Source: Candidatus Onthousia excrementipullorum (GTDB lineage Bacteria; Bacillota_I; Bacilli_A; RF39; UBA660). From it: a DNA stretch of 34,816 nucleotides. The notes under the pieces are model-generated. The model saw nothing but the letters and a program-made list of their open reading frames with translations. It had not been told where the DNA came from and did not search any database. This document shows positions 1 through 34,816 of this stretch, one piece after another. Position 1 is the first letter of the stretch; the number at the start of each line of letters is the position of its first letter. Location: contig DVHC01000025.1 of assembly GCA_018712385.1 (NCBI GenBank), positions 1 to 34,816 on the forward strand, written 5' to 3'. Position numbers and translations under genes: made by a program.

Positions 1-173
1 TAATTTCCATTAATTCTATTTTTCAAAGAACAATTTACTACCTTTTTGATAGTTTTGAATTAAGATTTTCATCTCAATATCATTTTCATCTAGTATGTCT
101 AGTTTTCCATAAAACTTTTCACACTATCTCTATTTTATATTTATTATACTATAATTATTTTAATATATAGCTC

Positions 174-1424
174 TTAAATATGTTTGCCACTTTCTTTTGT
201 ATATTTCTTTTGAATTGTCAAAGCTAAGGCATGCAATCTTACTCTCATATCTAATAATTGATTAGTTGTATAAAAATCTTTTTTATTACTATCATATGAT
301 AAATTATATTTTTCTGCATATGAATATAACATTGGATATTCGTGTTCTTCTAGATATTTCCAAATTCTTTCTTCTTCGTCATAAATAAAATCCATACCAC
401 ATATTGCACCAACTTCTCGTTTACATTTAGTGGCAACGTTAATACATGATTTCATGACAGTTTCTGGAACTATTGCATTGTTAGGGTCTATATCATGTGC
501 TAATAATATTTTTTGTTCAATGTTTTCATAACTATCTTTACCAAGTAAAATACTATCTCCTCCGGATACTGTATTTGAAATAATGCTTTCACTACCTAAA
601 AAATATGGTGATGATGGGTCTTGTAAATATCTATCAAATAAACCATAATGTTTTTCTTCTTTTGGTTCTATAGGAGCGGAATATTTAAGACTTGATGCTA
701 AGACGTCACCTGATGATGATGTTAATACTCTCAAAGAGGTATTATACTTAGTTGGTGTTTTAATGTATTTTTGGATTATCATTTTATCATGAAATTCTTT
801 TTTATAATCTATAAAGCCTATAGAAATAGGCGTATTAGAACGTCCAAATTCATCAAATATTACATCATCACCTAAATTCCACTTTTCTTTTGCTTCTTCT
901 ATAGCAACTTTTTTGGCATAAGGCGTTATTTCATTATAAAATCTTTTTAGTATTTCAAGTTGTTTAGGAGTCTTTATTAAAAACTTTTCTTTACCACCTT
1001 GACTATCTTTATTTTTTAAAACAAAGGGTAAAGGCGGTAAGTTTTCAGGAAAAGAATCAAGAGGAAAAGATACTGTAAATGGTTCTGTTATCCCCTCTTC
1101 CATAAGAAGTAGAGCAATTTTGTTATCTTTCTTAGTACTATACTCTTCTTTAGTCTTATTTATATGTTTATCTAAACAGGGAGAGAAGAAAAAAGTATCT
1201 TCATTAACTATTCTGTCGTCTGTCACAATCTTATAACCTTTTTCATAAAGATATTTAAACATTTCTTTATAGGCTTCATATACAGGATTACTGTATTTAG
1301 ATGGTATATCTGGCATAACAATAGCTTCTAATTCTTGATTTATCCATTCTCTCTTAATATAAAGTTCATCTATATCAATATATATTTCTTGACCATTCCC
1401 ATTTGGCAATTCAAGTATATTCAT
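174..1424 (-). CDS. ATP-grasp superfamily protein, substrate unknown
   Basis: This 416-residue protein looks like an ATP-grasp ligase. Residues about 130-150 (LPFVLKNKDSQGG) resemble the first ATP-grasp lysine strand and glycine-rich loop. A mid region reads MIIQKYI then LRVLTSSSGDVLAS, like the second lysine/adenine region and the R-V strand. Near residue 340, CGMDFIYDEEE then KYLEEHEYP resembles the metal-binding end of the fold, where E-x-N is usual; here it reads E-x-H. No signal peptide or membrane segment is seen, so it is probably cytoplasmic. It starts at ATG 10 bp after the ligA stop, with AGGGGTG as RBS, so it is co-transcribed with ligA. Family members join a carboxylate to an amine or thiol using ATP; the substrate cannot be read from sequence. 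The fold call is fairly safe, the function is open. Confidence 0.65.
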   Translation of the reverse strand: MNILELPNGNGQEIYIDIDELYIKREWINQELEAIVMPDIPSKYSNPVYEAYKEMFKYLYEKGYKIVTDDRIVNEDTFFFSPCLDKHINKTKEEYSTKKDNKIALLLMEEGITEPFTVSFPLDSFPENLPPLPFVLKNKDSQGGKEKFLIKTPKQLEILKRFYNEITPYAKKVAIEEAKEKWNLGDDVIFDEFGRSNTPISIGFIDYKKEFHDKMIIQKYIKTPTKYNTSLRVLTSSSGDVLASSLKYSAPIEPKEEKHYGLFDRYLQDPSSPYFLGSESIISNTVSGGDSILLGKDSYENIEQKILLAHDIDPNNAIVPETVMKSCINVATKCKREVGAICGMDFIYDEEERIWKYLEEHEYPMLYSYAEKYNLSYDSNKKDFYTTNQLLDMRVRLHALALTIQKKYTKESGKHI

Positions 1425-1434
1425 AATAACACCC

Positions 1435-3438
<2,004 letters not shown>

Positions 3439-3448
3439 TCACTTCCTT

Positions 3449-4363
3449 TTAGTTGTTTATCCACAAGTGTTGTGGATAAAGTCCTTCGTCAGTTAGTTTT
3501 CTTAAAGCTTTTACCACAGTTTCTTTATCTTCTTTATAAGTCATACCATACCAAGTAGAAGTTGTATTTATAACATCTATAGTCTTAATGTTCTTCCTAA
3601 GGCAAGTATCTAAAACATCAGGTATCTGGAATTCATAATCATCAAGATTTTTTTGATGAAGTGATAAGAATAAATATAATTCATCACTTAGAATATCAAA
3701 GATATCAGGTGAAAATAGTAATAGGTTCATACATACTAGAGTGTCTTCATCTATTTCTTTACCATTACTACTGTATAAAGGAGCGGCAATTATTTTATTT
3801 CTTTTAGGTGCTACTTTAGACTCAGTTATCCTTAATAATTTATTATCTTCTACTTCCATAATACCTCTTTTAGATGTTCCATTAGGACTTAGAGTATTAC
3901 CAACCTTATATCCTACAATACCATAGTGGTTATATATAATATCATCTAGATATTTACTTGCTTTTAAAAAGGCATCTTTACCATAGTAATCATCAGCATT
4001 TATGACTGCGAATGGTTCATTAATTTTATCTTTAGCACAAAGGATAGCATAGGCAGTACCTAGAGGTTTAATTCTTTTCTTTAATAAGGCTTTAAATCTG
4101 GTTGGTATATAATCATCATTTTGAAAAGCATATTCTACTTTAATATAAGGTTCTATTCTTTTTCCTATAGTTTCTTTAAATTTTTCATAAAAATCTTCTT
4201 TAACTATAAAAACAACTTTAGTAAAGCCTGCTTCAATAGCATCATAGATTGAATAGTCTATGATGAACTCTCCATTAGGTCCTACTTTTTCTATTTGTTT
4301 TAATCCTCCAAATCTACTACCAAGGCCTGCTGCCATAATTAATAATGTTTTATCTTTCTTCAT
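3449..4363 (-). CDS. Sugar-phosphate nucleotidyltransferase, paralogue 2
   Basis: A GT-A fold nucleotidyltransferase of the NDP-sugar pyrophosphorylase type, expected to join a nucleoside triphosphate to a sugar 1-phosphate. The signature LLIMAAGLGSRFGGLKQIE with PNGE close behind sits at the N terminus, and VINADDYYG carries the metal-binding aspartates. I chose the internal ATG (304 residues): AAGGAG lies 6 bases before it, while the upstream ATG overlaps that Shine-Dalgarno sequence. The gene overlaps the end of its paralogue by 14 bp, implying translational coupling. The two proteins align over their whole length, so they arose by tandem duplication. The nucleotide and sugar specificity cannot be told. 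Related to glucose-1-phosphate uridylyl- and thymidylyltransferases, but this subfamily is usually annotated only as nucleotidyltransferase. Confidence 0.85.
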   Translation of the reverse strand: MKKDKTLLIMAAGLGSRFGGLKQIEKVGPNGEFIIDYSIYDAIEAGFTKVVFIVKEDFYEKFKETIGKRIEPYIKVEYAFQNDDYIPTRFKALLKKRIKPLGTAYAILCAKDKINEPFAVINADDYYGKDAFLKASKYLDDIIYNHYGIVGYKVGNTLSPNGTSKRGIMEVEDNKLLRITESKVAPKRNKIIAAPLYSSNGKEIDEDTLVCMNLLLFSPDIFDILSDELYLFLSLHQKNLDDYEFQIPDVLDTCLRKNIKTIDVINTTSTWYGMTYKEDKETVVKALRKLTDEGLYPQHLWINN

Positions 4364-5279
4364 AATTCTCTCCTTCATATAAGTTATTATTATATATTTT
4401 ATCTTTAATCATATCATTTATAGCATTTACTACTAACTCTTTATCTTCTTTATAAGTTACTCCATACCACTTAGCATGAGTTTCTATGACATCTACTGTT
4501 ACTCTATTTTCTTTTAATAGTTCATTTAGGACTATTGGTATTAAGAACTCACAACTATCTAGGTTATCTCTATTATCTTCTAAAAAGATAGGTAGTTTTT
4601 CTTCTAGGATGTTAAAAAGGCTAGGAGTAAATAGTAACATATTCATAGAACAGATAGTATCTTTTTCTACTTCAAAAGGACTACTACCATCTAGGGGTGA
4701 TACTTTTACTAAACTACCATCTAACTCAGTACTACTTTCAATTATCGTAATTAGTTCATTATTATCATTTACTTTACAGACACCTCGTTTAGCGGCTCCA
4801 TTTTCGGTTAAGGTATTACCAAGACGATAAGCGATTAAGCCATAATGATTATCTTTAATTTTAGATAGATAATCACTTGCTTTCATATAAGCATCTCTTC
4901 CATAAAAGTCATCTGAGTTAATAATGGCGAATGGTTCCTTTATTTTATCTTTAGCACAGAGTATGGCATGTGCAGTACCAAGTGGCTTTTTCCTTGTCTT
5001 TAATAGTTCTTGATACTTTTTAGGTATATTATCATTATTTTGAAAAACATACTCTACTTTTATATGAGGTTCTACTCTTTTACCAATAGTCTCTTTAAAA
5101 ATATCATAGTTTTCTTCTTTTATAATAAAGACTACCTTATTAAAACCTGCCCTAATCGCATCATAGATAGAATAATCTATAATAAATTCATTATTAGGTC
5201 CAACTGGTTCAATTTGTTTTAGTCCTCCAAATCTACTACCCATTCCGGCAGCCATGATTAATAATGTTTTATCTTTCAT
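4350..5279 (-). CDS. Sugar-phosphate nucleotidyltransferase, paralogue 1
   Basis: Tandem paralogue of the next gene in the operon (309 residues). It shows the same N-terminal signature, LLIMAAGMGSRFGGLKQIE, followed by PNNEFIIDYSIYDAI, and the metal site IINSDDFYG. The C-terminal part ends with THAKWYGVTYKEDKE, nearly the same as in the partner. Start at ATG with AGGAGG upstream. Differences cluster in the middle (residues about 165-200), where sugar specificity usually lies, so the two may handle different substrates or form a heteromer; that is inference. It lies 14 bp after the AAA ATPase gene. Cytoplasmic, probably supplying activated sugars for envelope glycans. Confidence 0.85.
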   Translation of the reverse strand: MKDKTLLIMAAGMGSRFGGLKQIEPVGPNNEFIIDYSIYDAIRAGFNKVVFIIKEENYDIFKETIGKRVEPHIKVEYVFQNNDNIPKKYQELLKTRKKPLGTAHAILCAKDKIKEPFAIINSDDFYGRDAYMKASDYLSKIKDNHYGLIAYRLGNTLTENGAAKRGVCKVNDNNELITIIESSTELDGSLVKVSPLDGSSPFEVEKDTICSMNMLLFTPSLFNILEEKLPIFLEDNRDNLDSCEFLIPIVLNELLKENRVTVDVIETHAKWYGVTYKEDKELVVNAINDMIKDKIYNNNLYEGENYEER

Positions 5280-5293
5280 ATGTCCTCCTAATA

Positions 5294-6628
5294 TTATTTT
5301 TCTTTTAAAAATCTTTTTAACATAAATGTTAAGAAATATGGAAATGTATAAAATTTACCATTAAAGCCGATATTTTTATTACATAGTTTTATCCCATATT
5401 TTATATCTTTATATTTATCACTTTCTATTAATTTATTAAGTGATAAAGTCTCATTGTCACTTGCTTTCACTTCAATAGGTATAAGAGAGTCTTTATCTCT
5501 AATAAAGAAGTCCATTTCAATTGTCCCTTTTTCATTTTTATAAAAGTATAGGGAATAACCTTCCTTAACTAACATTTCTCCTACTATATTTTCATAGAGA
5601 GCACCTTTGTAGGTATTAAAGTTTTTATTAACTCTTAAATCTTCTCCTGCTTCATCATCTAGGGATGCAACTAAAAGTCCTGTATCTTTAAAATACAATC
5701 TATAATTATCAGGATTATAATTACCTTTTAGTGGTAAAAAAGGCTGTTCCATACAATAACTTATATTTATAATACCAGCATTAGATAGCCAATCTATAAC
5801 ACCAACATATTCTCTATTTCTAGCATTATGTTCTATTTTAGATATTTGGAATTTCTTATTTTCATTTCCTAAAAAGACTGGTATTTTTCTATAGACATTT
5901 AAAATCTTTCCTTTATCTAATCCACCTGCATATTTAGTAATATCTTCTTCATAATCTAAAAGTATTTGTCGCTGCATATTTAGAATACCTGAGTAATTCT
6001 TTTGTTCAACAAATCTATTTACAATGGCAGGCATCCCTCCTACTATCATATATTCTTTGAAGTTTTCTAACATAACGTCATACATTAACTTTGGTAGAGG
6101 TTTACAGTTTAACATATAGAAGTACATTTCTTCTATTTGATTTTCTTTATATCCTTTAGCCCATAAGAACTCTTCAAAATCCATAGAATTCATTTCATAA
6201 TCTTGTTTATTTCCAACACTATTAGATTCTATTTCTTGGTAATTAATACCCATTAGGGAACCTGAACAAATAACATCATATCTACCATCAATATTAAATG
6301 ATTTTAGCGAAGTAGTTGCATTAATACAGTCTTGGATTTCATCAAAAAATATCAATGTTTTACCAGGGGTAAAGTTAAAGTTAGGATTAATTAAAGATAT
6401 ATTTCTTATTATGGTATCTACATCAAAACCATCATCAAAGATATTTTTGTATTGTTTTTGTAAAACAAAATTAATCTCAACTACATTTTCATAATTATTT
6501 TTACCAAAGTTTTCTATTGATTCTGTTTTCCCTATTTGTCTTGCTCCTTTAACAATTAAAGGAAGTCTATTCTTATCATTTTTCCAGTCTATTAAATATT
6601 TATCAATTTTTCTTGTTAATCTTGGCAT
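5294..6628 (-). CDS. AAA ATPase with DUF4143 domain (COG1373 type)
   Basis: This 444-residue protein has an AAA_14-type ATPase domain at the N terminus: Walker A GARQIGKT at 28-35 and Walker B LIFFDEIQD at 92-100. A C-terminal DUF4143 region contains E-M-D-F and then PIEVKAS near residues 370-390. That arrangement resembles a PD-(D/E)xK nuclease-like core. Start at ATG with GAGGGTGAT upstream. Proteins of this family are common, often multicopy and mobile in gut bacteria and archaea; their function is unknown, with suggested links to DNA or to toxin-like roles. The gene has its own extended -10 promoter and three evenly spaced direct repeats in front, so it is probably regulated apart from the pcrA operon. 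A second, distant relative lies at 21708-22910. Confidence 0.85.
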   Translation of the reverse strand: MPRLTRKIDKYLIDWKNDKNRLPLIVKGARQIGKTESIENFGKNNYENVVEINFVLQKQYKNIFDDGFDVDTIIRNISLINPNFNFTPGKTLIFFDEIQDCINATTSLKSFNIDGRYDVICSGSLMGINYQEIESNSVGNKQDYEMNSMDFEEFLWAKGYKENQIEEMYFYMLNCKPLPKLMYDVMLENFKEYMIVGGMPAIVNRFVEQKNYSGILNMQRQILLDYEEDITKYAGGLDKGKILNVYRKIPVFLGNENKKFQISKIEHNARNREYVGVIDWLSNAGIINISYCMEQPFLPLKGNYNPDNYRLYFKDTGLLVASLDDEAGEDLRVNKNFNTYKGALYENIVGEMLVKEGYSLYFYKNEKGTIEMDFFIRDKDSLIPIEVKASDNETLSLNKLIESDKYKDIKYGIKLCNKNIGFNGKFYTFPYFLTFMLKRFLKEK

Positions 6629-6647
6629 TCTATCACCCTCTATATAG

Positions 6648-6656
6648 ATTATATCA
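6648..6656 (-). promoter_or_regulatory. Extended -10 promoter of the AAA ATPase gene
   Basis: Read on the minus strand this is TGATATAAT, a perfect TG-N-TATAAT extended -10. It lies about 20 bp before the ATPase start codon. No clear -35 is seen. The TG part overlaps the first of three 32-bp-spaced repeats, so a protein bound there would compete with RNA polymerase. Confidence 0.6.
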
Positions 6657-6729
6657 CAAAATTCCTGTGTTTATATATGTTATTTTCACAAAATTCCGGC
6701 ACTTTTCAGATTAATTTTCACATTTTTCC
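6654..6729. repeat. Three direct repeats with exact 32-bp spacing, likely operators
   Basis: The motif TCACAAAATTCC (plus-strand reading) occurs at 6654-6665 and 6686-6697, and a variant TCACATTTTTCC at 6718-6729. The starts are exactly 32 bp apart, close to three helical turns, so all three face the same side of the DNA. They fill the space between the 96-residue gene and the ATPase gene, and the first overlaps the extended -10 box. The layout suggests cooperative binding of a regulator, perhaps the ATPase itself. The repeats are seen; their role is inference. Confidence 0.65.
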
Positions 6730-6768
6730 GTTTTTTTCTAGACATTCCTACATTATTTCATAAATACT

Positions 6769-7059
6769 TTAACCATAATATCGTTTTAAGTAAATTACTT
6801 TATCTTTAATAGATACTCCTATTATATCTTCATCATTCTCATCTGTTATTTTTCTACCATAGATACCATCTAACTTCCCAAAGCTGACAATATTATTATT
6901 AATTTTATTTAATAATTTATTATTTATATAAATAATATCTCCTACTTTAGGCAATTCGTCAATATCATAAAATTCTATATTAATGTTATATATGTTGTTA
7001 TCATTATCTTTTAAAGTATAATTATATCCATCTATATTTTCTATTATTAATTTAATCAT
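6769..7059 (-). CDS. Conserved-looking small protein of unknown function
   Basis: I do not recognise a named family. The 96 residues are rich in Ile, Asn and Asp, with alternating hydrophobic residues that suggest a small beta-barrel or OB-like fold (LPKVGDIIYINNKLL resembles a strand-turn-strand). No signal peptide, membrane segment or metal motif is seen. ATG start with AAGGAG 12 bases upstream. It follows the leucine-rich-repeat gene by 24 bp and probably shares its transcript. The ATPase gene downstream has its own promoter, so this gene ends the pcrA transcript or reads through. Confidence 0.7.
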   Translation of the reverse strand: MIKLIIENIDGYNYTLKDNDNNIYNINIEFYDIDELPKVGDIIYINNKLLNKINNNIVSFGKLDGIYGRKITDENDEDIIGVSIKDKVIYLKRYYG

Positions 7060-7083
7060 AATAAATTTTCTCCTTCTTGGCGA

Positions 7084-8748
7084 TTATATATGTTTACCAT
7101 TTAGTTTTAATTTTTCTTCTAATTCTGGTATCAATGGTATATTAACTGTATCTATGTTTTTACATTTATCACAGAAGAAGTCTCCTATGATTTGAGCATT
7201 TGGTAATTCTATACTTGTTAATGACCGGTTCGAATATAGAAAGCCATCACCTATACTTGTAGCATTTGGTAGTTCTATACTTGTTAATGAGTTATTATAT
7301 TTGAGAAAGTAGTTACCTATGTTTGTAGCATTTTGTAATTCTATACTTATTAATGAGTTATTAAAATGAAGAAAAAGATTGCCTACACTTGTAACATTTG
7401 GTAGTGCTATACTCGTTAATGATACGTTATTGAAAAGAAAACGATTACCTATACTTGTAACATTTGGTAATTCTATACTCGTTAATAATTTGTTAGAAAG
7501 AAGAAAATCATTACCTATGTTTGTAGCATTTTGTAATTCTATATGTGTTAATGAGTTATTAAAACATAGAAATGAATTACCTATACTTGTAACATTTGGT
7601 AATTGTATTTCTGTTAGTATCTTATTATAACAAAGAAATCTATTACCTATGCTTGTAGCATTTGGTAGTTCTATACTTGTTAATGAGTTATTGTAGCTAA
7701 GAAATGAATTACCTATATTCTCAACTTTATCATTTTTTAAAGCGATTATTCTATTATTTTTATCTAAAGTAATTATTACATCTACTTCATCACTATTATC
7801 AGTTTTTATTAAAATATTTTTATTATCTTTATCATTTTCTATTTTTATATCTTTTATTGTCCCAATTGTATTAGGAAATGAATCCTCTAGTTCCATATCA
7901 TTCCAGTATGTCTGAATTCGCTTGTTTTTTAAATCTAAAATAAAATAATCTAATACTATATATTGTTCATGAGGATATTCTTTCACTTCAAAATTATCAA
8001 TTATTACATTATTTTCACAGTAATAAATATTATTTATTTCATAGTTATATTTATAATATTTTCCATCGTTCGCTCTTACATAACCAGGAATTTCAAACGA
8101 ATTTTGTAAATGGGATTGATGCAATCCATAATACTTATCAAAACTATTAGTAAGTCCTGGTATAATATTATCTAAGTTGTTACTAAAAGTTGAATCTGGG
8201 TTATTTACAGTATGATTATATCTATTTTTGATAGAAAGAGTATGACTATTATCTCTAGTAAACTGAATACTAATTACTGATGTCCCATATTCATCTTGCC
8301 TTTCTGGTTTTGGAAAGTTTTCTCTTTTTATTTCGTCTACATTTTCTTTTATGGCAAAAAATACAAAACACCTATTTAATCTACCACCATTAAATGTGCA
8401 TAATGCTTCTCCAGGAGAATAATATTTCCTAAAACTTTGGATTTCTTCTTCATTATGACACTCATATAGTTTATATCCTGCTTCTTTTAATAATTCTTCT
8501 GGTCTTTTAGATCCAACTTCTTCATAGTTATTTTCAACATCAACTTGATTATATATATAATTTTTAAATTCTTCTTCTAAATTATTATCAATAATGTCTT
8601 TAACTAATGACCTGCTTTCTTTAAAATTATCATGCAATAACCTTGGTAATAAGCCTTCTTGCTCTAATAAGGTAGGAAATAATTCACGACAAAGATGCAT
8701 CATTCCTTCCCCATATTTTTTCTTTATTATCTTTAAATCTTTATTCAT
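7084..8748 (-). CDS. Cytoplasmic leucine-rich-repeat (BspA-like) protein with unknown N-terminal domain
   Basis: A 554-residue protein in two parts. Residues 1 to about 330 form a region I cannot name; it includes GEALCTFNGGRLNRCFVFF and a conserved-looking NNLDNIIPGLTNSF. Residues 357-532 are eight 22-residue leucine-rich repeats of the pattern TSIELPNATSIGNRFL, followed by a 22-residue cap. Repeats 3 and 6 share the variant LQNATNIGN, giving a three-repeat higher order. Unlike most BspA-type proteins it has no signal peptide, so it should act inside the cell, probably by protein binding. ATG start with a near-perfect AAAGGAGGAAG RBS. It lies only 11 bp after pcrA, so it is co-transcribed with an essential helicase. 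Function unknown. Confidence 0.8.
   Translation of the reverse strand: MNKDLKIIKKKYGEGMMHLCRELFPTLLEQEGLLPRLLHDNFKESRSLVKDIIDNNLEEEFKNYIYNQVDVENNYEEVGSKRPEELLKEAGYKLYECHNEEEIQSFRKYYSPGEALCTFNGGRLNRCFVFFAIKENVDEIKRENFPKPERQDEYGTSVISIQFTRDNSHTLSIKNRYNHTVNNPDSTFSNNLDNIIPGLTNSFDKYYGLHQSHLQNSFEIPGYVRANDGKYYKYNYEINNIYYCENNVIIDNFEVKEYPHEQYIVLDYFILDLKNKRIQTYWNDMELEDSFPNTIGTIKDIKIENDKDNKNILIKTDNSDEVDVIITLDKNNRIIALKNDKVENIGNSFLSYNNSLTSIELPNATSIGNRFLCYNKILTEIQLPNVTSIGNSFLCFNNSLTHIELQNATNIGNDFLLSNKLLTSIELPNVTSIGNRFLFNNVSLTSIALPNVTSVGNLFLHFNNSLISIELQNATNIGNYFLKYNNSLTSIELPNATSIGDGFLYSNRSLTSIELPNAQIIGDFFCDKCKNIDTVNIPLIPELEEKLKLNGKHI
7153..7680 (-). repeat. Eight tandem 66-bp repeats coding leucine-rich repeats
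   Basis: Eight in-frame 66-bp units encode the 22-residue leucine-rich repeats of the surrounding gene. The low divergence between units, and a period-three pattern in which units 3 and 6 carry the same variant, point to recent block duplication. The regular repeats also keep frames on the other strand open; those are not genes. Confidence 0.85.
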
Positions 8749-8759
8749 AACTTCCTCCT

Positions 8760-10859
8760 TTATACTTTAGTTAAACTCTTATGATTTTTCATAAGTTTCT
8801 TAATTCCATATGGATGAGAAAAGGCAACTGATACTAAAGAATTAGTAACATCTACTACTTTACCTGCTCCAAAGTGTTCATGGACTACATAATCTCCAAC
8901 TTGATAGTCGACATCTTCATCTCTAATAACATCTTCTTTATTAATATGTTTAACTTCTTCTGTCTTTTTAGTATTACTATCGATTAGACTCTCATCTATT
9001 TCACTTATAAATCTACTTGGAGGATTAATACTATCTTCTCCAAATAATACTCTTCGTCTAGCATTTAATAGATATAGTTTTTCTTTCGCTCTAGTTATAG
9101 CGACATAACAAAGTCTTCTTTCCTCTTCTGTTTCACTTGTACTCATCAAACTATTACGATGAGGGAATATTCCTTCTTCTAGTCCTAGAACAAAGACTAT
9201 ATCATATTCTAGTCCCTTAACAGAGTGAATAGTCATTAGACTTACTTTATGTCGAGAGTCTTTATATTCATCTTTATCATTAACTAAACTTACTTCATAT
9301 AAGAAGTCTTCTAGGGATACTAGTCCCATTCTCTCTTCAAAGGCTTTAGTAATAGATTTAAACTCTTCAAGGTTTTCTAATCTTATTTCACTTTCTATAC
9401 TCTTTTCACTCTCTAGTTCTTGTTTCATACCAGTAGAGTCTAGCACTTTATCAATTAATTCTGTTAAAGTTACTGATTCTGCCACTTTTTGAAGGGAGAT
9501 AATTAAGTCTTTAAACTTCTCTTCTTTACCACCATCTATCGTTTCAAATAGATTTACGCCTTCTCTATCAGCTTTTTCTGTTAAGTGTTCTATTGTCCTT
9601 AGTCCTATACCTCTTTTAGGAGTATTAATAACTCTTAAGAAACTGACATCGTCTTTAGGATTAAAGATTAGTTTTAAGTAAGCTAGTAAGTCTTTAATCT
9701 CTTTTCTTTGATAGAAGCTGAAACCTCCAACAATACGATAAGGGATATTATCTTTTAATAGTTCTTCTTCAATAACACGAGACTGGGCATTAGTTCTATA
9801 TAGTATGGCAATATCACTAGCATCTTTACCACTATCTAAAAGCTTTTTTATCTCCATTGCAGCATAGTGACTCTCATCTTTTTCATCATAGGCTCTATAG
9901 TAGGTTATCTTATCTCCCTCACCTTTAGTAGACCAAAGATTTTTCTCTTTTCTTTTCTCATTATTTTTAATAACACAGTTAGCAGCATCTAGTATGGTCT
10001 TAGTAGAACGATAATTCTGTTCTAGTTTAATACTTAAGGCATTAGGATAATCTTTTTCAAAGTTTAAGATATTTTTATAGTTTGCACCTCTAAAGCCATA
10101 TATCGCTTGGTCGGCATCTCCGACAACACAAATATTTTTATATTTAGCACTTATCATTTTAGATAAGATATACTGGGCTTCGTTAGTATCTTGATACTCA
10201 TCTATCAATATGTATTTATAACGTTCTTGATATCTTTGTAAGACATCAGGATACTTTCTAAAAAGGGTAATTGGTAGAAGTAATAAATCATCAAAGTCCA
10301 TAGCATTATTCTTCTTTAATTTATCTTCATATTTATAATAGACTTCACTTACAACATTTTCATAGTCGCTTGCGATATATCTTTCATAGTCTTTTGGAGA
10401 GACAAGTTCATTCTTACAGTTACTTATTTTATTTCTAATCGCTTTAGGATTATAGATTTTAGGATCATAGTTTAGACTCTTTAATATTTTCTTTACGATA
10501 GTTAAAGAGTCATCACTATCCATAATAACAAAGTTATTACTATAGCCTAACTTATCATAGTTTTCTCTTAATATTTTAAGTCCAAAAGAATGGAATGTTG
10601 ATATTTGAATATATTTGGCCACACTTCCTATCATTTTATCAACACGTTCTCTCATCTCTAAAGCTGCTTTATTAGTGAAAGTGATAGCAAGTATCTCATA
10701 AGGAGATATATCTAATTCTTCTATTAGATAAGCTATTTTTGTGGTTAAGACTTTAGTCTTACCACTCCCTGCTCCTGCTAGTATTAAAAGAGGTCCTTCA
10801 TTATATAAAACGGCCTTTTTTTGTTCTTCATTTAAGTTATCTAAATCTATATTACTCAT
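8760..10859 (-). CDS. pcrA: ATP-dependent DNA helicase PcrA (UvrD family)
   Basis: Superfamily 1A 3'-5' helicase that clears recombination intermediates and transcription blocks during replication and repair. All motifs are present over 699 residues. Motif I is AGAGSGKT (28-35) and motif II is DEYQDTNEAQ. Motif III is VGDADQAIYGFRGA and motif IV is LEQNYRS. Motif V is TIHSVKGLEYDIVFV and motif VI is CYVAITRAKEKL. The C-terminal end (VGDYVVHEHFGAGKVVDV) is the Tudor-like RNA-polymerase-binding fold typical of PcrA. ATG start with AGGAAG/AGGTAA upstream. It heads a minus-strand series that later includes ligA, its usual partner. Confidence 0.97.
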   Translation of the reverse strand: MSNIDLDNLNEEQKKAVLYNEGPLLILAGAGSGKTKVLTTKIAYLIEELDISPYEILAITFTNKAALEMRERVDKMIGSVAKYIQISTFHSFGLKILRENYDKLGYSNNFVIMDSDDSLTIVKKILKSLNYDPKIYNPKAIRNKISNCKNELVSPKDYERYIASDYENVVSEVYYKYEDKLKKNNAMDFDDLLLLPITLFRKYPDVLQRYQERYKYILIDEYQDTNEAQYILSKMISAKYKNICVVGDADQAIYGFRGANYKNILNFEKDYPNALSIKLEQNYRSTKTILDAANCVIKNNEKRKEKNLWSTKGEGDKITYYRAYDEKDESHYAAMEIKKLLDSGKDASDIAILYRTNAQSRVIEEELLKDNIPYRIVGGFSFYQRKEIKDLLAYLKLIFNPKDDVSFLRVINTPKRGIGLRTIEHLTEKADREGVNLFETIDGGKEEKFKDLIISLQKVAESVTLTELIDKVLDSTGMKQELESEKSIESEIRLENLEEFKSITKAFEERMGLVSLEDFLYEVSLVNDKDEYKDSRHKVSLMTIHSVKGLEYDIVFVLGLEEGIFPHRNSLMSTSETEEERRLCYVAITRAKEKLYLLNARRRVLFGEDSINPPSRFISEIDESLIDSNTKKTEEVKHINKEDVIRDEDVDYQVGDYVVHEHFGAGKVVDVTNSLVSVAFSHPYGIKKLMKNHKSLTKV

Positions 10860-10881
10860 ATTATTACCTACTTCCTAATTA

Positions 10882-10890
10882 ATTATATCA
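10882..10890 (-). promoter_or_regulatory. Extended -10 promoter of pcrA
   Basis: The minus strand reads TGATATAAT, a perfect extended -10, 23 bp before the pcrA start codon. No good -35 is seen at 16-18 bp. Confidence 0.55.
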
Positions 10891-10924
10891 TTATTTTAAT
10901 TAAGGGAAAAGAAAAAGAGGTCAT

Positions 10925-11848
10925 TTAGACTTCTTTATTGTCAGCATCAAGAATATAAAGGAAATAGTTTATATCACGATAGAAGTTATCAATAGCGAGT
11001 GGTTCTATTATAAAGTATAGTTTAGCATCTAATAAATCTCTTAACATATTGGATAATAGTAATCTGATTCTTCTAATAATAGCGATACTTCTTTCTGTTA
11101 AATCCTTTTGATTTTCAGGGGATAGGGGTAGGCTATTATAATCTTCAAGTAACTGTGGATATATTTCATTTAATATATTATTTAATACTTCTATATATGA
11201 TGTTGCATTGGGATCGATTAATCCTCTTAAGAAAGAAGTTATTTCATATGCTGTTATATTGTAACCATATTCTGTATCTAAGGCAATTATTGGATCTTTT
11301 CTTATCATTTCTTTTAATCTATTTAATTCTCCTATATATAGTTCAATTTCTATTATCATAAAGTTATACATAGTAGGATAGGAATATGAAAATAGATTAT
11401 TAGATGTCATCTCACCTCTTATTTCTCTTGCAAGATTTATAAACTCATTTGCAATAGATGTGGCTCTATCATTAAAAGATGTCAAGATTGTAATTAACTC
11501 ATCATTCACTTCAAATGTATCTGTCGGAGTAAGTTTAAGTTGCATCTCTGTTATATCGGTACCAAGATTTAAATTAAAAAGTTTTTCTGTTAATCTTTCT
11601 ATAGGCAAGGTATACTCTGTATAAAATATTTGATAATTTAGTCCTTTAGATGGTACTTTTCCATTAGTTAAGGTTACTATTTCTCTACCTAAATCTTGAC
11701 TTTCTCTAGCTAGAAGCGCCGCTCTTCCTTTATAGGGATTATCTCCATAAAAGGAAAGTTCAATATTAATACAAAAATCTCTTAATGTCCTTAAATAATA
11801 TAGATTAGTATCTATAGACTCTTTATAAAACTCTTCTTCTGTTAACAT
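10925..11848 (-). CDS. DUF2935-like all-helical protein
   Basis: A 307-residue, mostly helical soluble protein. Two segments resemble DUF2935 repeats. One begins NLYYLRTLRDFCINIELSF with an ALLARESQDLGREI helix. The other, around residues 195-215, reads EITSFLRGLIDP, like the H-A-x-F-I-R-G-x-x-D-P helix of that family. DUF2935 domains have a ferritin-like four-helix shape and occur in spore-forming Firmicutes; the role is unknown. The His residues seen in some members are not obvious here, so metal binding is doubtful. ATG start with TTGGTGAT upstream. It follows the membrane-protein gene across a hairpin terminator, so it probably has its own promoter in the short gap. Family call moderate. 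Confidence 0.55.
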   Translation of the reverse strand: MLTEEEFYKESIDTNLYYLRTLRDFCINIELSFYGDNPYKGRAALLARESQDLGREIVTLTNGKVPSKGLNYQIFYTEYTLPIERLTEKLFNLNLGTDITEMQLKLTPTDTFEVNDELITILTSFNDRATSIANEFINLAREIRGEMTSNNLFSYSYPTMYNFMIIEIELYIGELNRLKEMIRKDPIIALDTEYGYNITAYEITSFLRGLIDPNATSYIEVLNNILNEIYPQLLEDYNSLPLSPENQKDLTERSIAIIRRIRLLLSNMLRDLLDAKLYFIIEPLAIDNFYRDINYFLYILDADNKEV

Positions 11849-11873
11849 TTTATCACCAATTAATTATATGCAT

Positions 11874-11907
11874 GAAAAAAAAGAGATAGTATTTTAACTA
11901 ATCTCTT
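11874..11907 (-). terminator. Rho-independent terminator of the sortase operon
   Basis: On the minus strand AAGAGAT-TAGT pairs with ACTA-TCTCTT (one bulged base), followed by eight T. The stem overlaps the stop codon of the 288-residue membrane-protein gene. It ends the adhesin-sortase-membrane protein transcript. Confidence 0.8.
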
Positions 11908-12764
11908 ATGCTTTGATATAATTTATTTAATTCTGTAAGAGGGTTATCTTCAACAGTTTTTTCTTCTTCTTTCGCTTGTTCTTTTTCTTTTTCTTCTTTT
12001 AGTATTTTAACCATAAGCTTATACTCATCTAAGGTAAAGTTTTGTCCTAATAAGTTTATAGCAGGTTGTTCTTCTTTCTTTTCTTGTTTTGGTTCTTCTA
12101 TAACAACTTGTTTCTTAGGAACTTTATAAGCTTCTTTAACATCAAAATCATGAATTATATTATAGTTTGTAAAAGATTCTACTTGGATTAAATTATGTTT
12201 ATATTGATATTTTCTTATAAGATAGTAAATTCCTAGAACTACCATCCAAAAGACAAAGATAAACATACTTAATTCTAAAAGACTTCTAACAGCATTACTA
12301 CTATATAATTCTGTGATATTAAAGACATCTAGGTTAAGTGTAGCGATTTGTGATATCGCTAATATAAATAAGTACATAATGATAGCGAACGCCGTAGAAT
12401 TTATAACTTTTAGCTTAAAATCTGCTTTACTACTAAATATTGTTTTAAATAAAACGACGTTAGTTATAATTAACATAAGAAGATAAATAACAATATTTGG
12501 AAAGTAATAAGTTATAAACACTTCATTAATAGCATAATCTAACAAGGTCATAAAACTACTACCATACTGGAAGGCTATAAAGATAAAGCCTGCTAGGTAT
12601 AATAGAATATAAGTTCTTTTACTTTGCTTTCTATTAGAACCATTAGTAGTAATAAATATGATAGTTAGAATTACTATGGCTGCTAATATCATTAGATATA
12701 AGTTTTTAGATGTAATTAAATTAAAAACTGTTTGTAATTTTGTTATCAATGATAATGGACTCAT
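11898..12764 (-). CDS. Multi-pass membrane protein with charged C-terminal tail, sortase-linked
   Basis: I do not recognise the family. About six hydrophobic segments fill residues 10-200 (for example MILAAIVILTIIFIT and VIYLLMLIITNVVLF). A cytoplasmic-type tail of about 85 residues then contains VVIEEPKQEKKEEQ and a predicted charged coiled coil (LMVKILKEEKEKEQAKEEE). I chose the ATG three codons inside the longest frame: AGGGGG lies 8 bases before it, while the earlier start is a GTG inside that leader. Length is then 288 residues. It lies 19 bp after the sortase gene and before a terminator, so it is the last gene of the surface-protein operon. It may help place or process the adhesin; this is inference from position only. 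Confidence 0.75.
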   Translation of the reverse strand: MSPLSLITKLQTVFNLITSKNLYLMILAAIVILTIIFITTNGSNRKQSKRTYILLYLAGFIFIAFQYGSSFMTLLDYAINEVFITYYFPNIVIYLLMLIITNVVLFKTIFSSKADFKLKVINSTAFAIIMYLFILAISQIATLNLDVFNITELYSSNAVRSLLELSMFIFVFWMVVLGIYYLIRKYQYKHNLIQVESFTNYNIIHDFDVKEAYKVPKKQVVIEEPKQEKKEEQPAINLLGQNFTLDEYKLMVKILKEEKEKEQAKEEEKTVEDNPLTELNKLYQSIRD

Positions 12765-12783
12765 TAATAACACCCCCTTTTAT

Positions 12784-13440
12784 TTATTCGACACTATCTA
12801 GTTCTGCTATATAAATAGTTTGTGTAGAACTATCATCTTTAGTACAGGTAATTAAGGTAAGTGTCGTCTTATCATAATTTCTCTTAATAGAGACAGTACC
12901 TGTATTTTTTTGTTTATATATATTTGTTATTTTGTATTTGTAGTTTATACCAGCATAGGTAACTATAGCTTCATCTCCTACTTCTAGTTTGTATAAGTTT
13001 TTAAAGAAAGCTTTCCAACCAGTACCAGAGTGTCCTGCTATTATTAAGTTACCATTAGTAACATCTGGCATATCACTACCTTTTATTATTTCTATATTTG
13101 CTTCTACAGTATTAAGCTTTGATGTAATATTGTAAAAACCCCTTCTAAACTTTATTTTTGGTATTTCTAAGTAACCAATATAACTTTCAATATCTTGATA
13201 ATTTTTGGTATTTGTTTCTTCTTCATCAGTATTAACTTCTGTAGTGTTAACATCATATATTTCAGTCTCTCGATTATCATATATCTGTTCATTCATATAA
13301 TCATAGGCGAATAGTTTTTTATCACTGATGAAGTTATAAAGAATAAAGAATCCTCCAATTGTTATTACAAAGGCTCCAATAAGAGCGACTGTACTAGGAG
13401 AGATTCTTTTCTTCTTATTTAACTTTTTGTTTTTTGCCAT
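12784..13440 (-). CDS. Sortase, membrane-anchored cysteine transpeptidase
   Basis: Cuts a sorting signal and joins the surface protein to the cell wall or to another pilin. There is a Lys-rich N terminus, one membrane segment at about 16-38, and a linker. The sortase barrel follows from about 88 (IGYLEIPKIKFRRGFY). Catalytic H137 sits in IIAGHSGTG and C199 in TLTLITC. The usual catalytic Arg a few residues after Cys is not visible: the strand reads TQTIYIAEL, with Gln207 near the expected place. The gene overlaps the adhesin gene by 26 bp in another frame, so the two are translationally coupled and the adhesin is its likely substrate. The short length and single membrane segment fit several classes; class not assigned. 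Confidence 0.9.
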   Translation of the reverse strand: MAKNKKLNKKKRISPSTVALIGAFVITIGGFFILYNFISDKKLFAYDYMNEQIYDNRETEIYDVNTTEVNTDEEETNTKNYQDIESYIGYLEIPKIKFRRGFYNITSKLNTVEANIEIIKGSDMPDVTNGNLIIAGHSGTGWKAFFKNLYKLEVGDEAIVTYAGINYKYKITNIYKQKNTGTVSIKRNYDKTTLTLITCTKDDSSTQTIYIAELDSVE

Positions 13441-15505
13441 TGTAGTATACGAATCCTACTCCGGATATTAAAAGCACTGATCCAAATAAAGTACTTATTA
13501 GGGATTTACTACTTCCAGTAAATGGAACTTCTACTATTTCGTTATTTTCAAAGAAAACTAAGGCAGTAGGTGTTTCATCACTGATTGTAAATGTATATAT
13601 TTCATCACTCTTTGTATATCCTTCAGGAGCTTGTTTTTCTTCTACTGTGTATTTGCCATCTTTTAATCCTGTAAGAGTGTGTCCTTCTTCTGTTGATGTA
13701 AACTCATCTACTATATTGCCATCACTATCTCTGATTATAAGTACGGCTCCATATATTGGGTTACCTGTTTTACCATCAACTTTAAAGATGGTTACTAATT
13801 TTTCAATAGCTTTGTTTTCAATTGTAATTTCTGCTTTGTTATTAGTATCACTGATTGTGAAGTTATAAACTTTATCTGTTTTCTCATAACCTTTAGGAGC
13901 AGTTTTCTCTTCTACTGTATATGTTCCATCGGCTAAATTTTCTAAGATGTGTGATTTTGTTGTAGTAGTAAATTCTTCTACAACTTTTCCAGTACTGTCC
14001 TTTACTACTAAGACAGCTCCTGCAACTGGTTTTTTAGTAACTGAATCTATTTTTATAATTTCTGCTGTTTTTTCAATTAATTTATTTTTTATAGTAATTT
14101 CAGCTTTATTATTTGTATCACTAATTGTAAATTTAAATACTTCATTTGTTTTTTCATAGCCTTTAGGAGCAGTTTTCTCTTCTACTGTATATGTTCCATC
14201 AGCTAAATCTTTTAGAACATGTGCACTTGTTGTAGTAGTAAATTCTTCTACGACTTTTCCATTAGCATCTTTTACTACTAAGACAGCTCCTGCTACGGCT
14301 TTACCTGTTTCAGCATCTACTTTTATGATAGTCGCTTCTTTATTTATTTCATCATTTCTAAATCTAATTGAGATATTTCTATTAGTATCACTGATTGTGA
14401 ATTTTACTACTTGATCATTTAAGATATAACCAGCTGGTGCTTTAGTTTCTTGTAATGTATAAGTACCATTTGGTAAGTTTTTAATTACATGTGATGATGT
14501 TGTAGATGTCCAAGTTGCAACGGTCTTACCAGCACTATCTTTTACTACAAAAGTAGCTCCTGCTAGTGGTTTATTAGTAGCATCATCTATTTTAGTAATG
14601 GTAACTTTACTTGTTGAAAGTGTTAAAATAGTTTGATCTGTTACAGTTGATGTATCTGGATATAATACAGAACCAAATACACTTTGTTTTGTTGGATCGC
14701 TTGATTTATACATATAAGCTTTATTTATTGAACCTGTGGCTGTTGCTTTAACTGTAATATTTAAATTACCTACATCAACAGAATCAACTGGTATTCTAAC
14801 TTTAAAGCTTTCATTTGTTGCAAATGATGTTTGAGCAGCTCCAGTAGAAGCATTAACTACTGTTGTTCCTGATGGAGCTCCACTTAATGAGATTGTATAA
14901 TTACCTGTTGTATATAATGTTTTTACACTAATAGCATTAGATTCATAATATTTTTTATCACTTGATAAGTTTAGCGAAGTATCATTATTTACTAAACTTA
15001 TAGCTGGAGTAGCATATGAAGTAACTCCTTCAGCTCCTTTTACTAATTTAATAATATATTGTCTTAAATTATGTGGGTCAGAACCTGTTGTCTTAAATTG
15101 GTCTGGTAAGTTATGAGTACCCATATGTAAATCCATATACCACCATAAAGCAGCTTGAGTAATATAGTAGTCCATATCATCATTACCAGTTATACTAGTT
15201 CTAGGAAAACCATTTGATAAGATATAAGCGATTGGTGCAGGTGCTTCTCCTTCTAGTGTCATAGTAACACCATATGGAATACCTAGATTAAAGTCACGAC
15301 AGTAAACATAACCACCTAAACTACTAGTTAGTTTACCATAGTGCCAGTTATCGATGTATCCTTCAAGTAATTTTTCACTATCTGCTGTGAATGTTGTTGG
15401 AGCAGAAGACGCTGCATTTGCTCCTGTTAAAGTAAATATACCTAGCGTTGCAATTAAAACTGCTAGTATCATTAATTTGAATTTATGCATTTTTAATTTT
15501 TTCAT
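13415..15505 (-). CDS. Thioester-domain surface adhesin with four CnaB repeats and VPFTG sorting signal
   Basis: Secreted, wall-anchored protein of 696 residues. A signal peptide spans residues 1-32. A thioester domain follows, with C69 (YVYCRD) and Q117 (ITQAALWWY). These match the Cys and Gln motifs that form an internal thioester used for covalent host binding in Gram-positive adhesins. Residues about 165-295 are a beta-rich stalk. Four CnaB/SpaA-type domains follow at about 300-388, 389-478, 479-568 and 569-658. CnaB1 shows the isopeptide set K305, E353 (LQETKAPAGY) and N384. The sorting signal VPFTG at 660-664 precedes a membrane helix and Lys tail. It lies first in the operon with the sortase and a membrane protein, behind a good promoter. 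Known families give the mechanism; the host target is unknown. Confidence 0.93.
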   Translation of the reverse strand: MKKLKMHKFKLMILAVLIATLGIFTLTGANAASSAPTTFTADSEKLLEGYIDNWHYGKLTSSLGGYVYCRDFNLGIPYGVTMTLEGEAPAPIAYILSNGFPRTSITGNDDMDYYITQAALWWYMDLHMGTHNLPDQFKTTGSDPHNLRQYIIKLVKGAEGVTSYATPAISLVNNDTSLNLSSDKKYYESNAISVKTLYTTGNYTISLSGAPSGTTVVNASTGAAQTSFATNESFKVRIPVDSVDVGNLNITVKATATGSINKAYMYKSSDPTKQSVFGSVLYPDTSTVTDQTILTLSTSKVTITKIDDATNKPLAGATFVVKDSAGKTVATWTSTTSSHVIKNLPNGTYTLQETKAPAGYILNDQVVKFTISDTNRNISIRFRNDEINKEATIIKVDAETGKAVAGAVLVVKDANGKVVEEFTTTTSAHVLKDLADGTYTVEEKTAPKGYEKTNEVFKFTISDTNNKAEITIKNKLIEKTAEIIKIDSVTKKPVAGAVLVVKDSTGKVVEEFTTTTKSHILENLADGTYTVEEKTAPKGYEKTDKVYNFTISDTNNKAEITIENKAIEKLVTIFKVDGKTGNPIYGAVLIIRDSDGNIVDEFTSTEEGHTLTGLKDGKYTVEEKQAPEGYTKSDEIYTFTISDETPTALVFFENNEIVEVPFTGSSKSLISTLFGSVLLISGVGFVYYNGKKQKVK
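13802..14341 (-). repeat. Two near-identical 270-bp CnaB-coding repeats
   Basis: CnaB domains 2 and 3 (residues 389-478 and 479-568) are each 90 residues and share long identical stretches such as GTYTVEEKTAPKGYEKT. This implies recent duplication and allows stalk length to change by recombination. Confidence 0.85.
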
Positions 15506-15537
15506 TTAAAATCCCCCCAATTTGTTTTTGTGCCTAT

Positions 15538-15566
15538 ATTATAACACTTTTTTTATAAATATGCAA
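15538..15566 (-). promoter_or_regulatory. Sigma-A promoter of the adhesin-sortase operon
   Basis: Minus strand: TTGCAT, 17 bp, TATAAT, with TG one base before the -10 (extended). It lies 33 bp before the adhesin start codon, which is preceded by a run of six G as RBS. Confidence 0.75.
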
Positions 15567-15583
15567 GATATTTCGAAAAATAG

Positions 15584-15622
15584 CAAAAAGTAGAACTGTT
15601 TAAACAATAAATCAGTTCTACT
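15584..15622 (-). terminator. Terminator after the YtxH gene
   Basis: On the minus strand AGTAGAACTG pairs with CAGTTCTACT over a 14-base loop, followed by TTTTT. It ends the transcript carrying the DUF948 and YtxH genes and insulates the adhesin promoter. Confidence 0.85.
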
Positions 15623-15648
15623 ATATTATATTATATTAATATTTTCTT

Positions 15649-16065
15649 TTATTTTTCTTTAACTTCTTTAGATTCTAGTTTTTCTAGAACGTCACTAACT
15701 ACATCAATGGCTTTTAATCTTAACTCTTCAGCTGCTTTTTCTAAGACTGGTGTTCCTTTAGCAACTGCAAGATTAACTAAGTCTTGACATTTTTTCTTTA
15801 TATCTTCACCTTTTTTCTTAGCAATCTTTAAAGCTTTTTCTTTATCTAAATCTTCTAGTTCTGCTTTAATTTCATCTACTTTCTCTTCAAACATCGCTTT
15901 AACTTCTTCAGTATCTACTGATTTTATTTTAGCAACGACGTTATCTAACTTTTCTTTTAAATCTTTTCTTGTTTCACTACCTTTTTTAGGTGCAAATAAA
16001 ATTCCTAGGCCTGCACCAATAGCAGCTCCTGCTACAAATTTTCCAATTCCACTTTTTTTACTCAT
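15649..16065 (-). CDS. YtxH-domain membrane-associated protein
   Basis: A 138-residue protein with the YtxH pattern at the N terminus: one glycine-rich membrane segment (KFVAGAAIGAGLGILFAPKKG) followed by long charged helices rich in Lys and Glu. YtxH proteins in Bacillus are general-stress proteins of unclear role. I chose ATG 16065 because GGGAG lies six bases before it; a TTG directly upstream is less likely. It overlaps the DUF948 gene by 8 bp. DUF948 and YtxH often sit together in Firmicutes, as here, and probably act as a membrane-linked pair. Confidence 0.88.
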   Translation of the reverse strand: MSKKSGIGKFVAGAAIGAGLGILFAPKKGSETRKDLKEKLDNVVAKIKSVDTEEVKAMFEEKVDEIKAELEDLDKEKALKIAKKKGEDIKKKCQDLVNLAVAKGTPVLEKAAEELRLKAIDVVSDVLEKLESKEVKEK

Positions 16066-16330
16066 CAATATCTCCCTTTCCTTTCTTATTAAATATACTT
16101 GTTATAAAATTAACAATACTACCAACAACAGTATCAGTAACTAAAGTTAATTTATTACTAACAGTATCAACTAAATTAAAGACTCCATCTAAATTGTCTA
16201 GTTTTTTCTTGGTATCATCTAAAATAGCATCTACTTTATTTAGTGTGTCTAATGCTTTTAAAGCTAGAACTATTAAAATAATTACTAATACTATTAATAG
16301 ACTATCCAAAATAACCCCTAATAATTCCAC
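16058..16330 (-). CDS. DUF948-family membrane protein
   Basis: A 90-residue protein with one N-terminal membrane helix (VILDSLLIVLVIILIVLAL) and then an amphipathic helix (TLNKVDAILDDTKKKLDNL), the usual form of DUF948 proteins. GTG start, with AAGGAG eight bases upstream and only 3 bp after the preceding stop. It is coupled to the downstream YtxH gene by overlap. Role unknown; paired with YtxH in many Firmicutes, some under envelope or general stress control. Confidence 0.82.
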   Translation of the reverse strand: MELLGVILDSLLIVLVIILIVLALKALDTLNKVDAILDDTKKKLDNLDGVFNLVDTVSNKLTLVTDTVVGSIVNFITSIFNKKGKGDIDE

Positions 16331-16333
16331 TTT

Positions 16334-17302
16334 TTATTCTCCTTTCTTCTCATCATACATTGAATCGATTAAATCAAATAGATTATCTTCAATGCTAGTA
16401 TCATCATTTTTAGGTTCCTCTTCATCAAAATTCTTTAAATCTGTTCTTCTACCTGTCGCTTTTTCATGAGAAACATCTTTATAGTCGATGTTATACTCTA
16501 ATCCTAAATCACTATAGTATTCTTCAGCATCTCCCATAGTAACTTTTGCAACTGATGGAGTATTATCATCACTAATATCTAGAAGGCTATCTTCTTCTTT
16601 AATAACAAAATCATCTGCTTCTTTTTCATCATCTTTTGGGGTTTCTTTTTGTTTGTTTGAAGTAAGCTCTTCTTCAAAGATATCATCACTATTGCCATAA
16701 GCCTTTTCTCTAACACTATCAACATCAATATTTTTTGACTTATAACTACTAGTTATTCTAACTTCTTTTTTTGTCACAATATCGTCTTTTTTGTAGTTTT
16801 GGTCTAAAACACCATAAATTGGAGAAATAATTGGAGAAGGATGAAATGTTTTCTTTTCTTTTTGTCTAGAAGCACTTCCATATTCATGTATCTTTATTTC
16901 ATTATCATTAAGAGAACCATAAAGATTTTTTTGTTCATGTTTTTTATCTCCTTGATATAAAGGCCTTGTTTCTTTAACTTCTTTTTTTATAGGTTTAGGT
17001 TTTTCTTCTTTTTTAGGGTCTACTTTAGGAAGTGGTTTTGGTTCTTTCTTTTCCTCTAAGTCAATAAAATCATCATCTAAAATAGCTTTAAACTTAAAAT
17101 CTCTATTAGGAGTTTCAACCTTTGTCTCTTTCTTCTCTTCTTCAACTATTAAATCTTCCTTTGGCGCTTGTTTCTTAGGTTTATCTTCAACTATTATTTT
17201 TTTGGCAATAGGTTTTTCTTTCTTCTTTACTTCTTTTTTTTCTTCAACTTCTACATATTCTTCTTCAAAAAGAGCATTTTTTAATTTATCTAGTAGTTTC
17301 AT
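16334..17302 (-). CDS. Acidic, largely disordered protein of unknown function
   Basis: A 322-residue protein that is mostly low-complexity Lys/Glu/Asp/Pro sequence. A short N-terminal amphipathic helix (MKLLDKLKNALFEEE) could touch the membrane. In the middle lies an uncharged island, HPSPIISPIYGVLDQNYKK, followed by a basic patch; this looks like a conserved linear motif, perhaps a docking site. The C terminus ends in another helix (NLFDLIDSMYDEKKG). No enzyme motif is present. It is placed between a lipoprotein gene and the DUF948-YtxH pair with gaps of 18 and 3 bp, so it belongs to a small envelope operon. A scaffold role is inference. Confidence 0.75.
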   Translation of the reverse strand: MKLLDKLKNALFEEEYVEVEEKKEVKKKEKPIAKKIIVEDKPKKQAPKEDLIVEEEKKETKVETPNRDFKFKAILDDDFIDLEEKKEPKPLPKVDPKKEEKPKPIKKEVKETRPLYQGDKKHEQKNLYGSLNDNEIKIHEYGSASRQKEKKTFHPSPIISPIYGVLDQNYKKDDIVTKKEVRITSSYKSKNIDVDSVREKAYGNSDDIFEEELTSNKQKETPKDDEKEADDFVIKEEDSLLDISDDNTPSVAKVTMGDAEEYYSDLGLEYNIDYKDVSHEKATGRRTDLKNFDEEEPKNDDTSIEDNLFDLIDSMYDEKKGE

Positions 17303-17320
17303 GAATTTACTCCACCTTTC

Positions 17321-17998
17321 TTAGTTTTCTTCTATTTCTATTCTATCTTCGCTAGTATTCTTATCGCCATAGCCTTCATAGATACCATATTTTTCCTCAT
17401 ATTCTAGATAGGTATCCTTTGTAGCAGTACTGCCTTTTGGTTTCATAACGTCATATGTATCTTCTTTATAATTTAGGACATTGTTACCTATAAGACTCTC
17501 TAAAACTGTTCTGTTAAATTCTAGAGACTTTAAAATACTACTCATATTTATAATAGCACTTTTTATCTCATTTTCTTTAACAAATGCTTCAATTTTACCA
17601 TAATTGTACATGTATTCTATAAAATATCTATCTGTATCTTCTATTTTTGTTATTTCTAAATATCCTTTTTTCTTGTTATAGTTTAATTCTTTAGAAAAGT
17701 ATGCTTTTTTATTTACTTTGTAATCTGCCTCTTCTTTATTATAGTAACTAACAACATCAATATAGAAATAGTAGGTATTATTGTACTCATCTTTTAAACT
17801 AGCATTATATTCGTCTTTTTCTAATAGTTTTAAGCCTTTAGGTATATAGTACTCATATCCTTCAAAGACATTATTAGATAGGTTAGTATCACTTTCTAGC
17901 ATAACATCTACTACTTCATCTATACTCATATTGGTTAAGTTAGTACAACCTGTTAGAGTTAAGACAGCGATTATTAATAAAATTATTTTCTTTTTCAA
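17321..17998 (-). CDS. Lipoprotein of unknown function
   Basis: The N terminus has Lys residues, a hydrophobic stretch and the lipobox LTGC near residue 18, so it should be lipid-anchored outside the membrane. The 225-residue mature part has many Tyr, Asp and Glu and no motif I know. TTG start: it is the only start in frame with the signal peptide, and AGGTG lies upstream. It follows trmB by 49 bp with its own extended -10 promoter in the gap, and heads the operon with the disordered, DUF948 and YtxH proteins. Confidence 0.85.
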   Translation of the reverse strand: MKKKIILLIIAVLTLTGCTNLTNMSIDEVVDVMLESDTNLSNNVFEGYEYYIPKGLKLLEKDEYNASLKDEYNNTYYFYIDVVSYYNKEEADYKVNKKAYFSKELNYNKKKGYLEITKIEDTDRYFIEYMYNYGKIEAFVKENEIKSAIINMSSILKSLEFNRTVLESLIGNNVLNYKEDTYDVMKPKGSTATKDTYLEYEEKYGIYEGYGDKNTSEDRIEIEEN

Positions 17999-18021
17999 TA
18001 TGCAACACCTACTCTTATATA

Positions 18022-18051
18022 ATTATAGCAAATAAATATTTAGTTTGTCAC
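18022..18051 (-). promoter_or_regulatory. Promoter of the lipoprotein operon
   Basis: Minus strand: GTGACA, 18 bp, TATAAT, with TGC directly before the -10 (extended type). The -35 overlaps the end of trmB. Confidence 0.6.
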
Positions 18052-18674
18052 TTCTTTTGTGCAAAAAGATGATAGACATTTTTCCCTATTTTATTAAAAC
18101 GCATCTCATATTCACTCATAATTATATCAGTATGGGTATTATGATAGTCAAATGAGATATCACTTAAGGCATAGCCATTACTACTTAAAGTTTCAAGGGA
18201 ATAGATAAATAAATCTTCATTATCAGTTTTCATTTCTATTCTTTTAGTATCTTTAAATAATGTATCATACTTATCTAAAAATATTTTACTAGTTAAACGT
18301 CTATTGTGCCATCTTGTCTTAGGCCATGGGTCTGAGAAGTTTAAATAGATTAAATCTATCTCTTTAGAAAATACTTTATCTATATCTAGAGCATTCATTC
18401 TAATTAGTTTTAAATTATCTAAGTCATCGGGTATTTTTTTAATCGCTTTTGCCATAACACTATCAAACTTTTCTATTCCTATATAGTTAATATCTTTGTA
18501 TTTAAGGGCATTTTCTAGAATAAATTTACCTTTACCCATACCTATTTCAATATAGATAGGATTATCATTATTAAATAGTTCTTTCCATTTTCCTTTATAG
18601 TCTTCAGGATTTTTAATTAAATATTTACAATTATTTAGTATTTCTTCTTTATCTTTAACATTTCTTAAACGCAT
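18048..18674 (-). CDS. trmB: tRNA (guanine-N7-)-methyltransferase TrmB
   Basis: Methylates G46 in the variable loop of tRNAs using S-adenosylmethionine. The SAM site IEIGMGKGKF is at 43-52, then YIGIEKFDSV. The family hallmark DPWPKTRWHNRRL starts at residue 115 and supplies the catalytic and tRNA-binding residues. I chose the ATG coding MRLRNVKDK (208 residues, normal for TrmB). TTGGAGG lies six bases before it, whereas a start six codons earlier would begin inside that leader. It is transcribed away from the small coiled-coil gene at 18758. Confidence 0.96.
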   Translation of the reverse strand: MRLRNVKDKEEILNNCKYLIKNPEDYKGKWKELFNNDNPIYIEIGMGKGKFILENALKYKDINYIGIEKFDSVMAKAIKKIPDDLDNLKLIRMNALDIDKVFSKEIDLIYLNFSDPWPKTRWHNRRLTSKIFLDKYDTLFKDTKRIEMKTDNEDLFIYSLETLSSNGYALSDISFDYHNTHTDIIMSEYEMRFNKIGKNVYHLFAQKK

Positions 18675-18757
18675 AATAAACCTCCAAGTCATATAGCATA
18701 TTTTATCATAAATAAATAATCTTTTGAATATAATATCTTGAAAGTGAGGAAAAATAT

Positions 18758-19003
18758 ATGAATCAAGGTATGCCTATGTGGCCAATGAATCCTAATATGA
18801 ATCCTAATATGGGAGGTTGGCAAAACTCTAATAATATGAATCAAAGGCTTAATAGTCTAGAGAATCAAGTTAATAGACTTGAAAGACAAATGAGAAGATT
18901 AGAAAATAGGGTTAATAGAATTGAATCTACTATGATTAGTCCAAGAAACTACGATAGTCAATCTACTGGTTATGGTAATAGTAATGATAAATATATGATG
19001 TAA
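18758..19003 (+). CDS. Small Met/Asn-rich coiled-coil protein
   Basis: An 81-residue protein. Residues 1-28 are rich in Met, Pro and Asn with repeats of NPNM and Trp at 8 and 21. Residues 29-58 form a heptad coiled coil (LNSLENQVNRLERQMRRL), and the tail is Gly/Ser/Tyr-rich. This make-up resembles small spore-coat or surface-assembly proteins, but I know no matching family. ATG start with AGTGAGGAAA upstream and a TATAAT box at about 18729, without a clear -35. A strong terminator follows directly, so it is a single-gene unit. The coiled coil suggests self-assembly. Confidence 0.75.
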   Translation: MNQGMPMWPMNPNMNPNMGGWQNSNNMNQRLNSLENQVNRLERQMRRLENRVNRIESTMISPRNYDSQSTGYGNSNDKYMM

Positions 19004-19028
19004 AGAGCTTAGGCTCTTTTATTTTTTT
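19002..19028 (+). terminator. Terminator of the small coiled-coil gene
   Basis: AAAGAGC pairs with GCTCTTT over a TTAG loop, followed by a T-rich tract. It begins at the stop codon. Confidence 0.85.
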
Positions 19029-19059
19029 GTTAGAGAAAAAAATTTTGGGCATACTAAAA

Positions 19060-19088
19060 TTGACAGTTATAGTTAAATAAATTATACT
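19060..19088 (+). promoter_or_regulatory. Sigma-A promoter of the femX1-femX2 operon
   Basis: TTGACA, exactly 17 bp, TATACT, ending 19 bp before the start codon of the first FemABX gene. Confidence 0.85.
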
Positions 19089-19107
19089 TTATATAGGAAG
19101 TGACCAT

Positions 19108-20409
19108 ATGGAATTAAGAGTTTTAGAAAAAAATGAATATGAAAAATTTGTAAAGACTAATCCTTATAAAAGCCATTTTTTACAGTCTTATGATTGGGGA
19201 CAATTATCTAAGAAAGAAAGAGGTCTTACTCCTTATTATTTAGGACTTGATGATAATGGCAAAATTGTAGGGGCAACTTTACTTTTAAAGAAAAGTTTAC
19301 CTTTAGGATTATGTTATTTGTATGCCCCAAGAGGTTATGTAATTAACTTTAGTGATAAAAAAATACTTGACAAGTTTACAGAAGAGATTGTAAAGTTTGC
19401 GAAAAGAAAGAAGGCAATTTACGTAAAGATTGACCCTGATATTATTTGGAAGAAGGAAAATTATAAAGGTGAAGTTAGCGAGGTTGAATCTAAAGATAAG
19501 AAGATTTATAATGAATTACTTAGATTAGGTTATAAACATATGGGCTTTACTAAGAATTTTGAGAGTGCACAACCTAGGTATACTTTTAGGATTGATTTAA
19601 ATCAGTCTATGGAAGAGATTGAGAGTCATTTTTCAAAGACAACAAAACAAAGAATTGCCAAGTCTCTTAAGCTTAAGACGAAAGTAGAAATAGGAACAGA
19701 AAAGGATTTGCCTACTTTTTATCATTTAATGATGTTAACAGAGTCAAGGAAGGATTTTGTTTCTTATGGAATAGATTATTATAAGACTTTATATAGGCTA
19801 TTTAATGAGGATAATAAAGCGACTTTGTTTTTGGGTAAAGTTAATATCAAAGATAGCTTAGAGGTATTAGAGAATGATTTAGATGAAGTTAATAAAAAGA
19901 TAGATGAACTTCCTAAAGAGAATATGTCTAAGAGTGCTAAAAATAAGCTTAAGGAGTTTACAAGACAAAAAGAAAATCTTGAAAAAGAAGTAGAGAAATA
20001 TAATAACTATTTAAAAGAATATGGAGAAGAAGTAACATTATCTGCCCATATGATAATAGAATATGGAGATAAAGCTTGGGTTTTATATGCAGGTAATCAT
20101 AATATCTTAACAGAAACTTATGTTAATTATCATACATACTTTGAACATTTAAAATTCTGTAAAGATAGAGGGTTAAAAATATATGATCAGTTTGGGACGA
20201 TTGGGGATTTATCTAAAGATAATCCTAGACTTGGTCTACATGAGTTTAAAAAGAAATTCGGTGGGGACTATGTTGAGTTTATGGGGGAATTTGACTATGT
20301 TGTTAAACCAATCTATTACTTTGCTTTTACAAAGTTAGTACCAATTTATAGAAATATGATAAAAAAAAGAAAGAAGAAGGAACTTAATGATGAAATTAAA
20401 AGAGATTAG
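19108..20409 (+). CDS. FemABX-family aminoacyltransferase 1
   Basis: Expected to add an amino acid from aminoacyl-tRNA to the side chain of the peptidoglycan stem peptide on lipid II, as FemX/FemA/FemB and MurM/MurN do. The 433 residues hold two GNAT-like domains. Marks include LQSYDWGQLSKK near residue 25, LYAPRGYVI near 70, YVKIDPDI near 110, and the C-terminal IYDQFGTIGD and FKKKFGGDYVEFMGEFD. A charged coiled-coil arm at about 250-305 fits the helical arm that may contact tRNA. ATG start with AGGAAGTGA upstream, behind a perfect promoter. It overlaps the next FemABX gene by 23 bp. Confidence 0.92.
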   Translation: MELRVLEKNEYEKFVKTNPYKSHFLQSYDWGQLSKKERGLTPYYLGLDDNGKIVGATLLLKKSLPLGLCYLYAPRGYVINFSDKKILDKFTEEIVKFAKRKKAIYVKIDPDIIWKKENYKGEVSEVESKDKKIYNELLRLGYKHMGFTKNFESAQPRYTFRIDLNQSMEEIESHFSKTTKQRIAKSLKLKTKVEIGTEKDLPTFYHLMMLTESRKDFVSYGIDYYKTLYRLFNEDNKATLFLGKVNIKDSLEVLENDLDEVNKKIDELPKENMSKSAKNKLKEFTRQKENLEKEVEKYNNYLKEYGEEVTLSAHMIIEYGDKAWVLYAGNHNILTETYVNYHTYFEHLKFCKDRGLKIYDQFGTIGDLSKDNPRLGLHEFKKKFGGDYVEFMGEFDYVVKPIYYFAFTKLVPIYRNMIKKRKKKELNDEIKRD

Positions 20410-21679
20410 TTTTGAAGAATTAGAGAACTTTGCTTTAACTACTGATGAAGCGACTTTTCATCAGACTAAGGGCTGGGCTAAATTAAAAGAACATAATGGA
20501 TGGCATCATTATGTAGTAGGTTTATATGATGAAGATAAAATAAAGGGAGCGGCTTTACTTCTTGCAAAGTGTGTTCCTATTGTTAAGAAGTATATGTTTT
20601 ATTCACCTAGAGGCTTTTTAATAGATTATCATGACTATAATTTATTAAAAGTGTTTACAGAAGAAGTTAAGAAGTTTGTTAAAAATAAAGGTGGTATTTT
20701 CATTAAGATAGACCCTTATGTTATGTATAAACAAAGAGATATTAATGGTGATTTAGTTAAAGATGGTATAGATAATAGTGATACTGTTGATAATTTAAAG
20801 AAGTTAGGTTATAAACATTTTGGATTTAATTTAATGCAAGACTCCCTACAACCTAGATGGATGCATACTATTACAGTTAAGGGTAAAAATGTTGATGAGG
20901 TTATGAATGATATGGACCCTAAGACAAGACAGATTCTAAGAAAAAGTGAAAGACTTGGTGTAAGAGTGCGGGAAATAACGAGAGATGAGTTACCTATATT
21001 TAAAGATATTATGCAACATACGGGAGAACGTAGAGAATTTATTGATAGACCTTTATCATATTATGAGAATATGTGGGATAGTTTACATGATGATGGTATT
21101 TTAAAAATCTTAATTGCTGAGATTGACTTTGATGAAGAGATAGAGAATACGAAAAAAGAGATAGAAGCTTTAGAAGAATCTATTAAAAAAAGAAAAAAAC
21201 AGTATGAAGATAAAAGTAAACCTATGAATGAGAAGAAATATCATAGTAAACAAGAATTTGAGAAGAGTGAAATTAAAAGACTACAAAAGAATATTGAAAA
21301 GACTAAAGATATGAAAGATGAGTATGGTAAAAAGCCAATACTTGGAGGAATTTTATTCTTAATTTATGGCAAGGAAGTATTATCACTTTATGGAGGTTCT
21401 AAAGCTGAACTTATGAGTTTTCAATCTGCTTATACTCTTCACTTTGCAGGGGTTAAGTATGCTATAGAACATGGCTATGATACATATAACTTCTATGGTA
21501 TCACAGGTGACTTTAGTGAAAGTAATCCTTTACTTGGACTTTATCTATTTAAGAAGAGTTTTGGTGGTCAAGTAGTTGAATTAATTGGGGAATTTGACCT
21601 TATTATTAGTCCTTTCTGGTATCATGCTTATAAGATTAGTTATGCTCTTTATCATAAACTTAAAAATATTAAAAGATGA
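20387..21679 (+). CDS. FemABX-family aminoacyltransferase 2
   Basis: Paralogue of the preceding gene (430 residues) and probably the enzyme for another bridge residue. FHQTKGWAKLKEHNGW is the N-terminal motif. FYSPRGFLIDY, FIKIDPYVMYKQRD and the C-terminal YNFYGITGDF and FKKSFGGQVVELIGEFD follow in family order. The coiled-coil arm at about 248-312 is long and very rich in Lys and Glu. ATG with AAGGA five bases upstream, inside the end of the first gene; a second ATG follows directly. The stop codon sits in a large bidirectional terminator. Paired, coupled transferases recall MurM-MurN and FemA-FemB, which act in sequence; the specificities here are unknown. Confidence 0.92.
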   Translation: MMKLKEISFEELENFALTTDEATFHQTKGWAKLKEHNGWHHYVVGLYDEDKIKGAALLLAKCVPIVKKYMFYSPRGFLIDYHDYNLLKVFTEEVKKFVKNKGGIFIKIDPYVMYKQRDINGDLVKDGIDNSDTVDNLKKLGYKHFGFNLMQDSLQPRWMHTITVKGKNVDEVMNDMDPKTRQILRKSERLGVRVREITRDELPIFKDIMQHTGERREFIDRPLSYYENMWDSLHDDGILKILIAEIDFDEEIENTKKEIEALEESIKKRKKQYEDKSKPMNEKKYHSKQEFEKSEIKRLQKNIEKTKDMKDEYGKKPILGGILFLIYGKEVLSLYGGSKAELMSFQSAYTLHFAGVKYAIEHGYDTYNFYGITGDFSESNPLLGLYLFKKSFGGQVVELIGEFDLIISPFWYHAYKISYALYHKLKNIKR

Positions 21680-21711
21680 CTGTGTTTTAGGTCATCTTTT
21701 AATATTTTTAA
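21660..21711. terminator. Very long bidirectional terminator between convergent genes
   Basis: A 21-bp perfect stem with arms at 21660-21680 and 21691-21711 and a 10-base loop. It is flanked by A and T runs on both sides and so works on both strands. The stop codons of both convergent genes lie in its arms. Confidence 0.88.
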
Positions 21712-22910
21712 AACTCATCATTCATTAGAAAATCAAAGATATTTAGATGTTTTATACCATCCTTAGAATAATCTTTTTTGTCTAAAGAAATAATATATTT
21801 TTCATTATCATCATCTATACAGTTAAAAGCTCCAAATTCTCTTTTTATCGTTTCTTCTTTATCTAATTTATAACAAACTTGTATGTATTTAATTTTATTG
21901 TTTTTTACAACGATAAAGTCAATTTCGCCTTTTTTAGTCTTACCTATATAAACTTTATAATTCTTACCTATTAAATCATTATAGACAATGTTTTCTAAAG
22001 CGATAGAATAGTTTAAATCTGTTCCTGTTGTTTTAATTTGTTTAATTCCTAAATCAGTAGAATAATATTTATTTAAAGTTTTTAAAATAGTCTTACCATG
22101 AATATCATATCTATTTACTTTATTCATAATAAATGTTGAAGTAAAGGCTTCTAGATAATTATAAAGAGTATCGTTTGCAATACTATGGTGTTCTTGTTTT
22201 AAAAAATTAATGACATGGTCTCTTGAGAATTCTTTTCCTTCTGTATCTAGTATATATTGTAATAATTTGTTAAATGATGAAACATCTTTTATATTTAGTC
22301 TTTCTACAATATCTTTTAGAATAATAGAGTCATAAACACTTTCTAAATAGTTAATTTTATCATTATCATTTTTAAATAAAAATCTTTGTGGCAGGCTACC
22401 CCATTTGAAAATATCTAATAAAAGTTCTTCATATTTGTCTTTTTTAGTATTAGTTAGTTCTACTACTTCTTTAAATGACAAAGGATTAATTTTAAAACTA
22501 ACATATCTTCCAGAAAGGTCTGTTGATAATTCTAATAAAGTCATTCTACTGTTTGAACCAGTTATAAATATACTATATTTATCTGTAATTCTAAGAGAAT
22601 TAATGCCTTTTTCAAAATCTTCTACTTTTTGTATTTCATCTAAAAATACATAATACTTATTATTATTTACTGTTAATGATTCTATATAATTGTATAAATC
22701 CTTAGCTGTTTTAATAAAATCATATTTTAAAGATTCAAAGTTTATATAGATTATATTTTCTTCATTAACACCCTTATTTTTTATCTCATCTATTATTTGA
22801 GTTAAAATAACAGATTTACCACTTCTTCGCATACCATAAATTATTTTAATTAAGGAAGTAATATCATAAAAGTCTCTTATTTTAGATAGATATTTTTCTC
22901 TTATAAGCAT
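21708..22910 (-). CDS. AAA ATPase with DUF4143 domain, second copy
   Basis: A 400-residue ATPase of the same broad family as the gene at 5294-6628 but only distantly similar. Walker A is GMRRSGKS at 26-33 and Walker B is VFLDEIQKV at 88-96. ITGSNSRMTLLELS is a sensor-like segment. The C-terminal DUF4143 part ends with GEIDFIVVKNNKIKYIQVCY, the E-x-D plus distal strand of a nuclease-like fold; the usual Lys of E-V-K is replaced here by Q-V-C-Y. ATG start with AGGTGATG upstream and a perfect promoter. It is a single-gene unit between hairpins and unrelated in role to its cell-wall neighbours, so horizontal arrival is plausible. Confidence 0.85.
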   Translation of the reverse strand: MLIREKYLSKIRDFYDITSLIKIIYGMRRSGKSVILTQIIDEIKNKGVNEENIIYINFESLKYDFIKTAKDLYNYIESLTVNNNKYYVFLDEIQKVEDFEKGINSLRITDKYSIFITGSNSRMTLLELSTDLSGRYVSFKINPLSFKEVVELTNTKKDKYEELLLDIFKWGSLPQRFLFKNDNDKINYLESVYDSIILKDIVERLNIKDVSSFNKLLQYILDTEGKEFSRDHVINFLKQEHHSIANDTLYNYLEAFTSTFIMNKVNRYDIHGKTILKTLNKYYSTDLGIKQIKTTGTDLNYSIALENIVYNDLIGKNYKVYIGKTKKGEIDFIVVKNNKIKYIQVCYKLDKEETIKREFGAFNCIDDDNEKYIISLDKKDYSKDGIKHLNIFDFLMNDEF

Positions 22911-22928
22911 AATTCATCACCTGTTTAC

Positions 22929-22957
22929 ATTATAATATAGATTTATATTTTTGTAAA
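22929..22957 (-). promoter_or_regulatory. Sigma-A promoter of the second AAA ATPase gene
   Basis: Minus strand: TTTACA, exactly 17 bp, TATAAT. The -35 box overlaps the base of the hairpin that ends the preceding operon. Confidence 0.8.
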
Positions 22958-22988
22958 GTTATTCCATTGTACTGGAATAACTTTTTTT
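22955..22988 (-). terminator. Hairpin ending the flippase-FemX-carboxypeptidase operon
   Basis: AAAGTTATTCCA pairs with TGGAATAACTTT over a six-base loop (12-bp perfect stem). The minus-strand T tract is short, the plus-strand one longer. It lies directly after the S66 peptidase stop codon. Confidence 0.7.
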
Positions 22989-24000
22989 ACTTTAAGTCGA
23001 ATTTTATTTCACCTTTGCCATTAGATGAAGTAATTGTAGTGATAGCACCATTTATAATAGTCATTCTAGGAGAAACATGGCCTATATCTGTGTTAATTAT
23101 GATAGGTATATTTAAATCCTTTAAAGATTCATAAATTGCTTCTTCATAAGAAATATCATAATAACTATTATAAATAAAACTTCTACCAAAAATAATTCCT
23201 TTAGTATATTTAAAATAACCATTATCTTTTAGTTTCCAAAGTGTTCTTGCTATAACTTCTCCTGTTAATTCACAAATATCTAAATACCAAATAATACCAT
23301 CATCTTTATACTTTTCTATAAAATCTTTAGTTTTATCAAATCTAGTGCCAAACAAATCGGCAATTATATCAAGACATCCTCCTATTATTCTACCTTTTAT
23401 GGTAATAGCATCTTCATTGTTTAAATTTCTCCAATAGACTTTTTCAGTAAGTTCATATGGTTCTTTTCCTGTTATATAATCTTTAAACCCTTTTTCATAC
23501 TTAGAAAAACTTGTTTGTTCTATGATATTACCCTTTAATATTTCTAAATTATTCTCTAATGATTTATGCCAAGGCTCCATTCCAAAGCATCCAAAATTAT
23601 CAGTATAAAGTGTTGAAATATCTAAGTTAGTTGTAATTGTAAATAATAGTCCTGTTGGGTCAGAATTCCCTTGTAACCATTTAGGATTATCTTTAATAAC
23701 ATTAAAGTTTAACTCACTTAGCATTTCGATTAAAAAGTCTCCGCCACTTGCACATATAATTGCTTTAACATCTTTATCTTCATAAAGTTCTTCTAGTTCT
23801 CTTGCTCTTTCTTTACTAGTACTACTTCTGCCTTTGATACTACATCTAACATTAGGTGTTTCTTTTATATTGAAGCCACGACTATTAAAGTTTTTAATGG
23901 CATTATCTAATCTTTTAAGTTTAACTTCATCAGTAATTCCATCTGAAGGTGCAGTTACACCGATAGTATCTTTTTCTTTTAGAAATTCTGGATAAATCAT
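22987..24000 (-). CDS. S66-family LD-carboxypeptidase (LdcA/MccF type)
   Basis: Serine peptidase of the S66 family, which trims the terminal D-amino acid from muropeptides (LdcA) or opens microcin C (MccF). The 337 residues carry the Ser-Glu-His triad: S113 in GNSDPTGLL, E244 in YLDICELTGE, H308 in DIGHVSPRM. IGVTAPSDGI at the N terminus and RIIGGCLDII in the second half are also family marks. The start is ATG after AGAGGAGG; a longer frame adds six codons that are part of that leader. It overlaps the nucleotidyltransferase stop as ATGA. Being in a peptidoglycan operon favours wall recycling over antibiotic immunity. No signal peptide, so cytoplasmic. Confidence 0.88.
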   Translation of the reverse strand: MIYPEFLKEKDTIGVTAPSDGITDEVKLKRLDNAIKNFNSRGFNIKETPNVRCSIKGRSSTSKERARELEELYEDKDVKAIICASGGDFLIEMLSELNFNVIKDNPKWLQGNSDPTGLLFTITTNLDISTLYTDNFGCFGMEPWHKSLENNLEILKGNIIEQTSFSKYEKGFKDYITGKEPYELTEKVYWRNLNNEDAITIKGRIIGGCLDIIADLFGTRFDKTKDFIEKYKDDGIIWYLDICELTGEVIARTLWKLKDNGYFKYTKGIIFGRSFIYNSYYDISYEEAIYESLKDLNIPIIINTDIGHVSPRMTIINGAITTITSSNGKGEIKFDLK

Positions 24001-24593
24001 AAGTCCTCCTCTTTCCATGGCATTATTGTTAACTTAGGCCAGTTCTTTTTCCATTTATTTACTTTTCTTATATAATCCTCTTCTGTAAAGTCTATTTTTA
24101 CTGGTCTTATTATCATATTAAATAAATCATTAAGGCCATAGGGAGCATCTACTATTAAGTTATTATCTTCTAGTCTTACTCCAATACATGTTATAGTTGT
24201 TCCCCATCTTGCAGTAGCATCTTCTAAACTTGTATATGGTTTTCTACTAGCATTATATTTTTTATTGTACCAAAGATGGACTCTCGCTTCATTTTTTATA
24301 TCAATATCTATATCTAAGTCTTTTAAAATGTTTTTAACATATTTAATTATATAATCTTCCTTTTCATAAGAAGTATCTTCATCATAATAAACAATATCAT
24401 AATCATTTATATTTGCATCTATTCTAAAACCATGAAGATAGTTAAAGACAGTCTGGTTAATACATCCTGCTCCTACATAATAGTTTTTTAAATTAGATTT
24501 TTCTAAACGTTTTAATACTTCTTTTAAAGTTTCATTTTTATATAGTATTTCTTCTAATTCCTTTAATTGTTCATTTAAATTTTTACTTTCCAT
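23997..24593 (-). CDS. Nucleotidyltransferase family protein (COG3575/DUF925 type)
   Basis: A 198-residue protein with a minimal nucleotidyltransferase core. VGAGCINQTVFN at about 40-51 takes the place of the G-S motif, and NDYDIVYYDED at 63-73 gives the metal-binding acidic residues. WGTTITCIGVR and DAPYGLNDLFNMIIRP are typical of the family. The function of COG3575 proteins is unknown; they are often annotated only as nucleotidyltransferases. ATG with AAGGAG five bases upstream; 8 bp after the FemABX gene and overlapping the peptidase gene by 4 bp. Its firm place in the cell-wall operon hints at a wall or tRNA-linked role, which is inference. Confidence 0.82.
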   Translation of the reverse strand: MESKNLNEQLKELEEILYKNETLKEVLKRLEKSNLKNYYVGAGCINQTVFNYLHGFRIDANINDYDIVYYDEDTSYEKEDYIIKYVKNILKDLDIDIDIKNEARVHLWYNKKYNASRKPYTSLEDATARWGTTITCIGVRLEDNNLIVDAPYGLNDLFNMIIRPVKIDFTEEDYIRKVNKWKKNWPKLTIMPWKEEDL

Positions 24594-24601
24594 AGTACTC
24601 C

Positions 24602-25828
24602 TTAATGTCTTATCTTATGAATTAATTTTATTAAGTAATAGATAGGTGATGTCTTTATTTCGAATTCACCAATTAACTCTTCTATATAGCCATTGAAACC
24701 TGTTTTAAATTCATAGATACCATAGTCTTTATCATTTTTATCATCAAAAGTATTAGGTATTCCATAAAAATTATATCTATCATAACCATTATCAATAGCA
24801 TATTTAATCATTTCCCACTGAATTAAGTACTGTGAATTATAAGATAAGAATTCTTCATAGTTACCACTAGATAGATATATTACTTCTCTCTTAGTCATTA
24901 TAAACATAGAACCTGATAAAGTGATAACATCTCCATACTTTTCTCTTTCTTCTTTGGCAAGATTTATCTTTTTATCAAGACCATTAATAGTCTCATCTAA
25001 AGCTTTTCTTTTACCATCATTATTTTTATTATCACTTAGTTTATTTTTCTTATCTATATTAGATTTCTTCTCTTCCTCTAACATTTTAATATATTTAGAT
25101 AAATCTAGTTTAGTAACTAAATATTTTATTTCGTTTTTCTTACTAAATAAATCATACATATTTTGATAATAGTTTATATTTCTAATATCAAAGCCTTTTC
25201 TTGAACCAGTACTTTGCATTATTTTATAAAATTCATCTAAGTCATTTTTTGTTAATTCTACTATCTCTACACCATTTTTAATATTTTTTCTAATCAAGTT
25301 TCTAGTATGAGGTTTCATATTTTTCATTATCTCATCTTCTGTTTTATCTTTGGTGTCTAGAGCATACATATAAGTTACTTGTTCTCTATCATCGTAGGGA
25401 ACACTAGTAAATCCTGCCTTAAGAATTGTATTTACAATATTTGTATTATCATAGCCGCCTTTAATTATTTCTCCTTTACCATTACGTTCTTTGTAAGGTA
25501 CATAAGGGTCAATTCTTAGAACATAACCATTATGCTTTTTGACGAAGTCTGTTAGTAGTTTTAAAAATGTTGATAGCGTCTTTTCATCAGTATAGTCTAC
25601 TAAAGGTCCACGTGGGGCATAAAATTCATACTTGTTAAAGTGTCTTTTCTTCCCTACTAGAAGAGTCGCTCCAACTAGCTTTTTATTATCATATAATCCT
25701 AAGTAGTAAGATGTCCAACCATTAAGTTCCCTTAGTTTACCTATTTCTTTTGTTTGCATAAAAGTCCTGTAGGGACTCTTTTTTGCATAACTTTCAAATG
25801 TCTTAACATCTATTTCTTTTAAAGTCAT
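24602..25828 (-). CDS. FemABX-family aminoacyltransferase 3
   Basis: Third FemABX paralogue (408 residues), expected to extend the lipid II stem peptide from aminoacyl-tRNA. Family marks in order: TFMQTKEIGKLRELNGW, FYAPRGPLVDY, VLRIDPYVPYKER, NLIRKNIKNGVEIVE, then YNFYGIPNTF and FKTGFNGYIEELIGEFE. The arm at about 240-298 is a Lys/Asn/Glu-rich coiled coil. ATG with TAGGAGG upstream; the RBS lies in the last codons of the flippase gene, which stops 1 bp before, so translation is coupled. A flippase followed directly by a bridge-forming enzyme supports a role on lipid II at the inner membrane face. Confidence 0.92.
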   Translation of the reverse strand: MTLKEIDVKTFESYAKKSPYRTFMQTKEIGKLRELNGWTSYYLGLYDNKKLVGATLLVGKKRHFNKYEFYAPRGPLVDYTDEKTLSTFLKLLTDFVKKHNGYVLRIDPYVPYKERNGKGEIIKGGYDNTNIVNTILKAGFTSVPYDDREQVTYMYALDTKDKTEDEIMKNMKPHTRNLIRKNIKNGVEIVELTKNDLDEFYKIMQSTGSRKGFDIRNINYYQNMYDLFSKKNEIKYLVTKLDLSKYIKMLEEEKKSNIDKKNKLSDNKNNDGKRKALDETINGLDKKINLAKEEREKYGDVITLSGSMFIMTKREVIYLSSGNYEEFLSYNSQYLIQWEMIKYAIDNGYDRYNFYGIPNTFDDKNDKDYGIYEFKTGFNGYIEELIGEFEIKTSPIYYLIKLIHKIRH

Positions 25829-25829
25829 T

Positions 25830-27500
25830 TTATTTCCTCCTAAATTTACTAGTTATCTTATTTATTATTGTGCTCCCAAATACTTCTTCTATTAAATTAA
25901 ATTTATGAGATACAAAGAAATATACTACTATACCAATAATGGCATAGATGGCGATAATTGGAATATTTAATAATCTTGATGATGTGTAGATTGGTATGAA
26001 TAGTTTTAATACGAAAAGTACTGCTAGCATAGCGATATCTGCTAAAATTATTTTACCTAATAGTTTTACTGTTGGCATGTAACTTACACCACATTTTCTT
26101 CTTAGGAAGATTAAGCATAAAACTATACCTACGGCATAACCTAATATCGTTGCAGTTATAGAACCATAAACAGGAACAAAGCCTAAATTATGGAAAAGAT
26201 TAATAAGAGGAACATTTAAAACAAATTTAATTACTACTCCTACTACTAAAGATATTAAAACTTCTTTATAATATTTTAATACTTGGACAATTGATACTAA
26301 GGCTGTATAAGTTGAGATTGTTAAAGCGACAAAGACAAAGTATCTAATTATAATGGCACCATATTCACTATTGTTACCATAGAATACTTCCCAAACTGGG
26401 TCTGCTAAGAATGATAGACCTAAAGTCATTGGAACTGATATGAATAGTAATACTTGTAAAGTTTGATTTATTTTATGATGAATATCTTTTTTATCTTTTT
26501 TAACCGATGCTGATGTAAGGTTTGGAATTAAACTTACAATGATACCAGTTGAGATAGAAACAATAATCATATTTATCTTATTACCCCAAGTAGAGATTAC
26601 ACTCATAATGTTTTCAGCTTGAGCGGTAGTATAGCCGATATCATTTACCATTGTCTTAACAATAGTTGTCATATCAATAAAGTCATAACAAGATTTAAAG
26701 ACATCTATCATAATAAATGGTAAAGCATACCAGAATATTTTTATTAATATTTCTTTAGTTTTAATTAATGGTTCATCTACATCAACAGTCTTTTCGTGTA
26801 ATTGCTTTTTATTTTTTCTAACTTTATCTAATAAGTAGAAGTAAGCGACAATGGCACCGGCAGTGGCACCAAATACGGCAATACCTACTCCTGTTTGTAA
26901 TGATAAATCAAAGACATTGATAGCAAGGAAACTACCTGCTACTATTACTATTACTCTTGCAAATTGTTCTATTACTTGACTAATTGATGGTGGTGTTATA
27001 AATTTATGCCCTTCTAAATAACCTCTATAAATACTTAGAGTTGGTACAATAAGGATAGCGGTAGCGATTACTCTTACCACCATGGTTACATCTGATAAGG
27101 TATTACCACCTTCTAGGTCTCCAAGAATAGCTTTGGCAATTGATGGAGCGAAGATGAAAAGAATGATAAAGATAGTAAAGCCCATGATAATGGCAAGTCG
27201 TCTACCTAGTTTAAAGGCTTTTTCTTTAGCATTATAATAACCTAGGGTTTGATATTCACTAATTATCTTACTAATTGCATTAGGAATACCGGCACAACTT
27301 AAAGATTGAAATAAATTATAGATTGTATAGGCATAACCATATAAGGCCCCACCTTGCCCTCCTATAATTGCATAAAATGGTATTACATAAAGCATACCTA
27401 GTATTTTACTACCTACTATTCCAAGTGTAGCGATAAAAGCTCCATTTAAAAAGGAGTTTTGTTTTAATTCTTTATTTTTCTTTGTCTTTGTTTTTGCCAT
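25830..27500 (-). CDS. Lipid II / polysaccharide flippase of the MurJ-SpoVB-YtgP type
   Basis: A 556-residue protein with about 14 membrane segments of the MOP exporter superfamily. After a short basic N terminus comes FLNGAFIATLGIVGSKILGM, the usual first helix of this group, then GIPNAISKIISEY and a Lys-rich loop near 235-245. The C-terminal half matches the polysaccharide biosynthesis C-terminal domain (LVSIVQVLKYYKEVLISL). Members carry undecaprenyl-linked wall precursors across the membrane; YtgP of Bacillus is a MurJ relative. ATG with GGAGG upstream. It heads the operon with FemABX 3, the nucleotidyltransferase and the S66 peptidase. Whether the substrate is lipid II or a spore-wall or other glycan precursor cannot be told. 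Confidence 0.9.
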   Translation of the reverse strand: MAKTKTKKNKELKQNSFLNGAFIATLGIVGSKILGMLYVIPFYAIIGGQGGALYGYAYTIYNLFQSLSCAGIPNAISKIISEYQTLGYYNAKEKAFKLGRRLAIIMGFTIFIILFIFAPSIAKAILGDLEGGNTLSDVTMVVRVIATAILIVPTLSIYRGYLEGHKFITPPSISQVIEQFARVIVIVAGSFLAINVFDLSLQTGVGIAVFGATAGAIVAYFYLLDKVRKNKKQLHEKTVDVDEPLIKTKEILIKIFWYALPFIMIDVFKSCYDFIDMTTIVKTMVNDIGYTTAQAENIMSVISTWGNKINMIIVSISTGIIVSLIPNLTSASVKKDKKDIHHKINQTLQVLLFISVPMTLGLSFLADPVWEVFYGNNSEYGAIIIRYFVFVALTISTYTALVSIVQVLKYYKEVLISLVVGVVIKFVLNVPLINLFHNLGFVPVYGSITATILGYAVGIVLCLIFLRRKCGVSYMPTVKLLGKIILADIAMLAVLFVLKLFIPIYTSSRLLNIPIIAIYAIIGIVVYFFVSHKFNLIEEVFGSTIINKITSKFRRK

Positions 27501-27539
27501 TTTACGTCCTCCGATTTCTTTAAATATAATACCATATTA

Positions 27540-27568
27540 TTGAAAAGTTTTAAAGTAACTTGTATAAT
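27540..27568 (+). promoter_or_regulatory. Sigma-A promoter of femX4
   Basis: TTGAAA, exactly 17 bp, TATAAT. On the other strand a TTTAAA-17-TATTAT candidate for the flippase operon overlaps it, so the two divergent units may interfere. Confidence 0.75.
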
Positions 27569-27608
27569 TAAAGAAGATTGAGGTGTGATTAAAGAAGATT
27601 GAGGTGAT
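27567..27608 (+). repeat. Tandem 21-bp duplication containing the ribosome binding site
   Basis: ATTAAAGAAGATTGAGGTG occurs twice, at 27567-27585 and 27588-27606, with a 21-bp period. Each copy holds a GAGGTG Shine-Dalgarno core. Only the second is at proper distance (5 bases) from the femX4 ATG; the first starts inside the -10 box. A slippage duplication that may alter mRNA stability or ribosome loading. Confidence 0.9.
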
Positions 27609-27611
27609 TTA

Positions 27612-28859
27612 ATGGAACTTAGAGAATTAACAAAAAAAGAGTTTGATGGTTATGCTCTTAATCACCCCTTAGGTAGTTTTCAACAAACAAGTTCTTGGGG
27701 GAGATTTATGGAAGGAGATAAATTTCATGCTTATTATGTAGGAGGAGTTGTTAAAGAGAAAATTGTGGGGGCAAGTTTACTTCTTTCTTATGAGAGAAAA
27801 AAAGGTGAGCGAATATTCTATGCACCCCGTGGTTTTTTAATTGATTATAAGAATGAAGAATTGTTAAAGGAGTTTACGGAAGAAGTTAAAAAGTTTATAG
27901 TTGAAAAGCATGGTGTATTTTTAAAAATTGACCCTTATATTCTAGTAAGAGATAGAGATAGTGATGGAAATATAATAGATGGTGGCGTTAATAATGACTT
28001 TGTAGAAGTTAATTTATGCCATGCTAACTTTATCAAAGTTAATGATAGGATACAACCTAAGTGGCTTAGTAGAATTAATTTAAAAGATAAAACTATTGAT
28101 AACGTTTTTAAGAATTTTAGTCCTAAAGCAAGACAGACAGTTAGAAGAAACGAAAGACTCGGATTTAAAGTACGTGATTTTGATTTTAAAGATATAGATA
28201 AGTTTATGGATATTATTAATGAGGAATCTAAAAAGTATAATACTGTTGTACCAACAAGAACTTTTTACGAGGATTTAAAACGGACTTTTGACGGAAATAT
28301 TCAGTTTAAGGAAGTTTATTTTAAGAAAGATGAAGTTATTAGTAATATTGATAAGATGATTTTAGATGTTAATAAAGAGAAAGAAGTTAGAATAAATAAC
28401 TATCATAATTCAAAGATGACAGAAGAATATTTTATTGATAAGGAACTTGAAGATGAAGAAGAGATTAAAAGATTAGAAAGTTTAAAAGAATACTTTTCTA
28501 AATGTAGTGATGATGTTAGTATGGGTATTTACATGTTTATGACTATTGGTAATGAAGTTGTGGCATTAAATGGTGGTATAGTAGATGAATATAATAAGTT
28601 AGATGCTTCTTATACTCTTCATTATGAAATGATTAAGTATGCAATTGATAATGGTTATAAGTATTATAATTTGTATGAAATTGGTGATATTACTGATTCT
28701 AATAATAAATTAAAAAACTCATACAACTATAAAAAGAACTTCGGTGGTGAAGTTGTTGAATTAGTTGGGGAGTATGATTTAGTAATTAATCCTAAATATA
28801 CTGATATGGCAAGAAAATATTTTCCAGAGTATTTAGGTGTTAAAACTATATTTAAATAA
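27612..28859 (+). CDS. FemABX-family aminoacyltransferase 4
   Basis: Fourth FemABX paralogue (415 residues). FQQTSSWGRFMEGDKFHAYY, FYAPRGFLIDY, FLKIDPYILVRDRD and RQTVRRNERLGFKVRD follow the family order. The end reads YNLYEIGDITD then YKKNFGGEVVELVGEYD. The coiled-coil arm lies at about 240-298. It is transcribed alone from its own promoter, diverging from the flippase operon, and its leader carries a duplicated RBS. Together with the other three copies this gives the cell enzymes for several bridge residues or alternative bridges. No terminator is seen after it; a toxin-antitoxin-like element follows. Confidence 0.92.
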   Translation: MELRELTKKEFDGYALNHPLGSFQQTSSWGRFMEGDKFHAYYVGGVVKEKIVGASLLLSYERKKGERIFYAPRGFLIDYKNEELLKEFTEEVKKFIVEKHGVFLKIDPYILVRDRDSDGNIIDGGVNNDFVEVNLCHANFIKVNDRIQPKWLSRINLKDKTIDNVFKNFSPKARQTVRRNERLGFKVRDFDFKDIDKFMDIINEESKKYNTVVPTRTFYEDLKRTFDGNIQFKEVYFKKDEVISNIDKMILDVNKEKEVRINNYHNSKMTEEYFIDKELEDEEEIKRLESLKEYFSKCSDDVSMGIYMFMTIGNEVVALNGGIVDEYNKLDASYTLHYEMIKYAIDNGYKYYNLYEIGDITDSNNKLKNSYNYKKNFGGEVVELVGEYDLVINPKYTDMARKYFPEYLGVKTIFK

Positions 28860-28876
28860 TTTTCACATCTGATACT

Positions 28877-28905
28877 TTGACATTAGTATAAAAATATGAT
28901 ATTAT
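28877..28905 (+). promoter_or_regulatory. Promoter of the antisense RNA, copy A
   Basis: TTGACA, exactly 17 bp, TATTAT. A consensus -35 makes it stronger than the opposing toxin promoter, as expected for a labile antitoxin RNA. The -35 sits in CTTTGACA, repeated inverted as TGTCAAAG at the start site. Confidence 0.85.
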
Positions 28906-28911
28906 GTATAT

Positions 28912-29026
28912 GTCAAAGAAATTGACATAAAATAAAAATGAATACATCTATTAGAATAGATGCTTTCATAAAATTGGACTTATAAATGCATCTAATTCCA
29001 AGAGGAATCAGATGCATTTATTTATT
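28912..29026 (+). ncRNA. Predicted antitoxin antisense RNA, copy A
   Basis: Starting about 7 bases after the -10, the RNA would be near 115 nt. It has a 5' hairpin (TGTCAA/TTGACA, 28911-28927), a second hairpin (CATCTAT/ATAGATG, 28945-28962) and the shared terminator. No start codon with RBS leads a useful frame. It overlaps the 3' end of the toxin mRNA. In the terminator arm it carries CATCTAATTCCAA (28989-29001), the perfect complement of the toxin mRNA leader at 29141-29153. Ends are estimates. Confidence 0.65.
28983..29020. terminator. Bidirectional terminator shared by toxin and antitoxin RNAs, copy A
   Basis: Arms 28983-28999 and 29004-29020 form a 17-bp stem over a four-base loop. One position is A-C on the plus strand but G-U on the minus strand. 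The toxin stop codon UAA lies at the stem base. The plus strand continues with a T-rich tract. Confidence 0.85.
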
Positions 29027-29101
29027 GTAAATCAAAGATATTACTATAAATAACAATAGGAGGATTATTGTGTAGAATTCATTGTTGTTTTTCTTATCCA
29101 T
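29018..29101 (-). CDS. Small hydrophobic peptide, predicted type I toxin A
   Basis: A 27-residue peptide. It has a charged, polar head (MDKKNNNEF), a single membrane-spanning stretch from about residue 10 to 24 (TIILLLLFIVISLIY), and a short polar end (NK). ATG start with GGGGAAGG placed five bases before it. Its partner at 33999-34076 shares the plan and the end SLIY plus a polar residue, although the codons differ. Single-helix membrane peptides of 20-35 residues under convergent RNA control are typical of type I toxins such as Fst or TxpA; I do not recognise this sequence in any of those families. Expected to sit in and disturb the membrane when over-made. Function is inference. Confidence 0.65.
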   Translation of the reverse strand: MDKKNNNEFYTIILLLLFIVISLIYNK

Positions 29102-29111
29102 AGTCCTTCCC

Positions 29112-29139
29112 CTTTCTACAATTTTAAAGTTATAGAAAG
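29112..29139 (-). promoter_or_regulatory. Shine-Dalgarno-masking leader hairpin, copy A
   Basis: CTTTCTA pairs with TAGAAAG; the 3' arm (minus strand) runs into the GGGGAAGG ribosome site. Copy B has a longer, different stem at the same place (34088-34117), so base pairing is conserved while sequence is not. Confidence 0.65.
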
Positions 29140-29171
29140 TCATCTAATTCCAAATAAATGTATTCATATAT

Positions 29172-29180
29172 AGTATATCA
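29172..29180 (-). promoter_or_regulatory. Extended -10 promoter of toxin mRNA, copy A
   Basis: The minus strand reads TGATATACT (TG-N-TATACT). The start would fall near 29165, giving a leader of about 64 nt. No clear -35. Conserved in copy B. Confidence 0.65.
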
Positions 29181-29182
29181 TT

Positions 29183-29210
29183 AAACCCGTATCTTTCATA
29201 GTACGGGTTT
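29183..29210. repeat. Outer inverted repeat upstream of toxin promoter, copy A
   Basis: AAACCCGTA and TACGGGTTT with a 10-base spacer, identical in copy B. It covers the region where a -35 would lie. It could be an operator, or a hairpin stopping read-through from pheT; T tracts on either side are short. Confidence 0.6.
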
Positions 29211-29309
29211 TCGTAAATATTTCATTTGTAACAACTGATGAAGGATTATATTTTTATACATTACAACTCAGTGTTAATTGCATTTTTAATACAATTCCTC
29301 ATTTGTTTT

Positions 29310-31733
29310 TTATTCTGTTCTAAGTTCTGCACCACATTTCTTGTTTAAGACTTTTAAGATGTGGTTAATCTTCTCATTTATTTGTTCAGATGTCATTGTA
29401 GTAGATTCATTAATTATTTTTACTTTTAAGGTAATTGACTTTTTGTCACTAGGTATTTGGTTACCTTTATATTCATCAACAAACTCTATTTCTTTAACCA
29501 TTGATTTTATGCTCTCTTCAATTGTCTTCCATTCAACTTCTTTATCAACTAAAATAGATAAATCCTTTTCAACTAACGGTAACTCTGGTAATCTCTCATA
29601 TTTATTTGTTCTAGAAGTATAAGCATTCAATTTATCAGAATCGATTTCAAAGATAGCTACATTTGTTCTTTTGATTTTTGAATCAGACATAGTTTGCACT
29701 GATAATAACCCAAAAGACCCTATTATTTCATCATCTTTAGTTACATTTAAATATGCATTGATATCAGCCCACTTAGGTTTCTCTTTTTTTTCTAATTTAA
29801 TATTTTCCATATGACAGTATCTAGCCATATTTTCAATTACACCTTTTGCTTCATAAAATATTTCTTTAGCATTTTTCCCTACTATACATCCAGTTAAATA
29901 CTTGTTTTGAATTGGTAATATTTCATCACTAGAAGATGGCCTATAGTCTCCTTTTTGATAAACTTCAGCTCTTTCAAATAATTTAAATTCATTATAATAT
30001 CTTAAGTTTTTAGATATTGCCTCTAACATTCCTGGTATTAAAGAAGTTCTTAAATATGCTAAAGAAGGAGCTGGTGGTGTTGCTAACTTTAAAGATTTAC
30101 TTATATCTATTTTGGCAGCATGAATGTATTTTTCATCAATCCATGGATAGGTATAAATTTCATAGAAACCACATCTACTCGATAAATACTCTTCTATTCT
30201 CCTATCAAGTAAAACATTATTTTGAATTATAGGGTGTTCAATAGTTATATTTATTGGTTTGGCTTCAAAACTATCAAAAGAAAGTATTCTAGCAATATCT
30301 CCCATTACATCATCTTTGATTGTTACATCACCTGTTGATCTCCAAGTAGGAACTATTATTTCATATACTCCTTTACTATAGGATAATTCATATCCAAGAG
30401 ATATTAAAATTTGCTCTATTTTATCTTTTGGTATTTTCTTACCTAATCTTGTATCTAAGAATTCTTCACTAACTTTTATTTCATTATTTTTAGTTTTGTT
30501 AGGATAAACATCGTTATATTTAATTATTTTACTTTCTTTAAATATTTCTTTAATTAATTCTAAGGATAAACTTAAGCCTTCATCTACCCTTTGTGTATCA
30601 ATACCTTTCTCATATCTAATAGAAGCATCTGTTTTTTCTGCAAATCTTTTTCCTGTTTTTCTAATTGTACTTGCAGAAAAGTTTGCAACTTCTAAGACAA
30701 TTCCTTTTGTATCAGGTAAAATAGAATCTTTCTTTCCACCTCTAATACCTGCTAGAGCCATAGCATCTTTTTCATCGCAAATTACTAAGTCATCTGTTGT
30801 AAGCTTAATTGTATTGTTATCAAGCAATAATAATTCTTCGTTTTCTTTAGCATTTCTTACTATTATTTTTTCTTCATTAACATGGGTTCTATCAAAAGCA
30901 TGAAGTGGTTGACCTACTGTCATCATTACATAATTTGTAATATCAACGATAGCATTTATTGGTCTTTGCCCAGTTTTAGATAATAGTGATTTCATCCAGA
31001 TTGGTGACTCTTTTTCATAAATTCCATCTATTTCTACTGCTACATATCTATTACATTTAGTTGTATCTTCTATTTTAACATTATACTTTGGTAAATTTTT
31101 ATCTAATTCATATTTAGATAACTTCTTTAGAGGAACGTTATAAATAGTAGACAATTCTCTTGCAATACCATAATGTCCCCATAAATCTGGTCTGTTAGAA
31201 AGAGATTTATTATCTATTTCTAATACTGTATCATTCATATCTATTATATTAGCGATAGCATCACCTGGTTTACAATCAATACCTTTTAAATCAATTATTT
31301 CAGTTTCACTATCAGCAGGAAAGAAATCGTCTAAGTAAACTTCTTCTGCAGCACAAATCATTCCATAAGAAGTCTCACCTCTCATTTTTGTTTCCTTTAC
31401 TTTTACAGGCTCTCCTTCTCCATGCCAAATTACTTCTGCACCAGGCTTTGATACAACTACATATTCTCCTTCATAGAGGTTAGAGCCTCCACAGACAATT
31501 TGAACAGGTTTATCTTCGCCAATATCAGTTATACATATTTTTAATCTATCTGCATTTGGATGTTTTTTTACTTCTAAAATTTTCCCTACTACAATATCAT
31601 GATATTTTAATGAAACATCTTCTACATTATCTACTTCAACTGTTCTAAGCGTCATATCATAGGCTATTTGTTTATCAGTTAAATCTTTAGGTAAATCAAC
31701 GTACTTTTTTATTAAATTTAATGATACTCTCAT
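29310..31733 (-). CDS. pheT: Phenylalanine-tRNA ligase beta subunit
   Basis: Large subunit of the alpha2-beta2 enzyme that charges tRNA-Phe. The 807 residues show the bacterial domain order. An EMAP-like tRNA-binding fold spans about 40-150 (VVGKILEVKKHPNADRLKI). The B3/4 editing region holds IWMKSLLSKTGQRPINAIVD and the B5 domain follows. The catalytic-like core has PSLAYLRTSLIPGMLEA. The C-terminal anticodon-binding FDX-ACB domain contains PELPLVEKDLSILVD. ATG start with AGGAGGAGAT upstream, 11 bp after pheS. Regulated with pheS by the T-box. No strong terminator is visible before the toxin-like element downstream. Confidence 0.97.
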   Translation of the reverse strand: MRVSLNLIKKYVDLPKDLTDKQIAYDMTLRTVEVDNVEDVSLKYHDIVVGKILEVKKHPNADRLKICITDIGEDKPVQIVCGGSNLYEGEYVVVSKPGAEVIWHGEGEPVKVKETKMRGETSYGMICAAEEVYLDDFFPADSETEIIDLKGIDCKPGDAIANIIDMNDTVLEIDNKSLSNRPDLWGHYGIARELSTIYNVPLKKLSKYELDKNLPKYNVKIEDTTKCNRYVAVEIDGIYEKESPIWMKSLLSKTGQRPINAIVDITNYVMMTVGQPLHAFDRTHVNEEKIIVRNAKENEELLLLDNNTIKLTTDDLVICDEKDAMALAGIRGGKKDSILPDTKGIVLEVANFSASTIRKTGKRFAEKTDASIRYEKGIDTQRVDEGLSLSLELIKEIFKESKIIKYNDVYPNKTKNNEIKVSEEFLDTRLGKKIPKDKIEQILISLGYELSYSKGVYEIIVPTWRSTGDVTIKDDVMGDIARILSFDSFEAKPINITIEHPIIQNNVLLDRRIEEYLSSRCGFYEIYTYPWIDEKYIHAAKIDISKSLKLATPPAPSLAYLRTSLIPGMLEAISKNLRYYNEFKLFERAEVYQKGDYRPSSSDEILPIQNKYLTGCIVGKNAKEIFYEAKGVIENMARYCHMENIKLEKKEKPKWADINAYLNVTKDDEIIGSFGLLSVQTMSDSKIKRTNVAIFEIDSDKLNAYTSRTNKYERLPELPLVEKDLSILVDKEVEWKTIEESIKSMVKEIEFVDEYKGNQIPSDKKSITLKVKIINESTTMTSEQINEKINHILKVLNKKCGAELRTE

Positions 31734-31744
31734 ATTATCTCCTC

Positions 31745-32782
31745 CTATTTAAATTGTTTTAAAAATCTTAAGTCAGCACTATGGAATAGTCTTACATCAT
31801 CTACCCCATATCTCATCATTACTAGTCTATCTAATCCTATATTAATATAAAACCCTGTCCATTCTTCTGGGTCTAAGCCTGCAGATTTTAATACATTTGG
31901 ATGAATTACACCACCTGGCATAACTTCAATCCAACCATTGTGGTTACATACCTTACATCCTTTACCACCACATACTAAACATGCCATATCAATTTCATAA
32001 CCTGGTTCTGTGAATGGGAAGAATCCTTCTCTCATTCTTGTGTTTATTTTTTTCCCAAAAACTTTTTCTAAAATAGTTTGAATAAGAACCATTCCTGATG
32101 AGAATGATATATCTTTATCAACAATTAAGGCTTCATATTGGAAGAAGGCTCTTTCATGTCTTGCATCAGTTGTTTCATTTCTATATGCTCCTCCTGGATA
32201 TACAAATCTTGCTGGTGCTCCATGCTTTTGTAAATATCTAACAGAACCTCCAGTTAAATGTGGTCTTAAACATAATCTTTCGGCTCCTTCTTTGTCTTCA
32301 GTTCCTTCAAGCCAATATGTATCCATAGATTGACGTGCTGGATGGTCCTTAGCAAAGTTTAAATTATCAAATGCATATTTTTCACTACTAATATCATCTT
32401 CACTATAAACTTCAAAACCTAGTGATAAAAAAGCATCATTTAAATCATTTCTCATTTGAGTTATGGGATGAAGTGCTCCTTCATTTACTTTATTTCCTGG
32501 TATAGTCAAATCAATAGGTTCTTCCAATACACTCAAAGCAGCGATAAGTTCTTCTTCTTTAAGCTTCAACTTTTCTATAAAAGATGTTTTTATTTCAGTA
32601 GTTAACATACCTATTGATTTTTTTTCATCTGATGATAAATAACTCATTGATTTTAAAACTTTTGATAATTCACTCTTTTTACCGGTTAAGTCTTTTCTAA
32701 CTTGTTCAAGTTCAGTAATGTTCTTTATATTTTCAATTTTTCCTAAACCTTTAGTTTTAATTTCTTCTAATTTTTCTTTCAT
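31745..32782 (-). CDS. pheS: Phenylalanine-tRNA ligase alpha subunit
   Basis: Catalytic subunit of phenylalanyl-tRNA synthetase (345 residues, normal length). An N-terminal coiled coil binds tRNA. Class II motif 1 is near HPITQMRNDLNDAF and motif 2 is at FVYPGGAYRNETTDARHERAF. Motif 3 is in GLDRLVMMRYGVDDVRLF. Residues about 265-285 carry a C-x2-C-x4-C-x2-C set (CLVCGGKGCKVC), a possible zinc site found in part of this family. ATG start with GAGAGGAT upstream. First gene of pheST behind a T-box. Confidence 0.97.
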   Translation of the reverse strand: MKEKLEEIKTKGLGKIENIKNITELEQVRKDLTGKKSELSKVLKSMSYLSSDEKKSIGMLTTEIKTSFIEKLKLKEEELIAALSVLEEPIDLTIPGNKVNEGALHPITQMRNDLNDAFLSLGFEVYSEDDISSEKYAFDNLNFAKDHPARQSMDTYWLEGTEDKEGAERLCLRPHLTGGSVRYLQKHGAPARFVYPGGAYRNETTDARHERAFFQYEALIVDKDISFSSGMVLIQTILEKVFGKKINTRMREGFFPFTEPGYEIDMACLVCGGKGCKVCNHNGWIEVMPGGVIHPNVLKSAGLDPEEWTGFYINIGLDRLVMMRYGVDDVRLFHSADLRFLKQFK

Positions 32783-32887
32783 AAATTCTATCCTCTCTTT
32801 CTAATGTTAACTTATATTTAACATGATTAATCTAAAATCACTTTTAAAATCTTCTTCCAAATTAACCACTTCCTTTCATAGTTTTAA

Positions 32888-33115
32888 TAAATAAAAACGA
32901 GCAATCCATCCATAAAGGACGAATTGCTCGTGGTACCACCTTTTTTTATAGTATTACTACTACCTTATTAAGATTAACGCTCATACACGATTTGACTCTA
33001 CCATTGAAATTCATTAAATCTCCTTATCTATTGTGGCTTTCAGTCACTGACCACAATTTCCTTTTAGAGTTTGAGATTAACTACTTAGATGATTTCTTCG
33101 TCAACAAATTTCTAC
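32888..33115 (-). promoter_or_regulatory. T-box riboswitch sensing uncharged tRNA-Phe
   Basis: Minus-strand leader of pheST. The antiterminator bulge AGGTGGTACCACG (32929-32941) is the T-box signature and pairs with the tRNA acceptor end. A terminator (32889-32930) follows: GAGCAAT pairs with ATTGCTC across a short middle, then TTTTT. Upstream, Stem I includes the distal helix ATTGTGG/CCACAAT. A GAATTTCAATGG segment at about 33003-33014 offers the Phe codon UUC as specifier, in the expected position between Stem I and the antiterminator. When tRNA-Phe is uncharged, transcription continues into pheS. Confidence 0.93.
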
Positions 33116-33118
33116 TTG

Positions 33119-33147
33119 ATTATATTATTGTTTTAATTGTTTGTCAA
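33119..33147 (-). promoter_or_regulatory. Sigma-A promoter of pheST
   Basis: Minus strand: TTGACA, exactly 17 bp, TATAAT, full consensus. It starts the T-box leader. Confidence 0.9.
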
Positions 33148-33186
33148 ATTTTCTAGAAAGTTTTTCTATATTTGTAAATTATTAAT

Positions 33187-33777
33187 TTATTTTAATTCTT
33201 TTTGAATATCTTTTTTTGACATATCAGAATATGGTTTAATGTCTTCTTCATCACGGTCATAACCATTAACACCATACTTATCAGACATGTCATATATTAA
33301 TATTTCATGAGAACAATGTATATCAGCATTTTTAGACATAACATCTAAAATATCATACAATACTTGTTCTTTAGGTAATCCTAACATTTTATAATGTTCA
33401 TTATCAGAGTCACTTAAATCCCAAAAACTTTTATCTGTAATAAATTCACTTTGAAATAGTTTTCTTTCATGGAAAAATAAAGTGGCAATAGTTGCAATAT
33501 GTTTAGTACCAGCATCTTCTTTATTAAATCCTGCCCATTCTAAATCATCTAAAAGTCTTTGTCTAATACTTGGTCTTGGTACATGATGTAAATAATTTTT
33601 AGCTTCACAATAATCATATCTTGAAGAAAGATCTTCCTTAGAATATTTACCTTCCATATACTCTACCCAAGATTTAACTTTATTATAATACTCTTCTACT
33701 TTTTTATAAACTTCTTTACATGAAGCACCAACTACTTCTTTTCTAAGGTCTGCAAATATTTTTTTATCATACATCAT
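33187..33777 (-). CDS. Soluble helical protein of unknown function
   Basis: I do not recognise a family. The 196 residues are polar and mostly helical, with no signal peptide or membrane segment. The middle, AKNYLHHVPRPSIRQRLLDD and then LEWAGFNKEDAG, looks conserved. FFHERKLFQSEFI follows, and HCSHEILIYDMSDKYG lies near the end. Several His, Cys and acidic residues could bind metal, but no known motif is met. ATG (with a second ATG next) after AAAGGGG. A full-consensus promoter precedes it, so it is well expressed and monocistronic, ending just before the pheST promoter. It lies between the pheST unit and toxin-like copy B. Confidence 0.75.
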   Translation of the reverse strand: MMYDKKIFADLRKEVVGASCKEVYKKVEEYYNKVKSWVEYMEGKYSKEDLSSRYDYCEAKNYLHHVPRPSIRQRLLDDLEWAGFNKEDAGTKHIATIATLFFHERKLFQSEFITDKSFWDLSDSDNEHYKMLGLPKEQVLYDILDVMSKNADIHCSHEILIYDMSDKYGVNGYDRDEEDIKPYSDMSKKDIQKELK

Positions 33778-33809
33778 AATATAATTTCCCCTTTAAGTAA
33801 TATGTGCAT

Positions 33810-33838
33810 ATTATAACATTAACTTACCTTAATGTCAA
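33810..33838 (-). promoter_or_regulatory. Sigma-A promoter of the 196-residue gene
   Basis: Minus strand: TTGACA, exactly 17 bp, TATAAT, full consensus. It abuts the left edge of element copy B, whose RNA promoter points the other way. Confidence 0.88.
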
Positions 33839-33855
33839 TTTTCTTATCTGATACT

Positions 33856-33884
33856 TTGACATTTATATAGAAATATGATATTAT
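33856..33884 (+). promoter_or_regulatory. Promoter of the antisense RNA, copy B
   Basis: TTGACA, exactly 17 bp, TATTAT, as in copy A although the spacer differs at several bases. Confidence 0.85.
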
Positions 33885-33890
33885 GTATTT

Positions 33891-34000
33891 GTCAAAGAAA
33901 TTGGCATAAAATAAAAATGAATACATCTATTAGAATAGATGCTTTCATAAAAATAGTTTTTAAGGGCATCTAATTCCCAAAGGAATTAGATGTTATTATT
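33891..34000 (+). ncRNA. Predicted antitoxin antisense RNA, copy B
   Basis: About 110 nt by the same logic as copy A. The 5' hairpin is TGTCAA/TTGGCA, where a U-G pair replaces the U-A of copy A, so pairing is kept. The second hairpin (33924-33941) is identical. CATCTAATTCC in the terminator arm (33967-33977) is complementary to the toxin leader at 34118-34128. Ends are estimates. Confidence 0.65.
33966..33993. terminator. Terminator shared by toxin and antitoxin RNAs, copy B
   Basis: CATCTAATTCC pairs perfectly with GGAATTAGATG over a CAAA loop; the plus strand continues TTATTATT. The minus-strand T tract is poor, so the toxin mRNA may read through into the region complementary to its own 5' end. 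Confidence 0.75.
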
Positions 34001-34076
34001 ATCTATAGATAAGAGAGATAATAATGAATAGCAAAATAATGATAATTATGAAAAATGATTTTTCTCGTTTATTCAT
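33999..34076 (-). CDS. Small hydrophobic peptide, predicted type I toxin B
   Basis: A 25-residue peptide with a basic head (MNKREKS), a membrane stretch of about 16 residues that is almost all Phe, Ile and Leu, and the end SLIYR. ATG start with AAAGGAG eight bases upstream. It shares layout and C-terminal SLIY with peptide A, while synonymous and conservative changes separate them. This argues that a real protein is under selection. The stop codon lies next to the terminator stem. Likely membrane-acting; no family recognised. Confidence 0.65.
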   Translation of the reverse strand: MNKREKSFFIIIIILLFIIISLIYR

Positions 34077-34087
34077 ATATCTTGCTC

Positions 34088-34117
34088 CTTTCTTTTATTT
34101 TTATTAATAAAAGAAAG
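34088..34117 (-). promoter_or_regulatory. Shine-Dalgarno-masking leader hairpin, copy B
   Basis: CTTTCTTTTATT and AATAAAAGAAAG form a perfect 12-bp stem over a six-base loop. The GAAAG part of the ribosome site is in the stem. It replaces the different 7-bp stem of copy A at the same place. Confidence 0.75.
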
Positions 34118-34148
34118 CATCTAATTCCAAATAAATGTATTCATATAT

Positions 34149-34157
34149 AGTATAACA
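34149..34157 (-). promoter_or_regulatory. Extended -10 promoter of toxin mRNA, copy B
   Basis: The minus strand reads TGTTATACT (TG-N-TATACT). Start predicted near 34142 at the same G as in copy A. Confidence 0.65.
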
Positions 34158-34159
34158 TT

Positions 34160-34187
34160 AAACCCGTATCTTTCATAGTACGGGTTT
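34160..34187. repeat. Outer inverted repeat upstream of toxin promoter, copy B
   Basis: AAACCCGTA and TACGGGTTT with a 10-base spacer, the same as in copy A including the spacer. Confidence 0.6.
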
Positions 34188-34210
34188 TCGTAAATATATT
34201 ATTTGTCTTT

Positions 34211-34381
34211 TTAATAATAAATTATCATAGCAGAAAAACAATAAATCTGTTCTTCACCACTAGGAAAAGAACTAACAGCATATTTTATATCTACAACTTC
34301 TCCATCTAAATCACTTAAAAACTCATTCATAGCTTTTTGTAAATCAGTTTCATCTTCATAATCAAATATTTTAACTTTCAT
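34211..34381 (-). CDS. Cse60-like small sporulation protein
   Basis: A 56-residue protein starting MKVKIFDYEDETDLQKAMNE and ending IYCFSAMIIYY. Both ends match my recollection of the Cse60 family (small protein of the sigma-E regulon in Bacillus subtilis), as does the central VVDIKYAVSS. ATG start with AGAAAGG upstream. It has its own promoter-like sequence and lies between a terminator and toxin-like copy B. Its role in Bacillus is unclear. If correct it suggests the organism sporulates or descends from spore formers; related proteins also occur in non-sporulating Firmicutes. Confidence 0.7.
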   Translation of the reverse strand: MKVKIFDYEDETDLQKAMNEFLSDLDGEVVDIKYAVSSFPSGEEQIYCFSAMIIYY

Positions 34382-34401
34382 AGAAATATCACAGCCTTTC
34401 T

Positions 34402-34429
34402 ATTATATTTTAAAATACTTTTTCCACAA
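34402..34429 (-). promoter_or_regulatory. Possible promoter of the Cse60-like gene
   Basis: Minus strand: TTGTGG, 16 bp, TATAAT. The -35 falls in a TCCACA/TGTGGA hairpin. A vegetative-type promoter, not an obvious sigma-E one. Confidence 0.5.
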
Positions 34430-34437
34430 AAAATGTG

Positions 34438-34472
34438 GAAAAAAGCAAAGAGAATTTTTTTTCTTCTTTGCT
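34438..34472 (-). terminator. Terminator after the methyltransferase fragment
   Basis: On the minus strand AGCAAAGA pairs with TCTTTGCT across a 13-base A-rich loop, then TTTTTT. It starts 4 bp after the stop codon of the fragment. Confidence 0.75.
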
Positions 34473-34475
34473 TGT

Positions 34476-34703
34476 TTATTTTTTTCTACCTATATATAAT
34501 ACATGGCTACTATACCCTGCTAAATCTTTTCTCTCACAACTTTTATAATGGTAATCTAGCCATACTTTAAACTCTTCATCATTTAAATCATTTACATAGT
34601 CACGTAAAATAGCACTCAGTCCATCAGTTGCAACAGTTGTAATATAATCTAATGGGTATTCTTTCATTAGTCTATTAAAATCTTCAATAGACCTGTTCGG
34701 CAA
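34476..34703 (-). pseudogene. C-terminal fragment of a class I SAM-dependent methyltransferase
   Basis: The open frame gives 75 residues from a TTG without a ribosome site. TVATDGLSAILRDYVNDL then VWLDYHYKSCERKDLAGYSS and LYIGRK match, from memory, the last ~70 residues of a common Firmicute methyltransferase family whose members are about 240-270 residues. The SAM-binding N-terminal part is absent: the frame is closed by TGA eight codons before the TTG, and a plus-strand gene begins just beyond. The most likely reading is a truncated remnant, kept next to its original terminator. A short stand-alone protein remains possible. Confidence 0.55.
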
Positions 34704-34705
34704 GG

Positions 34706-34733
34706 TTATTGAACAAAATAGTCAAAATATGAT
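34706..34733 (+). promoter_or_regulatory. Possible promoter of the gene at the right edge
   Basis: TTATTG, 16 bp, TATGAT, about 30 bp before the ATG cluster at 34763-34774. Weak -35; other alignments are possible. Confidence 0.35.
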
Positions 34734-34762
34734 ATCATTGATTCAAGAATATAAAAGTGGTG

Positions 34763-34816
34763 ATGATAATGATGTATATATTAATAGCACTTATAGGAAT
34801 AATAGTAGGTATGCTT
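34763..34816 (+). CDS. Start of a membrane-anchored protein, cut by the window end
   Basis: Up to 18 codons are visible. ATG occurs at 34763, 34769 and 34772, and the later two are better spaced from AGTGGTGAT. The protein starts MMYILIALIGIIVGML, an N-terminal membrane anchor. Several families begin this way (RNase Y, RmuC, YneF among them), so no name is possible. Confidence 0.5.
   Translation, partial: MIMMYILIALIGIIVGML

What the first reader, a model, noticed from the sequence alone, without database searches (positions are those of the whole stretch)
6654..6729. Three operators at exact 32-bp spacing before the AAA/DUF4143 gene
Identical or near-identical 12-bp motifs start at 6654, 6686 and 6718, three helical turns apart, and the first overlaps the -10 box. 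Such an array suggests a cooperative repressor, perhaps the ATPase acting on its own promoter. Function of this very common protein family is unknown, so an operator would be a real lead.
Basis: partly seen in the sequence, partly recalled or inferred. Interest (0 to 1): 0.6.

Follow-up and report, generated by a model that had tools for sequence, protein, structure and literature searches.

The report
Self-operator arrays of DUF4143 ATPase genes
Three evenly spaced DNA sites in front of this ATPase gene are real. The same arrangement, with a different site sequence for each branch of the protein family, precedes its relatives across several bacterial phyla. This suggests that each ATPase controls its own promoter, and gives a handle on a very common suspected anti-phage protein of unknown function.

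Summary
GGAATTTTGTGA (twice) and GGAAAAATGTGA lie exactly 32 bp apart upstream of the DUF4143 ATPase gene. The proximal copy abuts the -10 box and supplies its extended -10 TGn. On its own the window array is only modestly unlikely (p about 0.03 against shuffles). Comparison makes it solid. Of 79 upstream regions (the window plus 78 relatives, 72-99% identical, Bacilli to Endomicrobia), 78 carry 2-4 copies, spaced 32-33 bp in 158 of 162 intervals. In 75 of 78 the last copy abuts a TANNNT box. Across 43 non-redundant DUF4143 genes from five phyla and phages, 26 have direct repeats at 32-33 bp, against 7 of 290 neighbouring genes. The spacing is shared but the site sequence differs by ATPase clade and tracks protein divergence (Mantel r 0.42, p 0.0002). 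Most clades tested without repeats carry promoter palindromes instead. In 34 whole genomes the array occurs only at the ATPase promoter. The protein models as a STAND-like ATPase with a winged helix and a PD-(D/E)XK-like domain. Best explanation: cooperative autorepression by the ATPase (binding not shown). PADLOC calls the family PDC-S01, an unvalidated defence candidate. Arrays without the ATPase occur in relatives and phages.

The parts
5294..6628 (-). DUF4143 AAA ATPase gene (444 aa): AAA_14/STAND-like NTPase (1-~155), winged-helix region (~239-322), PD-(D/E)XK-like C-terminal domain (~337-444)
   Evidence: Pfam AAA_14 and DUF4143; PADLOC PDC-S01 E 9e-154; AlphaFold2 pLDDT 86.6; nearest solved folds 2qen and 2fna
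6654..6665 (-). Operator 1 GGAATTTTGTGA, abutting the -10 box; contains the TGn of an extended -10
   Evidence: sequence; conserved in 78 of 79 upstream regions
6686..6697 (-). Operator 2 GGAATTTTGTGA, 32 bp upstream of operator 1
6718..6729 (-). Operator 3 GGAAAAATGTGA (A-tract form), 32 bp upstream of operator 2
6648..6653 (-). -10 box TATAAT of the ATPase promoter (extended -10; no good -35 in this genus, TTGA/TTGC/TTCA-like -35 in 57 of 75 relatives)
22955..22984 (-). Palindrome AAAGTTATTCCAGTACAATGGAATAACTTT upstream of the window's second DUF4143 gene: the palindromic alternative seen in this other subfamily
   Evidence: (p 0.024)
21708..22910 (-). Second DUF4143 ATPase gene of the window (400 aa, 'GMRRSGKS' subgroup)

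Best explanation
The three sites are a self-operator of the ATPase. The winged helix of the DUF4143 protein binds each 12-bp site; sites three helical turns apart place successive protomers on the same face of the DNA, so that ATPase subunits can contact each other and bind cooperatively as a head-to-tail assembly. Occupancy of the proximal site, which forms the spacer and extended -10 of the promoter, shuts off transcription of the gene. Free ATPase thus sets its own level, and anything that removes it from the array (infection, nucleotide state, decoy sites) would derepress it. Shown: the array, its conservation, exclusive location, fixed 32-33 bp period, position at the promoter, clade-specific sequence tracking the protein, and a predicted DNA-binding domain. 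Inferred: that this protein is what binds, that binding represses, that it is cooperative, and any link to defence.
For: Array in 78 of 79 upstream regions, 70 with three or four copies, spacing 32 (115 intervals) or 33 (43) of 162; last copy directly followed by TANNNT in 75 of 78; shuffles 2 of 1580. Family-wide: 43 non-redundant DUF4143 upstreams, 29 with significant repeats, 25 of these at 32-33 bp, with one sharp peak in the lag spectrum; controls 7/290 versus 26/43, and at least one of those 7 controls (L089) is the ATPase's own array seen from the divergent gene. Different clades in one genus have different site sequences, while clade A has the same site from Bacilli to Clostridia and Endomicrobia; operator distance correlates with protein distance. 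Pattern found in 19 of 34 whole genomes, only at the ATPase promoter, and in 3 of 245 Clostridia-centred genomes. The model has a winged helix after a STAND-like ATPase. Clades without repeats mostly have significant palindromes there.
Against: No binding or expression data. Clade G (L175-type, 425 aa) and a few others show neither repeats nor a significant palindrome. Protein distance in the AAA domain correlates with operator distance almost as well as the winged helix does (r 0.37 against 0.42), so the recognition element is not pinned down. Two members have a 23-bp period (L003, L004). Arrays persist where the ATPase is missing, which plain autoregulation does not need. Activation instead of repression is not excluded, though the position of operator 1 favours repression.
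Confidence: 0.72

Rival explanations
1. A different regulator, encoded elsewhere, binds the array and controls the ATPase gene, for example a host defence-island repressor.
For: Binding by the ATPase was not tested. Separate repressors of defence genes exist (RptR, PMC12255303, abstract seen).
Against: The pattern occurs only at the ATPase promoter in 34 genomes and the 12-mer only there in the own genome. Each of several ATPase clades in one genus has its own site, the site follows the ATPase across phyla, and it correlates with ATPase divergence. A separate regulator would need one dedicated partner per clade, travelling without being adjacent.
Confidence: 0.12
2. The array is primarily the working site of the ATPase-nuclease rather than a regulatory operator: a loading, sensing or cleavage site (initiator-like), with promoter overlap secondary. 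Arrays without the ATPase would then be functional targets, protective decoys, or scars of cleavage.
For: Nearest domain architectures are STAND and Orc1/Cdc6-like ATPases; the C-terminal domain looks like a PD-(D/E)XK nuclease (invariant E346, D373, E386, K388). Eight of 21 array-bearing relatives lack a close ATPase. Arrays without ATPase occur in phage contigs, one upstream of a tRNA cluster. In G160 and G153 the array runs straight into ATPase fragments.
Against: The proximal site keeps fixed register with the -10 in 75 of 78 upstream regions, as expected for a promoter operator. Solo arrays were found by requiring intact sites, so retained sites are expected by ascertainment, and some genomes are incomplete.
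Confidence: 0.12
3. Chance repeats or a generic promoter feature of AT-rich genomes.
For: The window alone gives only p = 0.033, and loose matches to the 12-mer (up to 2 mismatches) in the window are near expectation (7 against 4.9).
Against: Conservation and family-wide spacing, zero hits for the reversed control pattern in 391 genomes, and clade-specific rather than generic sequence.
Confidence: 0.01

Closest known systems
MalT (STAND-family transcription factor) and its direct-repeat MalT boxes
   Same: STAND-type ATPase that acts at promoters through iterated direct repeats and multimerises (MalT as STAND: PMC4381067, abstract; box arrangement from general knowledge)
   Different: MalT is an activator with a LuxR-type HTH and a separate sensor domain, acting on other operons; here a winged helix and a nuclease-like domain, and the sites lie at the protein's own promoter
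DnaA boxes / archaeal Orc1-Cdc6 ORB elements, including autoregulation of dnaA
   Same: ATPase with an added DNA-binding domain on iterated sites, known autoregulation (general knowledge); Orc1/Cdc6 among the fold matches
   Different: No origin function is indicated; site sequence is specific to each ATPase clade and the period is fixed at 32-33 bp
PADLOC PDC-S01 (candidate single-gene anti-phage system, DUF4143/COG1373)
   Same: This protein scores E 9e-154 against a PDC-S01 model
   Different: Treated as an unvalidated candidate in PMC12988326; no operator was found described in the library searched
Archaeal ATPases 2qen (PABY2304) and 2fna (SSO1545)
   Same: Best structural matches, Z 16.1 and 15.1 over 262 residues
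   Different: They match residues 1-324 only; 13-16% sequence identity
Defence-island repressors such as RptR
   Same: Regulation of defence genes
   Different: RptR is a separate repressor (PMC12255303, abstract only); here the candidate effector itself is the proposed regulator

Membership tests
DUF4143 (PF13635) / AAA_14 ATPases | Pfam domain scores over the curated cut-offs | tested here: met
   DUF4143 101.7 bits (cut-off 28.1), AAA_14 80.9 bits (27)
PADLOC PDC-S01 | PADLOC model match over nearly the whole protein | tested here: met
   E 9.1e-154, residues 4-440
PDC-S01 as a true defence system | Protection against phage | not testable with these tools
   Described as awaiting validation in PMC12988326
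STAND / archaeal-ATPase-like NTPases | NTPase fold followed by helical and winged-helix domains | tested here: met
   2qen Z 16.1, 2fna Z 15.1, CED-4 about 14; Walker A GARQIGKT in the sequence. Fold level only
PD-(D/E)XK nucleases | alpha-beta-beta-beta-alpha-beta core with D...ExK residues | tested here: inconclusive
   D373, E386 and K388 invariant; matches to McrC, Can2, DdmD and Hjc at Z 4-7 only, model pLDDT 66
Autoregulatory operator array | Conserved sites at the gene's own promoter, in helical register | tested here: met
Autoregulatory operator array | Binding of the gene product and change of transcription | not testable with these tools
   needs gel shift or footprint and a reporter assay

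The most novel reading that the evidence does not exclude
DUF4143/PDC-S01 ATPases are a very large family of self-recognising ATPase-nucleases. Each clade reads a private array of 12-20 bp sites at a universal 32-33 bp period, and the array is not only an operator but the element through which the protein senses or acts on DNA. Arrays without the ATPase in bacteria and phages would then be decoys, antidotes or targets in a conflict between ATPase-bearing elements.
Probability: 0.15. Interest if true: 0.9.

Novelty: new variant of a known kind. Interest (0 to 1): 0.72.

Why it matters
PDC-S01 is reported as the fourth most common defence candidate in prokaryotes and has no known mechanism (PMC12988326). 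A family-wide, clade-specific DNA site gives a concrete biochemical handle: a predicted ligand for each protein, an expected stoichiometry (3-4 protomers at three helical turns), and a simple reporter. It also predicts the site of an uncharacterised member from its upstream sequence, and offers natural pairs of protein clade and site sequence for working out the recognition code of the winged helix.

Tried and rejected
CRISPR-like array: rejected, sites are 12-20 bp and only 2-4 copies are at fixed promoter register. Generic promoter feature: rejected by controls. Global regulon: rejected by single-location scans. No sequence match in solved structures. NCBIfam gave nothing. Literature: DUF4143 and COG1373 searches gave only incidental mentions. 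Degenerate -10 boxes at solo arrays looked like a pattern, but the numbers are too small and the ascertainment biased, so no claim is made. Archaeal members were not examined.

Full report
OBSERVATION. Read on the gene strand, the 100 bp before the ATPase gene (5294-6628, minus) run: GGAAAAATGTGA (6729-6718), 20 bp, GGAATTTTGTGA (6697-6686), 20 bp, GGAATTTTGTGA (6665-6654), then TATAAT (6653-6648) and a ribosome-binding site. The period is exactly 32 bp. GGAAWWWTGTGA occurs three times in the window, all here, and the exact 12-mer occurs twice in the 1.5-Mb genome, both here. The proximal site abuts the -10 rather than overlapping it, and provides the TGn of an extended -10. A blind repeat test on this one promoter gives p = 0.033, so by itself it would be a weak finding.

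CLOSE RELATIVES. One scan of genome contigs returned 80 loci encoding homologues of 72-99% identity, from Bacilli, Clostridia and Endomicrobia-type records. Of 79 usable upstream regions (78 relatives plus the window), 78 hold two or more sites; 56 hold three and 14 hold four. Intervals are 32 bp (115) or 33 bp (43) of 162. In 75 of 78 the last site is directly followed by TANNNT. The middle of the site is TTT or AAA, so the divergent third copy in the window is a regular form. A TTGA/TTGC/TTCA-like -35 sits 16-19 bp upstream of the -10 in 57 of 75 relatives, so in most of them the site is the promoter spacer; the window's own genus lacks a good -35.

THE FAMILY. The own genome has 12 DUF4143 genes. 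Their upstream regions, those of their orthologues in the genus, and members from Bacteroidota, Fusobacteriota, Actinomycetota, Pseudomonadota, Clostridia and phages were examined. In 43 non-redundant upstream regions, 29 have significant direct repeats, 25 of these at 32-33 bp; the lag spectrum has one peak, at 33 (mean z 7.0) and 32 (1.9). At score 11 or more, 26 of 43 have repeats at 32-33 bp, against 7 of 290 neighbouring genes; at least one of the seven (L089) is the ATPase's own array seen from the divergent gene. The site differs by clade: TTGCAAAARTGTGAT, CTTGATTTCGTGTAAAA, AAGTCCTATAAAAAACGTG, GTGGGTGCAAAAAGGTGTAA, AAAGTCCCTCATAAAAGTGT, AATGCGATTTTGTGGTAAA and others. Most share an A/T tract followed by GTG, with a clade-specific 5' part. 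Site distance correlates with protein distance (Mantel r 0.42, p 0.0002 for the winged-helix region; r 0.37, p 0.0006 for the AAA domain). Of 11 non-window promoters chosen for a palindrome test because they were from the 'GIRRxGKS' subgroup or looked palindromic (or, for L175, lacked repeats), nine have significant palindromes, including the window's second DUF4143 gene at 22955-22984. That choice was made by eye, so this part is suggestive.

EXCLUSIVE LOCATION. In 34 whole genomes holding clade-A homologues the double-site pattern was found in 19, and by coordinates always at the ATPase promoter. In 391 relatives the reversed control pattern gave no hit. In 245 Clostridia-centred genomes only three had it; one of the two new ones was confirmed to encode the ATPase next to it (L280), the other was not recovered by the simple ORF test.

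PROTEIN. Pfam gives AAA_14 plus DUF4143. The AlphaFold2 model (pLDDT 86.6) matches archaeal STAND-like ATPases 2qen and 2fna (Z 16.1 and 15.1), then CED-4/NLR and Orc1/Cdc6. A winged-helix region precedes a C-terminal domain with invariant E346, D373, E386 and K388 that weakly matches PD-(D/E)XK nucleases (model pLDDT only 66). PADLOC names the family PDC-S01, described in PMC12988326 as the fourth most common defence across prokaryotes and not yet validated.

MECHANISM. The site follows the ATPase and not the host, is found only at its gene, and lies in helical register on the promoter. The simplest account is cooperative self-repression by the ATPase through its winged helix. Binding, repression and cooperativity are inferred.

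ARRAYS WITHOUT THE ATPASE. Of 21 relatives with the pattern, eight lack a homologue at E < 1e-120 (several genomes are incomplete drafts). In G027, G030, G032 and, with one exact site, G006, the array sits at the same place before the nucleotidyltransferase-ligase genes with the ATPase gone. In G160 and beside the intact copy in G153 the array runs into ATPase fragments, so these are deletion relics. Arrays also occur in phage contigs: with the ATPase in L169/L174 and without it in L167/L172, L170, L171 and L168/L173, the last lying upstream of a tRNA cluster. Whether solo arrays have a function is open; the search required intact sites and so favours well-preserved ones.

LIMITS. Sampling is weighted to gut bacteria and to plasmid and phage records; archaeal members were not tested; the 43 upstream regions are non-redundant but not phylogenetically independent; clade G shows neither repeats nor a palindrome.

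Noticed in passing
L173:8993-9826 and L168:330-370 (IMG/VR phage contigs): Two GGAAAAATGTGA sites 32 bp apart with no ATPase gene, directly upstream of a phage tRNA cluster (six tRNAs in L173).
   Followed up: partly
L125, L126, L128, L132 (G030, G032, G027, G006): Operator array kept at the syntenic site while the ATPase gene is deleted, the array being followed within about 40 bp by the next gene's ribosome-binding site.
   Followed up: partly
L127 (G041), L136 (G021), L139 (G208), L154 (G241): Arrays without any recognisable ATPase, near rpsB, a TasA-like gene, tuf and a glycosyltransferase gene.
   Followed up: partly
window 22955-22984: A 30-bp palindrome upstream of the window's second DUF4143 gene (21708-22910); other members of that subgroup have different palindromes there.
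   Followed up: partly
L131 (G003:C36): Array located between a 104-aa ORF and a tandem copy of the BspA-type leucine-rich-repeat gene, in a genome that also has the intact ATPase elsewhere.
   Followed up: no
L138 (G153:C9:11186-14561): A relic array with ATPase fragments about 1.9 kb upstream of an intact array and ATPase gene.
   Followed up: partly
L235 (Fusobacterium animalis plasmid pSB029A): DUF4143 gene followed by an overlapping RNA 2'-phosphotransferase gene; its operator repeats are themselves palindromic.
   Followed up: no
window 3449-5279: Two adjacent nucleotidyltransferase genes of 309 aa each, apparently a tandem duplication, between the ATPase and ligA.
   Followed up: no
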